This document shows, in pieces, positions 1 to 64,000 of a stretch of 64,000 nucleotides of DNA. Position 1 is the stretch's first letter. The number at the start of each line of letters is the position of its first letter. Where the stretch lies: assembly GCF_009765985.1 (NCBI RefSeq), contig NZ_LMUM01000015.1:310001-374000 (forward strand), in the 5' to 3' direction. This stretch comes from Acidobacterium sp. S8. GTDB lineage: Bacteria; Acidobacteriota; Terriglobia; Terriglobales; Acidobacteriaceae. Both the position numbers and the translations under genes were made by a program. The notes beneath the pieces were generated by a model that saw only the letters and a program-made list of their open reading frames with translations, ran no database searches and was not told the DNA's origin.

Positions 1-515
1 TATCCCGCGTTGTGAATGGTCAACACGGTTCCGGCATTGCGCAGCGCCGGGTCGAAATAATAGATGGTTCGCAGGTATACCGGCAGCATCGCTGCCTGCC
101 AGTCGTGCACGTGAAAGACATCCGGCACGCCGAGTTCTTTGCTTGCTTCGAGCACTGAGCGGCAGAAGAGTCCGAAGCGCTCCCAGTTATCCAGATAGTC
201 GCCAGCCGCCGTCGAGTACACGCCTTCACGATCGAAAAGCTCAGGGCAGTCGATAAAGTAGTACTGCACACCATCGATTTTGCCGCCATCCACAACCGCT
301 ACGAAGCGGTTGTAGTCTTCAAATGGAATAGTGATGCTGGATATGGCTATCTTCTTTTCCGGGAAATGGCTCTGCACCTGGCGAAAGAAGGGGATATATA
401 CGGTGACCTGGTGACCGCTCTTCGCCACCTCTTTCGGAAGTGAACCAACCACGTCGGCTAAACCGCCGGTCTTTATAAATGGCACGCATTCCGATGCGGC
501 GAAAACAATGTGCAT
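1..515 (-). CDS. glgA: Glycogen synthase (GT5), N-terminal part, cut by window edge
   Basis: Transfers glucose from ADP-glucose to the growing end of an alpha-1,4-glucan in glycogen synthesis, in the cytoplasm. About 171 N-terminal residues are visible; the rest lies beyond base 1. The protein opens MHIVFAASECVPF and carries the ADP-glucose binding motif KTGGLADV at about residues 14-21 and a VHDWQAA segment further on, both typical of bacterial GT5 synthases. The ATG at 513-515 gives the expected family N-terminus. It is transcribed divergently from rsmA across about 95 bp. Use of ADP-glucose rather than UDP-glucose is inferred from the family. Confidence 0.93.
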   Translation of the reverse strand, partial: MHIVFAASECVPFIKTGGLADVVGSLPKEVAKSGHQVTVYIPFFRQVQSHFPEKKIAISSITIPFEDYNRFVAVVDGGKIDGVQYYFIDCPELFDREGVYSTAAGDYLDNWERFGLFCRSVLEASKELGVPDVFHVHDWQAAMLPVYLRTIYYFDPALRNAGTVLTIHNAG

Positions 516-610
516 GTGGGTAATCGCTCCCTTAATTTGTCCGTATCATGCTTAAAGAAGCCAGCAGCTCCAGCACGATTGTCTCATTGTCAGTGATCAA
601 CTTAAATAAG

Positions 611-1396
611 ATGCCGCAGAAAGCAAAATTAGGTCAGAACTTTCTTGTCGATCCCAGCGCTCGCATACGCATCGTAGAAGCGCTTGGCGATATCTCGCAA
701 AAAACTGTTGTCGAAATTGGTCCGGGCAAAGCTGCCATCACTGAACTGCTGGCGCAAAGAGCGCGCAAGTTGATTGCAGTGGAACTCGACCGCGAGCTTG
801 CACCATTGCTCAGCGAGAAGTTCACCGATGCCCCGGTAGAGATTATCGAGCAGGACATTCTCACCGTCGACCTTGCTGCATTGCGCGGAAGCAGCGAAGA
901 CAAGCTGCTCGTCGTCGGCAATCTTCCTTACTACATCACGTCGGATATCCTGCTGCATCTTTTCCGCTACCACGACGCAATCTCGCGCGCTGTCGTGATG
1001 ATGCAGCGCGAAGTGGGAGACCGCGTCGCCGCTGCGCCGGGATCGAGCGATTACGGGTCGCTATCGGCCACGACGCAGCTCTACGCCAAAGTAGAGGATC
1101 TTCTGACGCTGCCGCCGAATGCCTTCTCGCCCCCGCCGAAGGTCCATTCCAGCGTGCTGCGGTTGACCTTCGCCCCGCGTTTTGAAGAGCTGCATGTCGA
1201 TCCCCAGGGCTTCATCGCATTTCTCCGTCAATGCTTCGCGCAGAAGCGCAAGACGCTGGCGAATAATCTGCGGGCTGCAGGCGTTGAAGCGGCTCGTATC
1301 AGCGCCGCTGCGGCCAGCGCAGGAATCTCGCCCCTGGCGCGCGCGGAAGCGTTGCCGCTGGAGGCGATGGCAAAGCTGTACCGATCACTCAAATAA
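611..1396 (+). CDS. rsmA: 16S rRNA dimethyladenosine transferase RsmA (KsgA)
   Basis: Dimethylates two adjacent adenosines in the terminal helix of 16S rRNA during small-subunit assembly, using S-adenosylmethionine. The 261-residue product has the N-terminal GQNFL motif (8-12), the SAM-binding motif EIGPGK (35-40) and the catalytic NLPYYI motif (104-109), all as in the KsgA family, and a normal length. An in-frame ATG exists at 548, but the extra 21 residues are unlike the family, so the ATG at 611 (MPQKAKLGQNF) is preferred. A hairpin terminator follows immediately and is shared with the convergent FecR gene. Confidence 0.96.
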   Translation: MPQKAKLGQNFLVDPSARIRIVEALGDISQKTVVEIGPGKAAITELLAQRARKLIAVELDRELAPLLSEKFTDAPVEIIEQDILTVDLAALRGSSEDKLLVVGNLPYYITSDILLHLFRYHDAISRAVVMMQREVGDRVAAAPGSSDYGSLSATTQLYAKVEDLLTLPPNAFSPPPKVHSSVLRLTFAPRFEELHVDPQGFIAFLRQCFAQKRKTLANNLRAAGVEAARISAAAASAGISPLARAEALPLEAMAKLYRSLK

Positions 1397-1397
1397 A

Positions 1398-1429
1398 AAG
1401 GCTGCCGCAACTCTTGATGCGGCAGCCTT
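1398..1429. terminator. Bidirectional hairpin terminator between rsmA and FecR gene
   Basis: A perfect 12 bp stem (1398-1409 with 1418-1429, AAGGCTGCCGCA and its complement) closes an 8-nt loop. On the minus strand it is followed by a T-rich run (complement of AAATAAAAA at 1391-1399), so it should end FecR-gene transcription best. On the plus strand only a pyrimidine-rich tail follows. Confidence 0.85.
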
Positions 1430-1456
1430 CCTGCTTACAGACTTCACTGGCTGGCT

Positions 1457-3040
1457 TTAGTGAACATGAGCTCCACCACCGCCGCTGGCCACCGCACCGG
1501 AAGATGCCGAAGCGCCGGAGAACGACGGAGCAGAAGAAGCGTGAGCACCCGACGACATGGACGAAGTTGACGATGAGCTGCTGCTCATCATCGCGCCGCT
1601 GCTGCTGGGAGCTGCGTGATAGGTCGGCGGAGCCGAAAAATGCGGAGGAGCAGCAAAAGTACTCCGCGGCATCCCGGATGAAAGCGTACTGCGCGGCTGA
1701 TTCGCCACGGGCAGCGCTCCGGACGACAAGGATAAGCCGTGGCCGCCCTGTACGGGCATCGCTCCCGAATGAGCGATCGGCGGCATGGCAGATCCTGAAG
1801 CTACGCGGAAGCTTTCACCCAGTGGTCCCGTCGTTCTCGGCTGCACTGATGTTTCGATCGGCTGGAGCGTCTTGCCTTCAAATTTGAAGTGAGTTGCCAC
1901 CGGCTTTTCGCCGCCGACTGTGCGGTATTGAAACTTGCCGGGATCACGGTTGACTGGAATCAATCTTTCGGCGGGCAGTCTCGGTTCAGGCCCGCGAACC
2001 GGCGAACCCGGACGCTTTGGGCAGGTATATTTTCGCGGAACGTTCCACACGGCTGCTGTCGGATACCAGCCATTTCCGTAGGCTCCGTATCCGCAATTGC
2101 CGGGGAACCACATCCAGCCCGGACCACCGTTGAAATAGTTCCACGCGCCGCAGTGGTACGGCATCCAGCCCCAGGGATTGTTCGATATCCAGGTATATCC
2201 GGATGACGGATAGTAGCCCCAGTAGCCAGAAGCAAAAGGATCCCAGCCTGCGCCTACGCCCGCGGGCATCCAGCCCATTCCGTAGCCGGGCATGCTATAC
2301 CAGTTGCCGTAGTAATCGAGATCGTTCCACGCCGGATCATTGGGGCTTCCGGTCAGCGAGCGCGCCATGGTTGCCCTCGCACCGATCTGGCCAACAATCT
2401 TGTCACGGTCGGCATTCCACAGATCCCCGGTATCCGGCGCTACTGACTGCGCGACTTCATGGCGGGAGGAATCGGTCGTGTCCAGCGTGACCGTCTGGTT
2501 TTTAGCTACCTCTACACCGTTTTCATCGCCTGTCTCCACATGCACCGAGCCGCGCATTACGGCAAGCTTGACCGGATTTTGATTGATATTGACACGAAAG
2601 ATCGTATCTTTGGTGGTCGTTACTTTGTATGGGCCAAACTGTACGCCGTAGGTGCCGCCGCGATTATTGAATTCGTAATAGGTAAGGCCTGTGACCGGCT
2701 GAAGGCGGGTGATAGTGTTGCCGTCGCTGGAGCGCTGTAACTGCGTGAAGTTGATGGCGCTGTTGGGGGTAGCGCGGGCCACACTGCCGTCTTCAAACTG
2801 GATTTCTACGCGGCCATCGTCGCCCGTCTTGATGTGCATGCCCTGCGTTACCGGCATATTGACATGCGCCTGATCGAAAACGACGCCTTTGTCATCCAGT
2901 AACTGGACCGTGCCTTCCACATGGCTGATACGGACCGCGCGGACGTTGTTGGTTCCTTGTGAAAATGTAACGGGGGCGAGAACAGATGCGAGAAGCAGGT
3001 GAAAGATGAGACGAGACTTCGAACCATCCAGGTGCCGCAT
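1457..3040 (-). CDS. Secreted FecR-domain protein with Ser/Ala/Gly-rich tail
   Basis: A 527-residue exported protein of unknown role. It has a signal peptide (hydrophobic stretch ending VTFSQG), then a FecR-like beta domain at roughly 35-190 (GTVQLL, GDDGRVEIQFEDGS, LAVMRGSVHVETG), a Trp/Tyr/Gly-rich middle (repeated W-G-Y-Y and GYGMGWMP-like pieces), and a low-complexity tail rich in Ser, Ala and Gly. Classical FecR is an inner-membrane anti-sigma regulator beside fecI and a TonB receptor. Here neither is adjacent and there is no N-terminal cytoplasmic domain, so a structural or surface role is more likely. The start at 3040 is chosen because AAGGAGG lies 6 nt upstream; an upstream ATG at 3073 lacks this. 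Confidence 0.8.
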   Translation of the reverse strand: MRHLDGSKSRLIFHLLLASVLAPVTFSQGTNNVRAVRISHVEGTVQLLDDKGVVFDQAHVNMPVTQGMHIKTGDDGRVEIQFEDGSVARATPNSAINFTQLQRSSDGNTITRLQPVTGLTYYEFNNRGGTYGVQFGPYKVTTTKDTIFRVNINQNPVKLAVMRGSVHVETGDENGVEVAKNQTVTLDTTDSSRHEVAQSVAPDTGDLWNADRDKIVGQIGARATMARSLTGSPNDPAWNDLDYYGNWYSMPGYGMGWMPAGVGAGWDPFASGYWGYYPSSGYTWISNNPWGWMPYHCGAWNYFNGGPGWMWFPGNCGYGAYGNGWYPTAAVWNVPRKYTCPKRPGSPVRGPEPRLPAERLIPVNRDPGKFQYRTVGGEKPVATHFKFEGKTLQPIETSVQPRTTGPLGESFRVASGSAMPPIAHSGAMPVQGGHGLSLSSGALPVANQPRSTLSSGMPRSTFAAPPHFSAPPTYHAAPSSSGAMMSSSSSSTSSMSSGAHASSAPSFSGASASSGAVASGGGGAHVH

Positions 3041-3172
3041 GCGACACCTCCTTCCAGACCCTTGGTTTGCCAAATAATTAGATCACTTCAACCACGCCAT
3101 AGTCTCTACTTTTTGTGAAACTGTTTTAACTACATCCAGACGCGCCTGTAAAAGCCAAAGTTGCAAAAGATT

Positions 3173-3847
3173 TCAGCCTGCGCCGCCGCTCCCGCCGAGC
3201 AATTGACGCGCCCGGCTGCGGGCCCGTTCCATCACCTGCTCGTCGGCGATAATCGCCTGCAACTGTGGAGCGATATTCTGCACCTGCTGTGCCCTGCCTG
3301 CTTTCACCGCGTCCTGAAGCGACTCGAGCTCAGCATCCAGGCTTAACCGGCTGTGCTCATGCTCCACTGTCAACCGCCGTCCCTCTTCCAGAGTGAAAGC
3401 CACGGCGATCAGGTCATCGGAAATCTTCATGATCTGCTGGTCGCGTGACCAGTTAAAGGTACAGGCCCCGTCTCCATCCGACCCTGCATATTGGAGAGCC
3501 TTCTTCCCCGTAAAAGCCACTTTTACCTTGGTGCTTTCGCAGGCGACATTGAAATAATTATGCGAACGCGCCGTCTTAAACAGCAGGCTGCGCAGCGGCT
3601 CCTCAATTTTGATATCGGAACTGAAAGGTTGCGGCATCACACCTTCCGCGTCCGGGGGAGGTGCATTTCCCGGCTGTGACTTGAAGTGGCCGGTACCGTC
3701 TTCGCCGATGTCGATCACGTAGCTTGCAGGCTGCAGGTTTGGATTGTCAAAAACAAATCGAATCCGTGCCGTTTTGCTTTGCGCGCCGACAATCAGCGCA
3801 CTTCCTGCCAGACCAAAAAACGCCAACCAGGCGAAGATTTTCCTCAT
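3173..3847 (-). CDS. Secreted protein of unknown function downstream of ruvC
   Basis: I do not recognise the family. The 224 residues begin with a signal peptide (MRKIFAWLAFFGLAGSALIVGAQ). The mature part has alternating beta-type segments (IRFVFDNP, YVIDIGEDGTGHF) and a helical, charged C-terminal third (residues about 150-215) rich in Glu, Ala, Gln and Arg that could be coiled. Two Cys remain (near 103 and 128), which could form a disulfide outside the cytoplasm. It starts 3 bp after the ruvC stop on the same strand, so the two are probably co-transcribed, although a link between a periplasmic protein and Holliday-junction repair is not obvious. Confidence 0.75.
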   Translation of the reverse strand: MRKIFAWLAFFGLAGSALIVGAQSKTARIRFVFDNPNLQPASYVIDIGEDGTGHFKSQPGNAPPPDAEGVMPQPFSSDIKIEEPLRSLLFKTARSHNYFNVACESTKVKVAFTGKKALQYAGSDGDGACTFNWSRDQQIMKISDDLIAVAFTLEEGRRLTVEHEHSRLSLDAELESLQDAVKAGRAQQVQNIAPQLQAIIADEQVMERARSRARQLLGGSGGAG

Positions 3848-3850
3848 CGT

Positions 3851-4360
3851 TCAGCGACCGATCCTCTGTAGTGTCAATGTCTGTGCGGTGTGTATGTGGC
3901 AAATGGCTATGGCCAGCGCGTCGGCAGCATCGGCAGGCTCCGGCCTGCAATCCAGTTGCAGCAGCCGGGCCACCATAAACTGAACCTGCTCCTTTTGCGC
4001 CAATCCGTAGCCCACCACAGTCGATTTGATGGTGAGAGGGGCGTATTCGGCTACAGAAAGATTGGCAGTGGCCGCAGCCAGCAGCGCCACACCGCGCACC
4101 TGGCCAAGTTTCAACGCAGACTTCGCGTTGACCGAATAAAATACCTCTTCAATCGCGACGACATCCGGCTGATGTGCAGCTATCAGCTGATTCAATTCAG
4201 CATAAAGCAGCGCCAGCCGCTCTGAAAGCGGCTGCTTCTTCGGCAAGCGAATGCCGCCACATCCCAGCGAAACCAGCCGCGGCTCACGAAGGGCATCATC
4301 CCACTCGACGACGCCATAGCCGGTACATTCTGTCCCGCAATCGATGCCGAAAACTCGCAT
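3851..4360 (-). CDS. ruvC: Holliday junction endonuclease RuvC
   Basis: Resolves Holliday junctions by symmetric nicking, working with RuvAB in recombinational repair. The 169-residue length is normal for the family. The acidic active-site residues can be placed: D7 in FGIDCGTECTGYG, a Glu at 71/72 in VVAIEEVFY, and D144 and D147 in EPADAADALA. RuvA and RuvB genes are not next to it. It is the first gene of a likely two-gene unit with the secreted protein downstream. Confidence 0.95.
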   Translation of the reverse strand: MRVFGIDCGTECTGYGVVEWDDALREPRLVSLGCGGIRLPKKQPLSERLALLYAELNQLIAAHQPDVVAIEEVFYSVNAKSALKLGQVRGVALLAAATANLSVAEYAPLTIKSTVVGYGLAQKEQVQFMVARLLQLDCRPEPADAADALAIAICHIHTAQTLTLQRIGR

Positions 4361-4666
4361 TCAGGATGAGTGTAGCTGATGCGGAGTTGAGAGAAACAGG
4401 ATCATGCGGCTTCTGCCTCGTATTCCGTTCGTGGCTGGCGTATCCTTCGCTTTTTCAAGGAGAACAACGAGTGTCGGACAAGCCTATAGGCATATGGCGA
4501 GACGCAGACGGCGTCCGCTGGAGACACCTGGGCAATGGAAAGCACGAGCGGGTAGACTGAGCTGCTCATCTCGCAGATGCAGGCAGCGTTTACCCGGCAG
4601 CGGTCTATCCGCTCGCAGATACAGAAGCAGCAGTCATGCGAGCGGTCCCGCCATTTTCTTTCCTGA
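4361..4666. other. Intergenic stretch between ruvC and the ADOP gene
   Basis: About 306 bp between the ruvC start and the stop of the ADOP permease gene. It should hold the ruvC promoter (minus strand) and the ADOP 3' end. The only coding candidate I see is a 29-codon plus-strand frame at 4471-4560. No terminator-like hairpin with a T-run was found. Confidence 0.4.
4471..4560 (+). CDS. Possible 29-residue small protein
   Basis: A GTG-started frame (begins VSDKPIGIWRDADG, ends with TGA at 4558-4560) preceded by AAGGAG with 8 nt spacing, which is as good a ribosome site as any in the window. The peptide is charged and hydrophilic, with three Trp/His-containing turns (IWRDADGVRWRHLGNG) and no membrane segment. 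No function can be given. The evidence is only the Shine-Dalgarno match and position in otherwise empty DNA, so it may be chance. Confidence 0.3.
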   Translation: MSDKPIGIWRDADGVRWRHLGNGKHERVD

Positions 4667-7228
4667 CTATTCAGTTCGAAGCGCCTTCACCGGATCAATG
4701 GAAGCAGCACGCCGCGCCGGGATGATACTGGCGATCAGCGCACATATGCCCAGGGCAAGAATGGAACCCGAAAGCACAACCGGATCCCAGCTCTTCACCT
4801 GGTAAAGTTGCGCGGCGATCAAGTGGCCACAGCCGATCGAAATAGGGATGCCAACCGCCAGCCCAATCACAATCTGTAAGAATGCTCCGCGCAGCACCAA
4901 TTTGACGATATTGTTGCGGTCCGCGCCCAGCGCCATTCTCACGCCGATCTCGCTCGTCCGCCGCTCGACGGTGTAGGCAGTCACGCCATAGAGTCCCACC
5001 GCCGCCAGAATCAGCGCCAGAACCCCGAAAAGTCCCGTCATCTGCGCCACGGCGCGCTGCTGGTCAAAATTCGAATCCACATGCTCTTCCATCGTCTGGA
5101 TGTCGAGCAGCGTCAGGTTGGGATCGACGTCGCTGAGAATCTGGCGAACCTGCGGCTCCAGCCCTTCCATGCTTCCGTGCAGCTTGACGACCGCGCCCTC
5201 GATGTAGTGTGTGCTGTCGTCAATCGATTGCATCAGCGGTGCGTCATAATGCACGCGCTGCGCCAGCGGCACAAAGAAGATCGGTCGCGGAGGTTCGGTG
5301 CCGTACAGGCTGCCCCACATGTACTTCGCATTACGCACCACACCGACGATTTTGTACGTAGCGCCGTACTGCGGCAAGTCCAGACCGAAATACGAGCCCA
5401 GCGGTTCTTCGCCGGGCTTGAAGAATCTCTTCACAAACGTTTCGTCGACCACCGCCACGTTCTGTGTTGAAGCCGTGTCCTCTTCCGTGAGGCCACGTCC
5501 TCGCACGATATGCTGACCCAGCGTCTGGAAATAGGAGGGTGCGACATGATCCCACGAGGAACCGATGTCCTCATTCATGTTCGGCATCCCATGTCCCTGG
5601 CGAATTACAATCTCGCCCCAGTTGTCCTGCAACGGAGCATAGAGAGCCAGCGCGGCACTTTCCACGCCGGGAATATGCGCAAGTCTGTCTTGCAGCTCGC
5701 GGTACATGGCGTCGAGTTTTGGCACCGGATACGACGAGAAAGGTCCGGTCAGGCTGATCAACGCCCGGTGATTGGTATCGTATCCAAGCTCCTGATGCTG
5801 CATCTTCTGCAGGCTGCGCGTCAGCAGACCGGCGCCAGCCAGCAGAACCACAGACAGCGTAGCCTGAACGATGACCAGAATTTTCTGTGAAAGCGAGGAC
5901 CGATCGTGCGTGCTGCGGTTTGCGCCGCGCAATGCCTCTGCCGGATCAGCATGCGAAGCAAACCATGCCGGAGCGGTCCCGAATAATATGCCCGTCAGCA
6001 GCGATAAGCCAAAGGCAAAGCCCAGTATCGGCCACGATGGAGCAGCGTCGATCGGAACATACTTCGCTCCGCGAAAGATCAGCGCCACGATCACCTTCAC
6101 GCCCAGATACGCAATGGCCAGTCCCGCCAATCCGCCAAAGACAGAAAGCACCAGGCTCTCCGTGAGCGATTGACGAATCAGCCGCTGCCGCGATGCGCCC
6201 AGCGCGAGACGGACCGAGGTCTGTGCGCGCCGCGCGGCACCTCGCGCCAGCAACAGATTGGCAATATTAGCGCAGGCGATCAAAAGAACCAGGACACAGA
6301 CGGTAAGAAGAATCCGCAGATTTTCCCCGTAGTTCTCCTTCATGGTCGCCACGCCGGTGCCTGCCGGAACAATCTTGATGTTTTGCTTCGGCAGCATGGC
6401 TTTGATTCCAGCCATCCACTCCGGCGGCATGCCGCTTTCGTTCACAATCCACTGCCGCAGCAGATTCGTCAGCCGGCTCGGCGTACCGCCAATAGCCGCA
6501 CCCGGCTTCACGCGCCCGATGACCCGCAGCCAGGCCGGAAATTTGTGCAGCAGCGAGTTGCTGCCTCGATAGAGAGGCTCCTGCTGAATGGGAAGGTAGA
6601 CTTCCGGTGGATCACTACGCAGCGTTTCGCCATAAAATCCCGGAGGTGTTATTCCCACAATTGTGAACGGATGCCCGTCGAGGATAAATGAAGCCCCAAC
6701 GATCTTGGGATCTGCCCCATACTGCTCCTGCCACGCCCGATAACTCAGCATGGCCGCCGGAGACGATGAGGGCAGATCATCGGAGGCGATAATGGTCCGC
6801 CCCACGAACGCGCTTACTCCAAAGGTAGAAAAATAATTGCCGCTGATAAATTCGCCGCGCAGAGGCTTGGCCATGCGATCGCTCTCGCCCTTGCGCGCGC
6901 TTATGGTCGATCCACCCGCCTGAAATGCAGCCAATTCAGAAAATTCGGGCGTATTTTCCTTCATACGGAGATAAAAAGGGTACGAAAACATGCCCCAGTT
7001 TTCCTGTGGGCTGCCTTCCACGCAGCAATCGTTGCCAGCGCCAATGCGGTACAGGCTTGAGGGGTCGACCACCGGCAGCGATCTCAGCATGACCGTATGG
7101 ATCAGCGAAAAAATTGCGGTCGTCGCGCCAATTCCGAGCGCTAACGTGAGCATCGCTGTAAGCGTAAACACAGGCGATAGCCGCATCTGGCGCAGCGCGT
7201 AGGAAATGTCTTGGCGAAGAGTTTGCAT
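4667..7228 (-). CDS. ADOP-type ABC permease (MacB/FtsX family), without adjacent PadR
   Basis: An 852-residue membrane protein made of two MacB-like halves. Each half has a MacB periplasmic core domain and an FtsX-type transmembrane block. The first membrane helix lies at about 25-50 (FTLTAMLTLALGIGATTAIFS). The first FtsX block is in the middle, with the LLIACANIANLLLARG signature and LALGASR. The C-terminal block carries RTSEIGVRMALGA and ends RRAASIDPVKALRTE. No ATPase is encoded nearby, which is why such proteins are called orphan permeases; the substrate is unknown. The start at 7228 has AAGAGG 7 nt upstream; an earlier start at 7315 adds 29 unlike residues. Unlike the two relatives at 22-28 kb it has no short N-terminal cytoplasmic domain and no PadR neighbour, but a long inverted repeat lies upstream. 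Confidence 0.9.
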   Translation of the reverse strand: MQTLRQDISYALRQMRLSPVFTLTAMLTLALGIGATTAIFSLIHTVMLRSLPVVDPSSLYRIGAGNDCCVEGSPQENWGMFSYPFYLRMKENTPEFSELAAFQAGGSTISARKGESDRMAKPLRGEFISGNYFSTFGVSAFVGRTIIASDDLPSSSPAAMLSYRAWQEQYGADPKIVGASFILDGHPFTIVGITPPGFYGETLRSDPPEVYLPIQQEPLYRGSNSLLHKFPAWLRVIGRVKPGAAIGGTPSRLTNLLRQWIVNESGMPPEWMAGIKAMLPKQNIKIVPAGTGVATMKENYGENLRILLTVCVLVLLIACANIANLLLARGAARRAQTSVRLALGASRQRLIRQSLTESLVLSVFGGLAGLAIAYLGVKVIVALIFRGAKYVPIDAAPSWPILGFAFGLSLLTGILFGTAPAWFASHADPAEALRGANRSTHDRSSLSQKILVIVQATLSVVLLAGAGLLTRSLQKMQHQELGYDTNHRALISLTGPFSSYPVPKLDAMYRELQDRLAHIPGVESAALALYAPLQDNWGEIVIRQGHGMPNMNEDIGSSWDHVAPSYFQTLGQHIVRGRGLTEEDTASTQNVAVVDETFVKRFFKPGEEPLGSYFGLDLPQYGATYKIVGVVRNAKYMWGSLYGTEPPRPIFFVPLAQRVHYDAPLMQSIDDSTHYIEGAVVKLHGSMEGLEPQVRQILSDVDPNLTLLDIQTMEEHVDSNFDQQRAVAQMTGLFGVLALILAAVGLYGVTAYTVERRTSEIGVRMALGADRNNIVKLVLRGAFLQIVIGLAVGIPISIGCGHLIAAQLYQVKSWDPVVLSGSILALGICALIASIIPARRAASIDPVKALRTE

Positions 7229-7326
7229 GAAAAATCCTCTTATTGCCTTACGTGCATGCAGGCTGCCATGTTCCCGAAGATCATAAATTGCGCTAGATGA
7301 GCTAATTACAGGCAATACTTAATCTA

Positions 7327-7370
7327 AATGTGTTCATTTTTGGACGGCAATGTCCGCAAATGAACACATT
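7327..7370. repeat. Long inverted repeat upstream of the ADOP gene
   Basis: Two 19-nt arms (7327-7345 and 7352-7370), matching at 17 of 19 positions, flank a 6-nt centre. The outer 13 bp, AATGTGTTCATTT, are perfect. It lies 7 bp past the stop of the CpsB-like gene and about 100 bp before the ADOP start, both on the minus strand. It could be the terminator of the first or the operator of the second. Absence of a T-run on the minus side argues against a simple terminator. Confidence 0.7.
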
Positions 7371-7376
7371 CATACA

Positions 7377-8171
7377 CTACTTCGCAAAGGAAAATAACCG
7401 GCTCAGCAGACCTTTTGGGCGCGGTTCCCGATCGTCGTAAAGTCCGGTCATCTCAGGCTGCGATGGGAAAGGTGCGCCCTCGAAAGCCGCGCGTGGATTC
7501 GAGACGCAGAGACGCTCAGCTGTTTCTTTTCCGTATTTGTTCGCGATCACCTTGTAAGCTTCGCTGATCACCGGCGGCCGGGAGGTGAGATTATGTGCGT
7601 CGCTCGCAATGAAGTGGACCCAGTTCTTGTCGAGATAATCGAAAGCCATTGCCTGCGCGGTACGTCCAAAACGCCCGGTGAGCGACGAGGCCGTTACCTG
7701 CACCAGGCAGCCGCCGCGAAGCCAATCGATCATGCGGCGCGGGTGCCTCTGGATCGTCTGATTGCGCTCCGGATGCGTGATGATGGGATGCAATCCAGCG
7801 ACTTTCATCTCGTAGAACGTCTCGGTCATACTCGGCGGAATCACCAGGTCGGCAAATTCCACCAATAGATAGTCTTTCTGGTTGAGCGTGTACTTGGTCC
7901 GATTTTCAAGGCAGTCTTCGATGTTATCGAACGACAGATGAAAGTCGCAGCCCAAACCCAGAGTGACCTGTCCGTTCACATGCTGTCGCAGTTCTTCCAG
8001 CAATTGTCGGTTGACAGCTGGGTCGAAATGATAGCGGTGGTTGGCATGGGGAGTGCAGACGATGTGCGTAATGCCATCCTCTGCAGCCATCTTTACCATC
8101 GCGACCGAGGTTTCTATATCCGTGGAGCCGTCATCTAGTCCAAAAAGCAAATGGTGATGAATATCGATCAT
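7377..8171 (-). CDS. CpsB/CapC/YwqE-type PHP-domain tyrosine phosphatase
   Basis: A 264-residue PHP-fold metallo-phosphatase. In the family it dephosphorylates the bacterial tyrosine kinase that controls polymerisation and export of capsule or exopolysaccharide. Metal-ligand motifs are visible: MIDIHHHLLFGLDDGS at the N-terminus, CTPHANHRY near residue 40, ITHPERN near 130 and FIASDAHNLTSRPP near 190. It starts 16 bp after purQ on the same strand. No tyrosine kinase or Wzx/Wzy gene is adjacent; the nearest exopolysaccharide gene here is the priming transferase at 38.1 kb. Assignment to the family is firm, the substrate is inferred. Confidence 0.88.
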   Translation of the reverse strand: MIDIHHHLLFGLDDGSTDIETSVAMVKMAAEDGITHIVCTPHANHRYHFDPAVNRQLLEELRQHVNGQVTLGLGCDFHLSFDNIEDCLENRTKYTLNQKDYLLVEFADLVIPPSMTETFYEMKVAGLHPIITHPERNQTIQRHPRRMIDWLRGGCLVQVTASSLTGRFGRTAQAMAFDYLDKNWVHFIASDAHNLTSRPPVISEAYKVIANKYGKETAERLCVSNPRAAFEGAPFPSQPEMTGLYDDREPRPKGLLSRLFSFAK

Positions 8172-8187
8172 TTACTGTCCACTTCCC

Positions 8188-8922
8188 CTAACGAGCAGCA
8201 ACTTCCTGAACTGCCGGGGACCGGCTTTCATTTTGCTGAAGTGCTAAGACCATAGATGCAAAAATCCTGTACCCATCAGCTGAACCGAGCAGGCTTTCCG
8301 AAGAACGGTCCGGATGCGGCATCATTCCGAGTACATTCCGGCCTTCGTTCAAAATGCCGGCAATATTGCCAAGCGATCCGTTCGGGTTCGCTTCCGGAGA
8401 AATCTCGCCCTGCGCCGTCGAATAGCGGAAAACGATCCGGTCGTCACGTTCAAGCGCGGCCAGCGTCTCCGCGTCGCAAACGTAGTTGCCGTCCATGTGT
8501 CCGATGGGAATTTTCAGTACTTCACCCTTTTTCAGCGTGCCGGTAAAGGGCGTATTGGTCGTTTCCGTGCGGAGATAAACCTGCCTACAGATATATTTCA
8601 GCCCGGCGTTGCGCATCAACGCACCTGGCAGAAGTCCCGCTTCTGTAAGGATTTGGAAGCCGTTACAGATTCCCAGCACCACGCCGCCATCTGCCGCGAA
8701 TTTCTTCACCGACTGCATCACCGGCGAAAAGCGCGCAATCGCTCCGGTGCGGAGATAGTCGCCGTAGGCAAAGCCGCCCGGCACGAGAATGGCGTCACAA
8801 TTCTCCAGGTTCGGCGAGTCGTGCCAGAGCATCGTCACCGGCTGTTTGGCGATTTCGGAAATGACGTTGTAGGTATCGTGGTCGCAGTTGGAACCGGGAA
8901 AGACGAGAACACCGAATTTCAT
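8188..8922 (-). CDS. purQ: Phosphoribosylformylglycinamidine synthase, glutaminase subunit PurQ
   Basis: Provides ammonia from glutamine to PurL for the fourth step of purine synthesis (FGAR to FGAM). The 244-residue class I glutamine amidotransferase has the nucleophile Cys86 in [11 protein letters not shown] and the His of the [10 protein letters not shown] motif near the C-terminus, with the following Glu completing the triad. The N-terminal [14 protein letters not shown] is the PurQ signature. PurL and PurS are not in the window. The gene leads a two-gene unit with the CpsB-like phosphatase. Confidence 0.96.
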
Positions 8923-9119
8923 ACTTCTAGGCTAGCAGTTTTGGCCCGGATTCGCCTCGAATTCCTCATCAATAAGGAGTTACAGTTGCGATGCCTTCGC
9001 AAGGACTTTGATGGCCCGCAGGATGAGGCAATTCTGGCCTCGCCATATCCGAATGGTTCCCACGGAAAAGACAATCCTTTGCCAGAAGTGATGAATCTAA
9101 AGCATACTTGGGGACACTC

Positions 9120-9617
9120 ATGGGCAGCTTTGATCTGAAGACGAGCGGACGCACGGCGGGAACTGCCCTGGTGAACTGGTGGCGGGCCGTCTCGATCGAA
9201 GCTTTGTGTGTTGCCGTCATGTGGCTGATCGGTCTGTGGCTCCTGCATGTGCCGCTCTTCGCCGTCTGGGCGCTGCTGGGTGGCCTCATGACCTTCATTC
9301 CTAACTTCGGCGGCGTCATCGCCCTCATCGGTCCGGTCTTCTGCATTCTCGTAACCGGAAAAGACCTGGAGCGCCTCGGTTTCGTTCTCGGTCTCTACGC
9401 CGTCATTGTGGTTGTGGACCAGCTATTGTTGCAGCCTGCCCTGATGAAGCGCTCGGCAAGAGTTCCCATCTGGGCATCGATCTTCGCCCCGATCGTGCTC
9501 GGCATTATCATCCCCTTTTGGGGAGTGCTGCTTGCTCCGCCGCTGCTTGCAGTGGTCTACGCCTTTCGAAAACCGAAGCCGAAACAACAGCCCCAGGCGC
9601 TGCCGCCGCTTCGATAA
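9120..9617 (+). CDS. AI-2E family permease, C-terminal half only
   Basis: A 165-residue membrane protein matching the C-terminal half of AI-2E/PerM-type permeases: a helix pair around LWLLHVPLFAVWALLGGLM, the conserved TFIPNFGG turn, then three more hydrophobic helices and a Lys/Pro-rich tail. Family members are usually about 350 residues, so the N-terminal membrane half is missing. The open frame extends only to a stop at 9024-9026 and the extra codons show no family character. It may be a truncated relic or a true half-size version. ATG at 9120 and TTG at 9108 are both possible starts. Substrate unknown. Confidence 0.7.
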   Translation: MGSFDLKTSGRTAGTALVNWWRAVSIEALCVAVMWLIGLWLLHVPLFAVWALLGGLMTFIPNFGGVIALIGPVFCILVTGKDLERLGFVLGLYAVIVVVDQLLLQPALMKRSARVPIWASIFAPIVLGIIIPFWGVLLAPPLLAVVYAFRKPKPKQQPQALPPLR

Positions 9618-9635
9618 TTCGCACTCATATCCACT

Positions 9636-9660
9636 TCATTCTGAGCGGCGAAGAATCGCT
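9636..9660 (+). repeat. Dispersed repeat, CATTCTGAGCG...GAAGAATC type
   Basis: A short copy of an element with ends CATTCTGA and GAAGAATC, which also occurs twice at 12.3-12.5 kb. It lies between the AI-2E gene and the convergent DUF3108-like gene. Confidence 0.6.
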
Positions 9661-9707
9661 GAGATATTTCAGGCCATTCAATAAGCGATAGGGTAGATCT
9701 CTAAAAA

Positions 9708-10439
9708 TCAAGGCTCGATCTGAACGAGTTCGGCGATCGCGCCATCGGGAAAATCTTCACGCACCATGACGCGCGGAACCTCTTCGCTTGCCAGCACCTG
9801 GTAGGTCTCCGCGCCGGTGCTCTTCTCAATGCGGTAAGCTACTCGATAAGCGGCAAAAGTTCCAGCCGGAACCTGCACCCGTTCCACCGGCCCGACGTGC
9901 GCCACCGCTTTACTGATCCTCGTCCAGGGATCGTAGACTTCGAATCGGAAATCATTCCCCGCTTCGAGATCGCTCGCTATCACGGCCGCCCAGTCGATTC
10001 GCTGATCGACCACATTCACCGGCACAGCGTCGTCAATCGCACGAGCGGGTGAAGTTCTTCGAGCAGCCGCAAAGCCGGTCACGTGTCCATCACTGTATTT
10101 AAGGTCGAATGATTGCTTCCGCCCTTCTTTCCCTCCAAACGAAAGATTGGCAGAGACAGGGCGAAACTGAGCCGTGGCTACCGATTCCCAGCTCTGATCG
10201 AAGGCGCCCGTAATGTTCGCAGAAAATGCGAAGTTCCCTTCTGCGTTCGTTTGAATGGCGATGCGGCTTTGCCCTTCTTCTTTCCCGCCGCTCATCGTTC
10301 GATAAATAAAAGTTCCGGTCTTCAGCCGATGAGCATCGGAGCCGACTCCTCCGTCCTGAGCCGCCAGCGAAAAGAAGCCTGCACCCACGCACGCGATGAT
10401 CCCGGCATATTTCGAAAATTTCCATGAAAACCTGAACAT
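9708..10439 (-). CDS. Secreted DUF3108-like protein
   Basis: A 243-residue exported protein with an N-terminal hydrophobic signal (IIACVGAGFFSLAAQ) and an all-beta mature part. Segments such as RLKTGTFIYRTMSGG near the start, VPVNVVDQRIDW in the middle and VQVPAGTFAAYRVAYRIE near the end resemble DUF3108 proteins, lipoprotein-like beta-barrels of unknown role. The family match is by eye and moderate. The ATG at 10439 is preferred over an upstream GTG at 10460; neither has a clear ribosome site. It lies convergent to the AI-2E gene and divergent from the aldo/keto reductase. Confidence 0.65.
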   Translation of the reverse strand: MFRFSWKFSKYAGIIACVGAGFFSLAAQDGGVGSDAHRLKTGTFIYRTMSGGKEEGQSRIAIQTNAEGNFAFSANITGAFDQSWESVATAQFRPVSANLSFGGKEGRKQSFDLKYSDGHVTGFAAARRTSPARAIDDAVPVNVVDQRIDWAAVIASDLEAGNDFRFEVYDPWTRISKAVAHVGPVERVQVPAGTFAAYRVAYRIEKSTGAETYQVLASEEVPRVMVREDFPDGAIAELVQIEP

Positions 10440-10526
10440 AAAAGGAAAATAACAAAGCACCGACGCAGAATCATTTTTGATTCAGTGATTTGAGCCGTGC
10501 TGACTGCGTCGCGCATCTAGTTGTGC

Positions 10527-11564
10527 ATGGAATACAGACAGCTAGGTTATTCAGGACTGAAGGTGTCTGCGCTCAGCTTTGGCGCAGCAACCTTTGGTGG
10601 CGGCAACGAATTTTTCAAAGCATGGGGTTCGACGGATGTGGCCGAAGCCAAACACCTCGTCGACCTGTGTCTGGATGCGGGTGTCAACCTCTTCGACGTA
10701 GCAAATGTCTACTCGACCGGCTTAGCTGAAGAAGTGCTGGGCAAGGCCATAGAAGGCAAGCGCGACAAGCTGCTCATCTCTACCAAAGCCACTTTCAAGA
10801 TGGGCGACGGCCCCAACGATCTCGGCTCCTCCCGCTACCACCTCATCCAGCAATGCGAAGCCAGCCTCAAGCGCCTCGGTACCGACTACATCGACATCTA
10901 CCACATGCATGCCTTCGACGCGACAACGCCCATCGAAGAGACCCTCGACACACTGAACACGCTCGTGCATCAGGGCAAGGTCCGCTACATCGCCTGCTCC
11001 AATTTCTCCGGCTGGCACCTGATGAAGTCCCTCGCCATCTCCGAGCGCTACGGCTGGTCGCGCTACGTCGCGCACCAGGTCTACTACTCGCTCGTAGGCC
11101 GCGAATACGAGTGGGAGCTGATGCCCCTCGGCGTCGATCAGCGCGTCTCTGCCCTTGTCTGGAGCCCGCTTGGATGGGGCCGCCTTACCGGAAAAATTCG
11201 CCGCGGCCATCCGCTGCCCGAAACCAGCCGTCTGCACAAGACCTCCGAGCAAGGCCCGCCGGTTGCAGATGAATACCTCTACAACGTAGTCGACGCACTC
11301 GACGCCATCGCCAAGGAAACCGGTAAAAGCATCCCGCAGGTCGCACTGAACTGGCTGCTTCAGCGGCCTACCGTCGCCAGCGTCATCGTCGGCGCACGTA
11401 ATGAAGAGCAGTTAAAGCAGAATCTCGCCGCCGCTGACTGGAATCTCACACCCGAGCAAGTCACGAAACTGGATGAAGCCAGCGCTGTAACTCCGATCTA
11501 TCCCTACTGGCACCAGTTGCAATTCTCCGACCGTAACCCAACCGCCGTGCCCCTAAAGAAGTAA
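10527..11564 (+). CDS. Aldo/keto reductase
   Basis: A 345-residue NAD(P)H-dependent oxidoreductase with the (beta/alpha)8 fold. The start MEYRQLGYSGLKVSALSFG is typical. The catalytic tetrad can be assigned to Asp in NLFDVANVYS, Tyr in the same motif, Lys in LLISTKATF and His in DIYHMHAFD. The cofactor-binding C-terminal part is seen in ASVIVGARNEEQL. The length and sequence resemble the YajO/YghZ-like branch that reduces aldehydes and ketones, but no specific substrate can be named. A TTG six bases upstream is in frame; ATG at 10527 is preferred. A hairpin follows the stop. Confidence 0.9.
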   Translation: MEYRQLGYSGLKVSALSFGAATFGGGNEFFKAWGSTDVAEAKHLVDLCLDAGVNLFDVANVYSTGLAEEVLGKAIEGKRDKLLISTKATFKMGDGPNDLGSSRYHLIQQCEASLKRLGTDYIDIYHMHAFDATTPIEETLDTLNTLVHQGKVRYIACSNFSGWHLMKSLAISERYGWSRYVAHQVYYSLVGREYEWELMPLGVDQRVSALVWSPLGWGRLTGKIRRGHPLPETSRLHKTSEQGPPVADEYLYNVVDALDAIAKETGKSIPQVALNWLLQRPTVASVIVGARNEEQLKQNLAAADWNLTPEQVTKLDEASAVTPIYPYWHQLQFSDRNPTAVPLKK

Positions 11565-11575
11565 TCATCCGATAT

Positions 11576-11600
11576 AGCGTGGCGGTCCCACCGCCACGCT
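11576..11600 (+). terminator. Hairpin after the aldo/keto reductase gene
   Basis: A perfect 10 bp stem (AGCGTGGCGG with its complement) around a 5-nt loop, 11 bp after the stop. The T-rich tail is weak (CTAATTTCGATTTT), so it is a probable rather than certain intrinsic terminator. Confidence 0.65.
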
Positions 11601-11671
11601 AGACTAATTTCGATTTTCCGCGTCAAAATAAATATCTGCACGTAACCGGGCCTTCTTCGCGAGGTGTTTTT

Positions 11672-12292
11672 ATGAATCGCAAGCTTCTCTGGTCGTTGTG
11701 CACGCTGGCAACAGTACTCGCCGTATCCTTTTCCGCCTTCGCCGTCCGGGTCGGTAGGCCCGCGCCCGATTTCACCGGGACAGACACCAACGGCAAAACT
11801 CACAAGCTCTCCGAGTACCACGGCAAATACGTCGTCCTCGAATGGACGAACAACGGTTGCCCCTTCACGCAGAAACACTACGAGAGCGGCAACATGCAGG
11901 CGCTGCAAAAAGAATGGACAGCTAAGGGAGTCGTATGGCTCACGGTGCTTTCCTCCGCGCAGGGTGAACAGGGATACATGACCGGCGTCGAAGAGAATGC
12001 CTACATCAAGAAGGAAAACGCTGCGCCCACCGCCGCGCTGCTCGATCCAAGCGGCATCATCGGCCACGAATATGAGGCCAGGACAACGCCGCACATGTTC
12101 GTCATCGATCCATCGGGCAAGATCATCTACGCCGGAGCCATTGACGATCACGCGACGACGGACCCGAGCGACATCAAGTCCTCAAAGAATTACATCTCCG
12201 CAGCACTGACAGAGTCCATGTCCGGCCAGCCGGTAGCAACGTCATTCACGCGTCCCTATGGATGCTCAGTGAAGTACAGCGGCGCTGAATAG
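11672..12292 (+). CDS. Exported redoxin (AhpC/TSA-like thioredoxin fold)
   Basis: A 206-residue protein with a signal peptide (residues 1-24, ending FSAFA) followed by a thioredoxin-fold redoxin domain. APDFTGTDTNGK opens the domain, and WTNNGCPFTQKHYES carries a single Cys where thioredoxins have CxxC. The cis-Pro is in ARTTPHMFVIDPSGKI. A second Cys lies near the C-terminus (RPYGCSVKY). This pattern is of the peroxiredoxin-like TlpA/redoxin proteins common in Acidobacteria and Planctomycetes. A peroxide- or disulfide-related role outside the cytoplasm is likely but the reaction is not proven. Confidence 0.85.
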   Translation: MNRKLLWSLCTLATVLAVSFSAFAVRVGRPAPDFTGTDTNGKTHKLSEYHGKYVVLEWTNNGCPFTQKHYESGNMQALQKEWTAKGVVWLTVLSSAQGEQGYMTGVEENAYIKKENAAPTAALLDPSGIIGHEYEARTTPHMFVIDPSGKIIYAGAIDDHATTDPSDIKSSKNYISAALTESMSGQPVATSFTRPYGCSVKYSGAE

Positions 12293-12318
12293 ATCGTTTC
12301 CCGTCATATAAAAGTGCG

Positions 12319-12355
12319 CCGTCATTCTGACGACCGGAGGGAGGAAGAATCCATG
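12319..12355 (+). repeat. Dispersed repeat, first copy of an inverted pair
   Basis: Begins CCGTCATTCTGA and ends GAAGAATCCATG. An inverted copy with the same ends lies at 12451-12481; the internal 7-12 nt differ. Transcribed, the pair would fold into one long hairpin with a loop of about 95 nt, placed between the redoxin and rarA genes, which converge here. Confidence 0.75.
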
Positions 12356-12450
12356 CAAATTCTTCCCTGCTGCACTCATTTGCAAGTTCCTCGCAGATAA
12401 TAAGAAATTTGCTCGAAAACTCCCGGACAAAAAAATAGGTCCAGCACGCA

Positions 12451-12481
12451 CATGGATTCTTCGCTGCGCTCAGAATGACGG
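12451..12481 (-). repeat. Dispersed repeat, second copy in inverted orientation
   Basis: The complement reads CCGTCATTCTGA, a GCGCAGC core, then GAAGAATCCATG. It matches the copy at 12319-12355 at both ends and the short copy at 9636-9660. Confidence 0.75.
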
Positions 12482-12559
12482 TTGCCTTGAGATTTGTTCA
12501 CGAGCGGTCGAAAGGGTGGGATACCAGAAAACTTCAGAGATAATTTGTCAACCTGAAAA

Positions 12560-13885
12560 TCAGCGCTTCTCTTCCTTGATACGCCGAATCTCCTCCATCC
12601 GTTGCGAAAGCAGTTTCTCGCGCCCTTCCGCCGTCGGATGATAGTAAGTCCGCCCGCGCAGACTCTCCGGCAGGCATTCCATATCAGCCACGCGCCCGGC
12701 CTCATCGTGCGCATATTTATAGCCCTTGCCGTAATCGAGAGCCTTCATCAATCCCGTCGGAGCATTCCGCAGATGCAACGGCACCGGCTCAGCCCGTGTC
12801 GTCTCGATATCCGACAACACCTCGCCATAAGCCGTATAAAGCGCATTCGACTTCGGAGCCAGTGCCAGATATGCCACCGCCTGCGCCAGCGCCAGGTCGC
12901 CCTCCGGCGAGCCCAGAAAATCCATCGCGTCCCGCGCCGACAAGCAGAGATTCAGCGCCTCCGGTGAAGCCAGCCCGATATCTTCGACCGCCATGCGAAT
13001 CACGCGCCGCGCCACATACATCGGGTCTTCGCCCGACTGCAGCACGCGCCCCAGCCAGTAGAGCGAAGCATCGGCATCGCTGTTGCGCACCGACTTATGC
13101 AGCGCCGAAATCAGGTTGTAGTGCTCTTCACCCTTCTTGTCGTAGAGCAGAACCCGCTGCTGCAACGCCTCGGTCGCAAGCTCTTTCGTAATGCGGCTCT
13201 TCGCCGACTGCGCCAGCCGAGCCGCCACCTCCAGCCCATTGAGACCGTTGCGAGCATCGCCGTTGGCATAGCCAGCCAGCATCTCCAGCGCGTCGTCATC
13301 CGCCGCAACATGCAGCGACCCCAACCCACGCTCTTCATCATTGAGCGCCCGCTCAAGCAGCGCGCGAATCTGCTCATCCGTCAGCGCCTTCAGCGTGTAA
13401 ACCCGGCACCGCGACAGCAGCGCCGAAATAATCTCAAACGAAGGATTCTCCGTCGTAGCGCCAATCAGGCGAATCGTGCCGCGCTCGACGTAAGGCAGAA
13501 ACGCATCCTGCTGCGCCTTATTGAAGCGATGAATCTCATCCACAAACAGGATCGTCCGCGAGCCATACGTCGAAGCCTTCTCCGCATCGGCCATCACCTG
13601 CTTGATCTCTTTAATGCCGGAGAGCACGGCGGAAAACTCAATGAAGCTTGCCTTCGTCGTCTCCGCAATAATCTTCGCCAGCGTGGTCTTTCCTACACCC
13701 GGAGGTCCCCAGAAGATCATCGACGAAGCATCGTCGCGCTCAATCTGCACGCGCAGCGGCTTGCCCGGCCCGATCAGGTGCTCCTGCCCCACATACTCAT
13801 CGAGCGTGCGCGGACGCATCCGCTCCGCCAGCGGCGCTGTCTTCGAAACCGTTTTCAAATCGGGAGTACTGCCAAAGAGACTCAT
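12560..13885 (-). CDS. rarA: Replication-associated recombination protein A (RarA/MgsA)
   Basis: A 441-residue AAA+ ATPase of the RarA/Mgs1/WRNIP1 family, which acts at stalled replication forks. The Walker A motif GPPGVGKTTLAK is at about 60-71, Walker B and its unusual extension at FVDEIHRFNKAQQDAF, and sensor residues in GATTENPSFEI. The C-terminal oligomerisation part has the family block EDPMYVARRVIRMAVEDIG. Length is normal. It stands alone, with the fork-restart partners elsewhere. Confidence 0.96.
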   Translation of the reverse strand: MSLFGSTPDLKTVSKTAPLAERMRPRTLDEYVGQEHLIGPGKPLRVQIERDDASSMIFWGPPGVGKTTLAKIIAETTKASFIEFSAVLSGIKEIKQVMADAEKASTYGSRTILFVDEIHRFNKAQQDAFLPYVERGTIRLIGATTENPSFEIISALLSRCRVYTLKALTDEQIRALLERALNDEERGLGSLHVAADDDALEMLAGYANGDARNGLNGLEVAARLAQSAKSRITKELATEALQQRVLLYDKKGEEHYNLISALHKSVRNSDADASLYWLGRVLQSGEDPMYVARRVIRMAVEDIGLASPEALNLCLSARDAMDFLGSPEGDLALAQAVAYLALAPKSNALYTAYGEVLSDIETTRAEPVPLHLRNAPTGLMKALDYGKGYKYAHDEAGRVADMECLPESLRGRTYYHPTAEGREKLLSQRMEEIRRIKEEKR

Positions 13886-13937
13886 CGTGCTGTGTTAGAT
13901 GATGGCAGATTCCCCATGGAATCCGCTATCCACATCC

Positions 13938-14990
13938 CTACTGCTGTCCCGAAGGCTTGGGAATCGCGACATCCGTCGCAATCGGCTTGCCGAAATTCGG
14001 CGTTCCATCCGCATTCCAGGTAAAGGGCTGAATCCGCGGCGAGCGATGCCCTCCGCACCCCTGCTGCGACTCCGGATTCGCATGATAGATAATCCAATCC
14101 TGCTTCCCGTCCGGCGATTTGAAAAATCCGTTATGCCCCGGCCCAAAAACATGCGCTTCGCGGTCCTGCTTGAAAAATGGATGGTCGTACTTCGTCCACG
14201 ACGCCGGATTCAGCAGATCAGCCCCCGACTTCGCCCGCACCACGCCCAGCTCGTAATAGTCGGTCCAGCAGGCAGATCCTGAGTAAACGAGAAAAATATC
14301 GTCGCCATGCTGCAATATCTCCGGCCCCTCGTTCACATTCACATGCGGCATCTCCGGGCGGTCCAGCAGATCGCCCACATGCTCCCATGGATACTTCGGA
14401 TACGACAGCATCACCCGCTTCGAATCGACCGTCCACGGATTCTTCAGGTGCGCAAGATAGATGCGCTGCTCGCCATCGGTATCGCCTTCCCATCCCGACC
14501 AGACAATATACTTCTTGCCCCTGTCTTCAAAGACGGTCGCATCGATCGCCCACTTGTCCGTCGCGTCCCCCACCTTCCCTTTGAAGACCCACTCGCCCTC
14601 CAGCGGATCGCTGGCCGAGTTCTCCAGCACATAAATCCGGTGCGACTCATTCTTCCCCTCGTCGGCGGCGAAATAGATGTACCACTTGCCGTCAAAAATA
14701 TGCAGTTCCGGCGCCCAGATGTCATGCGAATACGGTCCCGTCGCCGGAGCCTTCCATACCATCTTCTTTTCCGCATGGGCCAGGTCGGTGATGTCCCGCG
14801 TCTTCCAGATCGTCAGGTTGCTGCCCATCGAGTTCATGTAGTAATAGAAGCCATCGCGCGAAATCACCCACGGATCAGGCCCGCTCGGCAACAACGGATT
14901 GTGAAACGTATTCTCCTGCGCCCCGCAAACTCCCCACGCCAGCAGAATCGAAAACCCGGCAATCAGCAACCGCCCGAAACACCCTTTCAT
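13938..14990 (-). CDS. Secreted glycoside hydrolase family 43 enzyme
   Basis: A 350-residue five-bladed beta-propeller glycosidase with a signal peptide (ends GVCGAQ). GH43 enzymes release arabinose or xylose from plant hemicelluloses. Expected acidic residues can be placed: Asp in GPDPWVISRDGFYYY, Asp in KWAIDATVFED and Glu in NVNEGPEILQHG. The motif APELHIFDGKWYIYFAA is typical. The frame is open to 15179, but the extra 63 codons run over dispersed-repeat DNA, so the ATG at 14990 at the signal peptide is used. A LacI-type operator 42 bp upstream suggests sugar-responsive repression. Whether it cuts arabinosyl or xylosyl bonds cannot be told. Confidence 0.9.
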   Translation of the reverse strand: MKGCFGRLLIAGFSILLAWGVCGAQENTFHNPLLPSGPDPWVISRDGFYYYMNSMGSNLTIWKTRDITDLAHAEKKMVWKAPATGPYSHDIWAPELHIFDGKWYIYFAADEGKNESHRIYVLENSASDPLEGEWVFKGKVGDATDKWAIDATVFEDRGKKYIVWSGWEGDTDGEQRIYLAHLKNPWTVDSKRVMLSYPKYPWEHVGDLLDRPEMPHVNVNEGPEILQHGDDIFLVYSGSACWTDYYELGVVRAKSGADLLNPASWTKYDHPFFKQDREAHVFGPGHNGFFKSPDGKQDWIIYHANPESQQGCGGHRSPRIQPFTWNADGTPNFGKPIATDVAIPKPSGQQ

Positions 14991-15031
14991 CGCGCCCCTC
15001 GCATCCAGTAACTCCCGTAGCCTACCATTTT

Positions 15032-15045
15032 TGTAAGCGCTTCCA
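15032..15045. promoter_or_regulatory. Putative LacI-family operator upstream of the GH43 gene
   Basis: TGTAAGCGCTTCCA matches the LacI-family consensus of a dyad centred on a CG step (TGTAA GCGC TTNCA), with one mismatch between the half-sites. It lies 42 bp before the GH43 start, a suitable place for repression. No LacI-family gene is in the window. Confidence 0.6.
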
Positions 15046-15096
15046 CTACAGTCATCATCTGACCCTGAACTTAGCGAAGAGGAGGGGTGCGAAGAT

Positions 15097-15134
15097 CTGG
15101 GTGGCCCATCCTGAGCGCAGCGAAGGGTGTGGAG
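15097..15134 (+). repeat. Dispersed repeat, GGCCCATCC type
   Basis: Begins CTGGGTGGCCCATCC and ends GAAGGGTGTGGA, with the core CTGAGCGCAGCGAAG that also forms the centre of the 12.4 kb repeats. It resembles the better-formed copy 70 bp downstream. Confidence 0.6.
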
Positions 15135-15166
15135 ACCGTTTTGCGAAGGGTAAGAGATCCGGGTGT

Positions 15167-15209
15167 CTGGGTGCCCCATCCTTTCGCGTAGTTTGCGAAA
15201 GGGTGGGAG
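15167..15209 (+). repeat. Dispersed hairpin repeat, GGGTGCCCCA type
   Basis: Begins CTGGGTGCCCCATCC and contains a perfect 8 bp stem (CCTTTCGC at 15180-15187 with GCGAAAGG at 15195-15202). Read on the other strand it is a hairpin followed by ATGGGGCACCC, the same tail that follows the hairpin repeats at 56.4 and 56.5 kb. Confidence 0.7.
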
Positions 15210-15215
15210 AGCTAC

Positions 15216-16022
15216 TCACCCGCGCTGCCGCGAAGCCTCATACAGCAGCACACTCGCCGCAATCGCGGCATTCAACGACTCAACCGGTCCCGGACAAGGA
15301 ATCGTCACCCGCGCATCGCAAGCAGCAACCAACTGCGCAGAAAGCCCGGCGCCCTCATTCCCGATAAACAGCGCAACCGGCCCGATCAAATCCACTTCCT
15401 GCGCCGCAACACCTCGATCCACCACCGTAGCCAGCGACCGAACCCCACGCGATCGAAGCATCCCAAACAACTCCGACACGTCAGCACTTACTACCGGAAG
15501 CCGAAACGCCGACCCCGACGAAGCCCGCAGCGCCTTAGCATTCCACACGCTCACCGTTCCCGGCAGCGCCACCACGCCACTAGCCCCAAAAGCCTCAGCT
15601 GAGCGAACGATCGTCCCCAGATTCCCAGGGTTCTGCAATCCCGCAGCCACCAGAACCAGCGGCGCAGCCCCACGCAGTACATCTTCCAGAGAAAACGCCG
15701 GAGCCGCGACCAACGCCGCAATTCCCTGCGGCGATTCCGTCGTCACCGCGCTCGCAAACACATCCGCAGGCAATTCCAGAATCTCGGCATCCTCCGCCAG
15801 CCCTAATCCCCCAAGCAGCTCAAGCGAACCGCTGCGAATAAACACCGTCTCCACCCGAAGCCCGCTCCGCAGCGCCTCTTCCATCAGGTGCAGGCCCTCG
15901 ACCGCAATCAGTCCCGACGCGGTCTTTTCGCTTTTCTTCAGCGCCGCCCGCAAATCTTTTACGCGCGCATTCTGCCGGCTTTGTACAATGCGAATATGCG
16001 CGTGGTTTGAAGCCTCTTGCAT
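15216..16022 (-). CDS. SpoU/TrmH-family RNA 2'-O-methyltransferase
   Basis: A 268-residue SPOUT-class methyltransferase that adds a methyl to a ribose 2'-OH of tRNA or rRNA. The three SpoU motifs are clear in the C-terminal half: NPGNLGTIVRSAEAFG, ALFIGNEGAGLS and VESLNAAIAASVLLYE, which form the knotted SAM site. The N-terminal about 90 residues form the substrate-binding part (SRQNARVKDLRAALKK). The frame is open to 16283, but the family N-terminus begins at the ATG at 16022. The RNA target cannot be named from sequence. It is divergent from tsaC. Confidence 0.92.
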   Translation of the reverse strand: MQEASNHAHIRIVQSRQNARVKDLRAALKKSEKTASGLIAVEGLHLMEEALRSGLRVETVFIRSGSLELLGGLGLAEDAEILELPADVFASAVTTESPQGIAALVAAPAFSLEDVLRGAAPLVLVAAGLQNPGNLGTIVRSAEAFGASGVVALPGTVSVWNAKALRASSGSAFRLPVVSADVSELFGMLRSRGVRSLATVVDRGVAAQEVDLIGPVALFIGNEGAGLSAQLVAACDARVTIPCPGPVESLNAAIAASVLLYEASRQRG

Positions 16023-16094
16023 GGGTGTGATTCTACCGTGACCATGCCTTTGCTTCCCTCTGTCACGCAAGCTGAGATTTGAAGAGGAGTTGCC

Positions 16095-16739
16095 TTGTCT
16101 GCGGAGATTTTGCGCATTCACCCGGACGAACCCGAGCCGGAACGTATCGAATATGTCGTCTCCTGTCTGCGCACCGGCAAAGTAGTCGGCATGCCAACGG
16201 ACACCTTCTATGGCCTCGCCGTTGACCCCGTCAACCTGCGTGCCGTCGAGCGCATTTATGAGATCAAGAGCCGCCTCAAACACAAACCGCTCTCTCTGCT
16301 CATCGGCAACCTGAATCAGGCCTACGAGCTCGGCCGCGATCTCGACACCAGCTTCGACCGCCTTGCAGAACGCTTCTGGCCCGGCCCGCTCACGCTCATC
16401 GTCAAAGCCAGTTCGCGCCTGCCGTTGCGCGTTACCGCCAATACCGGCAACGTAGCGCTCCGTATCCCGGACGCTGTGATCCCCCGCACTGTCGCCGATG
16501 CCTTCGGATTGCCGATTACCGCCACGTCAGCCAACCTGCAGGGCGCGCCCGAGTGTACTTACGCCGCAGGCGTGCGCGACCAGCTCGGCGACCGTATTCC
16601 CCTGATCATTGACGGCGGCCCGACAGGACGCAGTCTGCCCACCACCATCGTCGATCTCTCCGGTGGAGACGGACGCTGGCAGATCCTGCGAGAAGGCGCG
16701 ATCGCCACCCACGAAATTGCCTTAGCGCTTCATCCCTGA
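16095..16739 (+). CDS. tsaC: L-threonylcarbamoyladenylate synthase (Sua5/YrdC/YwlC)
   Basis: Makes threonylcarbamoyl-AMP from threonine, bicarbonate and ATP, the first step of the t6A37 modification in ANN-decoding tRNAs. The 214-residue single YrdC domain has VGMPTDTFYGLAVD, the KSRLKHKPLSLLI basic motif, RFWPGPLTLIVKA, NVALRIPD and ITATSANLQG, all family hallmarks. It lacks the extra Sua5 domain, so it is the short TsaC form. The start is TTG at 16095, with GAGGAG 6-8 nt before. A DUF218 gene follows after 5 bp. Confidence 0.94.
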   Translation: MSAEILRIHPDEPEPERIEYVVSCLRTGKVVGMPTDTFYGLAVDPVNLRAVERIYEIKSRLKHKPLSLLIGNLNQAYELGRDLDTSFDRLAERFWPGPLTLIVKASSRLPLRVTANTGNVALRIPDAVIPRTVADAFGLPITATSANLQGAPECTYAAGVRDQLGDRIPLIIDGGPTGRSLPTTIVDLSGGDGRWQILREGAIATHEIALALHP

Positions 16740-16744
16740 CCTCG

Positions 16745-17371
16745 ATGATCGTGCCTGACACCAACCTGGGAAAAGCCAGTCCCGGCAAGCGGCTCCTGCT
16801 CAGTCTCGTTCTCATCATTCTGGCAGCCGGGGTCGCGTGGATAGCGTGGGTCTACGGACAGATTCGCTACTATGCCGAGCGCGACGAAGCGCGCACAGCC
16901 AGTGCCATCGCTGTCTTCGGCGCAGCCGAGTATGATGGTCGGCCGTCGCCGGTGCTTCGCGCCCGTCTCGACCATGCCCTCGATCTTTACAGTAAAGACC
17001 TCGCCCCCATGGTCATCACACTGGGCGGCGCGGATGAGGGCGATCAGCACTCAGAAGGCGGCGTAGGCCATGACTATCTGCTCGCCCACGGAGTTCCCGA
17101 GGCCGGCATTATCGCGGAAACGCAAAGCAACAACACCGCGCAATCCGCAGCACGCCTCTCAGTCATCGCACGAACTAACCACCTCAACAGCATCATCGTC
17201 ATCAGCGATGGAACCCACCTCTTCCGCATCCACGCCCTATGCGAAAAAAACGGACTTACCGTCTACACCTCGCCGCGACCGGAGACACGCAGCCTCGACT
17301 GGCAGACCTCGCTCTCACGCATAGCGCACGAAATCATCAGCTATACCGCCTTTCGCCTTCATCTGCACTAA
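16745..17371 (+). CDS. DUF218 (YdcF/SanA-like) membrane-anchored protein
   Basis: A 208-residue protein with one N-terminal membrane helix (LLLSLVLIILAAGVAWIAWV) and a DUF218 domain outside or at the membrane. Family motifs are present: AVFGAAEYDGRPSP, VITLGGADEGD, GVPEAGIIAETQSNNTAQSA and IVISDGTHLFR. Relatives (SanA, ElyC, YdcF) are linked to envelope integrity and vancomycin tolerance, but the reaction is unknown. It follows tsaC closely and is probably co-transcribed. Confidence 0.85.
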   Translation: MIVPDTNLGKASPGKRLLLSLVLIILAAGVAWIAWVYGQIRYYAERDEARTASAIAVFGAAEYDGRPSPVLRARLDHALDLYSKDLAPMVITLGGADEGDQHSEGGVGHDYLLAHGVPEAGIIAETQSNNTAQSAARLSVIARTNHLNSIIVISDGTHLFRIHALCEKNGLTVYTSPRPETRSLDWQTSLSRIAHEIISYTAFRLHLH

Positions 17372-17434
17372 TTGAGAAAGTATGGGCAGAAGCCGTCTGG
17401 CCCCATTTCAGCATTCCTACCCGCACGCGAAGTT

Positions 17435-18568
17435 CTAATCTCTTGAAGGGACAAAAGTGAATCTCTTCTTAAGCTGCAGAAATGGCTTTTCAAAAAACCG
17501 ATAGGAAAGCACAGCCACCAAAATAGTAAGTGCCAGCGTGATTACAGTTCCCAGGGCATCTCTCCAGTAGGAGAGATGCAGCGTTAGGCTCAGTTCGGTC
17601 AGTCTTACTTTCCAAACGTGAAAGACCATAAAGAGTACAAAGGCATGAAAGATATATAGCCCGTAAGAAATGCGTCCCAGATAAACAGCAGCTTTGGGAA
17701 GGTATTTTGCTGAGGTCCCCAGCAGGGCGAGAAAAAGCAGTATCGTTCCCGCCAGAACAAAAGCCCATCCGGTAAGCGATCCCAGCGCATTTGCAGGATG
17801 AGGATTGTCTGCTTCTACGCCAAATTTGAGAAAAGCGATGAGCCCGCAACTGATCGCAGCGACAAAGATAATGGCTCTAAAAATCAGATTGAGCTCAGGA
17901 AGACGTCCGCGAAGCAAAAGTGACAGCAGGGTGCCTGCGGCAAAGAATTGGAACTGGACGAAGCTGTTTGTCCATTGACTGCTGAAGCCCGCCGAAGGAT
18001 GTTGCGCGTAGAGAAAGATCGCCAGATAAGCGACTACGAGCAGGCCGATACAAATAGCTATCAGGCCGCGACGACGGCCATAGCGCGCAATCAATGGGAT
18101 CGTGAGATAGAACTGCTCCTCAACAGAAATACTCCAGAGCGGATTGACTGGATATGCGTTTAACCAGCCATATTTGCAGATGTACCAGTTGCCGGAGAAA
18201 AGCGTGAATGCCAGCCATGAACCAGGAGTGGTGATTCCTGCATGCGGGACGAAACGCGTTAACGCAGCCAGCCCGAAGAAGGCTGCAAAATAAAGCGGCC
18301 ATATCCGCAGAACGCGCCGCGTGTAGAACGCCTTCAGATGCACTTTGCCTGTCTGCTGCTGTTCACGGGTCAGCAACTCGGTAATCAAAAAGGCGCTGAG
18401 CAGGAAAAAGACAGGGACGCCGAAGACCCCGATCAGGCTCAGGTTATAACGCCACGGATGGATATGACTGTCTATAGGCGCGAGATCCATGCGATGAGTA
18501 AAAAACACCAGTAGGAAAGCAATCAGGCGCAGGACATCTAATTCAGGCCGATAGTATCGATGGATCAT
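17435..18568 (-). CDS. Acyltransferase 3 family membrane protein (OafA/YrhL-like)
   Basis: A 377-residue integral membrane protein with about ten hydrophobic helices. Acyltransferase-3 proteins move acyl groups, mostly acetyl, to sugars of O-antigen, exopolysaccharide or peptidoglycan. The N-terminal RYYRPELDVLRLIAFLLVFFTHR holds the family's R-x-x-H-like catalytic region, and WSISVEEQFYLTIPL is a strong signature. There is no C-terminal SGNH domain. Substrate unknown; an exopolysaccharide acetylase would fit the other polysaccharide genes here, but it is not in their operon. Confidence 0.88.
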   Translation of the reverse strand: MIHRYYRPELDVLRLIAFLLVFFTHRMDLAPIDSHIHPWRYNLSLIGVFGVPVFFLLSAFLITELLTREQQQTGKVHLKAFYTRRVLRIWPLYFAAFFGLAALTRFVPHAGITTPGSWLAFTLFSGNWYICKYGWLNAYPVNPLWSISVEEQFYLTIPLIARYGRRRGLIAICIGLLVVAYLAIFLYAQHPSAGFSSQWTNSFVQFQFFAAGTLLSLLLRGRLPELNLIFRAIIFVAAISCGLIAFLKFGVEADNPHPANALGSLTGWAFVLAGTILLFLALLGTSAKYLPKAAVYLGRISYGLYIFHAFVLFMVFHVWKVRLTELSLTLHLSYWRDALGTVITLALTILVAVLSYRFFEKPFLQLKKRFTFVPSRD

Positions 18569-18648
18569 TCCAAATGAGTCCGAGCCAAGGCTGTATTCAT
18601 TTATTGCAGGAACTCCGCTCAGGGATTGCTGTCAGCAGCCGGACGGCT

Positions 18649-20178
18649 TTACAGTGCAACTTTGAGCACCCATGCGGATTGCTGGCGTAAATTTTCCGGA
18701 AGATCCGGAAGACTTATGACGGTTCCATGATGGCTCGACTTGAATTTCAATGGCGTCGCATCACCAAGCAGTGTCGCGCCCTTGACCCCAACGATATCTT
18801 TCAATTCAAAACTGGACTCAGGCCAGCGAGGCAAAATGGCGTATAAATCATTCCCTTTTGACGTGAAAAGCGCTTCGACTCCGGCCTTCCCCGGCTCAGG
18901 CTTCACCGCCAATTTCGAGACGTCGTACGCGCTGTCATACTCGCCGTTGTAATTTGCTTTGGGAACCTCGCCAGCACTCCACTGCCGCGTTGTTTTCCAT
19001 GGCTTCGTCCCATAGATCGCATCGCCATTGATTTTCATCCAGCTGCCAATCTGACTGAGGCGCTCTTCCATGATGACCGGAATGGTCCCATCCGCGGCAG
19101 GACCAATATCGAGCAAAAGATTTCCCCCGCGGCTCACCGTGTCGGCCAGCATAATTACCAGCTCCTGTCCCGTGTGATAGCCATCGAGTCGCTCTGCCCG
19201 GTTCAGTCCAAAACTTACGCCCATGCCTCTGTTCTCTTCCCATGGATGGTCCGAAATGCTCATGCCCGATGTATATTCCGTTGTCCAATAGCCGCCATGT
19301 TTGTGACGCGTATCTTTGCCCCAGCGATCGTTGATCACAACTTCGTCTTTTACCGGCGACTCGTTGAAAAGCCACGCCAGCAGCTCAGGGCTGTGCCACT
19401 CGGAGGAAGGTATTTCCCATTCGCCGTCACTGAAAATGATGGATGGCTTGTAGCGTGTGACCAGATCTTTGAATTGAGGAAACATGTGTTCTCTGACGAA
19501 GCGTTGCCTGTCAGACAGCCACAAAGGGTTGTACCACTCATAGAGCGAATAGTAATAACCCATGCGAACGTTCTTGCTCCGCACTGCATCGGTAAGATCG
19601 CCTAAAACATCGCGCCGAGGACCGGTCTCAACCGCATTCCATGGTCGTCCCCAGCCTGACGATGCTTCCTTGCTGGGCCACAGAGCGAAGCCCTCATGAT
19701 GCTTCGAAGTGAGCGCGACATACTTCGCGCCTGAGCCCTCCAGGACATTGGCCCAGTGATCCGGATCGAATAGCTCAGCCCTGAATTGCGGTGCGAAGTT
19801 TTGATAGGGATAATCGGCGCCATACCATTTCTTGTGAAATTCCCACGTACCTTTTTCTATCGCATCCGCCTTGGGATTGTTCTTTCCTTCCGTCATCTGG
19901 TGCCAATACCACTCGGCGTAAGCCAGTTTGCCGGGAATGACCGGAGCATAGGCCGGAACTGAATACACGCCCCAATGAATGAAGATGCCGAACTTGTCGT
20001 GAGTAAACCACGCAGGCGTGGGGCGCGAGTCAATGCTTTCCCAGGTTGGCTGATATGTCTGCGCATACAGAGGACGTCCCATCGATTGCATTCCCGCAGC
20101 AATGCCAGCCGCTCCCGCCATCTTGATAAAACTACGTCTGTCCAGCCTGGATTTCATCCCCGGTATTCGCTCGTACAT
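18649..20178 (-). CDS. Tat-exported alpha-L-fucosidase (GH29)
   Basis: Hydrolyses alpha-L-fucosyl linkages in plant, algal or host glycans. The 509-residue product has a twin-arginine signal (LDRRSFIKMAGAAG) and a GH29 barrel with the hallmark YVALTSKHHEGFALWPS. It also has DHWANVLEGSGAKY, SIIFSDGEWE (a candidate site for the nucleophile Asp) and GGNLLLDIGPAADGTIP. A C-terminal beta domain follows at about 400-509. Export in folded form through Tat is implied. Start at 20178; a second ATG at 20157 also keeps the Tat motif. No transport genes are adjacent. Confidence 0.92.
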   Translation of the reverse strand: MYERIPGMKSRLDRRSFIKMAGAAGIAAGMQSMGRPLYAQTYQPTWESIDSRPTPAWFTHDKFGIFIHWGVYSVPAYAPVIPGKLAYAEWYWHQMTEGKNNPKADAIEKGTWEFHKKWYGADYPYQNFAPQFRAELFDPDHWANVLEGSGAKYVALTSKHHEGFALWPSKEASSGWGRPWNAVETGPRRDVLGDLTDAVRSKNVRMGYYYSLYEWYNPLWLSDRQRFVREHMFPQFKDLVTRYKPSIIFSDGEWEIPSSEWHSPELLAWLFNESPVKDEVVINDRWGKDTRHKHGGYWTTEYTSGMSISDHPWEENRGMGVSFGLNRAERLDGYHTGQELVIMLADTVSRGGNLLLDIGPAADGTIPVIMEERLSQIGSWMKINGDAIYGTKPWKTTRQWSAGEVPKANYNGEYDSAYDVSKLAVKPEPGKAGVEALFTSKGNDLYAILPRWPESSFELKDIVGVKGATLLGDATPLKFKSSHHGTVISLPDLPENLRQQSAWVLKVAL

Positions 20179-20343
20179 AGGCCCTCAATCTCTCAATATC
20201 GATCAGATCAACGCAATACGAATTCAAAGGGTATAAGCACAGCTTGTCAAGAACATTTTCATAAGCGAACGAATCTTTTCATTTTCGATTCATCGCGTCT
20301 GTAGTGAAGTCGCCTTATAAAGCTGCTCACTGAATGGCACGCA

Positions 20344-20559
20344 TTAGCGCTTGCCGCGAGGATCATATTGGAAGCACTGCTCGATCGGCACACCAAGCAC
20401 GCTTGCCACTTTGAACGCAGTCTCCAGGGAAGGCGAATACTTGTCCTGCTCAATCGCAATCACTGTCTGCCTTGTGACGCCGACTCGATCCGCGAGTTCC
20501 TGCTGCGTCATCTCCCGAAGAGCCCGCAGTTCTCGAATCTGATTTCGTATGGCGGGCAT
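20344..20559 (-). CDS. Short XRE-family DNA-binding regulator
   Basis: A 71-residue protein that is almost only a helix-turn-helix domain: LREMTQQELADRVGVTRQTV is a canonical HTH, followed by VIAIEQDKYSPSLETAFK. There is no ligand-binding domain. Its start overlaps the stop of the membrane-protein gene by one base (TGATG), so translation is probably coupled. It likely binds the two near-identical palindromes at 21001-21022 and 21048-21069 and represses its own operon; this is inferred from their place over the promoter. Confidence 0.9.
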   Translation of the reverse strand: MPAIRNQIRELRALREMTQQELADRVGVTRQTVIAIEQDKYSPSLETAFKVASVLGVPIEQCFQYDPRGKR

Positions 20560-20987
20560 CAGAGCGCTCTCCGGTAAGCCACAATCTGCGCGGCCGTTTT
20601 CGTGATATCCGCGATGACCAGCATGCCAAAGAAGACACTCAGAAAATGGAGTCCGACCATGCGGTTATCCAGCCGAAGATGGCCGACTGCCGCGTGAAAC
20701 CACAACATGCCCAGCCCGAGCACCATGAGCGATGCAATCGTCAGGTAACCCGCACGATACCCTCGCAGCTCAATCAAACGATCCCGCTCATCCGTAACAC
20801 GATTGCGCGTGAAGGCAGCAATCACTGATTGCAGAATGATCTGCAGCACGATAATCCCGATAATCATGCCCGCTACCTTGTTGACGGAGTTTTGCTGGTG
20901 CAGGAAAAAATAAGGGCCGTACACAATGAGCTCCGCCGCTAGCGACGCGTAAAGAGACTTCTCTCGGTAGGAAAGATTTGTCATCAT
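20559..20987 (-). CDS. Four-helix membrane protein paired with XRE regulator
   Basis: I cannot name the family with confidence. The 142 residues have four hydrophobic helices: LYASLAAELIVYGPYFFL, MIIGIIVLQIILQSVIAAF, YLTIASLMVLGLGMLWFHA and LHFLSVFFGMLVIADI. Between the second and third is a charged cytoplasmic loop, RNRVTDERDRLIELRGY. This layout resembles DUF2178-like proteins that occur next to short XRE regulators. ATG at 20987 is chosen because GGAG lies 7-9 nt upstream; a second ATG follows directly. A good sigma70 promoter lies 40-68 bp upstream. A sensor or signalling role with the regulator is possible. Confidence 0.8.
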   Translation of the reverse strand: MMTNLSYREKSLYASLAAELIVYGPYFFLHQQNSVNKVAGMIIGIIVLQIILQSVIAAFTRNRVTDERDRLIELRGYRAGYLTIASLMVLGLGMLWFHAAVGHLRLDNRMVGLHFLSVFFGMLVIADITKTAAQIVAYRRAL

Positions 20988-21000
20988 GGCAAACTGCTCC

Positions 21001-21022
21001 AGTGTCAAAAATATTTGACACT
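21001..21022. promoter_or_regulatory. Palindromic operator 1 of the membrane-protein/XRE operon
   Basis: Perfect 9 bp half-sites AGTGTCAAA and TTTGACACT around a 4 bp centre (AATA). It covers the expected transcription start, 5 bp downstream of the -10 box on the minus strand. Confidence 0.75.
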
Positions 21023-21026
21023 GCAA

Positions 21027-21055
21027 AACATAGCCCTACACTCGACGCATGTCAA
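21027..21055 (-). promoter_or_regulatory. Sigma70-type promoter of the membrane-protein/XRE operon
   Basis: On the minus strand TTGACA (21055-21050) is followed after exactly 17 bp by TATGTT (21032-21027). The -35 box is a perfect consensus. Operators flank or overlap both ends, which suggests tight repression. Confidence 0.75.
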
Positions 21056-21069
21056 ATATTTTTTACACA
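21048..21069. promoter_or_regulatory. Operator 2, imperfect copy over the -35 box
   Basis: Matches operator 1 (read on its complement) at 18 of 22 positions, with the shared core TGTCAAATATTTTT. Centres of the two sites are 47 bp apart. It overlaps the -35 box. Confidence 0.65.
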
Positions 21070-21075
21070 GGGTAT

Positions 21076-21645
21076 TTATTCCTCCCAATCCTGCTCGATG
21101 GGAAGACCGATGCTAAGACGCGCATCATTGACGGCGCCGCGCAAGAACGAAGTTTTGCCTGCAGTATATCGAGGCATATCGTCGCCATACGCGGCCGCAA
21201 GTTCCATCTTCAAGGCCTCGTAGGCACGCGCTACCTCTGGATACTGAATCAGCCAGTCGCGAAGCAGTAACTCGTTCTTGATCGGCCAGGTCGGGCAGAC
21301 AGCCAGGTGCAGATGGAAGGCGGGACCTGCTTCTTCCGCTTCCTTGCGGAAGAAGCGCCGCCTGAAGAAGCCTGCATCGATTTTTCGATACCCTGTAACT
21401 GTAAGGCGATGACCAAGCGCGTCCGCCTCATCAAGCGAGAACACAGGCGCCATCATGTCGATAATGGGTTTCGCGCTGAGCCCAGGGACAGCCGTGCTCC
21501 CAAAGTGTTGAAGCTGATCCGCAACATGGCCCAGCAGCGGCCGCAGACGCTCACGCTCGTACAGGAATTGCTCCGCCCAAACGGGATCCGAAGGTACGAC
21601 GTGAACATGGCCGAGCGCCCGTCTCGCATATTCTGTATCGTGCAT
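21076..21645 (-). CDS. GrpB/UPF0157 family protein
   Basis: A nucleotidyltransferase-fold protein of the GrpB (UPF0157) family, of unknown substrate. The start of the domain is VHVVPSDPVWAEQFLYE, with the conserved QHFGSTAVPGLSAKPIIDMM block (the G-S of the fold and its acidic residues), FHLHLAVCPTW and LLLRDWLIQYPEVARAYEALK. The frame is open to 21705. The ATG at 21645 gives 189 residues, close to the family norm, but 21672 and 21705 are possible because no clear ribosome site marks any of them. Its stop lies 7 bp from operator 2. Confidence 0.85.
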   Translation of the reverse strand: MHDTEYARRALGHVHVVPSDPVWAEQFLYERERLRPLLGHVADQLQHFGSTAVPGLSAKPIIDMMAPVFSLDEADALGHRLTVTGYRKIDAGFFRRRFFRKEAEEAGPAFHLHLAVCPTWPIKNELLLRDWLIQYPEVARAYEALKMELAAAYGDDMPRYTAGKTSFLRGAVNDARLSIGLPIEQDWEE

Positions 21646-21781
21646 GCCATTAGTGTAAGTCGTTCTGTTCATGTCAGATAGCAGCGGCATGGATGGAGGC
21701 GACATCTCTGCCGCGTCAGAGCGATGAGTGACTCTGAGATTTTTTACTGCTTAAACAGGCGGCTGAAAATAATCTTCTTCC

Positions 21782-21832
21782 CATAGCCATTCGAGTGGAG
21801 TACTATTTTTTCGCATAGTCATTCTAGTGGAG
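21782..21832 (+). promoter_or_regulatory. Direct repeat upstream of first PadR gene
   Basis: Two 19 bp units (21782-21800 and 21814-21832) match at 17 of 19 positions. They have the form CATAGYCATTCKAGTGGAG and are spaced 32 bp, about three helical turns. The second ends in the GGAG that could serve as ribosome site. They are a likely binding region for the PadR protein encoded next to it. Confidence 0.6.
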
Positions 21833-21847
21833 CGAACCTACTTGGTT

Positions 21848-22192
21848 ATGAAACGACCGCCGGACGCCGGAGATATTCTGCAAGGCACGCTCGACATGCT
21901 GATTCTTCGCACCCTGCTGATGGGACCAGCACATGGTCACGCGATCACCGAAGTCATTGAGCATACTTCTGAGAATGCTCTGGAAGTTGAACAGGGTTCG
22001 CTCTATCCCGCGCTCCATCGGCTGGAAGATCGGGGTTTGGTTTCGTCGCAATGGGGCGTCAGCGAGAACAACCGCAGGGCAAAGTTTTACACACTCACAA
22101 GTAAGGGCAGGAAGGAACTCAGTGCAGCTACCGGGCGCTGGCATAGGATGACTCGCGCCATTGGTCTGATTCTGGGTGAATCGCACGAATAA
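21848..22192 (+). CDS. PadR-family transcriptional regulator (first cassette)
   Basis: A 114-residue winged-helix repressor. DILQGTLDMLILRTLL, GHAITEVIE and the strongly conserved VEQGSLYPALHRLEDRGLV and RRAKFYTLTSKGRKEL are the PadR signatures. Such regulators sit in front of ADOP permease genes throughout the Acidobacteria. The ADOP gene begins 18 bp later, so they form one cassette. ATG at 21848 is used; an in-frame TTG at 21842 has better spacing (9 nt) from GGAG. The inducing signal is unknown. Confidence 0.93.
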   Translation: MKRPPDAGDILQGTLDMLILRTLLMGPAHGHAITEVIEHTSENALEVEQGSLYPALHRLEDRGLVSSQWGVSENNRRAKFYTLTSKGRKELSAATGRWHRMTRAIGLILGESHE

Positions 22193-22209
22193 GGCAGGAG
22201 GAAATGCAG

Positions 22210-24873
22210 ATGAGCTTCCGGCGTTTCACAAACCGCACCAGCAAAGATCAAGATCTCGCTGAAGAAATCGATTCCCATCTCGCTCATTCACAGGATGCAC
22301 ATGCGGCACGTGGCCTTTCTTCGGAAGAAGCCCGTCGACAGGCCTACGTGCGCTTCGGAAATCCGCGCTCGACGCGTGAGCATGTGTGGCGTTATCGTTC
22401 TCTTCCCTGGCTGGAAGATTTATGGCGCGATCTGCGCTTCGCGTTGCGGGGACTGAGCAAGACACCGGGATTCACCATCATCGCCATTCTTGTGATTGCT
22501 GTCGGCATCGGCGTAAACACTGCGGTCTTTTCAGTCATCAACGCTGTACTGCTCAAGCTGCTTACGTACCCGGATCCGCAGTCACTGGTGCAGATGAGGA
22601 ACACGGGCCCGCAGGGATCGTTTCCCGGAGCGAATATTCCAAAGTTCAATATCTGGCATCAGCAGACCAGTGTTTTTCAGCAGGTCGCGGCCTACGACTT
22701 CGGTGGAGCAGGGCTCAATATCACCGGCGGCGATCATCCGGAACAGGTACAGGGCATTCACGTCTCTGCTGACTACTTCTCTCTCTTCGGCGCTCCGATT
22801 GTGGCAGGACGCACCTTCACTTCAGCTGAGGACAGCCCGCACGGTGGACACGTCACTGTACTGAGCTACGGTCTCTGGAAGAGTCGCTATGGAGCTGACC
22901 CGAAGGTCGTCGGCACTACGATCCAGCTTGATGGCCAGCCTTATCTTATTGTCGGAGTGATTGACCGTCGGTTTGTGACCGATACCCCGGCGGATCTCTG
23001 GGTCCCTTTTCAGTTCGATATGAACTCGCAGGACATGGCGCATTACTTCACCGTGTCTGCGCGCCTCAAGCCGGGCGTCACCCTGCCGCAGGTCAACGCG
23101 CAACTGCGTCTCGCTGCGGATGAGTATCGGCGTATCTACGGAAAAGACTCTCTCCCGGCCAATAGCGGATTCGGTGTTGCCTCACTGCAGGAAGCGACCA
23201 TCGGAGACACTCGCTTTCCGCTTCTTGTTTTGCTTGGAGCCGTGGGCTTCGTTCTTCTCATCGCCTGTGCCAATGTGGCGAACCTGCTGCTGGCGAGAGC
23301 CTCGTCGAGAAAGCGTGAGTTTGCCACGCGTGCCGCTCTTGGCGCGGGACGCAGTCAGATCATTCGCCAATTGCTGACCGAAAGCCTGACGCTCTCGCTC
23401 GTTGGCGGAGCGCTTGGTCTCATTCTTGGATTTGCAGGCGTTCGCTTTTTGCTCAGCATCAACCCGGGCAATATTCCTCGCATCGGCGAAGATGGTTCTG
23501 CCGTCACACTCGACATCAACATTCTGCTCTTTACGCTCGGCATTTCTCTTCTCACCGGAATCTTCTTCGGCCTGCTCCCAGCTATCAGCGCCTCCCAACC
23601 GAATCTGGCAGCTACGCTCAACGAAAACGGCAGCCGTTCCGGTATCGGTTTTCGCAGTGGCAAGCTTCGCTCCGCGCTTGTGATTGGAGAAATGGCTCTC
23701 ACTCTTGTGCTCGTCATTGGAGCAGCGCTGCTCATCCGCACGTTCCTGAAGTTGCAGGCCGTCGATACTGGCTTCGCCACGCACAATGTCATTAGTATGG
23801 CAATGTCTATGAGCGGCGATCGATTCCAGAAAACGGCTCCTGTCGCTCTGGTCGTTCGCGATGGCACAGATCGCGCGCTCGCCGTTCCTGGTGTCGTCGA
23901 TGTGGGCGTGTCCAATTGCCTGCCCATGGCTGGCGGATTCGGCATGAGTTTCGATGTCGTAGGCCGGCCCAAAGGAAATTCGCCTTTCGCTGGAGGCGCA
24001 GGCTTCTATTCCATTTCTTGGCGTTACTTCAATGCACTCAAAATTCCATTGCTGCGCGGGCGCAGTTTCACCGAGCAGGATAATGGAGCCGCGCCGAACG
24101 TTGTCATCATCAATCAGGCGATGGCCCGCCAGTACTGGCCCAAAGGCGATCCGCTTAAGGATCGAATCCAGATCGGACCCGGTGCCGGCCCAGCCTTTGC
24201 TGAAGGTCCGCGTCAGGTCGTCGGCATCGTGGGAGACACGCACGATGGTGGACCGAATCGCGATCCCTTTCCCATGATGTACATTCCGTTGGCACAGATG
24301 CCGGACCTCGAAACTGCTCTCAATTCACGAGTCGCACCGCTCTGGTGGATCATTCGTAGTCAGGTCGACCCGCGCACTCTTTCGTCTTCAATCACTGCTG
24401 CTCTTCGCGACGCCAGTGGCGGGCTGCCCGTTGCGCACATCCGCACAATGGACGAGATTGAAGCGCGCAATACTGCGCGTCAACGCTTCAACATGCTGCT
24501 TCTCACTATCTTCGGATTTGCTGGCTTGCTCATGGCCGCCATCGGCGTCTATGGAGTCATGTCCTACTCCGTGCAACAGCGAACGCAGGAACTCGGTGTT
24601 CGCATGGCGCTTGGCGCGCAGGCTTCGAGTCTTCGCAACATGGTCATCAGGCAGGGTATGGCGCTCACGCTGATTGGAGTGCTGATCGGCACAGGCGGGG
24701 CCTTCTGGCTGACGCGCTTTCTGGCGAGCTTCCTCTTCGGCGTAAAGACCTTGGACCCGATCGCGTTTATCGTTACGCCTCTCTTGCTGGCGGCGGTCGC
24801 GCTGTCCTCCATCTGGATTCCCGCAAAACGGGCTACTCGCGTGGATCCGATGACAGCACTTCGGCTTGAATGA
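22210..24873 (+). CDS. ADOP-type ABC permease (first PadR cassette)
   Basis: An 887-residue orphan permease. The first about 75 residues are the soluble N-terminal part typical of PadR-linked ADOPs (QDLAEEIDSHLAHS, LSSEEARRQAYVRFGN). Then come a MacB-like membrane/periplasmic unit (TIIAILVIAVGIGVNTAVFSVINAVL, helix at about 92-117), an FtsX block with LLIACANVANLLLARAS, and a second MacB-like unit. The C-terminal FtsX block has QELGVRMALGAQAS and ends RATRVDPMTALRLE. No ATPase gene is near. ATG at 22210 is preferred over 22204, since AGGAGG is 8 nt before it and only 2 nt before the other. Substrate unknown; lipid or peptide export is a family-based guess. Confidence 0.92.
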   Translation: MSFRRFTNRTSKDQDLAEEIDSHLAHSQDAHAARGLSSEEARRQAYVRFGNPRSTREHVWRYRSLPWLEDLWRDLRFALRGLSKTPGFTIIAILVIAVGIGVNTAVFSVINAVLLKLLTYPDPQSLVQMRNTGPQGSFPGANIPKFNIWHQQTSVFQQVAAYDFGGAGLNITGGDHPEQVQGIHVSADYFSLFGAPIVAGRTFTSAEDSPHGGHVTVLSYGLWKSRYGADPKVVGTTIQLDGQPYLIVGVIDRRFVTDTPADLWVPFQFDMNSQDMAHYFTVSARLKPGVTLPQVNAQLRLAADEYRRIYGKDSLPANSGFGVASLQEATIGDTRFPLLVLLGAVGFVLLIACANVANLLLARASSRKREFATRAALGAGRSQIIRQLLTESLTLSLVGGALGLILGFAGVRFLLSINPGNIPRIGEDGSAVTLDINILLFTLGISLLTGIFFGLLPAISASQPNLAATLNENGSRSGIGFRSGKLRSALVIGEMALTLVLVIGAALLIRTFLKLQAVDTGFATHNVISMAMSMSGDRFQKTAPVALVVRDGTDRALAVPGVVDVGVSNCLPMAGGFGMSFDVVGRPKGNSPFAGGAGFYSISWRYFNALKIPLLRGRSFTEQDNGAAPNVVIINQAMARQYWPKGDPLKDRIQIGPGAGPAFAEGPRQVVGIVGDTHDGGPNRDPFPMMYIPLAQMPDLETALNSRVAPLWWIIRSQVDPRTLSSSITAALRDASGGLPVAHIRTMDEIEARNTARQRFNMLLLTIFGFAGLLMAAIGVYGVMSYSVQQRTQELGVRMALGAQASSLRNMVIRQGMALTLIGVLIGTGGAFWLTRFLASFLFGVKTLDPIAFIVTPLLLAAVALSSIWIPAKRATRVDPMTALRLE

Positions 24874-25015
24874 AGAACTCTCATATTCGGTATCGTGCTA
24901 TCCGCAGGCTGGATCGTTCTGCGCCAGATAATCGCGGTCGAATCTGCCTGCTTAAAAGCTCATCATTCATCTTAAGTACAAACATGCTCTTGACACTTCA
25001 TTTGCCAAAGCTCAC

Positions 25016-25040
25016 ACTGGCATAGTCTAACTATGTCAGT
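25016..25040. promoter_or_regulatory. Palindrome upstream of second PadR gene, likely operator
   Basis: Eleven-bp arms (ACTGGCATAGT and ACTATGTCAGT) match at 10 of 11 positions around a 3 bp centre CTA. The site is 12 bp before the ATG and 4 bp before the AGTGGAG-type ribosome region it shares with the direct repeats of the first cassette. PadR proteins bind dyads of this kind just upstream of their own gene. Confidence 0.7.
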
Positions 25041-25051
25041 GGAGAACAAGC

Positions 25052-25381
25052 ATGTCCCGCGATGAAATTCCCCCAGGCACTTTATATCTCTTGATTCTCA
25101 AGACCCTCGCTGTTCGCAAGAAACTCCACGGTTACGAGATCGCCGAATTCATCGAGCAGCAATCGGAAGACGTCCTCCAGGTAGAGGAAGGCTCGCTCTA
25201 CCCGGCGCTCCAGCGCATGCTCATGAAAGGTTGGGTCGTCGCAGAGTGGGGTGTCACCGCCGGCAATCGCCGTGCCCGCTACTACACTCTGACTGCAGAT
25301 GGAAAAAAGCAACTCGCACTCGAACTCAGCAAATTCCAGCGCATCATGGGCGCGGTTACAAAGGTTGTTCAACCGGCTTAG
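25052..25381 (+). CDS. PadR-family transcriptional regulator (second cassette)
   Basis: A 109-residue winged-helix repressor with EIPPGTLYLLILKTLA, LHGYEIAEFIEQ, VEEGSLYPALQRMLMKGWV and RRARYYTLTADGKKQL. GGAG lies 8 nt before the ATG. The ADOP gene starts 9 bp after the stop. It is a clear paralogue of the regulator at 21.85 kb but diverged, so each probably controls its own permease, reading its own upstream site. Confidence 0.95.
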   Translation: MSRDEIPPGTLYLLILKTLAVRKKLHGYEIAEFIEQQSEDVLQVEEGSLYPALQRMLMKGWVVAEWGVTAGNRRARYYTLTADGKKQLALELSKFQRIMGAVTKVVQPA

Positions 25382-25390
25382 GAGAAACTC

Positions 25391-28126
25391 ATGGGTCTGC
25401 CAGGAGAACTCAAACGGCGCATCCAGATGCTCTTCCACCGCGAACAGTTCCGTCGCGATCTTGAAGAAGAAATGCGTCTCCATCTCGATCTTCGCCGTCA
25501 GCAGCAACTCGACCGCGGCCTTTCTCCTGTGGAAGCCGCTCGCGCAGCCCATCTCAAGTTCGGCAACACCACACGTATTAAGGAGAGAAGTCTTATGGCC
25601 TGGGGATCGGAAACACTGGAGAGCTTCTTCAGCGACATCGTCTACGGCGCTCGCGCACTTTTTCGCAGTCCTGCGCTCACCGTCGTCGCGCTCTTGTCAT
25701 TGGCCCTGGGTATCGGCGCGAACACCGCCATCTTCAGCCTTCTCGACGCGGTCCTTCTGCGCTCACTCCCCGTCAAAGATCCCCAGCAACTCGTTCTGCT
25801 TGGTAGAGGAAACTCCAGCGGCATCGGCGACAACTTTGTCAGCACGGAGCTCTATTCATACCCCTTCTACCGTCAGCTCCAACAAAAGAACGCTGTCTTT
25901 TCCGGTGTCGCAGCCATCTTCAGCATGACCGACGACGTGCATGGGTTCGTTCTCAACAATGAAGGCGAATCTAACACCGACTCCCAACTGATGCACGTCA
26001 ATCTCGTCTCCGGCACCTACTTCCCTATGCTCGGTGTACGGGCACAGCTTGGCCGCACGCTCAATGAGGCCGATGACAGCTCAGAGGGCGATCATCCAGT
26101 CGTCGTTCTCAGCCACGGCTTCTGGAAACGCTCTCTTGCCAGCGACCCCAATGTGCTCAATCGCAAAATCAAACTCGGCACCACTATCTTCACGATTGTC
26201 GGCGTTGCGCATCGAGAATTCTTTGGCACCAGTGTCGGCGAATCCCCTGATATGTGGGTGCCCATGTCCATGACCAAATCCGTTCCCCCCGGATGGGACG
26301 CCTACAACAAGAACTTCGTCCAGTCTATGAACGTGATAGGGCGCCTCAAACCTGACGTTTCTCTGGCTCAGGCCACTACTAACGTCAACCTGTTGCTGCA
26401 GCAGATCACACGCGGCTTTTCTGATGCCGTCCTGAGCCAGAAAAATCTGAATAAACTCAGCAAGACGCATGTGCCGCTGACCCCCATGGCCAACGGCCTC
26501 TCATCGATTCGCCAGGAATTTTCCGAGCCTCTGCAAATACTCATGGCCGTCGTCGCACTCGTTCTCCTGATTGCCTGCGCGAACATCGCCAATCTTCTTC
26601 TCGCCCGCTCCACCGCCCGAGCTCGTGAACTCGCCGTCCGTCAGGCTCTCGGAGCACGCCGCAGCCGGCTTATCCGCCAGCTTCTTACCGAGAGCCTCGT
26701 CCTCGCTCTTGCCGGCGGCATGCTGGGTATCGGATTCGCCGTCGTCGCCAACCGATTTCTTCTTCGTATGGTCTCCGACGGTTTCGAAACCTTACCGCTC
26801 GACATCGGCCTCAACCTGCGCCTGCTCGGTTTCACCTTTGCAGTGACCGTGACAACCGCAATTCTCTTCGGCACCATACCGGCCTTCCGCGCCACTCGCC
26901 TTCACCTCACCGACTCGCTCAAGGACGGCCGTGGACCGGGCGGTGCGAGAGCCAAAAATCCTCTCGCCAAAGTTCTTGTTGTCTCCCAGGTGGCTCTATC
27001 CCTCGTCCTCATGGTGGGCGCGGGGCTTTTCCTCCGTAGCCTCGTCAACCTCAATCACATTGACCCAGGCTTCAATCGCGAAAACGTCCTTCGCCTTCAG
27101 GTCGAGACCGACGTCACCGGCTATAAAGAAGACGACCCGCGCCTTAACGCTCTCTTTCAGCAGATCGAGTCTCGTGTCAGTGCATTGCCGGGGGTCAAAG
27201 CCGCAAGCTTCTCCTCCTTCACCTTTCATGAGGGCAGCTGGAGTGACGCCATTTTCGTCTCTGGCATGCCAAACAACGAGAACATCGAGGTGCATCAGAA
27301 TGTCGTCGGCAATGGCTACTTCGACACCATGCAGATTCCCCTCATCGCTGGACGCACCTTCTCGACAGCCGATACCGCAACCTCGCAACGCGTGGCCGTC
27401 ATCAGCGAGCACATCGCAAAAACACTCTTCCCGCCCGGCAATCCCGTTGGACACCACTTTGGCCTCGGAGACAACAAGCCCGAGCATGATTTCGAAGTCA
27501 TCGGCATAGTCAAAGACGCAAAATTCGATTCATTGCAGGAGAACTCGGAGAACGTCAACTATCTCTCATACCTGCAGCGCCCGTGGAACTTTGGCGACTT
27601 CGAGGTCCGTTACTCCGGCGACTTCAGCAACATCTCCGCATCGGTGCAACAGGCCATCAAGTCCATCAACCATAACGTACGCATCTCGCACGTCACCACT
27701 CTCGATGACCAGGTCGCACGCACCGTGACGAACCAGCGTTTGGTAGCGCAGCTCTCGACCTTCTTCGGTCTGCTCGCCGTCTTTCTTTCCGCCATCGGCA
27801 TCTATGGCCTGATGTCCTACGTAGTCAGCCGCCGCACCAATGAAATAGGAATTCGCATGGCCTTAGGCGCAGCTAGATCCAATGTAAGCTGGCTGGTCTT
27901 GCGCGAAATCCTGCTTCTGGTGGCAATTGGAATCGCCATTGGCATTCCCGTGGCTCTCGCGGCAGACCGCCTCGTAGCAAACATGCTCGTCGGCTTCAAA
28001 GGCGCAGACCCCGTAAGTCTCACCGCAGCCGTCGTTCTTTTACTGTTGGTAACCTCAGCCGCCGGATATTTCCCCGCAAAGAGGGCCTCCATGGTCGATC
28101 CGATGGAAGCCCTGCGCTATGAATAA
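25391..28126 (+). CDS. ADOP-type ABC permease (second PadR cassette)
   Basis: A 911-residue orphan permease with the soluble N-terminal domain of about 85 residues (REQFRRDLEEEMRLHLDLRR, LSPVEAARAAHLKFGN). Then two MacB-like units follow: first helix TVVALLSLALGIGANTAIFS, a middle FtsX block with LLIACANIANLLLARST and AVRQALGARRSR, and a C-terminal block with RTNEIGIRMALGAARS ending RASMVDPMEALRYE. Related to, but clearly diverged from, the ADOPs at 4.7 kb and 22.2 kb. A GGAG lies 6-7 nt before the ATG. As with the others no ATP-binding subunit is encoded close by. Confidence 0.93.
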   Translation: MGLPGELKRRIQMLFHREQFRRDLEEEMRLHLDLRRQQQLDRGLSPVEAARAAHLKFGNTTRIKERSLMAWGSETLESFFSDIVYGARALFRSPALTVVALLSLALGIGANTAIFSLLDAVLLRSLPVKDPQQLVLLGRGNSSGIGDNFVSTELYSYPFYRQLQQKNAVFSGVAAIFSMTDDVHGFVLNNEGESNTDSQLMHVNLVSGTYFPMLGVRAQLGRTLNEADDSSEGDHPVVVLSHGFWKRSLASDPNVLNRKIKLGTTIFTIVGVAHREFFGTSVGESPDMWVPMSMTKSVPPGWDAYNKNFVQSMNVIGRLKPDVSLAQATTNVNLLLQQITRGFSDAVLSQKNLNKLSKTHVPLTPMANGLSSIRQEFSEPLQILMAVVALVLLIACANIANLLLARSTARARELAVRQALGARRSRLIRQLLTESLVLALAGGMLGIGFAVVANRFLLRMVSDGFETLPLDIGLNLRLLGFTFAVTVTTAILFGTIPAFRATRLHLTDSLKDGRGPGGARAKNPLAKVLVVSQVALSLVLMVGAGLFLRSLVNLNHIDPGFNRENVLRLQVETDVTGYKEDDPRLNALFQQIESRVSALPGVKAASFSSFTFHEGSWSDAIFVSGMPNNENIEVHQNVVGNGYFDTMQIPLIAGRTFSTADTATSQRVAVISEHIAKTLFPPGNPVGHHFGLGDNKPEHDFEVIGIVKDAKFDSLQENSENVNYLSYLQRPWNFGDFEVRYSGDFSNISASVQQAIKSINHNVRISHVTTLDDQVARTVTNQRLVAQLSTFFGLLAVFLSAIGIYGLMSYVVSRRTNEIGIRMALGAARSNVSWLVLREILLLVAIGIAIGIPVALAADRLVANMLVGFKGADPVSLTAAVVLLLLVTSAAGYFPAKRASMVDPMEALRYE

Positions 28127-28291
28127 GTCTGGTTCGAGAATCTTCGACATATGCTGTCAAGCCATTTTTTACCATGCCGGCCGTAAGCCATTGCTTTAAA
28201 ACAATATTCGTTTGCACAATCATTGACAGAGAGTTATGCCTCAAAAGATTAAACTTAAATAAGGAAAACAGAACTATAAGGTCCACGTTCA

Positions 28292-28310
28292 TTAGCGGGC
28301 CCCCCGCTAA
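28292..28310 (+). repeat. GCGG hairpin repeat, copy A
   Basis: Stem TTAGCGG/CCGCTAA with a 5-nt loop, then GTGATTGAAAAT. Same layout as copy B 66 bp downstream. Confidence 0.65.
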
Positions 28311-28357
28311 GTGATTGAAAATACTAGGAACGACCTAAGTCTATTAGAATCAGGGGA

Positions 28358-28382
28358 ATAGCGGGGGATGCTCCCCCGCTAT
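28358..28382 (+). repeat. GCGG hairpin repeat, copy B (terminator-like)
   Basis: Perfect 10 bp stem ATAGCGGGGG/CCCCCGCTAT around ATGCT, then CTTATTGAAAAC. Read from the minus strand it is preceded by TTTTCAATAAG. It could terminate the ADOP and the SDR transcripts, and shares its tail with an inverted copy near 56.12-56.15 kb. Confidence 0.7.
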
Positions 28383-28428
28383 CTTATTGAAAACAAAAGA
28401 AATGAAGAAATTAGGAGGGGGGAGGGGG

Positions 28429-29154
28429 TCAGAGCCCCAGGCCGCCATCCACGCTCAGAATCTGCCCGGTAATGAAGTGCGGTCCGGTAGCGAAAAACAT
28501 CACCGCCGCCGCCACATCCTCCGGAGTACCGTTCCGTTTCATCGGAGTTTTGTGCGCAAAATGCTCGTAATCGGTGGAAACTTCCCCATTTACGATCATT
28601 CCCGGAGCTACGCAGTTCACGCTGATCTCCGGCGCAAACGCCTTCGACATCGTCTGCGTCAGCATATGCAGCGCGGCCTTCGAGGTGCAGTAGTGCCCAT
28701 GTGTCGGCCAGGGATGCAGGCCGCCAAGTGAGCCGATATTGATAATGCGTCCGCGAGTAGACTTCAAATGAGGATGTGCAGCCTTGGCCGTGAGAAAAGG
28801 TCCGCGCGTGTTCGTCTCGAACATGGCATCCCACTGCGCCACGGTGATCTGTTCGAGAACCGCCGTTTCAAAGACGCCGGCGTTGTTCACCAGCAGGTCG
28901 AGCTGCCCGAAATGCTCAACCACTTCGGCAACGGCAGCTTCCACGCACTGCGGATCGCGCACATCGCAATGCACCGCCAGCGCCCTTCCACCAAAGGTTT
29001 CGAGTTCCGCGACTGTTTTCTGCGCCTCGGCTTCGGAATCACGGTAGGTAATAGCAACACTGGCTCCTGCTTTTGCCAGTGTTAACGCCAATACGCGTCC
29101 GATGCGCTTTGCCGCGCCTGTGACAAGGGCAACCTTGCCCTGTAAACTATCCAT
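28429..29154 (-). CDS. Short-chain dehydrogenase/reductase
   Basis: A 241-residue Rossmann-fold NAD(P)H oxidoreductase. Cofactor motif VALVTGAAKRIGRVLA at 9-24, NNAG at about 91-94, catalytic Ser in INIGSLGG, and catalytic YCTSK (Y-x-x-x-K). The arrangement TGAAKRIG, rather than TGxxxGIG, resembles the pteridine reductase / FolM branch, so reduction of dihydropteridines is possible. A general FabG-like role cannot be excluded. It is divergent from the DUF4232-like gene and stands alone. Confidence 0.9.
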   Translation of the reverse strand: MDSLQGKVALVTGAAKRIGRVLALTLAKAGASVAITYRDSEAEAQKTVAELETFGGRALAVHCDVRDPQCVEAAVAEVVEHFGQLDLLVNNAGVFETAVLEQITVAQWDAMFETNTRGPFLTAKAAHPHLKSTRGRIINIGSLGGLHPWPTHGHYCTSKAALHMLTQTMSKAFAPEISVNCVAPGMIVNGEVSTDYEHFAHKTPMKRNGTPEDVAAAVMFFATGPHFITGQILSVDGGLGL

Positions 29155-29287
29155 ACACTTGATTTTACCTGCCTGCAGAGGAGTCCACTCCCGCGGCGCA
29201 AAGATGCGTCCACAGGCATTCGGTTCGGATGGCTTGCAACCCGATAGCGGTCCAACCTCATCTCATACATTGCTCCGAGGCCGTAAT

Positions 29288-29983
29288 ATGATTCCCCTGC
29301 TGTCCCGTTTCGCTTCCATTGGTCTTGCTGGCAGCATGTTCGTCGTGTGGCCATTCACCACTGGATGTGCCCACTCTGCCCATTCCTCCGCCCTGCGCGG
29401 TGGAGCGCCGGTCATGCTCGACGAAGACGGACCGCATCGCGAAGGCACCAATCCGAATGCCCCTTATCTCATGGCTGCATCGGCAACTCCGCAACTGGCA
29501 CACCGATCGGATACCTACACCAGCGGTGTAAATCCCTGCGATGGCAAGAGCCTGACCGTGACCGAAATCGAGGCCTCGGTCAATGGGAAGTTTCACGCCG
29601 TAAAGCTGGCCTTCGACAATGACGGACTCACGCCCTGCCGTATCGGCGGTTATCCCGCGATCACCCTGCTCGACCAGACCGGCACGCCGGTAGCGAATCT
29701 GGTTGTGGACCGCGTCACCCTGTCGACGATGAGCGCCCAGCTGACTCCGGGCCCCGTACCTGCCGTTACCACCCCGAAGCCCGACGCCCAGATCGTCATC
29801 GCCCCACGCGGCCAAGCCTGGTTTGAGGTAGGCTGGTCTACCGGCGAGGGCTGCCCGGTCGTATCGCGCATCAGCGTCTCCGCTCCCGGCTCGAGTGAGA
29901 ACCTCACGGTCAACCACCCCCTGACGGTATGCGAAGGCCGGGTGCAGATCACCACCCTCCACTCCGACCAGGACAGCGACTAA
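29288..29983 (+). CDS. DUF4232-like putative lipoprotein
   Basis: A 231-residue exported protein. The signal segment ends FTTGC, which may be a lipobox, so the mature protein may be lipid-anchored at Cys27. The mature part has a DUF4232-like beta domain, with pairs of Cys (GVNPCDGKSLTV, GLTPCRIGGYPAITLLD, GEGCPVVSRI, LTVCEGRVQI) that could form two disulfides. Function unknown. ATG at 29288 is used, with GAGG 9 nt before; the longer frame from 29102 would run through the SDR promoter. Its TAA shares the CTAA tetranucleotide with the stop of convergent hemD. Confidence 0.75.
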   Translation: MIPLLSRFASIGLAGSMFVVWPFTTGCAHSAHSSALRGGAPVMLDEDGPHREGTNPNAPYLMAASATPQLAHRSDTYTSGVNPCDGKSLTVTEIEASVNGKFHAVKLAFDNDGLTPCRIGGYPAITLLDQTGTPVANLVVDRVTLSTMSAQLTPGPVPAVTTPKPDAQIVIAPRGQAWFEVGWSTGEGCPVVSRISVSAPGSSENLTVNHPLTVCEGRVQITTLHSDQDSD

Positions 29984-30762
29984 GTCAACGCCCGGACGGC
30001 GGCTTCGACAAGCCCGTCGATATCATGCGGATCGGCTTCAGCCGCTGGTTCCCATCCATATTGGCGCAAAGTAGCCGAAGTAACTGGCCCAATGGAGATG
30101 GCTCGCGAAGCAGCTTGCGGAATAGTTTTGCCAGCACTCTGAAGTAGCTGAAAAAAATTCGCCACTGTGGAAGAGCTTGTGAATGTCACCGCGTCGGGAA
30201 GCGTCGTGTCCGGCCTGAAAATAGCCTGCACTCTCTCACTCGACTCGGCCGGAATGATGGTTCGATAGGCATCCACAACATCGACACTTGCGCCGCATCG
30301 ACGCAGTTCGTCGGGAATCACATCACGCGCAACGGCTGCTCGTGCCAGCAGGATTCTGGTTCCTGCTTCATGCTCGCGCAATGCGTCCACAAGTGATTCA
30401 GCAACATACTCGGAAGGAACCAGATTGACCGAAAATCCAGCCTCGCGCAGCGCCGCCGAAGTTGCCGAGCCAACAGCTGCGATCTGAAGATCGGGAAATC
30501 CCGCCGGGCTCAAGCTCAGCAACCGCATTCTCTCAATCAGCACTCGAACCGTATTCGCGCTGGTGACAATGAGCCATGCATAATGCCGCAGCTGACGCAG
30601 CGCAGCGTCCATCGGCTCATAGGATTCCGGAGGAATAATCTCAATCGTAGGCAGCTCGATGACCCGCGCGCCGAGCGTTTCCAGTTCCCTGCTGAGACGA
30701 CTTGCCTGTTGCCGCGTACGCGTAACGACGATCGTCTTGCCTGCAAGCGGCAGGCCACTCAC
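29980..30762 (-). CDS. hemD: Uroporphyrinogen-III synthase
   Basis: Closes hydroxymethylbilane to uroporphyrinogen III, inverting ring D, for heme and sirohaem. The family is poorly conserved. The 260-residue product has the two-lobe layout with GKTIVVTRTRQQASRLSREL, IVTSANTVRVL, ILLARAAVARDVIPDELRRCGA and DAVTFTSSSTVANFF, all recognisable HemD segments. It begins with GTG overlapping the hemC stop by 4 bp. Last gene of the hem operon, convergent with the DUF4232-like gene. Confidence 0.92.
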   Translation of the reverse strand: MSGLPLAGKTIVVTRTRQQASRLSRELETLGARVIELPTIEIIPPESYEPMDAALRQLRHYAWLIVTSANTVRVLIERMRLLSLSPAGFPDLQIAAVGSATSAALREAGFSVNLVPSEYVAESLVDALREHEAGTRILLARAAVARDVIPDELRRCGASVDVVDAYRTIIPAESSERVQAIFRPDTTLPDAVTFTSSSTVANFFQLLQSAGKTIPQAASRAISIGPVTSATLRQYGWEPAAEADPHDIDGLVEAAVRALT

Positions 30763-31682
30763 AACTGAACAGCTCCCTCAACGGAAGCCAGGATCTCGCG
30801 CGCACCCTGCTCCAGCAATCGCCTGGCAAGACGCTGCCCAAGGGCTTCAGCGCTCAACTCGTGCTGATGCTCAAGCTCCGCACGCACCATCGCTGATCCA
30901 TCGGGATTCGCAACCACGCCGGTTACGATATAGCCCTCCGATGATGGCTCGCAGTAGACACCGATAGGAACATGGCATCCTCCGCCGAGTTCCGCCAACG
31001 CAGCACGCTCAACGGTCACGGCAAAGCGGCTGGCAGTGTCGTCCAGGAAGGCAATCGCGGCCTGCGTCTCTGCATCATCGACACGTGTCTCGATAGCCAG
31101 AGCGCCCTGTCCCGGAGCCGGGCAGAGAATGAGCGGCGAGAAGCGCTCGCGTATCCATTCGGTGCGCCCCAGCCGTTCGAGCCCTGCTGCGGCCAGCACT
31201 ATGGCGTCGACTGCGCCCTCGCTCAGCTTGCGGAGACGTGTATCGACATTGCCACGAAACTCTACCAGCTCAATATCCTGACGCTGTGCCCTAAGCTGCG
31301 ACTGCCGTCGAAGGCTGCTGGTTCCGATACGCGAGCCTGAGGGCAACGCTGCGAAGGATTCGTGTTGGACGGACACAAAGGCGTCGCGCGGATCAACGCG
31401 CGGAGGAATTACAGCAATCGCAAATGGAGGAGCAATCTCGGTCGGAAGGTCTTTGAGGCTGTGCACTGCGAGGTCGATCCGGTTCTCGAAAAGCGCCTCT
31501 TCAATCTCCTTGGTGAACATGCCTTTGGTTCCAACCTTGTTGAAGGCCACATTCTGCAGAGCATCGCCTGTGGTGCGGATGATCTCGATACTTACTTCGT
31601 GTCCCTGACGGCGCAGCGCATCGGCAATATGGTTGGCCTGCCATATTGCAAGCTGCGAGCCCCTGGAGCCGATACGGATCAC
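30759..31682 (-). CDS. hemC: Porphobilinogen deaminase (hydroxymethylbilane synthase)
   Basis: Joins four porphobilinogens into hydroxymethylbilane. The 307 residues start IRIGSRGSQLAIWQA and contain LAVHSLKDLPTE, GTSSLRRQSQL, the APGQGALAIE block and AELGGGCHVPIGVY, whose Cys carries the dipyrromethane cofactor. GTG start overlaps the hemA stop (GTGA). Length is normal. Confidence 0.97.
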   Translation of the reverse strand: MIRIGSRGSQLAIWQANHIADALRRQGHEVSIEIIRTTGDALQNVAFNKVGTKGMFTKEIEEALFENRIDLAVHSLKDLPTEIAPPFAIAVIPPRVDPRDAFVSVQHESFAALPSGSRIGTSSLRRQSQLRAQRQDIELVEFRGNVDTRLRKLSEGAVDAIVLAAAGLERLGRTEWIRERFSPLILCPAPGQGALAIETRVDDAETQAAIAFLDDTASRFAVTVERAALAELGGGCHVPIGVYCEPSSEGYIVTGVVANPDGSAMVRAELEHQHELSAEALGQRLARRLLEQGAREILASVEGAVQL

Positions 31683-33025
31683 GAGCGGACCTTCTGATTG
31701 CCGGCAGCAACTGTCTCTTCTACAGCGGCAACGGACCGGTTCTCACCCGGCTGCGTTGCCTTCTGTTCCGGCTCCGAAGGCAGGTTGAAGACCGACCGCA
31801 TGATTTCCAGCACGACCGTATCCGCTTCAAGCGCCGCGGTCTTGATGGCCTGCATCGGCATGTGAAGAAACTTGTTCATCAACCCACGCGTCAGCGCTTC
31901 GACGGTAGCCTGCTGTTCGGGAGTAAGAGATTGCAGACGGCTCTGCGCGCGACGCAGCTCAGTCTGGCGGATCTCCTCTGCGCTCTGTTGCAGATCGACG
32001 ATCATGGGCGCGGCATTCAGCGCCTGTATACGCCGCTGGAATCGCAACACTTCTTCGGCAATGATCGCCTCGGCCAGCTGAGCCTCGCGCGAACGATCAG
32101 CCATATGCGAGATGGCGACCGACTGCAGATCGTCGATGTCATAGAGAAAGACACCGTCCACACGATTGATCTTGGGATCTATATCGCGCGGTACGGCAAT
32201 GTCGATGAAGAACATGGGACGATTGCGCCGCTTGTGCAGGAATTGCTGCCCGTGCTCGCGGCGAAAGATAGGCTGCTGTGACCCCGTCGAGGTGATGATG
32301 ATGTCGGCCTGATCGGCGGTTGCGTGCAGGTCGTCGAAACGAATAGCGCGCCCCTGGAACTTCTGCGCCAGTCGCACCGCCCGGTCGTAGGTGCGATTCG
32401 CGACGACGATGGAATCGGCTCCCTGCTGCATCAGATGCCGCGCTGCCAGCTCACTCATCTTGCCCGCGCCGACCAGCATCACGCTTTTGCCTTCGAGCGA
32501 ACCGAATATTTTCTTCGCCAGATCGACGGCGACCGAGGCAATCGAAACGGAGGAGCTGCCAATCTGCGTCTCGTTGCGGACCTTCTTAGCGACAGTGAAG
32601 GTAGACTGCAGCAGCCTTTCAAGATGGCTTTGCACCGCGCCCACTTCACGGGCCGCCGCGTAGGATTCCTTCACCTGGCCAAGAATCTGCGGCTCGCCGA
32701 CCACCATGGAATCGAGACTGGCAGCGACACGGAAGAGATGCTGGACCGCGTCGGATTCGCGGTACTCATAGGTGTGAGGACGCAGCGATGTGGTTTCAAT
32801 ACCGAGGTACTTCTGCAGAAACCCGAGCAGGTCGGGGCTGGCGGATTCATGACATGCCAGCAACTCCACCCGGTTGCAGGTGGAGAGGATCATCGCCTCA
32901 TGTACGCCGGGAAAGGCCATCAACGCACGGGTAGCTTCGCTCAGGCGCTCGGTCGTGATGGCCAACTGCTCGCGCAGCTCCACGGGAGCTGTCTTATGAT
33001 TCACGCCCGTGAGCAGAAGCTTCAT
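31679..33025 (-). CDS. hemA: Glutamyl-tRNA reductase
   Basis: Reduces glutamyl-tRNA to glutamate-1-semialdehyde, the first committed step of C5 tetrapyrrole synthesis. The 448-residue enzyme has the catalytic Cys50 in MILSTCNRVELLA, the N-terminal GVNHKTAPVELRE, the dimer region and the NADPH domain with MLVGAGKMSELAARHL and VVANRTYDRA. The C-terminal dimerisation helix follows. A longer frame from 33337 overlaps the upstream gene and is not used. ATG at 33025 overlaps the stop of the hemX-like gene by 4 bp. Confidence 0.96.
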   Translation of the reverse strand: MKLLLTGVNHKTAPVELREQLAITTERLSEATRALMAFPGVHEAMILSTCNRVELLACHESASPDLLGFLQKYLGIETTSLRPHTYEYRESDAVQHLFRVAASLDSMVVGEPQILGQVKESYAAAREVGAVQSHLERLLQSTFTVAKKVRNETQIGSSSVSIASVAVDLAKKIFGSLEGKSVMLVGAGKMSELAARHLMQQGADSIVVANRTYDRAVRLAQKFQGRAIRFDDLHATADQADIIITSTGSQQPIFRREHGQQFLHKRRNRPMFFIDIAVPRDIDPKINRVDGVFLYDIDDLQSVAISHMADRSREAQLAEAIIAEEVLRFQRRIQALNAAPMIVDLQQSAEEIRQTELRRAQSRLQSLTPEQQATVEALTRGLMNKFLHMPMQAIKTAALEADTVVLEIMRSVFNLPSEPEQKATQPGENRSVAAVEETVAAGNQKVRS

Positions 33026-33837
33026 TGCGCCGAGAACCTGTGCACCGAACTGAGTAGATTTGCCGCCCACACGCACAGCATGACAACAAAGACGGCGCTT
33101 GAGAGATACACCGCGCGCTTTCCGCGCAATCCAGTAGAGCGCCGGACAAAAAGCATGACCACATACAGCAGCCACATCACGAAAGAGAGCACCACTTTCG
33201 GGTCGAGAAAGTAGGCAGCCCCTACGTGCTCCTGTGCGATGAATGAACCGATAAGCAAACCGCCGGTCATGCAATAGAAGCCAAGCACCAATGTCGTCTG
33301 CGCGATCTGGTCCATGGTGTCGAGAGGCGGCAACCATTCGAGAAACTTGGGCGAGTGCCGGTGCTTGAGGCGTCGCTCCTGGGCAAGGTAAAAGAGACTG
33401 GCGAGCAGGCTAAAGGTCAGAGCCGCGTAAGCAGCCAGGAGCAGCGTGACATGAATGACAATCCATCCACTACGCACCATGGAAGACGGAAAAGTGTATT
33501 TATCCGGCCCGATAGCAGGTACGAGGATAAACAGAAAGGCGAGCGGCAGCGCGAATACGCCGAAAGAAATGGTGCGGTACCGAAGCCATATCAGCATGAA
33601 TGCAGTCACGATCAGCAGCGAAAGCGTCGATTGCACTTCATGCATACCAACAGGCATAAGGTGGTGCGTCACCGCCAACATTTCGACGAAGGCCACGACA
33701 TGGAAAAGCCATCCACTCAAAGTAAGAGGCAGGCATACACGCCGCCAGCCCGGACGGTCTCCGAGTACGGCCGGCAGCGCGGAGACGCTTGCCAGTCCGT
33801 AGAGCACAGCCGCAACTCTAAGCCATAGCAGGTACAT
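33022..33837 (-). CDS. hemX: HemX/CcsA-like cytochrome assembly membrane protein
   Basis: A 271-residue integral membrane protein with eight or so helices, of the CcsA/HemX/CcmC family. Upstream of hemA such proteins are named HemX and affect glutamyl-tRNA reductase levels in Bacillus. Related CcsA/ResC proteins carry heme to apocytochromes. Here the family core includes WIVIHVTLLLAAYAALTFSLL and DPKVVLSFVMWLLYVVMLFV, but the WWDxxR-like heme-handling region is weak. The ATG at 33837 has AAGGA 6 nt upstream. First gene of the hem operon, divergent from mutS. Confidence 0.85.
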   Translation of the reverse strand: MYLLWLRVAAVLYGLASVSALPAVLGDRPGWRRVCLPLTLSGWLFHVVAFVEMLAVTHHLMPVGMHEVQSTLSLLIVTAFMLIWLRYRTISFGVFALPLAFLFILVPAIGPDKYTFPSSMVRSGWIVIHVTLLLAAYAALTFSLLASLFYLAQERRLKHRHSPKFLEWLPPLDTMDQIAQTTLVLGFYCMTGGLLIGSFIAQEHVGAAYFLDPKVVLSFVMWLLYVVMLFVRRSTGLRGKRAVYLSSAVFVVMLCVWAANLLSSVHRFSAQ

Positions 33838-33928
33838 GCAATCCTTCGGGATGACGGCGTAAGGATTAAGTATATCGTTCCCCGTGCAGCTTGTCTGGCT
33901 GTGGATGCACGTGGCTGCTTGATACGAT

Positions 33929-36586
33929 ATGCTGGCCTTTCCCGTGCCTGATATTTCTGTCCAATCTGTAGAAACAGCGCAGACGCCGCTTATGCGCCAA
34001 TATGCAGCGGCCAAGCAGCAACATCCTGACGCCCTGCTGTTCTTTCGTCTCGGTGATTTCTATGAGCTGTTTTTTGAAGATGCACACACCGCCTCGCGTG
34101 AGTTGCAAATAACGCTGACTGCGCGCGACAAGGAGCGCGCGGTACCGATGTGCGGCGTTCCCTATCATGCAGCAGAAGGATATATAGCCCGGCTGCTGCG
34201 AAAGGGCTATCGCATCGCCATCTGCGAGCAGATGGAAGACCCCAAACTCACAAAGAAAATTGTTCGCCGTGAAGTAACTCGCGTGCTGACGCCTGGAACA
34301 GCGCTCGATTCTTCACTCAGCTCAGAACAGAATAACTTTCTCGCTTCCCTGTTTTTTGGCGAAAACATCGCGGCCCTGGCGCTGCTCGATCTCTCGACGG
34401 GAGATTTTCGAGCTGCCGAATTCAGTGGTCCACAGGCAGCGTCTCTCTGCTTCGATGAACTGCAAAAAGCCTCTGCCAGCGAGGTGCTTTTCGCCGGTAC
34501 GAATCCGATGTTGGCGCATAAGGCTGAATTGCCTGCCACATTCGACCGGATCAAGACGAAAACACCTCTGGAAGATTGGGTTTTCACCCGGGATTATGCC
34601 GTGCCCCTGCTGGAACGGCAGCTTGGGGCGGCGTCGCTTGACGGTTTTGGGCTCTCGCAGCACCCTGCGGCTGCCATCGCTGCGGGAGCCATCCTGCACT
34701 ATGCGCAAAACACCCAGCGTGGCGAGCTAGGGCACATTGACAGCATTCGATTTTATGAGCGAGCCGAGCATCTGCAACTGGACCAGGTGACGGTAAGAAA
34801 TCTTGAGCTGATCGAACCAATTTTCAGCGATTCAGGATCGAACGCCACGCTCTTTCACACGCTGGATGCCTGTCAGACGCCGATGGGCAAACGCCTGTTA
34901 CGAGCATCCATTCTGCGCCCGTTGTTCGATGAACCCTGTATAAATCAACGGTACGAAGCAGTCGATCATCTACGGCACGATCTGATTCTTCGTGAGGAAA
35001 TTCGCAAAGCCCTCGGCGGCATTCTCGATCTGGAGCGATTACTGGCGCGTATTTCGCTGGACAGTGCGGGCCCGCGCGATCTGCTGGCTTTGTCGGCTTC
35101 TCTGCAATATCTTCCGCAGCTTCAGCGAACCTTGGCGCAGATCGAAATTCCACTCTGGCGGCATGTAGCCGCGCGTCTCGATCCACTGGAAGAGCTCTGC
35201 ACAAAACTCCAGCGGGCGATCCAGCCCTCGCCGCCGCTGACGCTGGCAGAAGGGGGAGTGATAGCGGCGGGGATCGATGCCGAACTCGATGAATTGCGTA
35301 CTCTCAGCCAGAGCGGTCGGCAATCCATCGCCGCCATCGAAGAGCGGGAACGCGCGCGCACCGGGATCGGTTCGTTGAAGGTACGATTTAACTCCGTCTT
35401 TGGCTATTACATCGAGATCACGAAGTCGAATCTCGCCCATGTTCCGTCGGACTACGAGCGTAAACAGACACTGGTCAATGCCGAGCGCTTCACCACGCCA
35501 GAACTGAAGGATTACGAAACAAAAATTCTCACCGCCCACGAACGGTCTGTAGAGATTGAAAAGCGAATCTTCGGGGAGTTGCGTCGCAGCGTGCTCGATG
35601 ATGCCAGCCGGATTCGCAAGACCGGAAGCGCCGTTGCAGAGGCAGACCTTTTGGCGAATTTTGCGCACCTCGCGGCATTGAGGAATTATGTACGCCCGCA
35701 GCTTGTGCAGGACACATTGCTGGAACTGGCGGGCGCTCGGCATCCAGTGATCGAGTGCCTGATGGAAGACGCCGGAGAGGGCCGTTTTGTACCGAATGAC
35801 CTTTATCTCGATGTAGAAGCTTCAGCCATTTTGCTGCTTACCGGGCCAAATATGGGCGGAAAATCAACCTACCTGCGGCAGGCGGCAATGCTGGTCATCA
35901 TGGCGCAGATGGGCTGTTTTGTCCCCTCAGCCAGCATGCGCTATGGCCTGGTTGACCGCGTCTATACTCGCATCGGAGCCAGCGATAATGTCGCGCGGGG
36001 CCGTTCCACCTTCATGGTCGAGATGACCGAGACAGCGACGATCCTGAACACGGCTACGGCGCGTTCGCTGATTCTGCTGGATGAGATGGGACGCGGCACA
36101 GCTACTTTTGATGGCTTGTCGCTGGCATGGGCTACGCTTGAGTATCTGCACGCGCATATTGGTGCGCGCACCCTCTTCGCCACGCACTATCACGAGCTCA
36201 CGATGTTGGCAGAACAGCTCGATCACCTTAAAAATTTGAGCGTAGCGGTGAAGGATACCCCGAAGGGCATCTTTTTTCTGCATTCCATTGAGCCGGGACC
36301 CGCCAGCAAAAGTTATGGCATCGATGTTGCCCGACTTGCAGGGCTGCCGCCGCAGGTCATTCAGCGGGCTCGGCAAGTGTTGAAGCAGCATGAGCGATCT
36401 GAGCGTCACAACGTAGCCGCTGAAACCGAAGCTCCGCTGCAGCTCACCATGTTTACGCCGCTTTCCCAACGCATCCTGGACCGCCTGCAGGAGACGGATA
36501 TCAATTCGCTTACTCCCTTGCAAGCCTTGAATCTGCTTGAAGAGCTACAGAGCGAAATCGCGTCATCTCAAGGCGGCAAAGCATGA
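33929..36586 (+). CDS. mutS: DNA mismatch repair protein MutS
   Basis: Recognises base mismatches and short loops and recruits MutL. The 885-residue protein has the mismatch-reading F-x-E motif at 44-46 (LGDFYELFF), connector, core and clamp domains, and the ABC-type ATPase with Walker A GPNMGGKSTYLRQ and the DEMGRGTATFDGLSLAW Walker B/D-loop. The C-terminal part is of MutS1 size. MutL is not in the window. The nagZ gene starts inside its stop (ATGA overlap). Confidence 0.97.
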   Translation: MLAFPVPDISVQSVETAQTPLMRQYAAAKQQHPDALLFFRLGDFYELFFEDAHTASRELQITLTARDKERAVPMCGVPYHAAEGYIARLLRKGYRIAICEQMEDPKLTKKIVRREVTRVLTPGTALDSSLSSEQNNFLASLFFGENIAALALLDLSTGDFRAAEFSGPQAASLCFDELQKASASEVLFAGTNPMLAHKAELPATFDRIKTKTPLEDWVFTRDYAVPLLERQLGAASLDGFGLSQHPAAAIAAGAILHYAQNTQRGELGHIDSIRFYERAEHLQLDQVTVRNLELIEPIFSDSGSNATLFHTLDACQTPMGKRLLRASILRPLFDEPCINQRYEAVDHLRHDLILREEIRKALGGILDLERLLARISLDSAGPRDLLALSASLQYLPQLQRTLAQIEIPLWRHVAARLDPLEELCTKLQRAIQPSPPLTLAEGGVIAAGIDAELDELRTLSQSGRQSIAAIEERERARTGIGSLKVRFNSVFGYYIEITKSNLAHVPSDYERKQTLVNAERFTTPELKDYETKILTAHERSVEIEKRIFGELRRSVLDDASRIRKTGSAVAEADLLANFAHLAALRNYVRPQLVQDTLLELAGARHPVIECLMEDAGEGRFVPNDLYLDVEASAILLLTGPNMGGKSTYLRQAAMLVIMAQMGCFVPSASMRYGLVDRVYTRIGASDNVARGRSTFMVEMTETATILNTATARSLILLDEMGRGTATFDGLSLAWATLEYLHAHIGARTLFATHYHELTMLAEQLDHLKNLSVAVKDTPKGIFFLHSIEPGPASKSYGIDVARLAGLPPQVIQRARQVLKQHERSERHNVAAETEAPLQLTMFTPLSQRILDRLQETDINSLTPLQALNLLEELQSEIASSQGGKA

Positions 36587-37647
36587 GCATCACCCTTCGG
36601 CGACAGGTTGGACAACTCATCATTGCCGGTCTGGAAGGCCCCCGGCTGACGGCAATGGAGCGCACATGGCTGAAACTTATACGCCCCAGCGGCGTCATTC
36701 TTTTTCGCCGCAATGTAGAGGAGGCTAATCAGACGGCGCAACTGCTACGTGACGTAACCGAGATTACCGTCGAACCAATGTTTCGCTGCGTCGATCTTGA
36801 GGGCGGCCTTGTCGATCGCTTGCGGGATGTGATCGCTCCCATGCCGCCACCCGCTGCCGTCTTCGCTACCGGTAAACCATCTCTATTCAAGAAACAAGGC
36901 AGCCTGATCGGGCAGGAAGCGCGTATGCTGGGCTTCAATACCGTTTTCGCTCCTGTGCTTGATTTGGCCCTTCCAGCGTCAAGCGACGTGATGAGGACGC
37001 GAGCCGTATCTCCTGACCCTACGGAAGTGGCAGCTTATGGATCAGCTTTTCTGGAGGGGCTTGCTGCCCAGAATATTGTCGGCTGCGGGAAGCATTTCCC
37101 TGGGCTCGGCGGCGGTAATCTGGATTCGCATCATGCCATGCCGGTCATTAATCGTTCATTCGAAGTGATGTGGCGAGAGGATCTCGTTCCCTTTCGTTTA
37201 TTGGCGGCCCAGTTACCGATGGTCATGGTTTCGCATGCTTCCTATCCTCAGGCAGCTAAAGAAAAAACGCCCGCTTCCATATCTTCTTTCTGGATGAAGA
37301 AGATATTGCGGGAAAAGTTACGTTTTCGTGGGCTTATTATCTCCGACGATATGGAAATGGGAGGGATTCTCACGCAGTGCTCCATTGAAGAAGCCGCAAT
37401 CGAATCCGTCGCATCGGGCATGGACCTCATCGAAATATGCAAAGACCCGGAGCTCGTTTTACGTGCCTATGAAGCTTTGCTCTCCGAGGCTGAATCTTCG
37501 ATATCCTTTCGCCGTATTGTGCATGGGGCCGAAGTTCGAATCCGGCGATTCAAGACGCGGCCACCTATCCTAAGGATTCCGACGCTGCCGCGCAAGACTG
37601 CGATTCATAAACTGGCACTGGAAGTGAACAGATTTGCAGAGAAATAA
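36583..37647 (+). CDS. nagZ: Beta-N-acetylhexosaminidase, GH3 (NagZ-type)
   Basis: Removes N-acetylglucosamine from muropeptides during cell-wall recycling, in the cytoplasm as no signal peptide is seen. The 354-residue GH3 barrel has VDLEGGLVDRLRD, the NagZ-specific GCGKHFPGLGG with the catalytic His of the flexible loop nearby (SHHAMPVI), and the nucleophile in LIISDDMEMGGI. It overlaps mutS by 4 bp. Some GH3 enzymes with this layout act on other sugars, but the KHFPG motif supports NagZ. Confidence 0.92.
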   Translation: MSITLRRQVGQLIIAGLEGPRLTAMERTWLKLIRPSGVILFRRNVEEANQTAQLLRDVTEITVEPMFRCVDLEGGLVDRLRDVIAPMPPPAAVFATGKPSLFKKQGSLIGQEARMLGFNTVFAPVLDLALPASSDVMRTRAVSPDPTEVAAYGSAFLEGLAAQNIVGCGKHFPGLGGGNLDSHHAMPVINRSFEVMWREDLVPFRLLAAQLPMVMVSHASYPQAAKEKTPASISSFWMKKILREKLRFRGLIISDDMEMGGILTQCSIEEAAIESVASGMDLIEICKDPELVLRAYEALLSEAESSISFRRIVHGAEVRIRRFKTRPPILRIPTLPRKTAIHKLALEVNRFAEK

Positions 37648-38114
37648 TGGCGCGGCGGCGGGGATTTATCAGGCAACTCACATAGGGCGCTTCACATCAC
37701 AGCCAACAGTCATTTTGTCACCGTGATGGTTGCATTTCCACCGAATATAGGGTACTTAAGTAACTACTGAATCCGTCAATTTCTCCGCCGCCGCGACGGA
37801 TCTAAATCCATACACTGATACCAGTTGTTTTCATTTTGTACTAACTTTCAGTAGAACATTCGGTGTATACTTGCGCTGATAACAGTTCAATTTTATCGAC
37901 TTATCGAACGGCTGCTAGTCCTTTCTGCTTTACCCCGCGGAGAGACTGTCCGGGGGTACTCGCAACCGGAATATGCAGCGCCACAAGAAAGCATTCATCC
38001 AGGCGTACTGAGCGGAAGTGAGTTTGCTGTATCCGATGGCAGGGTTATATCGGCAGCTTAACTGATAACGGATCGGTATCGAGACAAACCTTCTTTTAAC
38101 CGGGTTCCCAGACC
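37648..38114. other. Long leader/intergenic region before the exopolysaccharide transferase
   Basis: About 467 bp without a credible gene. Features seen: 11 bp perfect inverted repeat arms CGCGGCGGCGG (37651-37661) and its complement (37785-37795), 123 bp apart; a TATACT box at 37866-37871 preceded by no strong -35; and no Shine-Dalgarno before the ATG at 38115. If transcription begins near 37878 the leader would be about 235 nt. No known riboswitch was recognised. Confidence 0.4.
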
Positions 38115-39614
38115 ATGGCCACATCAGAATTTATTCGCAGAAATGTTCCATCCGGACAGCCCGCCCATTCGGCTACCAAGAATCGCCGAGTGACCGGTCC
38201 AGCCTTTGCATCGAAACTCCTGCAGATGGCCGGTGACGTGGTAATTATTTCCCTGGCATTTCTTATTGCGATCGGGCTCAAGATCTTCTTCTTTTCTGAC
38301 GGGGTCGATAAGGTGCCGATTCATTCGGCGGCGATTGCTCCGATTTATCTAGGTTTCTTTGGATGGTTCCTTTTTTCCCTGATCATCCTTTCGGAACACC
38401 ACGGGCTTTATGGCCCCATTCCTTCGGCAAATGGTGGGCGTGATCTTCGGTTAACCGTTCAGGCTTCGTTGACGGCGGGACTTCTTCTCTGCGGCGGCCT
38501 TTATCTTGCGCACTGGGAGATGGCTTCCCGCGCCGTCGTTTTGCTGCTCATCAGCACTACCGCCATCAGTCTTTGCATCTGGCGAACAGTTATCCGTTTC
38601 ACTCGTCATCGCAATTTCGAAAAGGGCGTGCATACCCGTAATGTTGTCATCCTTGGCACAAATTACCTGGGACAGGCTCTCGGACAGCATATCTCCAACA
38701 ATTACCGTCTTGGCTATAAGTTTCTGGGGTATGTCTCTCCGTGGGAATCTGCCAACGAGCAGGATGTGCAGGTGTCTGACAGGCTGGGCACTTTGTCGCA
38801 GTTACGGCAGCTAACACGGCTTCATTTTATTGATGAAGTCGTGATCACTCACGCTCTTCCTAGCGAGAAGACCATTCGTCTGATCGAGGAGGCGCGGGAA
38901 TTGGGTATTGATATCCGTGCGGTTTCCGGTTTGTATGGAGATCTTTCCGCAAATGGAACAATTGAATATCTCGGCTTGTATCCGATCACCGCACTGCATC
39001 GCAGTCAGTCCAGAACTTTCTCAGTTTTTTTCAAGCGCGTTTTCGATATTGTCTTTTCACTGTCGATGCTGGTCGCCATTACGCCCTTGATGCTCATCAT
39101 CGCGCTTGCAGTACGGCTTGATAGCCCGGGGCCGATTTTTTACGTCTCCGAGCGAGTCGGCAGACGCGGTCACTCGTTCTTCTGCTTCAAATTCCGTACC
39201 ATGGTCAAAGATGCGGAAACGAGAAAACGTGAGCTGGCGGCACTGAACGAGCGCGACGGCATCCTCTTCAAGGTATCCAATGATCCGCGCGTGACCCGCG
39301 TTGGACGCATTCTCCGGAAGTACAGTCTGGATGAGCTACCACAATTCTTTAATGTCCTCCTTGGCGAGATGAGCGTAGTAGGTCCGCGTCCTCCGATTGC
39401 CAGCGAAGTTGAAAAGTACGAACTGGAACACTTCCGCCGTCTGGAAGTGACACCGGGCCTGACCGGCCTCTGGCAGGTTCATGCGCGCCAGGACTCTTCC
39501 TTTGCGAAGTACATTGAGCTTGATACTGCTTACGTTGAAAACTGGAGTTTCTGGCTTGATGTAAAAATTCTTTTGCGCACTGCCAATGTCGTGGTTCGCG
39601 GGACCGGCGCTTAA
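38115..39614 (+). CDS. Undecaprenyl-phosphate sugar phosphotransferase (WcaJ/CpsE-type)
   Basis: A 499-residue polyprenyl glycosylphosphotransferase that starts an exopolysaccharide repeat by moving a hexose-1-phosphate to undecaprenyl phosphate. Four or five membrane helices at about 35-150 are followed by a CoA-binding-like cytoplasmic domain (VVILGTNYLGQALGQH). The catalytic bacterial sugar transferase domain comes next, starting KRVFDIVFSL and including FRTMVKDAETRK, YSLDELPQFFNVL, SVVGPRPP and TPGLTGLWQV. Glucose is the usual sugar for this type. It stands alone here, ended by a hairpin, while the sugar nucleotide genes are at 44-50 kb. Confidence 0.93.
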   Translation: MATSEFIRRNVPSGQPAHSATKNRRVTGPAFASKLLQMAGDVVIISLAFLIAIGLKIFFFSDGVDKVPIHSAAIAPIYLGFFGWFLFSLIILSEHHGLYGPIPSANGGRDLRLTVQASLTAGLLLCGGLYLAHWEMASRAVVLLLISTTAISLCIWRTVIRFTRHRNFEKGVHTRNVVILGTNYLGQALGQHISNNYRLGYKFLGYVSPWESANEQDVQVSDRLGTLSQLRQLTRLHFIDEVVITHALPSEKTIRLIEEARELGIDIRAVSGLYGDLSANGTIEYLGLYPITALHRSQSRTFSVFFKRVFDIVFSLSMLVAITPLMLIIALAVRLDSPGPIFYVSERVGRRGHSFFCFKFRTMVKDAETRKRELAALNERDGILFKVSNDPRVTRVGRILRKYSLDELPQFFNVLLGEMSVVGPRPPIASEVEKYELEHFRRLEVTPGLTGLWQVHARQDSSFAKYIELDTAYVENWSFWLDVKILLRTANVVVRGTGA

Positions 39615-39638
39615 TTCCGAATTCTGCAACGACTTTTC

Positions 39639-39663
39639 GGTCCCCAGATTTACTCTGGGGACC
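39639..39663 (+). terminator. Intrinsic terminator after the exopolysaccharide transferase
   Basis: Nine bp stem GGTCCCCAG/CTGGGGACC, 7-nt loop, then TTTCTC. It separates the gene from the convergent alaC, whose stop is 5 bp further on. Confidence 0.8.
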
Positions 39664-39667
39664 TTTC

Positions 39668-40870
39668 TCATTGAGCGATAGGTTGAGGCAGCACTCCATC
39701 TTTTACAAACATCTGCCTGATTCCTCGCAAAGCCTGTCGGGTGCGTTCTTCGTTTTCAATGAGAGAGAATCTTACATGACCGTCTCCAAACTCACCGAAG
39801 CCGATACCGGGGCTGACGGCAACCTTCGCATCCCTAAGCAGCCTGGTCGAAAACTCGAGTGAGCCCAACGATCGGTATTGTTCGGGAATAGGTGCCCATA
39901 CGAACATCGTGGCCTTTGGCAGCGGCACATGCCAGCCTAGTTTATTCAGTCCGTTTACAAGAACGTCACGCCGTCTCCGATAGTTCTCACAAATTTCCTG
40001 AACGCATTCCTGTGGTCCTTCGAGAGCAAGAATAGAAGCAACCTGTACCGGCGTAAATGTCCCGTAATCGAAGTAGCTTTTGATGCGGGCAAGAGCTCCA
40101 ACCAGTTTCTTGTTACCGACCATGAAGCCTACACGCCAGCCAGGCATGTTATAGCTCTTGGAAAGAGTGAAGAACTCGACCGCGATATCCTTGGCACCGG
40201 GAATCTGGAGAATCGATGGAGCCTTATATCCGTCAAAGCAGATGTCGGCGTAGGCGAGATCGTGTACCAAATAGATGCTGTGCTCTTTGCAAAGAGCAAC
40301 GACACGTTCGAAAAAGGTGAGATCTGCGCACTGGGTGGTTGGGTTCGCGGGAAAATTCAGAATCAGCATCTTGGGCCGCGGATACATGAGCGGAATCGTG
40401 CGCTCTAACTCCGACAAGAATGCTTCCGTATCGTGAATAGCTACGCTCTGAATGTTCGCGCCGGCGATCACAGGCCCGTAGATATGGATGGGATAGCTTG
40501 GGTTGGGCACAACTACCACATCGCCCTGATCGAGGGTAGCAAGGCACAGGTGTGCGATCCCCTCTTTTGAGCCGATCGTGGCAATCGCTTCCGTCTCCGG
40601 ATCGAGCGCAATGTCATAGCGGCGCTGGTACCAGTTGCAGATCGCCTTTCTCAGGCGGGGAATGCCGCGTGACAGTGAATACCTGTGCGTGTCCGGCTTA
40701 CGCGCGGCTTCGATCATCTTGTCCACGATGTGCTGGGGCGTCGCACCATCAGGATTGCCCATGCCAAAGTCGATGATGTCTTCGCCGCGATGCCGCGCCG
40801 CCGTTTTCAGCTCTGTGGTTATGTTGAATACATAGGCGGGCAGCCTTTTAAGTCTTGAAAATTCTTCCAC
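39668..40870 (-). CDS. alaC: Alanine aminotransferase AlaC-like (PLP class I)
   Basis: Transfers the amino group between alanine or glutamate and 2-oxoacids. The 400-residue fold-type I aminotransferase has [33 protein letters not shown], and the PLP lysine in [15 protein letters not shown], with the final Arg in [13 protein letters not shown]. It is close to the AlaC/LL-diaminopimelate aminotransferase branch, and the SKSYNMPGW motif is typical of AlaC. A different substrate such as diaminopimelate cannot be excluded. Confidence 0.88.
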
Positions 40871-40947
40871 GCGGTTCAGTCCTCTGCACTTCTTGATCGC
40901 TGTCTCCCACTATAGAAGATGCGCAGAGAATTTTCCCGCAGAGATCG

Positions 40948-41715
40948 CTATCCGTTGAGTGCCTCCTGCAAGCGGTCGCTGTAGCTCCGGCTGACGCGAA
41001 GGGATGTCCCGTCTTTGAGACGAAGCAGACAATCGCGATTTGCCAGAGCCTGCATTTCCGCAATGCGATCAAGACGGACAATGGTGGATCGATGGATGCG
41101 AACGAACGTCGATGCATCGAGTCTCCGCTCGAGGATGTGCAAGGGCTCACGCAGCAGATGAGTTTTGCCGTTCACATGCAATGCGGCGTAGTCGCCTTGC
41201 GCCTCGATCCATTCCACTTCGTTTGCGGTAACGAAGAAGATACGCCGACCGTTGCGTATGGCGAACCGCTGTGGACCTGTCGTCCCACGGCGCGAATGCA
41301 GATCGGAAAGTAAAGACTCCAGCCGGTCGCCCAGAGTGTTGTCCTGCTCCATTTGCAATACGCGTTGCACACGCTCCAATGCCTCGTTAAAGCGCTCGTC
41401 ATCGATCGGCTTCAGCAGATAATCGCTCGCATGTACGTCGAACGCGCGTAGTGCGTACTGATCAAATGCGGTAAGAAAGATCACGGCGGGACGCTCTTCA
41501 ATCGGAAGGTTCTCCAACATCTCGAAGCCATCCATCTCCGGCATCTGCACATCGAGAAATATGAGTTGCGGATGATGCTCGGCGATGGCAATCAAGGCAT
41601 CTTCCCCGTTTCCGCATTCGGCAACTACATCAAACTGCGGATAAGGCCGTAAGCGGGAAACAATTCCTCTGCGAGCGAGAGGTTCGTCGTCAATCACTAT
41701 AGTTTTGTAAGTCAT
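40948..41715 (-). CDS. LytTR-type response regulator
   Basis: A 255-residue regulator with a receiver domain (Asp55 in FLDVQMPEMDG, Lys in DYLLKPIDD) and a LytTR DNA-binding domain (RIFFVTANEVEWIEAQGDY, FVRIHRSTIVRLDRI). It is the partner of the LytS-like kinase whose stop overlaps its ATG by 4 bp. GGAG lies 5 nt before the ATG at 41715; longer frames from 41901 run into the kinase gene. Targets unknown. Confidence 0.94.
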   Translation of the reverse strand: MTYKTIVIDDEPLARRGIVSRLRPYPQFDVVAECGNGEDALIAIAEHHPQLIFLDVQMPEMDGFEMLENLPIEERPAVIFLTAFDQYALRAFDVHASDYLLKPIDDERFNEALERVQRVLQMEQDNTLGDRLESLLSDLHSRRGTTGPQRFAIRNGRRIFFVTANEVEWIEAQGDYAALHVNGKTHLLREPLHILERRLDASTFVRIHRSTIVRLDRIAEMQALANRDCLLRLKDGTSLRVSRSYSDRLQEALNG

Positions 41716-42815
41716 GGCGCTCCATTCTCTATATTTTTTGCACCGACAGTTTCCATTGGCGCGACATATGTGTGAAATGGAATTCTGATCATTACTTTGC
41801 AGACATCTTCTGCGGAAAAGTCGATGCTGAACTGGTGGGCATCGCCATACAGTTGTTGCAGACGAGTGCGAATGTTGGTCAGCCCAATGCCATAGGTGCA
41901 TGGCTTTCCATTGAGCGGCACTAACTGGTTTCTTACCTGGATCACAAGGTTCTCGTTTTCACGAAATGCGGCGATGAATAGCTCGCCACCCTCGCGTCGC
42001 TTCGCAATACCGTGACGCACAGCGTTTTCTACAAGCGGCTGAAGTAGCAACCGTGGAACACCCGATTCAAGCAGCGCGGAATCGGTCTCTTCGATTACGG
42101 TAAGCCTCTCGCCGAGCCTTGTTTTCTCAATCTCCAGATACAGACGGGTGATGTCGAGTTCATCGCGTAAAGGGCTTTCATAGCTGCCCTCATTGTCCAG
42201 CGTGGCGCGGAAGAAGTCTGCAAGCCTGGCGATCATGCGGTTGGCAGTGGCAGTATCGCGCTCGTACACCAGGGTAGAAATGGAATTGAGGGTATTAAAA
42301 AGGAAATGCGGGTGGATTTGATATTGGAGTGCCTTCAATTCCGCCTGGTGTACCAATGACTCAAGCCGCAGCAGGCGGGCGCGCTCTTCCGACTGCGCTC
42401 CATAGTGCTTGATGCCGAAATACAGGGCGCTCCAAAGCGCGAGCATGAATGTTGGACTGAGCGCATTGGCGAAAATATAAGGCCATTGAAATTTTTCCCA
42501 TTGCGGCATCAGATATTTGGCTTCGATCCACAAAAGAATCGTTCCGCAAATCAGTCCCAACAGATAGCAGGTTAAGGCTATAACGCGTAATACACTGACC
42601 CACGGCGTCTGCCTTCGCCAAAGACGGCGGCAGACAATATGCAACGGAAAACTGGCCAGAAAGCATACACCGCAGAAAACCAGCCGGTACAGCATATCGC
42701 CGCGAAGCTCTTTTGACGGCAGATAGCTAAGCAGAACGACACAAAAATAGACTGCCCAACCGCCAACCTGAAGCTGCCAGAACGACGGCAGCCGATGCTC
42801 TTCGGAGATTTTCAC
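41712..42815 (-). CDS. LytS/YpdA-type sensor histidine kinase
   Basis: A membrane histidine kinase of the His_kinase (LytS) type. It has four or more N-terminal helices (LQVGGWAVYFCVVLLSYLP, LVFCGVCFLASFPLHIVC, VIALTCYLLGLICGTILLW, ALSPTFMLALWSALYFGI) and the phospho-acceptor His in QIHPHFLFNTLNS. The ATPase has LLLQPLVENAVRHGI and YGIGLTNIRTRLQQLYG. There is no clear ligand-binding outer domain, so it may sense an intramembrane signal. The frame is open to 42905. The GTG at 42815 (VKISEEHRLPSFW) is the likely start; the exact start is uncertain. Confidence 0.85.
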   Translation of the reverse strand: MKISEEHRLPSFWQLQVGGWAVYFCVVLLSYLPSKELRGDMLYRLVFCGVCFLASFPLHIVCRRLWRRQTPWVSVLRVIALTCYLLGLICGTILLWIEAKYLMPQWEKFQWPYIFANALSPTFMLALWSALYFGIKHYGAQSEERARLLRLESLVHQAELKALQYQIHPHFLFNTLNSISTLVYERDTATANRMIARLADFFRATLDNEGSYESPLRDELDITRLYLEIEKTRLGERLTVIEETDSALLESGVPRLLLQPLVENAVRHGIAKRREGGELFIAAFRENENLVIQVRNQLVPLNGKPCTYGIGLTNIRTRLQQLYGDAHQFSIDFSAEDVCKVMIRIPFHTYVAPMETVGAKNIENGAP

Positions 42816-42970
42816 ACTGAGGTATGTTAACGGGAAAATGGCACAACAGGCACTGTCGTCCGTCGCAAAACTGGCACGGATGGCGGCGCCTACGCAGCGG
42901 CTCAAAGCTGAAAATTATCTAAGAGATACAGCTGATGTGCGGCAGGCCGGATTTCCCGGCCTGAGAGGTA

Positions 42971-44161
42971 CTAAGGACGATAGTAGACAGGTCCGTAGTA
43001 GGGATAAGGATAGCCGTACGGATAGCCATAATAATAAGGCCGTGGAGCCATGTAGACCGGTCTGCGCTGCAGTGTCGGCTGCTGCGGAGCCGAAGCCTGT
43101 AGCCGTTGTGCTTCCTGATACGAGACAGGAGTCACGGTCACTGGAGCCGCGAGGTGGAAGCTCAGGAGAGCTTCTGGGGGAACAATTACCTGAGGACCTT
43201 TCGTTGCCGCAGAAGCAGCAAGCCCGGTTGCGCCGCCTGCTACTGCGCCAACCGCCGCGCCGGGGCCACCGCCGAAGATCGCCCCGATCATAGCGCCCAC
43301 TGCTGCTCCCCCAGCGGTATTTGCGGTCGAATATCCACCCTTGCCGGGAGTTTCGCTGGTCCATGCGTCGGTCGTTAGCGAATAGGTCTGTCCACCCAGG
43401 TTGAGAGAAGTGATCTGTAGCTGCAATCCCGACTTTCCAGCCAGATCGCCAGGCTTCTTCACCCCTGTGACCTGTCCAGTTAGAACTGCTCCCCGCGGAA
43501 TGGCTAATGTACTGCCCTGATAAACATTATTGGCAACCGTGGCCTGGAAGAATGTGCCTGCCTGCAGCTTGTGTGCATCGAGTGGTTCGCTGGTGCGGAC
43601 ATTCAGCAGAGTTCCTGCGGCGAGCGTAACTGGTTCTGCCGGCTGCTGAGAGTAGCCGAGCTGTGAATTATTCGTCTGAGGCTGTTGCGCAGGTGGATAG
43701 CTCGGCTGGTTTTCAGCCGTATCAGGATTCGAGACACCTTGGTCGTACGGCGGAGGCGGAGGCGTTTGCTCGTCGGCCTGCTGGTCTCCACCAGATGTTG
43801 GCTGCTGCGCCGGTGTAGCGCCGACAGTTAGGTTATTTTCGACGGAACGCACTCCACTCACCCCCGCTGCAATCTGCTGGGCAAGATGCTTGGTGGAGTT
43901 ATCCTGCACCGTCCCTGAGAGCGTCACTTCGCCCATGATAGTGGCCGCCGTAATCTGCTGGCTCTGCAACTGTGGCGATTGCGCCAGTGCGACTGCGACA
44001 TCGGTCTGGATATCGGCGTCGGTCCGCACTACTGCCTGTGAAGCTTGCGGAGCAGCAAAGGCAGGAAATTCACACAACGACGAACCAAGGAAAGTCAGGC
44101 AAAAAACAGCCGCGCCGGTAAGTAACCGTGGGCTTCTATTTCTGGCAAAGGAATTCATCAT
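42971..44161 (-). CDS. Exported BON-domain protein with glycine zipper
   Basis: A 396-residue exported protein with a signal peptide (ends FPAFAAPQ). A BON domain follows at about 45-115 (TDADIQTDVAVALAQSPQ, MGEVTLSGTVQ, GVRSVENNLTVG). Then come a Pro/Gln-rich linker, a beta domain (VTLAAGTLLNVRTSEPL), and a glycine-zipper segment rich in GxxxG (AAVGAMIGAIFGGGPGAAV). The Tyr/Pro-rich tail has PYYYGYPYGYPYPYYG. BON domains bind membranes or peptidoglycan-like surfaces in OsmY-type proteins. A paralogue with the same order of parts lies at 54917-56026. The role is probably envelope stability, by family only. Confidence 0.85.
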   Translation of the reverse strand: MMNSFARNRSPRLLTGAAVFCLTFLGSSLCEFPAFAAPQASQAVVRTDADIQTDVAVALAQSPQLQSQQITAATIMGEVTLSGTVQDNSTKHLAQQIAAGVSGVRSVENNLTVGATPAQQPTSGGDQQADEQTPPPPPYDQGVSNPDTAENQPSYPPAQQPQTNNSQLGYSQQPAEPVTLAAGTLLNVRTSEPLDAHKLQAGTFFQATVANNVYQGSTLAIPRGAVLTGQVTGVKKPGDLAGKSGLQLQITSLNLGGQTYSLTTDAWTSETPGKGGYSTANTAGGAAVGAMIGAIFGGGPGAAVGAVAGGATGLAASAATKGPQVIVPPEALLSFHLAAPVTVTPVSYQEAQRLQASAPQQPTLQRRPVYMAPRPYYYGYPYGYPYPYYGPVYYRP

Positions 44162-44255
44162 AACCGCACCCTAATCGCGCATATGCGGCCTCAAAGTGAG
44201 GTAAAGGCGCAGATGCGTATTGTTTTTATAGACACAGTCTCGCCGAAAAAGTTAC

Positions 44256-44275
44256 GGGCTGGCCGCAGCCAGCCC
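44256..44275 (-). terminator. Intrinsic terminator after pgi
   Basis: Eight bp stem GGGCTGGC/GCCAGCCC with a 4-nt loop. On the minus strand it is followed by GTAACTTTTTC, a T-run. It ends the manA-manC-pgm-pgi unit about 20 bp past the pgi stop. Confidence 0.8.
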
Positions 44276-44296
44276 TGGCTTGAAAATATAAAAGTT

Positions 44297-45931
44297 TTAC
44301 CCTCTAAGCTTCTTATATTCGTCGATGAGTGTGCTGGTCGAGCTGTCGTGCTTGCCGACAATTTTGCCCTCCAACTCGGTAATGATGTTCTTGGCCAGAA
44401 CCTTGCCAAGTTCCACGCCCCACTGGTCAAAGGAATCGATCTGCCAGATGGCACCCTGTGTAAAGACGCTGTGCTCATACAGGGCGACAAGCTTGCCCAG
44501 AACTTCGGGCGTGAGTATCTCAATCAGGATGGTATTCGACGGCCGGTTTCCTTCAAAAACGCGGTGCGGAACCAGCCAGTTTGGAGTTCCCTCAGCCTTA
44601 ACCTGTTCTGCGGTTTTACCGAAGGCGAGCGCCTCACCCTGCGCGAAAACATTCGCCATCAGCAGATCGTGATGATCACCTAACGGATTCAATGTCTTCC
44701 CAAAACCTATGAAATCACAGGGGATAAGCTTCGTTCCTTGATGAATAAGCTGGTAGAAAGAGTGTTGACCATTTGTTCCCGGCTCACCCCAGAAGATGGG
44801 ACCGGTTTCGTAATCAACATGATCGCCGCTGAGAGTGACGTGTTTGCCATTGCTCTCCATGGTGAGCTGCTGCAGGTAAGCGGGAAACCGCTTCAGATAC
44901 TGGTCATACGGCAGGACGGCAACAGTCTGAGCGTCGAAAAAGTCGTTGTACCAGACGGACAATAAGCCCATCAGGACAGGAAGATTCTTCTCGAACGGAG
45001 CAGTGCGGAAATGCTCGTCCATTTCATGGAAGCCTGCCAGCAGCTTCCTGAAATTTTCTGGTCCGACAGCAATCATGGTGGAGAGACCAATGGCCGAATC
45101 CATCGAGTAACGGCCGCCGACCCAATCCCAGAAGCCGAACATATTTGCTGTATCGATGCCGAACTTTGAAACCTCTGCCGCGTTGGTGGAAACAGCTACG
45201 AAATGCTTCGCGATTGCCTTCTCGTCACCCAGCTTTTTCAGGCTCCACTCACGGGCAGTATGCGCGTTGGTCATCGTTTCAAGAGTGGTAAAGGTCTTCG
45301 ACGAGATAATGAAGAGCGTCTCTTCGGGATCAAGATCAATCGTCGCTTCGGCAAAGTCAGTTCCGTCTACATTCGAGACGAAGCGGAAGACCATATCACG
45401 CTGGCTGTAATGGCGCAGGGCTTCATAGGCCATGACCGGACCCAGATCTGAGCCGCCGATGCCGATATTGACGACGTTCTTAATTCGCTTGCTGGTGTGG
45501 CCAAGCCACGCACCACTTCGAACGCGATCGGCAAAGGCCGACATGCGATCCAGAACTTCATGCACCTCAGGAACTACGTTCTTACCGTCTACGAGAATCG
45601 TCGCATCTTTTGGAGCGCGCAGTGCTACGTGCAGCACGGCGCGGTTCTCGGTGATGTTGATCTTTTCTCCGCGAAACATCGCGTCGATGCGACCGCGCAG
45701 ATCGCTCTCGTCTGCCAGTTTGAACAAAAGCTTCAGAGTCTCGTCTGTGATGCGATTCTTTGAGTAATCCAGATAGATACCGAGGGCATCGACAGCAAGG
45801 CGCTCGCCGCGACCGGAGTCGTCGGCAAACAAAGTGCGCAGCTGGACATCCTTGATCTGTCCGTAGTGCGATGTGAGAGCCTTCCACGCAGAAAGCTGTG
45901 TAAGCGGAACTGCCTTTTCCGTAGTAGCCAT
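44297..45931 (-). CDS. pgi: Glucose-6-phosphate isomerase
   Basis: Interconverts glucose 6-phosphate and fructose 6-phosphate. The 544-residue two-SIS-domain protein has [28 protein letters not shown], a Glu in the [13 protein letters not shown] segment and the family signature [12 protein letters not shown] near the C-terminus. AAGGAG lies 5 nt before the ATG. It is the last of four sugar-phosphate genes on the same strand, 71 bp after pgm, and supplies fructose 6-phosphate to manA. Confidence 0.97.
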
Positions 45932-46002
45932 GACGCTCCTTCTTCCTCAGCGACTTAGATTCTGCCACACCGCAGCAGGCAGCGGGTAGCGCATAACCAG
46001 CC

Positions 46003-47439
46003 TTAACTCAGGCTATTCATTGCAAATTGACGCGCCGCTTCCAACAACTTTGACACCGATTCCTTTGAGCACGATTCCGAGTAGATGCGCAGCAGCGGCT
46101 CCGTCCCGGAGGCACGAAGCAGCAGCCATGTTTCCGCAGCATTCGGTTTGGTTTGTGCTTCAGGGTTATTCAAGAAAAACTTGATGCCGTCGAGGGTTTC
46201 GACACGATCTACCGGCATGCCTGCAAATTCTTTCACGCCGGAGCGAGCCTTGGCGATGGTGGCGTTCTTCAAATCATCGTTGATATGTAAATCGATGCGC
46301 CCGTACTGATGTTCGCCATACTCTTCCTGAAGGCGTGCCACCAGCTGGCCCAACGTCTTGCCCTCCTCCGCCATCACGTTGGCAATCAGGAGTGCATTCA
46401 GCAGGCCATCGCGCTCAGGCAGATGTCGCTTAATGCCGATGCCACCAGATTCCTCGCCGCCTATCAGGATGTCTTTTTCCAGCATCAGATCGCACACATA
46501 TTTAAAGCCGATTCCGTGCTCGTACAGTTTGCGTCCATAGCGTTTGCAGATGCGGTCAAGCATTTTGGTGGTGTTGAAGGCGCGTGTGACATCGCCCGGC
46601 CACTTCTTGCGCTCCAGCAACCATTGCAGGAGAACAGCAAAAATCTTGTGCGGATCGACAAAGTTGCCGTGCTCATCTACGGCGCCAATGCGGTCTGCAT
46701 CGCCATCTGTCACGAGTCCAGCCTGGCACTTTTCCGCCACCACTGTTTCCTGCATGGCCCGTATGTGAGGTTCGATGGGCTCAGGATTGATGCCGGGAAA
46801 AAGCGGATCGACATTGGCGCGAATTTCGACGAAATCGACGCCAATTTTTGTAAAGATACCCGCTAACACTCCTCGACCGGCGCCATACATACAGTCGATT
46901 CCGAACTTCAGGCCGGATTTGCTGATGAGATCGAGGTCGGCAAAGCGTGAAATCGCTTCGATGTAAGGAGTCTGAAAATCGACAGTCTCGATCTTCGCTG
47001 GGGTCGCAGCTTCGGGCAACGGCTTTCCGAGATAGCCTTCAATTTCGGTGATGATGGACGGCTTTCCAGATCCGCCGTAGTAAGCCTTGTACTTCACTCC
47101 ATTCCACTGATACGGGTTATGGCTTGAAGTAATCATCACCCCACCAGCGGCGCCATGCGCGCGCACTCCGTAGGAAAGCGCCGGCGTCGGCGTAATGCGG
47201 TCGGCAATTTTCACGCGGATGCCTGCCGCCGCGAGAACTTCTGCCACAGCGTTCGCGAAAGCGTGCGAACCGAAACGAGTGTCGTAGCCTATGCAGACAC
47301 CTTCGCCCGGGTCCTTCTTCGAAAGTACATAATTGCCAATGGCTGTCGCGGCGGCTCGTACATTATCAAAGGTAAAATCGTCGGCAATAATGCCGCGCCA
47401 GCCGTCCGTGCCAAACTTAATCGCAGTTGCATTTCCCAT
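46003..47439 (-). CDS. Phosphoglucomutase/phosphomannomutase
   Basis: A 478-residue alpha-D-phosphohexomutase that moves phosphate between C6 and C1 of glucose and/or mannose. The four domains show the phospho-Ser loop ITSSHNPYQWNG, the metal loop TDGDADRIGAVDE, the sugar loop GGEESGGIGIKRH and the phosphate-binding RASGTEPLLRIYSES. Sequence alone does not decide between glucose and mannose. Its place between manC and pgi fits mannose 6-phosphate to mannose 1-phosphate conversion for GDP-mannose, or a dual role. Confidence 0.93.
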   Translation of the reverse strand: MGNATAIKFGTDGWRGIIADDFTFDNVRAAATAIGNYVLSKKDPGEGVCIGYDTRFGSHAFANAVAEVLAAAGIRVKIADRITPTPALSYGVRAHGAAGGVMITSSHNPYQWNGVKYKAYYGGSGKPSIITEIEGYLGKPLPEAATPAKIETVDFQTPYIEAISRFADLDLISKSGLKFGIDCMYGAGRGVLAGIFTKIGVDFVEIRANVDPLFPGINPEPIEPHIRAMQETVVAEKCQAGLVTDGDADRIGAVDEHGNFVDPHKIFAVLLQWLLERKKWPGDVTRAFNTTKMLDRICKRYGRKLYEHGIGFKYVCDLMLEKDILIGGEESGGIGIKRHLPERDGLLNALLIANVMAEEGKTLGQLVARLQEEYGEHQYGRIDLHINDDLKNATIAKARSGVKEFAGMPVDRVETLDGIKFFLNNPEAQTKPNAAETWLLLRASGTEPLLRIYSESCSKESVSKLLEAARQFAMNSLS

Positions 47440-47466
47440 GTGTTTGCTTCTTCTTCTCCGGAAAAC

Positions 47467-48582
47467 TTAGATGAGTTCTTCGCGCCCATTCGCGGCGAGC
47501 TGTTTCACAATTTTTCCGACATCCTGGGAATGGTGGCGGGTGGTAACCAGAATCGCATCATCTGTCTCAACGACTACGAGATCTTTCACGCCGACCAGTG
47601 CAACGAATTTACCTGGGCTGAATATGTAATTACCCTCTGCATCGATTGCCATGCTTCCGGCACACTCTGCGACGTTCTCATGCTGGTCGACGTGCTGCGC
47701 CTGCTCCATCTGGTGCTCGTAGAGTGCAGCCCACGAGCCAAGGTCGTTCCAGCCGAAATTTGCCGGCAGGCAATAGAGATTCGAGCGGTGCTCACCTTTG
47801 GCCGAGCGAGGCTCAAGCACCGCATAGTCAACGCTGATGTTTTCGCACTGCGGATAAAGCCTCTCGAATACGCTGCGAAACTCAGGCGTTCCATACGCAG
47901 CCGCAATTTCTTCCAGAATCGGCGCTGTCTCCGAGAGGTGTTCGCGGATGGCATCCGCAAGAGTGCGCGCGCTCCACACAAAAATGCCACTGTTCCAGTG
48001 ATAATTTCCTGCCGTTACAAACTCTTCAGCGCGCTCCTGATTCGGTTTCTCGGTAAAGCGGCGGACACGCATCGAACCATCATCGAGCGTATCGCCCGTC
48101 TCGATATAGCCATAGCCAGTTTCAGCACGAGTCGGCGTCACGCCGAGCACAACCATATTCTCGCCGGCAGCTGCAATTTTGATTGCATCTTCGAGGACAG
48201 CTAGAAATGCCGCTTCATCGCCGATCACATGATCTGAGGGAAAAATGCCCAACACCGCGTCCGGATTGATCCTCTCGATAAGAAACGCAGCCAACCCGGC
48301 GGCGGGCGCAGTATTGCGCGCGGCCGGCTCGCAGACCACATGATCTTTGGGAACCAGGTCAAGCTGATCGCAGATCGTTGGTGAAAGCAGGTCGTTGGTG
48401 ATGATCCAAACATCGTCGCGTTTTGCCAGCGGCGCGAGACGGTCCACAGTACGCTGAATCATCGTGCGCTCGCCGTCGAGCGCGAGCACTTGCTTCGCAC
48501 GGGCTCGGCGACTGCGTGGCCAGAAACGCGTCCCACTGCCTCCGGCCAGAATGATCGGTCGAAAATCGGCTGATTGGGGCAT
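47467..48582 (-). CDS. manC: Mannose-1-phosphate guanylyltransferase
   Basis: Makes GDP-mannose from mannose 1-phosphate and GTP. The 371-residue protein has the nucleotide loop ILAGGSGTRFWPRSR (residues 12-26), FPSDHVIGD, VTPTRAETGYGYIE, FTEKPN, NSGIFVWSA and WNDLGSWAALYE. It lacks the C-terminal isomerase domain found in bifunctional ManC/AlgA, in agreement with a separate manA next door. It starts 15 bp after the manA stop and ends 27 bp before the mutase. Confidence 0.95.
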   Translation of the reverse strand: MPQSADFRPIILAGGSGTRFWPRSRRARAKQVLALDGERTMIQRTVDRLAPLAKRDDVWIITNDLLSPTICDQLDLVPKDHVVCEPAARNTAPAAGLAAFLIERINPDAVLGIFPSDHVIGDEAAFLAVLEDAIKIAAAGENMVVLGVTPTRAETGYGYIETGDTLDDGSMRVRRFTEKPNQERAEEFVTAGNYHWNSGIFVWSARTLADAIREHLSETAPILEEIAAAYGTPEFRSVFERLYPQCENISVDYAVLEPRSAKGEHRSNLYCLPANFGWNDLGSWAALYEHQMEQAQHVDQHENVAECAGSMAIDAEGNYIFSPGKFVALVGVKDLVVVETDDAILVTTRHHSQDVGKIVKQLAANGREELI

Positions 48583-48597
48583 GATCCTCCAGGATCT

Positions 48598-49536
48598 TTA
48601 GGCGAATTGCGGCAGAATGCGAATGATTTCGGCACCTGCTTGTGCTTCGATGCTCCAGTTCCCTGCTTCAGCAGGAATAACGGCCAGTTGGCAGCGATCG
48701 AGAGAAATAGGCTCAAAGCCTTCCCCCGTTATCGTCGCATTCCCGTTCGCGATAAAGAACATCTGCACTACGTCTGCCGATGCATTGTCTGCGTCTGGTA
48801 GAGCATCCTTCCAGCGCTCAATGCGGAAATATTTCTGATCGATGAGGACAGCGTAGCCATTCACAGTCTTGGCAGCCTTCTTGCCCGCGTCGGTCGAGAG
48901 CCGCGTTGCTTCGATGGATTTATCGATATGCAGCTCACGCGGACGCCCGTAATCATACATTCGATATGTCAAATCGCTGGTCTGCTGTGTCTCCAGCAGG
49001 ACCGCGCCGGGCCCGATGGCATGCACCGTGCCGGCATCGACGAAGATCATGTCGCCTTTATTCACTGGAACATGATTCAGCAGTTCTTCGAGGGTTTCAT
49101 CTTGAATCGCCGCCCTGACCTGGTCTGGCGTTGTTCCGGGCGTGATGCCAAGCGCAACCTCAGCTCCGGGCTGAGCGTCGAGGGCATACCAGCACTCTGT
49201 TTTGCCGCGCGGTTCCCCGTATTTCTGTGCCATCACATCATCCGGATGCACCTGCACGCTCAACTTCTCTTTGGGGAAAAGAATCTTGATCAGCAGCGGA
49301 AACTCTTCCCCGCCATGGCTCTTACCGAGGAGTGCCTCGCCCTGTTCAGCTGTGATTTTGTTAAGTGGCTGACCCGTCAGGGGTCCGGTCTCTGCGGCGC
49401 ACATTTCGCCGGTGAGCCAGACTTCGCCGATCGGCTCGCCTTCTGTCTTGTAATCAAACCAGGGTGAAAGATCGTGGAACCCCCAGATGCGGGTCCGGAA
49501 ATATGGAGCAAGTCTGAATGGTCTTAAGGCCTGCAT
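48598..49536 (-). CDS. manA: Mannose-6-phosphate isomerase (class I)
   Basis: Zinc enzyme converting fructose 6-phosphate to mannose 6-phosphate. The 312-residue cupin protein has the zinc-site motif LSVQVHPDDVMAQ, a Glu in GKTECWYALD and the catalytic region VPVNKGDMIFVDAGTVHAIGPG, with AVLLETQQTSDLTYRMYDYGR. The frame is open to 49566; GGAG sits 5 nt before the ATG at 49536. First gene of the mannose operon, divergent from the epimerase. Confidence 0.95.
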   Translation of the reverse strand: MQALRPFRLAPYFRTRIWGFHDLSPWFDYKTEGEPIGEVWLTGEMCAAETGPLTGQPLNKITAEQGEALLGKSHGGEEFPLLIKILFPKEKLSVQVHPDDVMAQKYGEPRGKTECWYALDAQPGAEVALGITPGTTPDQVRAAIQDETLEELLNHVPVNKGDMIFVDAGTVHAIGPGAVLLETQQTSDLTYRMYDYGRPRELHIDKSIEATRLSTDAGKKAAKTVNGYAVLIDQKYFRIERWKDALPDADNASADVVQMFFIANGNATITGEGFEPISLDRCQLAVIPAEAGNWSIEAQAGAEIIRILPQFA

Positions 49537-49605
49537 GTATCTCCAGTATGCCTGATTTTGCGCCACTTACACAGTGTTGCGTAGAGAGGCTACGATAGAA
49601 GAGAC

Positions 49606-50577
49606 ATGGCTCGTTATCTCGTAACCGGCTGCGCCGGATTTCTCGGCTCCTGGATTAGCCAGGCGCTTCTGGAACGCGGAGAAATTGTCCGCGGCTTTGA
49701 CAACTTCGAAACAGGCCTCAAGAAGAATCTTGCGGAAATCAACGGCAGATTGGACTTCGTAGAAGGAGATCTTCGCGACGCCGATGCCATCGCACGCGCT
49801 TGTGAAGGCGTTGATTATGTTCTGCATCAGGCTGCGTTGCCGTCTGTACCACGTTCGGTGAAAGATCCCCGCACCAGCCACACGGCAAATGTTGACGGGA
49901 CCTTTAACCTGCTCGAAGGCGCACGCGCGGCCGGAGTCAAGCGCATCGTCTATGCTGCTTCCTCTTCCGCTTACGGCAATCAGCCGGGATTTCCTCGTAA
50001 AGAAACAATGGTTCCCATGCCGATTGCGCCGTATCCGGTGCAGAAGCTTGCGGGAGAACTTTACATGCGCAGCTACTGGCAGGTTTACGGACTTGAGACG
50101 GTTTGCCTGCGCTACTTCAACATCTTCGGTCCGCGACAGGTTCCCGACTCTCCTTATAGCGGCGTGATGGCAAAATTCGCTCTGCTCATGCTCAGCGGGG
50201 AGCAGCCAACCATTTTCGGGGATGGCGAACAGGGACGCGATTTCACCTACGTCGCAAATGCTGTCTCTGCCAATCTATTGGCTATGGAAGCACCGGCGGA
50301 GAAAGTCGCAGGTAGAGTCTTCAACATTGCCTGCGGTGAGCGCCACACGCTGAACGAGACCTACAAAATTCTCGCCGAGCTGGCCGGTTTCACTCAACCA
50401 GCGCTTTACGGACCTGAACGAACTGGCGATATTCAGAATTCGCTTGCCGATATCACGGCTGCGCAGGACGCATTCGGCTATAAACCGCTCATCGGCTTCG
50501 AAGAAGGACTTCGCCGTACTGTGGATTGGTACAAGCAGCAAATGAAAGAGGCCGTTCCTCAGAACAGCCTCGCATAA
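49606..50577 (+). CDS. NAD-dependent nucleotide-sugar epimerase/dehydratase (extended SDR)
   Basis: A 323-residue extended-SDR enzyme acting on a nucleotide-activated sugar. NAD motif VTGCAGFLGSW at 6-16, DLRDADAIARACEGVDYVLH, AASSSAYG (Ser) and the catalytic Tyr and Lys in the YPVQK block. The C-terminal part has RYFNIFGPRQ and YVANAVSANLLA. The closest shape is the UDP-N-acetylglucosamine 4-epimerase (WbpP-like) branch, but the substrate is not decided. Divergent from manA over 69 bp, so they may share regulation. Confidence 0.88.
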   Translation: MARYLVTGCAGFLGSWISQALLERGEIVRGFDNFETGLKKNLAEINGRLDFVEGDLRDADAIARACEGVDYVLHQAALPSVPRSVKDPRTSHTANVDGTFNLLEGARAAGVKRIVYAASSSAYGNQPGFPRKETMVPMPIAPYPVQKLAGELYMRSYWQVYGLETVCLRYFNIFGPRQVPDSPYSGVMAKFALLMLSGEQPTIFGDGEQGRDFTYVANAVSANLLAMEAPAEKVAGRVFNIACGERHTLNETYKILAELAGFTQPALYGPERTGDIQNSLADITAAQDAFGYKPLIGFEEGLRRTVDWYKQQMKEAVPQNSLA

Positions 50578-50602
50578 ATGTAATGATGGAAGTTTCAATC
50601 AA

Positions 50603-50631
50603 GAAGATGGCATCCGACGGATGCCATCTTC
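50603..50631. terminator. Hairpin terminator between epimerase and GH20 genes
   Basis: Perfect 13 bp stem (GAAGATGGCATCC with its complement) and a 3-nt loop, then TTTACAC. It ends the epimerase transcript and could also end the convergent GH20 transcript. Confidence 0.8.
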
Positions 50632-50658
50632 TTTACACATAATTCAGAGTTAGTCCGT

Positions 50659-52728
50659 CTATTGGCCCGCCTCGACCAGCTTCCGCAGGGGATCAAGGAC
50701 GGTAAACCGAACAAGCCCCTGCGGCTTCTGTGCAGCATCCAATACCGCAAGGCTATTCTGCTTCCAATCCGCTTGAGACCCATTTCCGCCAGCCAGACGA
50801 GCTACTGCCTCCGAGCCAATCTGGGCGAGTTGGGCAAACTGCTGAGCCCTGCCGGTGGTGGCATCCTCCGCGAGCAAAGGCGATGCAGCAACCTGCTGTT
50901 GCACTTTCGGCGCTGCGGCTGTCCAGGAAGAGAAAATGTTCTCAAGCTGGTGCCGCTCCGCCTCGTGCTGCGAAGGATTCTGAAGGAACGCGTTCACCAG
51001 CACCTCTAAATCATGGCGTGAGGGGGGATCGGGACGAACCGCATCCACAAGATGATTGAGCGGGGTAAGCTGCGAAGTATGCTGTCCCTGGTAGCGATTG
51101 CCAAAGCTCACCGGTTGCAGAACAGAAGCAAAGACACGCAAGGCATCGATATCTTTCGTGCCTGTCAAAGCGCGGAGGCCTACATCTTCATGGGTAATGT
51201 GCGTCAAACCAAATGCCTCCAGCCGCACCGATACGACAGCGAGCCGGCGATACATATCATCCACGTCGCGCACATTCTCCGGAGACCAGAAGCGCTCAGC
51301 AATTACGGCCGTGCGAGGCCAGATACGCGAGTCGATCGTACCTTCGTTGATCTGCTCGCCCCACATGCACACTTCCCCCCCGAGGATGAGTGTGCGTTGC
51401 TCCGGCGTCAGATCAGAAGTCGACGGCAGCGGATCTGCCAGGTAATGCTCTTCCGCCGACTTCATCGCATCCAGATAATACGGAGCAGATAAAATCCCTT
51501 GGTATCCCTGCTTCGCGCTTGCTCCGAGTGATTCCTCGCCGCGCCATGACTGAATCATGACATCCTTCGGCAAGGCCGGGTTCAAGACTTCATCCCACCC
51601 AATCATGTGCCGATGATGCTTCTCGAGAATCTTCAGCAAATGCTGATTAAAGTAAGCCTGCAGTGCGGCAGGATCTTTTAGATCGTGCTTCTGCATGAAC
51701 TCTACGATTTTTGGATTCTGCTTCCATTGCACGCCTTTGGTTTCATCGCCGCCAATATGCAGATATGGATCGGGAAAGATAGTCGTCATCTCACCGATGA
51801 AGTTGTCGAGGAATTTGTAAACGCTGTCGCGCGTCGGATCCATGGCTTCGTCGCTGATGCCGAATTCACGCCGAACCTGATATGGACCGGACCCGCTGGA
51901 GATTTCCGGATAGCCGACGAACCAGCTCACACTGTGTCCCGGCATATCGAATTCAGGCACCACGCGGATACCGCGCGCCCGCGCGTAGGCCACCACTTCC
52001 TTCGCCTGATCCTGCGTGTAGTACAGACCGTCTGAGCCCATACCCGTCAGCTTGGGATAAATCTTGCTCTCAATGCGGAAACCCTGATCTTCGGTCAGGT
52101 GCCAATGCAGGACATTCAGCTTCACGGCTGCCATGCCGTCAAGGGTGCGCTCGATTACGCTCACGGGCTCGAAGTGGCGTCCGCAATCAATCAACAGACC
52201 GCGCCAGCGAAAACGCGGAGTATCTTCAATGCTCACCGCGGGCAGAATGTATCCGGAACCGGAAACCTGAACGAGTTGCAGCAGCGTCTCCATTCCACGC
52301 AATGCGCCAACGACAGTATTCGCCTGTAGCTTTACGCCGTTGGCAGCCACATTCAACGAATACGATTCGTCTTCATCGACAGACTGGACCATTTCGCCCG
52401 CGCCCTTTACTTCAATAACTAGCGAAGCTCCTGCAGAGTCCTTCTGAATGGCTTTTGAGATGGGCACGCCGGTCTGATATTCCAGCCGATGCAGCATTCG
52501 TCCAATGCCGGCATCCAATCGTTCATCGCGGAATTGCGGAGCAGCCACCGTGAACGAGGAAGTCAGCGCAAAGCTGCCCTGCCCTGCGGTAAACTTTGCC
52601 GGTTCAGGCATAAGGGTGTTGGTAAACGTCGGCTGCGTGGTTTGCGCACTCATACCGATTGCAGAAAACAGAACTACACTACAAGCCAAGGCTGAACAAA
52701 ATGCAGACCGCAATTGCGTAGTCTCCAA
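50659..52728 (-). CDS. Secreted beta-N-acetylhexosaminidase, GH20
   Basis: Cuts terminal N-acetylglucosamine or N-acetylgalactosamine from chitin-derived or glycoconjugate chains outside the cytoplasm. The 689-residue product has a signal peptide (ends IGMSAQ), a GH20b N-terminal domain at about 40-155, then the (beta/alpha)8 barrel with RWRGLLIDCGRHF, NVLHWHLTEDQGFR and the catalytic Asp-Glu pair in HIGGDETKGVQW. MIGWDEVLNP and a C-terminal helical extension of about 170 residues follow. The start is TTG at 52728. It is divergent from the MetX-like gene over only 39 bp. Confidence 0.93.
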   Translation of the reverse strand: METTQLRSAFCSALACSVVLFSAIGMSAQTTQPTFTNTLMPEPAKFTAGQGSFALTSSFTVAAPQFRDERLDAGIGRMLHRLEYQTGVPISKAIQKDSAGASLVIEVKGAGEMVQSVDEDESYSLNVAANGVKLQANTVVGALRGMETLLQLVQVSGSGYILPAVSIEDTPRFRWRGLLIDCGRHFEPVSVIERTLDGMAAVKLNVLHWHLTEDQGFRIESKIYPKLTGMGSDGLYYTQDQAKEVVAYARARGIRVVPEFDMPGHSVSWFVGYPEISSGSGPYQVRREFGISDEAMDPTRDSVYKFLDNFIGEMTTIFPDPYLHIGGDETKGVQWKQNPKIVEFMQKHDLKDPAALQAYFNQHLLKILEKHHRHMIGWDEVLNPALPKDVMIQSWRGEESLGASAKQGYQGILSAPYYLDAMKSAEEHYLADPLPSTSDLTPEQRTLILGGEVCMWGEQINEGTIDSRIWPRTAVIAERFWSPENVRDVDDMYRRLAVVSVRLEAFGLTHITHEDVGLRALTGTKDIDALRVFASVLQPVSFGNRYQGQHTSQLTPLNHLVDAVRPDPPSRHDLEVLVNAFLQNPSQHEAERHQLENIFSSWTAAAPKVQQQVAASPLLAEDATTGRAQQFAQLAQIGSEAVARLAGGNGSQADWKQNSLAVLDAAQKPQGLVRFTVLDPLRKLVEAGQ

Positions 52729-52767
52729 AGATGGATTATGTTCCGAGGCATTAGAATAGCAATCGAA

Positions 52768-53802
52768 ATGCAGCGTGTGCTTATTTCTTTCGTTTTATTT
52801 TTCTTTTCAACGTTTCTTTACGCGCAGGCGATCCCAGCGCTTCAATACGCCAGCCTTGGTGACCTGAGGCTGGAGAATGGCGCCGTTATCCACGATTGCA
52901 GGATCGGTTATCGCACGCTTGGCATTCTGAACGCGGCAAAGTCCAATGCAGTCCTCGTTCCAGCGTGGTTTACGGGTGGCAGCGGTGATGTGACTATGGG
53001 CCTGGGGCCGGGGTCTTATATAGACACCTCGAAGTACTTCGTCATCGCCGTCGATCCTCTCGGCAACGGGATTTCCAGCTCTCCCTCTAACAGTGCGACC
53101 CAGCACGGTACCGACTTCCCGCAGTTCTCCATCCGCGATATGGTCGAATCCGAGTATCGGTTCGTGACCGAGACGCTGCACCTCGAACACCTGCATGCCG
53201 TCATGGGCATATCGATGGGCGGACTGCAGACCTTTCAGTGGATGGTGAGTCATCCCGATTTCATGGATGTGGCGGTTCCTATCGTTGGAACACCACAGAT
53301 GAGCTCTTATGACCTGCTGCTCTGGAACACGGAACTGAAGGCGCTCGAAAGCGATCCTGCTTACAACCACGGCAAGTATACGCAGAGGCCGGCGCTGTCG
53401 CTGGTTGCGCTTATTCACAATATGAACCTGTCCACGCCGAACTTTCGCGCCAATCACACCACGCGTGAGGGCTTCCAACAATATTTCGAGCAGATCGTAA
53501 CCGATGGCGACCGCTTCTTCGATGCCAATGATTACCTGCGCCAACTACAGGCGCTGATCGGGCATGACATTGCACATGGAGGACCGATCTTCGAAGCCGC
53601 GAATAAGGTGAAGGCGAAGGTGCTTATCGTGACGGCGACGCAGGATCATATGGTGAATTCCCTTCCGCCGCTGGGCTTCGCCAAGCTGATCCACGCGCAG
53701 ACATTGCTGCTCGAATCAGACTGTGGGCACATGTCGCCCGGTTGTGAAACCGCCAGGATGAACCCGGTGGTGGAGCGATTTCTGGAGCAGAAGCAGAACT
53801 AA
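52768..53802 (+). CDS. Exported alpha/beta hydrolase, homoserine acetyltransferase-like
   Basis: A 344-residue alpha/beta-hydrolase with the MetX fold. The nucleophile elbow is GISMGGLQTFQW; the catalytic Asp and His are probably in VTATQDHMVN and SDCGHMSPG. An early signal peptide (VLISFVLFFFSTFLYAQ) puts it outside the cytoplasm, unlike true homoserine O-acetyltransferase. It is therefore probably an esterase or acyltransferase of unknown substrate. The upstream in-frame ATG at 52714 would overlap the GH20 start, so 52768 is used. Its TAA shares the CTAA tetranucleotide with the convergent stop. Confidence 0.85.
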   Translation: MQRVLISFVLFFFSTFLYAQAIPALQYASLGDLRLENGAVIHDCRIGYRTLGILNAAKSNAVLVPAWFTGGSGDVTMGLGPGSYIDTSKYFVIAVDPLGNGISSSPSNSATQHGTDFPQFSIRDMVESEYRFVTETLHLEHLHAVMGISMGGLQTFQWMVSHPDFMDVAVPIVGTPQMSSYDLLLWNTELKALESDPAYNHGKYTQRPALSLVALIHNMNLSTPNFRANHTTREGFQQYFEQIVTDGDRFFDANDYLRQLQALIGHDIAHGGPIFEAANKVKAKVLIVTATQDHMVNSLPPLGFAKLIHAQTLLLESDCGHMSPGCETARMNPVVERFLEQKQN

Positions 53803-54305
53803 AGAACGTTGATTCCGTCGTTTCCAACGTGCGCCGGCGTTTCCTTCTTACGCAGGACTTCCAAGCCGGCGCGCAGGCCATTGAGCACACCCGATACCTG
53901 CTTGAGAGGAGTGGATATTCCGTGCTGCACAGCAGCGGTAGCCTGAGTGAGTCCATCGAGGACGGCGGTTGCCATCTCGTCGACCCGCGTTACCTGAGTT
54001 TCGGCAACGTCAGTAACATGAGACATCGTCTTGTTAAGATGCTCGGCTTGCGTGCGAATCACCTCGCTAGCGACAACCAGGTTGGACGTAGCCACCTTAA
54101 TCTTGGGGGATATGTCCTCAAGCAGATTTCGCGAGTGGGATAGTGCAGGTATTAAATGCTGTTTCAGCTGGTCTGACAGGTCATGAACCTTGTTGGTGGC
54201 CTTCCTCAAGGCAATGAACATGCCGAGCAGAACGAAGGCCTGGATCAGGACGCCAACCGAGGTGAAAGCAGTAAAGATGATTAATACGATTTGCGGATTC
54301 TGCAT
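53799..54305 (-). CDS. DUF948-like membrane-anchored coiled-coil protein
   Basis: A 168-residue protein with one N-terminal membrane helix (IVLIIFTAFTSVGVLIQAFVLLGMF). A long amphipathic helix follows (residues 35-150), rich in Asp, Gln, Thr and Val, with heptad-like spacing (LSDQLKQHLIPALSHSRNLLEDI, MSHVTDVAETQVTRVDEM). It resembles DUF948 general stress proteins. It lies downstream of the YtxH gene on the same strand, 41 bp apart, so the two are probably one operon. Function unknown. Confidence 0.8.
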   Translation of the reverse strand: MQNPQIVLIIFTAFTSVGVLIQAFVLLGMFIALRKATNKVHDLSDQLKQHLIPALSHSRNLLEDISPKIKVATSNLVVASEVIRTQAEHLNKTMSHVTDVAETQVTRVDEMATAVLDGLTQATAAVQHGISTPLKQVSGVLNGLRAGLEVLRKKETPAHVGNDGINVL

Positions 54306-54346
54306 GCTCTTGCCTCGCCGTCCGGTTGGCGTTCCTTTCGATTGGA

Positions 54347-54751
54347 TTACAGCTGCGTCGGGTCCTGAGGGGGAATCGATTCTGTAGTCGTCTTGTACGC
54401 GGTGCGACCGGCATCCACCGCAGCAGATACACGCTCACCCTGCTCGTTGACGAACTGTTTGCCTTGGCTCACCAGGTCGTTTATCTGGGACTTCCCACGC
54501 TCTACGTATTCCTTGCCGCGATCCACATATTCGCTCACCTGGGTACGGCCGCGATCGACGTAAACGTTCACCTGATCGGCAGCTTCACGTCCGCGTTGCT
54601 TGATAAACTCTGTGCCTTCGCGCGCGCTGCTGGCCAGTTCCTCACGTGTTTCCCGGCCTGCTTTAGGGGCGTACAGTACGCCTAATAGCGCACCGAGTCC
54701 GAGACCCGCCAGAAACCAACTGAAACCACCTGACTGTTTCTCATCCGACAT
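54347..54751 (-). CDS. YtxH-domain protein with 11-residue-type repeats
   Basis: A 134-residue protein with a membrane segment (FSWFLAGLGLGALLGVLYAP) and the YtxH motif APKAGRETREELA. The rest is helical and built of about 11-residue repeats (YVDRGRTQVSE, YVDRGKEYVER, GKSQINDLV, GKQFVNEQGE), like apolipoprotein or LEA-type stress proteins. Such repeats can coat a membrane. Role is likely in general stress. It probably forms a unit with the DUF948-like gene. Confidence 0.85.
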   Translation of the reverse strand: MSDEKQSGGFSWFLAGLGLGALLGVLYAPKAGRETREELASSAREGTEFIKQRGREAADQVNVYVDRGRTQVSEYVDRGKEYVERGKSQINDLVSQGKQFVNEQGERVSAAVDAGRTAYKTTTESIPPQDPTQL

Positions 54752-54916
54752 ATCTTTTTCTCCTTCGCTGGCAAACGGATACTACCAGATATTAGAACCT
54801 TTATGGTTCTATTTCGTCATATCAGACAGTGAGATGCCGCGTTTATCCTTCGCGCTGCCACTGCGTTAGGAATGAAGCGGCAACAGGAAGAAAGATTCGG
54901 AGATAATGAAGAGGTT

Positions 54917-56026
54917 ATGAGAACGATTCCTACCAGCACACGACTCGTGCAAGCGGCAGTACTCTCTGCTGCGCTGCTATTCGGAGCAGGCTGCAAGAAA
55001 GAAACAGCGCAACAACCGGCGCGGACAGATCAACAAATCACCGGCGATGTTCAGGCAAAAATATCGGGCGAAAGCGCTCTGAATGGACAGAATATTCAGG
55101 TCGCTGTACAGAACGGCATCGCCACTCTTTCCGGCGCGGCCAATGATGATGCCTCGCGCGCGCTGGCCGGAAATGATGCCGGCAGCGTGGATGGGGTGAA
55201 AACTGTCGTAAATAATTTGACGGTTCAGCCTCCACAGCAGGCTGCGGCTTCAGTGGCGGCTGCTCCGGCTCCCGTTCCGGAGAAGAAGCGTGAACCTGAG
55301 CGGCATAAGGAGAAGCAGGTAGCTGAAGCGACGCCTCCTCCGCCTCCCGCACCAGCGCCAGCTCCCGCCCCGGTACAGCAGGCGGCTCCGGTTCCACCGC
55401 CGCCACCTCCGCCGCCGCCGCAACCAGTAGCGAAGACGGTCACAATTCCTGCGGGCACGATCATTCCGGTGCGCATTACGGATGCGCTTAGCAGCAAGGA
55501 TGCACAGGCGAACCAGACCTTCCATGCGTCACTGGCAGGCGATCTGGTTGCCGATGGCATGGTTGCCGTTTCGCACGGAGCCAATATCGTTGGCCGTATA
55601 GTGGACGCGAAAGATGCGGCTCACTTCAAGGGCAGTTCCCTGCTCTCGATTGAGCTCACTCAGATCGATACTCAGAGCCGCCAGATTCCAGTCGTGACTG
55701 AACCCTATTCCCGCGAGGGCAATGCGCGCGGCAAGAATACTGCCGTGAAGACCGGCGGTGGTGCAGCGCTTGGAGCGATCATCGGTGCGCTGGCGGGCGG
55801 CGGCAAGGGTGCCGCTATCGGCGCAGTTGCTGGAGGCGGCGCTGGAGCTGGCGTGAACGCCGTTACTCGTGGACAGCAGGTGGAGATTCAGCCGGAAACG
55901 CTGATCAACTTCAAGCTGCAGTCACCGATTACGGTGACGACCTCGCATAAGGTGGGAGCCGTTCGCTCGTTCGATGACAACAGCAACAGCAGCAGTCCGG
56001 AATTGCAGCAGCGTCCACCGCAGTAA
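54917..56026 (+). CDS. BON-domain lipoprotein with glycine zipper
   Basis: A 369-residue lipoprotein. The signal ends LLFGAGC, with the lipidated Cys at about residue 24. Then come a BON domain at about 40-110 ([37 protein letters not shown]), a Pro/Ala-rich linker with long poly-Pro, and a beta domain ([19 protein letters not shown]). A glycine zipper ([20 protein letters not shown]) precedes the C-terminal tail. The order of domains is the same as in the protein at 42971-44161, so the two are paralogues, but only this one is a lipoprotein. ATG at 54917 has GAAGAGG before it; the ATG at 54872 is further from the signal. Envelope role inferred. Confidence 0.85.
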
Positions 56027-56043
56027 GCCATCCCTTAACTTTG

Positions 56044-56110
56044 TAAATTCCTTATTTTCAAGAATTTAGCGGAGCACGATCCCGCTAAATTCTTGATTCC
56101 AGGGAATTTA
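56044..56110 (+). terminator. Two-layer hairpin after the BON lipoprotein gene
   Basis: Inner perfect 14 bp stem (56059-56072 with 56082-56095, core GAATTTAGCGG) and outer 8 bp stem TAAATTCC/GGAATTTA. It starts 18 bp after the stop. A poly-T tail is lacking. It may stabilise or end the transcript. Confidence 0.6.
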
Positions 56111-56120
56111 TGTTTCTCTA

Positions 56121-56150
56121 ATGTTTTCAATAATTTAAGAGAGCGGCTTT
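56121..56150 (-). repeat. Inverted copy of the CCGCT...TTATTGAAAAC repeat
   Basis: Read on the minus strand this contains CCGCTCTC, then TTATTGAAAAC, matching the tail of copy B at 28358-28392. The GC hairpin arm is replaced by CGGC/GCCG (56144-56155). Confidence 0.45.
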
Positions 56151-56288
56151 GGCCGTTTTGTGGCGCAAGGAAAATTGCTCTATATCCAGAGTAGCAATTT
56201 AGGCGGTAATTCTCTGCCAAACTTCGCAGGAAATAAATCGCTTGTTTTGTTTGGTTTATAACGGATTCTTAAAGTCGGGGGGGGGCTT

Positions 56289-56400
56289 GACAGGGTTATC
56301 GGTTCGCCGGTGAATTTTATAGCCGGGCCTTGAAGGCCCTTCGTCTTTTTTTTGTTAATTCACCGCCGACGGTTCTAGCCCTTCGGGCCCACGCCCTGTC
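56289..56400. other. Large branched inverted-repeat structure with internal terminator
   Basis: Outer 7 bp stem GACAGGG (56289-56295) with CCCTGTC (56394-56400). Inner 9 bp stem CGGTGAATT (56308-56316) with AATTCACCG (56357-56365). Inside it is a terminator-like hairpin GGGCC/GGCCC (56325-56339) followed by a T8 run (56346-56353). A further small hairpin GCCC/GGGC lies in the right arm (56378-56388). This suggests a folded RNA or a mobile repeat unit. No known family was recognised. Confidence 0.55.
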
Positions 56401-56412
56401 TTATACGCTTTC

Positions 56413-56452
56413 TATGAAAACCCAGGTTAACTTCGCGAACCCGGGGCACCCG
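56413..56452 (+). repeat. 40 bp hairpin repeat, copy 1
   Basis: Begins TATGAAAACCCAGGTTA and ends CGGGGCACCCG. 37 of 40 positions match copy 2. One change breaks one stem pair. Confidence 0.75.
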
Positions 56453-56526
56453 CTGTGATTAAAAACCGATAGAAGAAGGCCACGATGTAACTGCCTTCGA
56501 GCTCACGCGATGCTGCGTATGATTTC

Positions 56527-56566
56527 CATGAAAACCCAGGTTAGCTTCGCGAACCTGGGGCACCCG
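56527..56566 (+). repeat. 40 bp hairpin repeat, copy 2
   Basis: Contains the perfect 8 bp stem CCCAGGTT (56535-56542)/AACCTGGG (56552-56559) followed by GCACCCG. Period to copy 1 is 114 bp. The tail GGGGCACCC is shared with the repeat at 15167-15209 (other strand). Confidence 0.75.
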
Positions 56567-56604
56567 GTACTCCTAATTCATTCAGTATTACTGGTACTTG
56601 GGCC

Positions 56605-56631
56605 GGGTAAGAAACCTGGAGTTTCTTACCC
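56605..56631. terminator. Hairpin at the S53 protease gene end
   Basis: Perfect 11 bp stem GGGTAAGAAAC/GTTTCTTACCC with 5-nt loop, 13 bp past the S53 gene stop. Only a weak T tail exists on either side. Confidence 0.65.
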
Positions 56632-56643
56632 GCTTTCTCGTGC

Positions 56644-59600
56644 TTATTGGGTTACTGTGACGGTGACAGCTGCAGATGTCGAACCCGTGTAGTTGGTATC
56701 TCCGGCGTAGACGGCCGTGATGCTGGTACTTCCGGTTCCACCACCACCGCCGCTGCCGCCACCACCACTACTGGAGCTAGGGCTGCTGCCGCAGGCGATG
56801 ACGTTCGACATCAGTAAGGCGAAGATTGCCAGGCCGAGGATCGCGCGCCAGCTGCGGCGACGCGCCGGGACGGTGAAGAGGAAGAGGCAGGCTACAGCGA
56901 GGCCGCCCGAGAGCTTCCATGAAAAGGCGCTGTGATCTACCTTGGCTACTTTCACAGAGCTGGTGATCTGGCTTGCCGGGATTTGCAGGCTGTACAAGGC
57001 TGCGACCGTACTGCCCTGACCCGATGTATTGGAGACAAAACCAGTCGCGGACGCGGTCTGCACGGTTCCCAGAACGGTGGTGCCGTTCTTGAAGGTTACC
57101 GTTCCCGTGGGGGCAAGGCCGATGCTATCGGTATTGACCTGGGCCTGCAGCGTGACGGTTGAAGAGGTCGAAGTCTGGGTGGCCTGGGCGACTGTGGTTG
57201 TCGCACCCTGCGTGAATTTGATCGCCAATCCGCTGGCCGAGCTTGACTGATAGCTCGGGTCGCCGGAATAGGCAGCGGAGATGCTATGCGATGCGACTGA
57301 AAACGACTGATTCTGGTAGTACCAGTTGTCGTAGACTGCTGCTCCGCCGTTGGCAATTGGTACGCTGATGGGATTGCCGGGCTGATTGTTGTATGTAAGA
57401 TTGCCTGCCGAATCGGAGAAGCTAATGCTTCCGGTAGCAGAGGTATTTGAATTCGACGCTCCTATCGGCTGGGCGTTGATGGATGTCGCAGATCCATACG
57501 GGATCGTGGCGCCAGCGCAAGCTGGTGCAGACTGATCATAGTCATTGCAAATCGTGTTGAAGCTCTTGGGGTCATAGACATAAGCACCTAATGAAATCGA
57601 ACTCTGTTCGGGCGTGATGTTGACCGCAATCGGCGTCGTGGATTTGCTGCCGGCATGGTTCACGTCGCCGCCATAGTAGGCGTAGACGTTATACGTGCCG
57701 CCGGGAAGATCACCCGTCTGTCCGCTGGCGGTACCGTTGGACAGTGTCAAAAATTCGCCGGGAAGCGCGCCGTTGTTTGTCAGACCGCTGTCATTGATGA
57801 TGCTTACATCACCGTCCGGCGTACCGTTGGTGCTGGTAACAGTGGAAGAGAAGGTCAGGTTGGTTCCATGCACGACTGAATTGCCGCTGGTAAAGCCGGT
57901 AATCTGCAAGGTTGTCGTGGTGGGATAGATGCTGGCTTTGGTCCAGTTCGCGACCAGTTGCGATACATCCACGCTGCCGAGACCGCTGGCCGCGTCATAA
58001 CCGGTTCCGGTGTTGTAGCCGGTCAGGAAGCCATTCGTTCCGCAATCTGTACTTCCGGATGTGCAGACTACCGAATTATTGCCGGTGGTGGTGTCGTGGA
58101 AGATCTTTGAGTAAAGTGCCGGCTGGTTCGCCAGGTTGTAAAGAACATTGTTGGCCTGCCCGAGACGGATGCCACCCTGCGACTGCGATACAAGAGCCAG
58201 CATTGCTGCGAAGGCAGGCGCTGCGGCCGATGTGCCTCCTACACCCGTAAACGTGCTGCTGCTTCCCAACTGACCATTCGTTAATTGGCAGTCGGTGTAG
58301 GTCGATCCATCGGAGGCGGGGAAAGAGACACTGTCAGCGCAGACGACCCAGGTGGCTCCGTAAGTCTCGTCGGAGGCGAAGAGGGAGACGTCGGGAACGG
58401 CACGGGTGGCTGCTGCACCGCCAAAGATCGAACTGGGCACCACTCCTCCAGCCTGGAATGGCGGCTGTGGATAGCCGGAGCCTGTCGTGCAAAAGATGTT
58501 TCCATTCGCATCTGTCGTGGAATCGGTGCAACTGCTGACGCCTCCGCCTGCACCGACGATGTTGGTGTTTCCATTGCTGTCTTTGCTAGCCGTGTTGGCG
58601 CTGAGGAGGGCATTCGTTACCGTCGAATCGTTCCAAGGTGTTTCTGGAATGTAACCCTTCGCGGTGAGATAGAAATTGGAGGCACTGTTTGTAGTATCGA
58701 CGTACTGAGCGAAGCCGGTAGCGGTGCCGAGAACGTCGAAGTCGGTTCCTCCGACTGCGATGTTATAGGGTGTAGACGCAAGGCCGCTGATGGCCAAACC
58801 GTTCGTCGCCGTGGTGACGCTGTTCTCGTCGTCACAGCCTGCCGATCCGCTGTCACCCGTGGAGGCGGTGACGCTGATGCCCTGGGCGGCGGCCTGCTCC
58901 CATGCATTGAGGATCTGCTGATTGCCGCTGGTACCCTGGGCAGCTTCGCAGGCGCCGAAGCTGACGTTCAGGATGCTGACATTGTTGTCGTCAAGAGCGC
59001 GGTAGATGGCGAGAAAGAGGCCTGACTGGAAGTCTGTATCGGCAGCGGTATAGAAATTCACCTTCGCGCCGGGAGCGATGCCGCCGGAGACTTCGAGATC
59101 GAGGAGAGCCTCAATGGCGTCGCCGGTGATGCCGGGGTCGTTGCCATCGACGATGATGCTGGGCTGGTTTCCGCCGTAAGACGATGGCAGGAAGGCAGCG
59201 CGGTAGTTGGTGATGTCGGAGGGGGTGATGTTGGAATCGCCTGCGATGCCGATGGTGATGCCGGTTCCGTCATAGGTTTTGCCGCCGACCAAGGACGAGC
59301 TTGCCGACGAATAATTACCATTCAGGGTTGAGTTCGGCGTGTCATAGATGGTAGCTGCGTCTGCCGCGTCAACGAAGAGGTAATTGTTGCCGTTACTGTC
59401 GCTCAAAGTCAGGTCAGGCCTGATGTTCTTCGATTCCGGATCGTAATGCGCCTTGGTTTTGGTGATGGCGCCACGGCGGGGGCGGAAGTCGTTCAGCGGT
59501 GCGATGCCGCCGATGACCGGGGCGAGGGCGGCGGGAATCTGCGGGTCGGTCGCGTTGGCGAAGTGGGTTTCGCCGTTGATCACATATTTATGGATGGAGG

Positions 59601-60108
59601 TGTGGAAGGCCTGTTGAATCTGAGCGATGTTTCCGGAGAAGATGACGACGTTGTGGGCCTGCGGCACCTTATCTACGGTAAAGCCCTGGGACTGCAGCCA
59701 GGCGGCGACCGTGTTCAGGTCGGTGTCGCTGACACCGTACTGCTGACCAAACTGGACCGGGGTGAGCCATTTACGGTAATTAGCCGAGTGGGGGTTTTGC
59801 AGGTCGCCGAGGTATTGCTTCAGGCCGTTCTCCTGCGCGTCGCTGCGCTTGAGCACCAGCATGATGCGTCCGGTAGCCATGGAAGCCGGAGCCGCGCCCT
59901 GATCGTACCTGGCTTGCGCGAGCGGGTGTACGTTGTGCTGCAGTGTAACGCGGTTGTCAGGATTGATCACCTGAGTAATACGGGTGGGGACGATAGCCTG
60001 CGTGTCGTTCTGAGCAAGGGCCGAGGCAGTGAAGGCAAAAAGCCCAGCGGCGGCTAGTGCGGCCAGCCGGGAGACGACGGTGCGAGGCTTTGGATTTGTA
60101 TCGAACAT
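56644..60108 (-). CDS. Secreted S53 (sedolisin/kumamolisin-like) protease with Ig-like repeats
   Basis: An acid-active serine-carboxyl endopeptidase by family. The 1154-residue product has a signal peptide (ends TASALAQ), an S53 pro-domain at about 60-200 (NPHSANYRKWLTPVQFG), and a catalytic domain at about 250-690. The catalytic Glu/Asp lie in IEALLDLEVSGG and the Ser in VGGTSAAAPAFA; the calcium-site region is GYDAASGLGSVDVSQL. Three Ig-like repeats follow to about 1050. The C-terminus is unusual: two hydrophobic segments (KLSGGLAVACLFLFTVPAR and ILGLAIFALLMSNVIACG), a Gly-rich linker and a final partial Ig repeat. ATG at 60108 is chosen for AGGA 5 nt before; longer frames start at 60114 and 60174. 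Confidence 0.93.
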   Translation of the reverse strand: MFDTNPKPRTVVSRLAALAAAGLFAFTASALAQNDTQAIVPTRITQVINPDNRVTLQHNVHPLAQARYDQGAAPASMATGRIMLVLKRSDAQENGLKQYLGDLQNPHSANYRKWLTPVQFGQQYGVSDTDLNTVAAWLQSQGFTVDKVPQAHNVVIFSGNIAQIQQAFHTSIHKYVINGETHFANATDPQIPAALAPVIGGIAPLNDFRPRRGAITKTKAHYDPESKNIRPDLTLSDSNGNNYLFVDAADAATIYDTPNSTLNGNYSSASSSLVGGKTYDGTGITIGIAGDSNITPSDITNYRAAFLPSSYGGNQPSIIVDGNDPGITGDAIEALLDLEVSGGIAPGAKVNFYTAADTDFQSGLFLAIYRALDDNNVSILNVSFGACEAAQGTSGNQQILNAWEQAAAQGISVTASTGDSGSAGCDDENSVTTATNGLAISGLASTPYNIAVGGTDFDVLGTATGFAQYVDTTNSASNFYLTAKGYIPETPWNDSTVTNALLSANTASKDSNGNTNIVGAGGGVSSCTDSTTDANGNIFCTTGSGYPQPPFQAGGVVPSSIFGGAAATRAVPDVSLFASDETYGATWVVCADSVSFPASDGSTYTDCQLTNGQLGSSSTFTGVGGTSAAAPAFAAMLALVSQSQGGIRLGQANNVLYNLANQPALYSKIFHDTTTGNNSVVCTSGSTDCGTNGFLTGYNTGTGYDAASGLGSVDVSQLVANWTKASIYPTTTTLQITGFTSGNSVVHGTNLTFSSTVTSTNGTPDGDVSIINDSGLTNNGALPGEFLTLSNGTASGQTGDLPGGTYNVYAYYGGDVNHAGSKSTTPIAVNITPEQSSISLGAYVYDPKSFNTICNDYDQSAPACAGATIPYGSATSINAQPIGASNSNTSATGSISFSDSAGNLTYNNQPGNPISVPIANGGAAVYDNWYYQNQSFSVASHSISAAYSGDPSYQSSSASGLAIKFTQGATTTVAQATQTSTSSTVTLQAQVNTDSIGLAPTGTVTFKNGTTVLGTVQTASATGFVSNTSGQGSTVAALYSLQIPASQITSSVKVAKVDHSAFSWKLSGGLAVACLFLFTVPARRRSWRAILGLAIFALLMSNVIACGSSPSSSSGGGGSGGGGGTGSTSITAVYAGDTNYTGSTSAAVTVTVTQ

Positions 60109-60448
60109 GGCCATCCTATAAAGGTTCGAACTGTTTGTCTGGATTGATTGTCCAGAATACCTGACGCTTGCCAATGATATTCCCGCATACAGCGAATTAC
60201 ATTCCCGAGCAGTATATCCGGACAGGGTGCCGCGCCTAAGTCAAATGGGTCCGGGACCCGGTGCCGCGGGCGCTCCTGGGGGTGAAGCAGGAGGATATCG
60301 GACTGGTAAACCGCTAGCATGCTGTGACTGCGCATACATGTAGACAGAAATTGGCTGGATTTGTTTCGCTGGGTGGAAAAATTCATTGTAACTGTTGCTG
60401 CTGTCCTGAGAGATCGTCGCTTCCGATGAGACGCGGGAACGCACTATA
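60109..60448. other. Intergenic stretch between S53 protease and PepSY genes
   Basis: About 340 bp. It should hold the S53 promoter (minus strand). A 67-codon minus-strand frame at 60241-60444 ends in a Pro/Ala/Gly-rich tail (SPPGAPAAPGPG). I see no ribosome site or family match for it, so it is left as a weak candidate only. Confidence 0.35.
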
Positions 60449-61582
60449 TTAGGGGCGCAATCGACGCAGGCGATGGAAGGCTAACAGGAAGCCGGTGACT
60501 GAAAGCAAGATTGCTCCCGAGGCGGTAGACGTCGCCAGGGTTTCGCCCCACCAGCCGCCAGCTTCCCCAGTATGGATGAAGCGCACCCAGCTACGCCAGC
60601 GCTGACCACGGCTTAATCCGTCAAATGAAACTCGACGGAGAACACGGCCAGTGGTGGCGTCGACGAAGACCTGCTCACGCTTCTCCGGATGTCCACCTTC
60701 GCTGCGGTCTACGGTAATATTCAGCTCGCCTGCATTTGCGGGTAGCCTTAAACTGGCGCTTTGCCAGCTCTCCCCATGGCTCGTTGCCTGCGTAAAGGCT
60801 TCGTCGAGATTCCCCGGTATTGGGCTTGCTCCGTTTCCGTGGCGATGTGAATTTTCTCTGACCGCATTGCGCACCGGCATTGGGCTGCCGGCGAGCCGGA
60901 AGAGCAGCGCATTCGCCCATGGATAGGCCATGATTACGCCTGTGACCACAAGCACCGCGAGCGGCAATCCAAGCCAGAGACCGGTGACCTTGTGCCAGTT
61001 GTAATTGCGGGCACGCCCGCGGACGTCGAATCGCGGCACGGCGCCAGTGCGGAAAGTAGTCCCGGTCCAGCGCGACGGTATCCATAGAGTCGCGCCAGAA
61101 ACGAGCAGAAAGAGAAACAAGAGAGTGACGGCGCCTTTGACGGCGGTTGCGACAGCGTGATGTGCCTCGCTTAATCCGAACCAGCGATGCAGCGCAGTTA
61201 CTTGTAGAAAGAAAGCGCGGGCGCGTGGAGACATCGGCCCCTGCACTGCGCCTGAAAATGCATCTGCGAAAAATACTTCGCGATTTGCTGTCTGCAGTTC
61301 AACTGGCGACACCGGATCGGGATGGACGGTGATCATTTCAACGCGAGCATGAGCAGCCGATTCGGTTTCTGAGATCAACTTAGCGAGCGGCATGCGGACG
61401 GCATCTGCGGAAGCCGGGGCGGCTTTGTAATTTTGCTTGTCGATTGCGTTCAGTATCGGCCGTTCATAGGCGATCAATATGCCTGTAATGGAAAAGTAGA
61501 CGACCAGGATGCCAATCAGAACCCCAGTGCAAAGGTGCATCCAGAAGAGTATTCGCCGCACGCCTTCTACACCTCTGCCCAC
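60449..61582 (-). CDS. PepSY-associated TM helix protein (iron-uptake related)
   Basis: A 377-residue inner-membrane protein of the PepSY-TM family. Four hydrophobic helices are seen: [60 protein letters not shown], and [17 protein letters not shown] near the end. PepSY parts lie between them ([36 protein letters not shown]), along with conserved His in [12 protein letters not shown] and [13 protein letters not shown]. Such proteins occur beside TonB siderophore receptors and are linked to siderophore-iron reduction or transport. Its start overlaps the end of the PKHD gene by 16 bp, so the three genes form one operon. Confidence 0.9.
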
Positions 61583-62247
61583 TGGCGCAGAAGATTATGG
61601 TAGATACCTGTCAGCTGCACGGCGACGGCGCTGGTGGGCATATCGCGGTTTACAGTCTGCGTGGCATTATCGAGATCGAAGAGTAGGGTACGCTGCGCGT
61701 CGCTGCGAATCATGCTCTGAATCCAGAAGAAGGAACTTACGCGGCGACCGCGAGTGATTGACTCGACACGGTGCAGGCTGGAAGAGGGATAGAGCACCAT
61801 GTGGCCCAGCGGCAGCTTGACCGTGTGCACGCCGTAGGTATCCTCAATGACTAGCTCTCCGCCATCATAGTCCTCGGGAGGCGTAAGGAAGAGGGTGGCC
61901 GAGAGATCGCTGCGCACGCGGTGCGAACTTCCTTTTACGTGCCGGATTGCATTGTCGACATGAATGCCGAATCTCTGGCCGGTACTGTAACTGTTAAAGA
62001 GCGGTGGAAAGACTTTCATAGGTAGCGCGGCGGAAATAAAAAGAGGATTCTGTCCCAGCGCCTGCAGAATCATGTCGCCCAAACGCTGAGCCACCGGACT
62101 ATCTTCCGGCAGCTGCATGTTGTCTTTGGCGAGCGCCGATTGGTGGCCCGCGGTCACGCGTCCGTCCACCCAGTCGGCTTCGGCGAGCAACTGCCGTGCC
62201 TGTGCGACCTGTGTCGCGTCGAGAACGTTTGGAATTGTAATCAACAT
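61567..62247 (-). CDS. PKHD-type Fe(II)/2-oxoglutarate hydroxylase (PiuC/YbiX)
   Basis: A 226-residue 2-oxoglutarate dioxygenase of the PiuC/YbiX family. Iron ligands are H96 and D98 ([14 protein letters not shown]) and distal H159 ([12 protein letters not shown]); R169 binds 2-oxoglutarate ([12 protein letters not shown]). PiuC genes sit next to TonB siderophore receptors and help iron uptake, possibly by altering the siderophore. The substrate is unknown. It lies between the receptor and the PepSY gene. Confidence 0.93.
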
Positions 62248-62312
62248 CGTTTCGTATACCTTTCAACAGGGACAGCCGCCGCGATGCAGCGCCGTCCCTC
62301 ATCGACAACCAG

Positions 62313-64000
62313 CTAGAATTTGAAGTTAAGCCCGAAGAGTCCTGATGTTCCGGCGCCCGGCACGATATGTGCCGGATGGATCTCGTCGATGTAGTTGCGA
62401 TTGGCTAGGTTGAAAACGTTCGCCTGCAACGATACGTGCTCACCGAGCGAATAGCTGCCCATCGCGTTGAATATCCAGTAGCTGGGTACTTGCTTAATCA
62501 GTCCAGTGGTGGGATCGAGGGGCGCGGTCGAGCTCGCGGTGCGGCTATCGACAAAATTGCCGCCCAGCCCCATCACCCAGCGGCTTGTCGGCTGATAGGT
62601 TGTCCACAGGTTGAACAGATTATCGGGAACATTGGCGAGCTTATAGCCAACCGATTGCGGATAATACTGCGAGTCCACCACCTCACTGTGCATGTAGGTA
62701 TAGCTGGAGAGCACGCGCCACTGACTGTTGATGCGGCCAGTTACGGCGAGCTCGGCTCCATCTACGCGTTGTGTTCCAGCAAGGACATACAAGAGCGAGT
62801 TCGTTGGCGATGCCTCGCGTGCGTTGTCCTTCGTCGTGCGGAAAAGATCTGCGCGCAGCGATAAGCGCGATTGATTGAAGTCCCACTTTGTGCCGGCTTC
62901 GTAGGAACGGTTGAACTCGGGCGCCAGATTCGCGGTTCCGGTGCCGGCAGGGCCGACGGTGAGCGAAAGCGTTTCCGCCGAAGGATTCCACGAGGTGCCG
63001 TAGTCGAAGTAAATGCTGCCGTTCTCGCGCGGCTTGTAGACAACGGCTCCGCGCCAGCTCGGCTTGCGGTCCAGCCGCGAGGGATAGGTAATGGTGGGAG
63101 CGCCCTGTATGACGGGGCCGTCGGCTCCGGCCTGCTTGGGAGTGGGATACGAGATGCTCTTTTCATCTGTATTGAAACGGTCAAAGCGTGCGCCGCCGGT
63201 CAGCTCCCAATGCTGCCCGAGCTGCATCGTCTCCAACAGATAAATTCCGTAACTTGTGGAGGTGGCATGCACATCGCTGGATGGCGCTGCCGTACCGGCG
63301 AAGGATTGGTCTTCATCCGGACGCAACAGGTTAGCTGTAGGAACCGTGTTGATCGTCTGTCCGGCAGCGTTCACATAATTAAAGGTTGGACGTCTCGGAT
63401 CGGAGGTTTCGCGGCCGCCTTCCGCCCCAATCACAGCGACATGCTTCATTCCGAAGGTGGTTGCGTGGATGGTAGCGTCAAGTTGATCCCACAAAAAGCT
63501 CTCGTTACTGTAGACCGCAATTTGATTGCGGTTCACGCTTACCTGGTCCGGCGGCGTCGTTGGTGTAATCGATCCAGAGGTCGCATTATTCACCTGTGGT
63601 TCGGTAATACGGGCGTGGCGTTCGCTGTTGGCATAGCGAATGCTGTTTCGCAATGTAGCCCAGCCATCGATATCGTGCTCGGCCTTGATGGTTCCCATGT
63701 TGACGTCAGTGTCGAGAAAATTGCCATCGCGGAAGCCATAATAGTTGTGCCTCGGAACCTGCGCCGGATGGTTGAAATACCAGGGGATACCATAGTCAGG
63801 AATATCGTTCTCATTGAAATGGAAGTAACTGGCTCGCAGCCGATTCGATGTTCCCAGACCCAGCGCAAATTCAGGAGCAATTCCGAAACGCTTATTCTCG
63901 GTTACATCGCGCTCGGCTACGTTAGAGTCGTGTGCCATCACGTTCAGGCGCAGAGCGGCTCCCTTGCCCAGCTTCGGCAGAGGCTCATTGATATCGGCCG
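62313..64000 (-). CDS. TonB-dependent siderophore receptor, C-terminal part, cut by window edge
   Basis: An outer-membrane beta-barrel importing ferric siderophore with energy from TonB. About 561 C-terminal residues are visible and the frame runs past base 64000 without a stop. Recognisable parts: FHFNENDIPDYGIPWYFN, IYLLETMQLGQHWELTGGARFDRF, RGAVVYKPRENGSIYFDYGTSW and the C-terminal LANRNYIDEIHP followed by LFGLNFKF with the terminal aromatic residue. These match the FhuA/FoxA-like (catecholate or hydroxamate) siderophore receptors. The plug domain lies outside the window. First gene of the operon with PKHD and PepSY genes. Confidence 0.93.
   Translation of the reverse strand, partial: ADINEPLPKLGKGAALRLNVMAHDSNVAERDVTENKRFGIAPEFALGLGTSNRLRASYFHFNENDIPDYGIPWYFNHPAQVPRHNYYGFRDGNFLDTDVNMGTIKAEHDIDGWATLRNSIRYANSERHARITEPQVNNATSGSITPTTPPDQVSVNRNQIAVYSNESFLWDQLDATIHATTFGMKHVAVIGAEGGRETSDPRRPTFNYVNAAGQTINTVPTANLLRPDEDQSFAGTAAPSSDVHATSTSYGIYLLETMQLGQHWELTGGARFDRFNTDEKSISYPTPKQAGADGPVIQGAPTITYPSRLDRKPSWRGAVVYKPRENGSIYFDYGTSWNPSAETLSLTVGPAGTGTANLAPEFNRSYEAGTKWDFNQSRLSLRADLFRTTKDNAREASPTNSLLYVLAGTQRVDGAELAVTGRINSQWRVLSSYTYMHSEVVDSQYYPQSVGYKLANVPDNLFNLWTTYQPTSRWVMGLGGNFVDSRTASSTAPLDPTTGLIKQVPSYWIFNAMGSYSLGEHVSLQANVFNLANRNYIDEIHPAHIVPGAGTSGLFGLNFKF

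Follow-up and report, generated by a model that had tools for sequence, protein, structure and literature searches.

A probable decayed REP doublet adjoining a dispersed intergenic element in Acidobacterium sp. S8

GTAG-tagged REP elements, REP dimers and the RAYT genes of the so-called REPtrons are described in the relevant parts of two publications (PMC3733652, PMC8266576). Section 16 of the former, which deals with TIRYT and TIRtrons, places the transposases of T. saanensis, K. versatilis, A. capsulatum and G. mallensis in one group, an acidobacterial one with longer flanking repeats, and its legend speaks of 'double palindromic' TIRs. Section 27 of PMC6006769 is concerned with Class 3 TnpA-Y1 and the high-copy structures found with them, ~600 in Solibacter usitatus, and Granulicella aggregans appears in a table of palindromic repeats in PMC12306157.

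In this paper, we compare with these systems an intergenic structure at positions 56289-56400 of a 64-kb window, by which we mean the whole stretch of DNA analysed and whose numbering is used throughout; features lie on the + strand unless stated otherwise. A first-pass annotation, made from the letters alone, had placed the structure in gene-free DNA between tail-to-tail genes, and the flanking genes are indeed convergent, encoding a BON-domain protein (54872-56026, +) and a Pro-kumamolisin/Big_3_5 protein (56644-60174, -). Direct reading of the sequence also bears out what was described there, namely nested stems, a hairpin, a T8 run and an extra hairpin in the right arm, GCCC-TTC-GGGC at 56378-56388. 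The 7-bp outer stem is formed by GACAGGG (56289-56295) and CCCTGTC (56394-56400), and the 9-bp inner stem by CGGTGAATT (56308-56316) and AATTCACCG (56357-56365); the latter can be extended to 13-nt arms (56304-56316 and 56357-56369) with a 92% match. We consider it likely, with a rough probability of 0.78, that this structure is a decayed REP doublet adjoining a dispersed intergenic element.

The REP doublet family and the window element

A doublet of the kind proposed here would consist of two palindromes ~15-20 nt apart, the second of which carries a GTAG-type tag on the opposite strand, and would belong to the non-autonomous repeats whose spread is ascribed to the action of REP-associated tyrosine transposases on single-stranded hairpins. 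The family was defined by an alignment (A3) of 25 doublets taken from 30 pattern matches, five rows with no first palindrome or an unclear one having been left out (L185 twice, L191, L205:2920 and L207:2678), and this alignment is the basis of a covariance model, R2. The stems of A3 are paired in 97.2% of the cells, and 28 cells carry changes in both partners, where shuffles give 10.0 ± 1.9 and none of 500 reached 28. Compensatory changes, by which the first-pass annotation had proposed to check the structure, thus occur in the family's two REP palindromes, where 6 of the 13 pairs are changed on both sides, and not in the outer of the nested stems. The tag, TCTACC (GGTAGA on the other strand), is found in 23 of the 25 aligned rows. 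At E ≤ 0.001, R2 has at least 67 matches in this genome (G000) and at least 72 in its congener G003, and it matches at least 32 of 61 genomes, 30 of which belong to the same family, represented by 37 genomes in all.

The genome has three matches to Y1 transposases, all of which are REP-associated tyrosine transposases by NCBIfam. One of them, the ORF L227:1458-1913, matches NF047646 (REP_Tyr_transpos) with 120.3 bits, the cut-off being 80, and five full-length doublet matches lie around it, on both sides. By analogy with the REPtrons in the parts of PMC3733652 and PMC8266576 that describe them, a REP-type transposase would have spread the doublets. Another transposase gene (L228:1612-2160) lies among repeats of a second REP-like family, at C27:499274-500053.

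When R2 was run against the 64-kb window at E ≤ 10, the sole match was 56312-56380 (19.8 bits, E = 0.0031); on 56020-56650 alone and without filters the same match reached E = 3.1e-05, the next best being 0.74. The order of parts in the window is that of the family, a REP1-type palindrome followed at ~15-20 nt by a REP2 head: the hairpin GGGCCTTGAAGGCCC at 56325-56339, which aligns to REP1 of R2, is followed, after a T, by the linker TCGTCTTTTTTTTGTTAA and TTCACC. The linker (56340-56358) contains the T8 run (56346-56353) and stands in the position of REP doublet linkers; T-rich linkers are common, with at least five T in an 8-nt stretch just 3' of REP1 in 27 of 64 parsed doublets, the window copy included. 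The REP2 part (56359-56380, TTCACCG...CGGTTCTAGCC) is degenerate. Its palindrome is reduced to a short remnant, with two non-standard pairs in the R2 alignment, for which reason we call the element a decayed relic, and at the palindrome end the other-strand tag GTAG is absent, CTAG being found at that place. As palindrome and tag of REP2 are both damaged, the assignment rests on REP1, the linker, the TTCACC head, the tail and the position.

The relic scores second to last of 95 R2 matches across 81 sources, clear copies having ~58-88 bits, and is too weak to be among the matches in this genome at E ≤ 0.001. Scaling its E-value arithmetically from 64 kb to the 5.44-Mb genome gives ~0.26, a value at which it would go unnoticed in a blind search of the genome, and we have lowered our confidence in the doublet assignment accordingly. 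What strengthens the assignment is its position, for at the orthologous site of G003 an intact doublet (L061:2977-3050, 65.6 bits) follows a copy of the dispersed element, module B (L061:2851-2960), in the same order as in the window. Since G003 keeps an intact doublet there, the TTGACA end of module B was probably followed by a doublet already before the split between this species and G003; the doublets of the window and of G003 would then share a common descent, and the window copy would have decayed in place, with REP1 still intact, the linker still T-rich and REP2 deprived of most of its palindrome and of its tag. At the orthologous loci of the other two genomes of the genus, L060 (G002) and L062 (G001), R2 found no doublet, and an independent insertion in G003 is therefore possible. 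One option of the first-pass annotation, a mobile repeat, gains support from the degenerate doublet core, the many better copies and the REP-type transposase gene in the genome.

Nested stems and rival readings

The reading that survives best beside the decayed doublet, and which is compatible with it, is that the REP remnant was taken over as a terminator of the upstream gene, the hairpin at 56325-56339 and the T-rich linker ending the transcript. Judged from the letters, we regard this as possible but rather unlikely. In G001, G002 and G003, the stop codon of the orthologous gene is followed within ~70 nt by a GCCCCGC..GCGGGGC hairpin that has a T-rich tail and is apparently missing from the window gene, and + strand terminator-like sites were found at 56296, 56325, 56603 and 56604, between 56026 and the next gene; T-rich stretches of the kind required are, as noted above, common after REP1. 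The hairpin, on the other hand, lies ~300 nt from the stop codon, and although its 6-bp stem has five G-C pairs, the T8 run does not begin until 6 nt (TTCGTC) after it. Because of this gap, the 'strong intrinsic terminator hairpin' of the first-pass annotation is overstated: hairpin and T8 are both there, but strength is not borne out, nor are terminator-like sites in excess in 54-59 kb (7, against 5.6 ± 2.3 in shuffles). Some weak terminator activity may be incidental to the relic. Just after its stop codon (56027-56060), the BON-domain gene of the window apparently has no terminator-like hairpin, unlike its counterparts in three congeners.

Far less probable is a small RNA or attenuator, of which the nested stems would be the conserved branched fold. 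Its main attraction is the folding energy: the + strand of 56270-56420 folds with -62.3 kcal/mol (z = -3.98), which none of 200 dinucleotide shuffles equalled, while the - strand is milder (z = -1.82; 7 of 200 shuffles as good). Stems of this kind are not scarce in the window, where we counted 13 inverted repeats made of 13-nt arms with 12 pairs or more and a gap of at most 120, against 1-7 in 12 shuffles. With 13 such repeats, three of them in the same intergenic region as 56289-56400, there is nothing unusual about the inner stem taken by itself. In the whole 64-kb window, no Rfam family attains its gathering score, and the four sub-threshold matches at E ≤ 5 in 55950-56700 all lie outside 56289-56400. 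A promoter scan, covering the sigma-70 type, yielded no sigma-70-like site in 54-59 kb. Furthermore, 56280-56405 finds only itself in the genome at E ≤ 0.001, and a DNA search of 60 other genomes with 56240-56640 returned, among the matches listed, only flanking REP-like repeats and none that covers the element.

A comparison of the outer stem between copies also argues against an RNA. Among 37 copies of module B that end in TTGACA, an exact 7-nt downstream complement to this end occurs in one, the window's own; the other 36 have no exact counterpart, nor has the G003 orthologous site (L189). Looser pairing of the module B end is not rare, since the minimum-energy fold pairs at least four of the seven end positions far downstream in 8 of the 37 copies, the window included. 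The nested architecture, as judged by the outer stem in the 37 module B copies, is not conserved. The left outer arm takes its first four letters from the conserved end of module B, and the right one falls in a local duplication, the other copy of which has CGATGCT at this place; the outer stem is probably a chance product of the module B end and this duplicated flank. The inner stem may be partly ancestral, for its right arm contains the REP2 head, and 7 of 67 doublets, the window copy included, have GTGAA in the 30 nt that precede REP1. Of the options raised by the first-pass annotation, a small RNA and an attenuation element thus find no support, be it in Rfam gathering matches, sigma-70-like promoters or exact counterparts of the outer stem, or in the site, which lies between two stop codons and not in a leader. 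The structure at 56289-56400 is probably not a new RNA.

Least credible of all is a separate miniature transposon with GACAGGG/CCCTGTC as terminal inverted repeats: inverted ends do exist at 56289 and 56400, but there is no second genome copy at E ≤ 0.001, part of the left arm is the conserved module B end, and the right one sits in a duplicate whose other copy lacks it.

Dispersed repeats around the site

The surroundings of 56289-56400 are a mosaic of dispersed repeats. Downstream, a local direct repeat of 73 nt (56380-56452) recurs at 56494-56566, with a spacing of 114 bp and 81% identity, and contains REP-like sequence of the second family; a 26-nt pattern in which just one position is two-fold fits both 56416-56441 and 56530-56555. 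A search with 56480-56580 gave 48 genome matches at E ≤ 10, itself included, nearly all of 30-48 nt. This second family, CCCAGGTTAGCTTCGCGAACCTGGGGCACCC, is represented in the window at 56416-56449 and 56530-56566; it has many copies in the genome, with a REP-associated transposase gene among them.

Upstream, the relic adjoins module B (56178-56292), a dispersed element of ~111 bp ending in TTGACA, whose window copy is one of the 19 rows of its model R1 and matches it with 72.6 bits. At E ≤ 0.01, module B was found in 21 of 61 genomes, namely in 21 of the 37 of the same family and in none of the 24 outside it, with 43 matches in this genome and at least 62 in G003. Copies in the loci L119-L223 are of near-constant length and share the TTGACA end. 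In G034, the 12 listed of 32 matches span 86-90 bp, as if ~20 bp were missing inside, and represent a lineage-specific variant. Of the three transposase genes, two have a copy of module B less than 1 kb away (L227:839-947 and L228:729-840).

In two orthologous pairs of module B, the letters are the same in 46 of 48 and in 42 of 48 conserved columns, these columns being chosen without the tested pair and ascertainment contributing to the agreement, as copies were found by similarity; the orthology of the second pair (L121, L139) was judged by eye from similar upstream coding ends. The other columns agree at 23 of 62 and 20 of 61 positions, which is about the average over all pairs of the 19 copies (0.38), so the rest of module B has diverged between orthologues as far as between unrelated copies, a contrast suggestive of purifying selection. 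As an RNA, module B has a consensus energy of -0.49 kcal/mol with three pairs, none compensated, and by crude gene calls it shows no consistent orientation to genes. TTGACA as part of a promoter was rejected, as TA---T at a spacer of 15-18 is found in 0 of 37 copies and the promoter scan was empty. A transposon with module B at both ends was likewise discarded, no pairing pattern being visible by eye in the listed places of G003, where 30 of the 62 matches are on the + and 32 on the - strand.

REP2 starts 44-66 nt after module B in 7 of 41 copies; in the window, TTCACC starts 66 nt after it by our own count and is too degenerate for the doublet pattern. TTGAC lies within ~80 nt upstream in 17 of 67 doublets, as a raw count. 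A preference of doublets for the module B end was considered and not upheld, since against the 7 of 41 copies stands a module B match in only 5 of 40 further doublet stretches.

In this genus, module B is usually preceded by module A, which in the window extends over 56053-56148 and comprises a palindrome (56058-56096) and a further half-site; it matches its model R3, of which it is one of 20 rows, with 59 bits (G000:C14:366053-366148). Matches at E ≤ 0.001 were confined to the four genomes of the genus, with none in the 33 others searched. Of the long A matches in G000 and G003, 63 in all, 45 are followed downstream, in the next 500 nt, by a listed B of the same orientation, at a distance of 21-98 nt in 42 of the 45, and none has a B in the opposite orientation within 600 nt among the B matches listed; the remaining 18 have no listed B, the list holding 25 of the 43 B matches of G000. 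At the studied site, A and B are both present in G000, G002 and G003, while in G001 A gives a weak match and B none, and B has no match in the four loci from other genera (L063-L066). The core pairs of module A are kept in 77.4% of the cells, against 36-49% when slid. RNA covariation in module A was rejected: its 15 cells changed on both sides, against 12.2 in column shuffles, were reached by 115 of 500, not clearly above chance, and an impression of strong covariation was dropped. By crude calls, a + gene lies on the left of 12 of 19 A+B copies and of 7 of the 21 B copies without a detected A that have a left gene (22 such copies in total). Module A as a 3'-UTR was also set aside, the plausible protein on its left reading away from it in L194, L202, L209, L215 and L216, and a sub-threshold match of its hairpin to Plastid-psbJ-1 was not taken as homology.

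A second A+B composite is found in the window on the - strand (28155-28259 and 28295-28395), with a weak module B (15.4 bits, E = 0.0017) and a strong module A (90.2 bits, one of the model rows). It begins close behind a TGA triplet, and R2 finds no doublet in 28155-28395.

We propose module B as a putative protein-binding DNA site. More specifically, and only as a tentative suggestion that we hold less likely than its opposite, module B, usually with module A before it in this genus, could be an undescribed DNA element under purifying selection, perhaps a candidate binding site of a chromosome-organising or boundary protein. No description of either module was recognised in the literature searched, whose partial journal coverage makes this weak evidence of novelty.

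Relation to known repeat systems

The element itself is of little import, other than as an example of how a worn mobile repeat can resemble a branched regulatory RNA. Two by-products of its study are useful: the definition of a REP doublet family that has a transposase gene amid its copies, and module B, an apparently selectively maintained dispersed intergenic element that is worth studying for its function.

High-copy hairpins linked to a Y1 transposase, with Acidobacteria among the hosts, are shared by the doublets and the Class 3 TnpA-Y1 of section 27 of PMC6006769, whose tag, however, is CnGA. The TIRtrons of section 16 of PMC3733652 are likened to the doublet by description. A further close system is that of the GTAG REPs and REPtrons as presented in the relevant parts of PMC3733652 and PMC8266576. 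Like these, the family described here consists of short intergenic palindromes in many copies with a near-constant spacing within pairs, carries the GTAG tag on one side, as GGTAGA in the opposite strand of REP2, and is found around a gene for a REP-associated tyrosine transposase. Unlike the GTAG REP dimers described there, the doublet is made of two palindromes of different sequence, only the second of which is tagged; the window copy further departs from GTAG REPs in that its tag is CTAG and most of its second palindrome is lost. As REP dimers and their transposases are already known, the element at 56289-56400 is most likely a decayed addition to known repeats.
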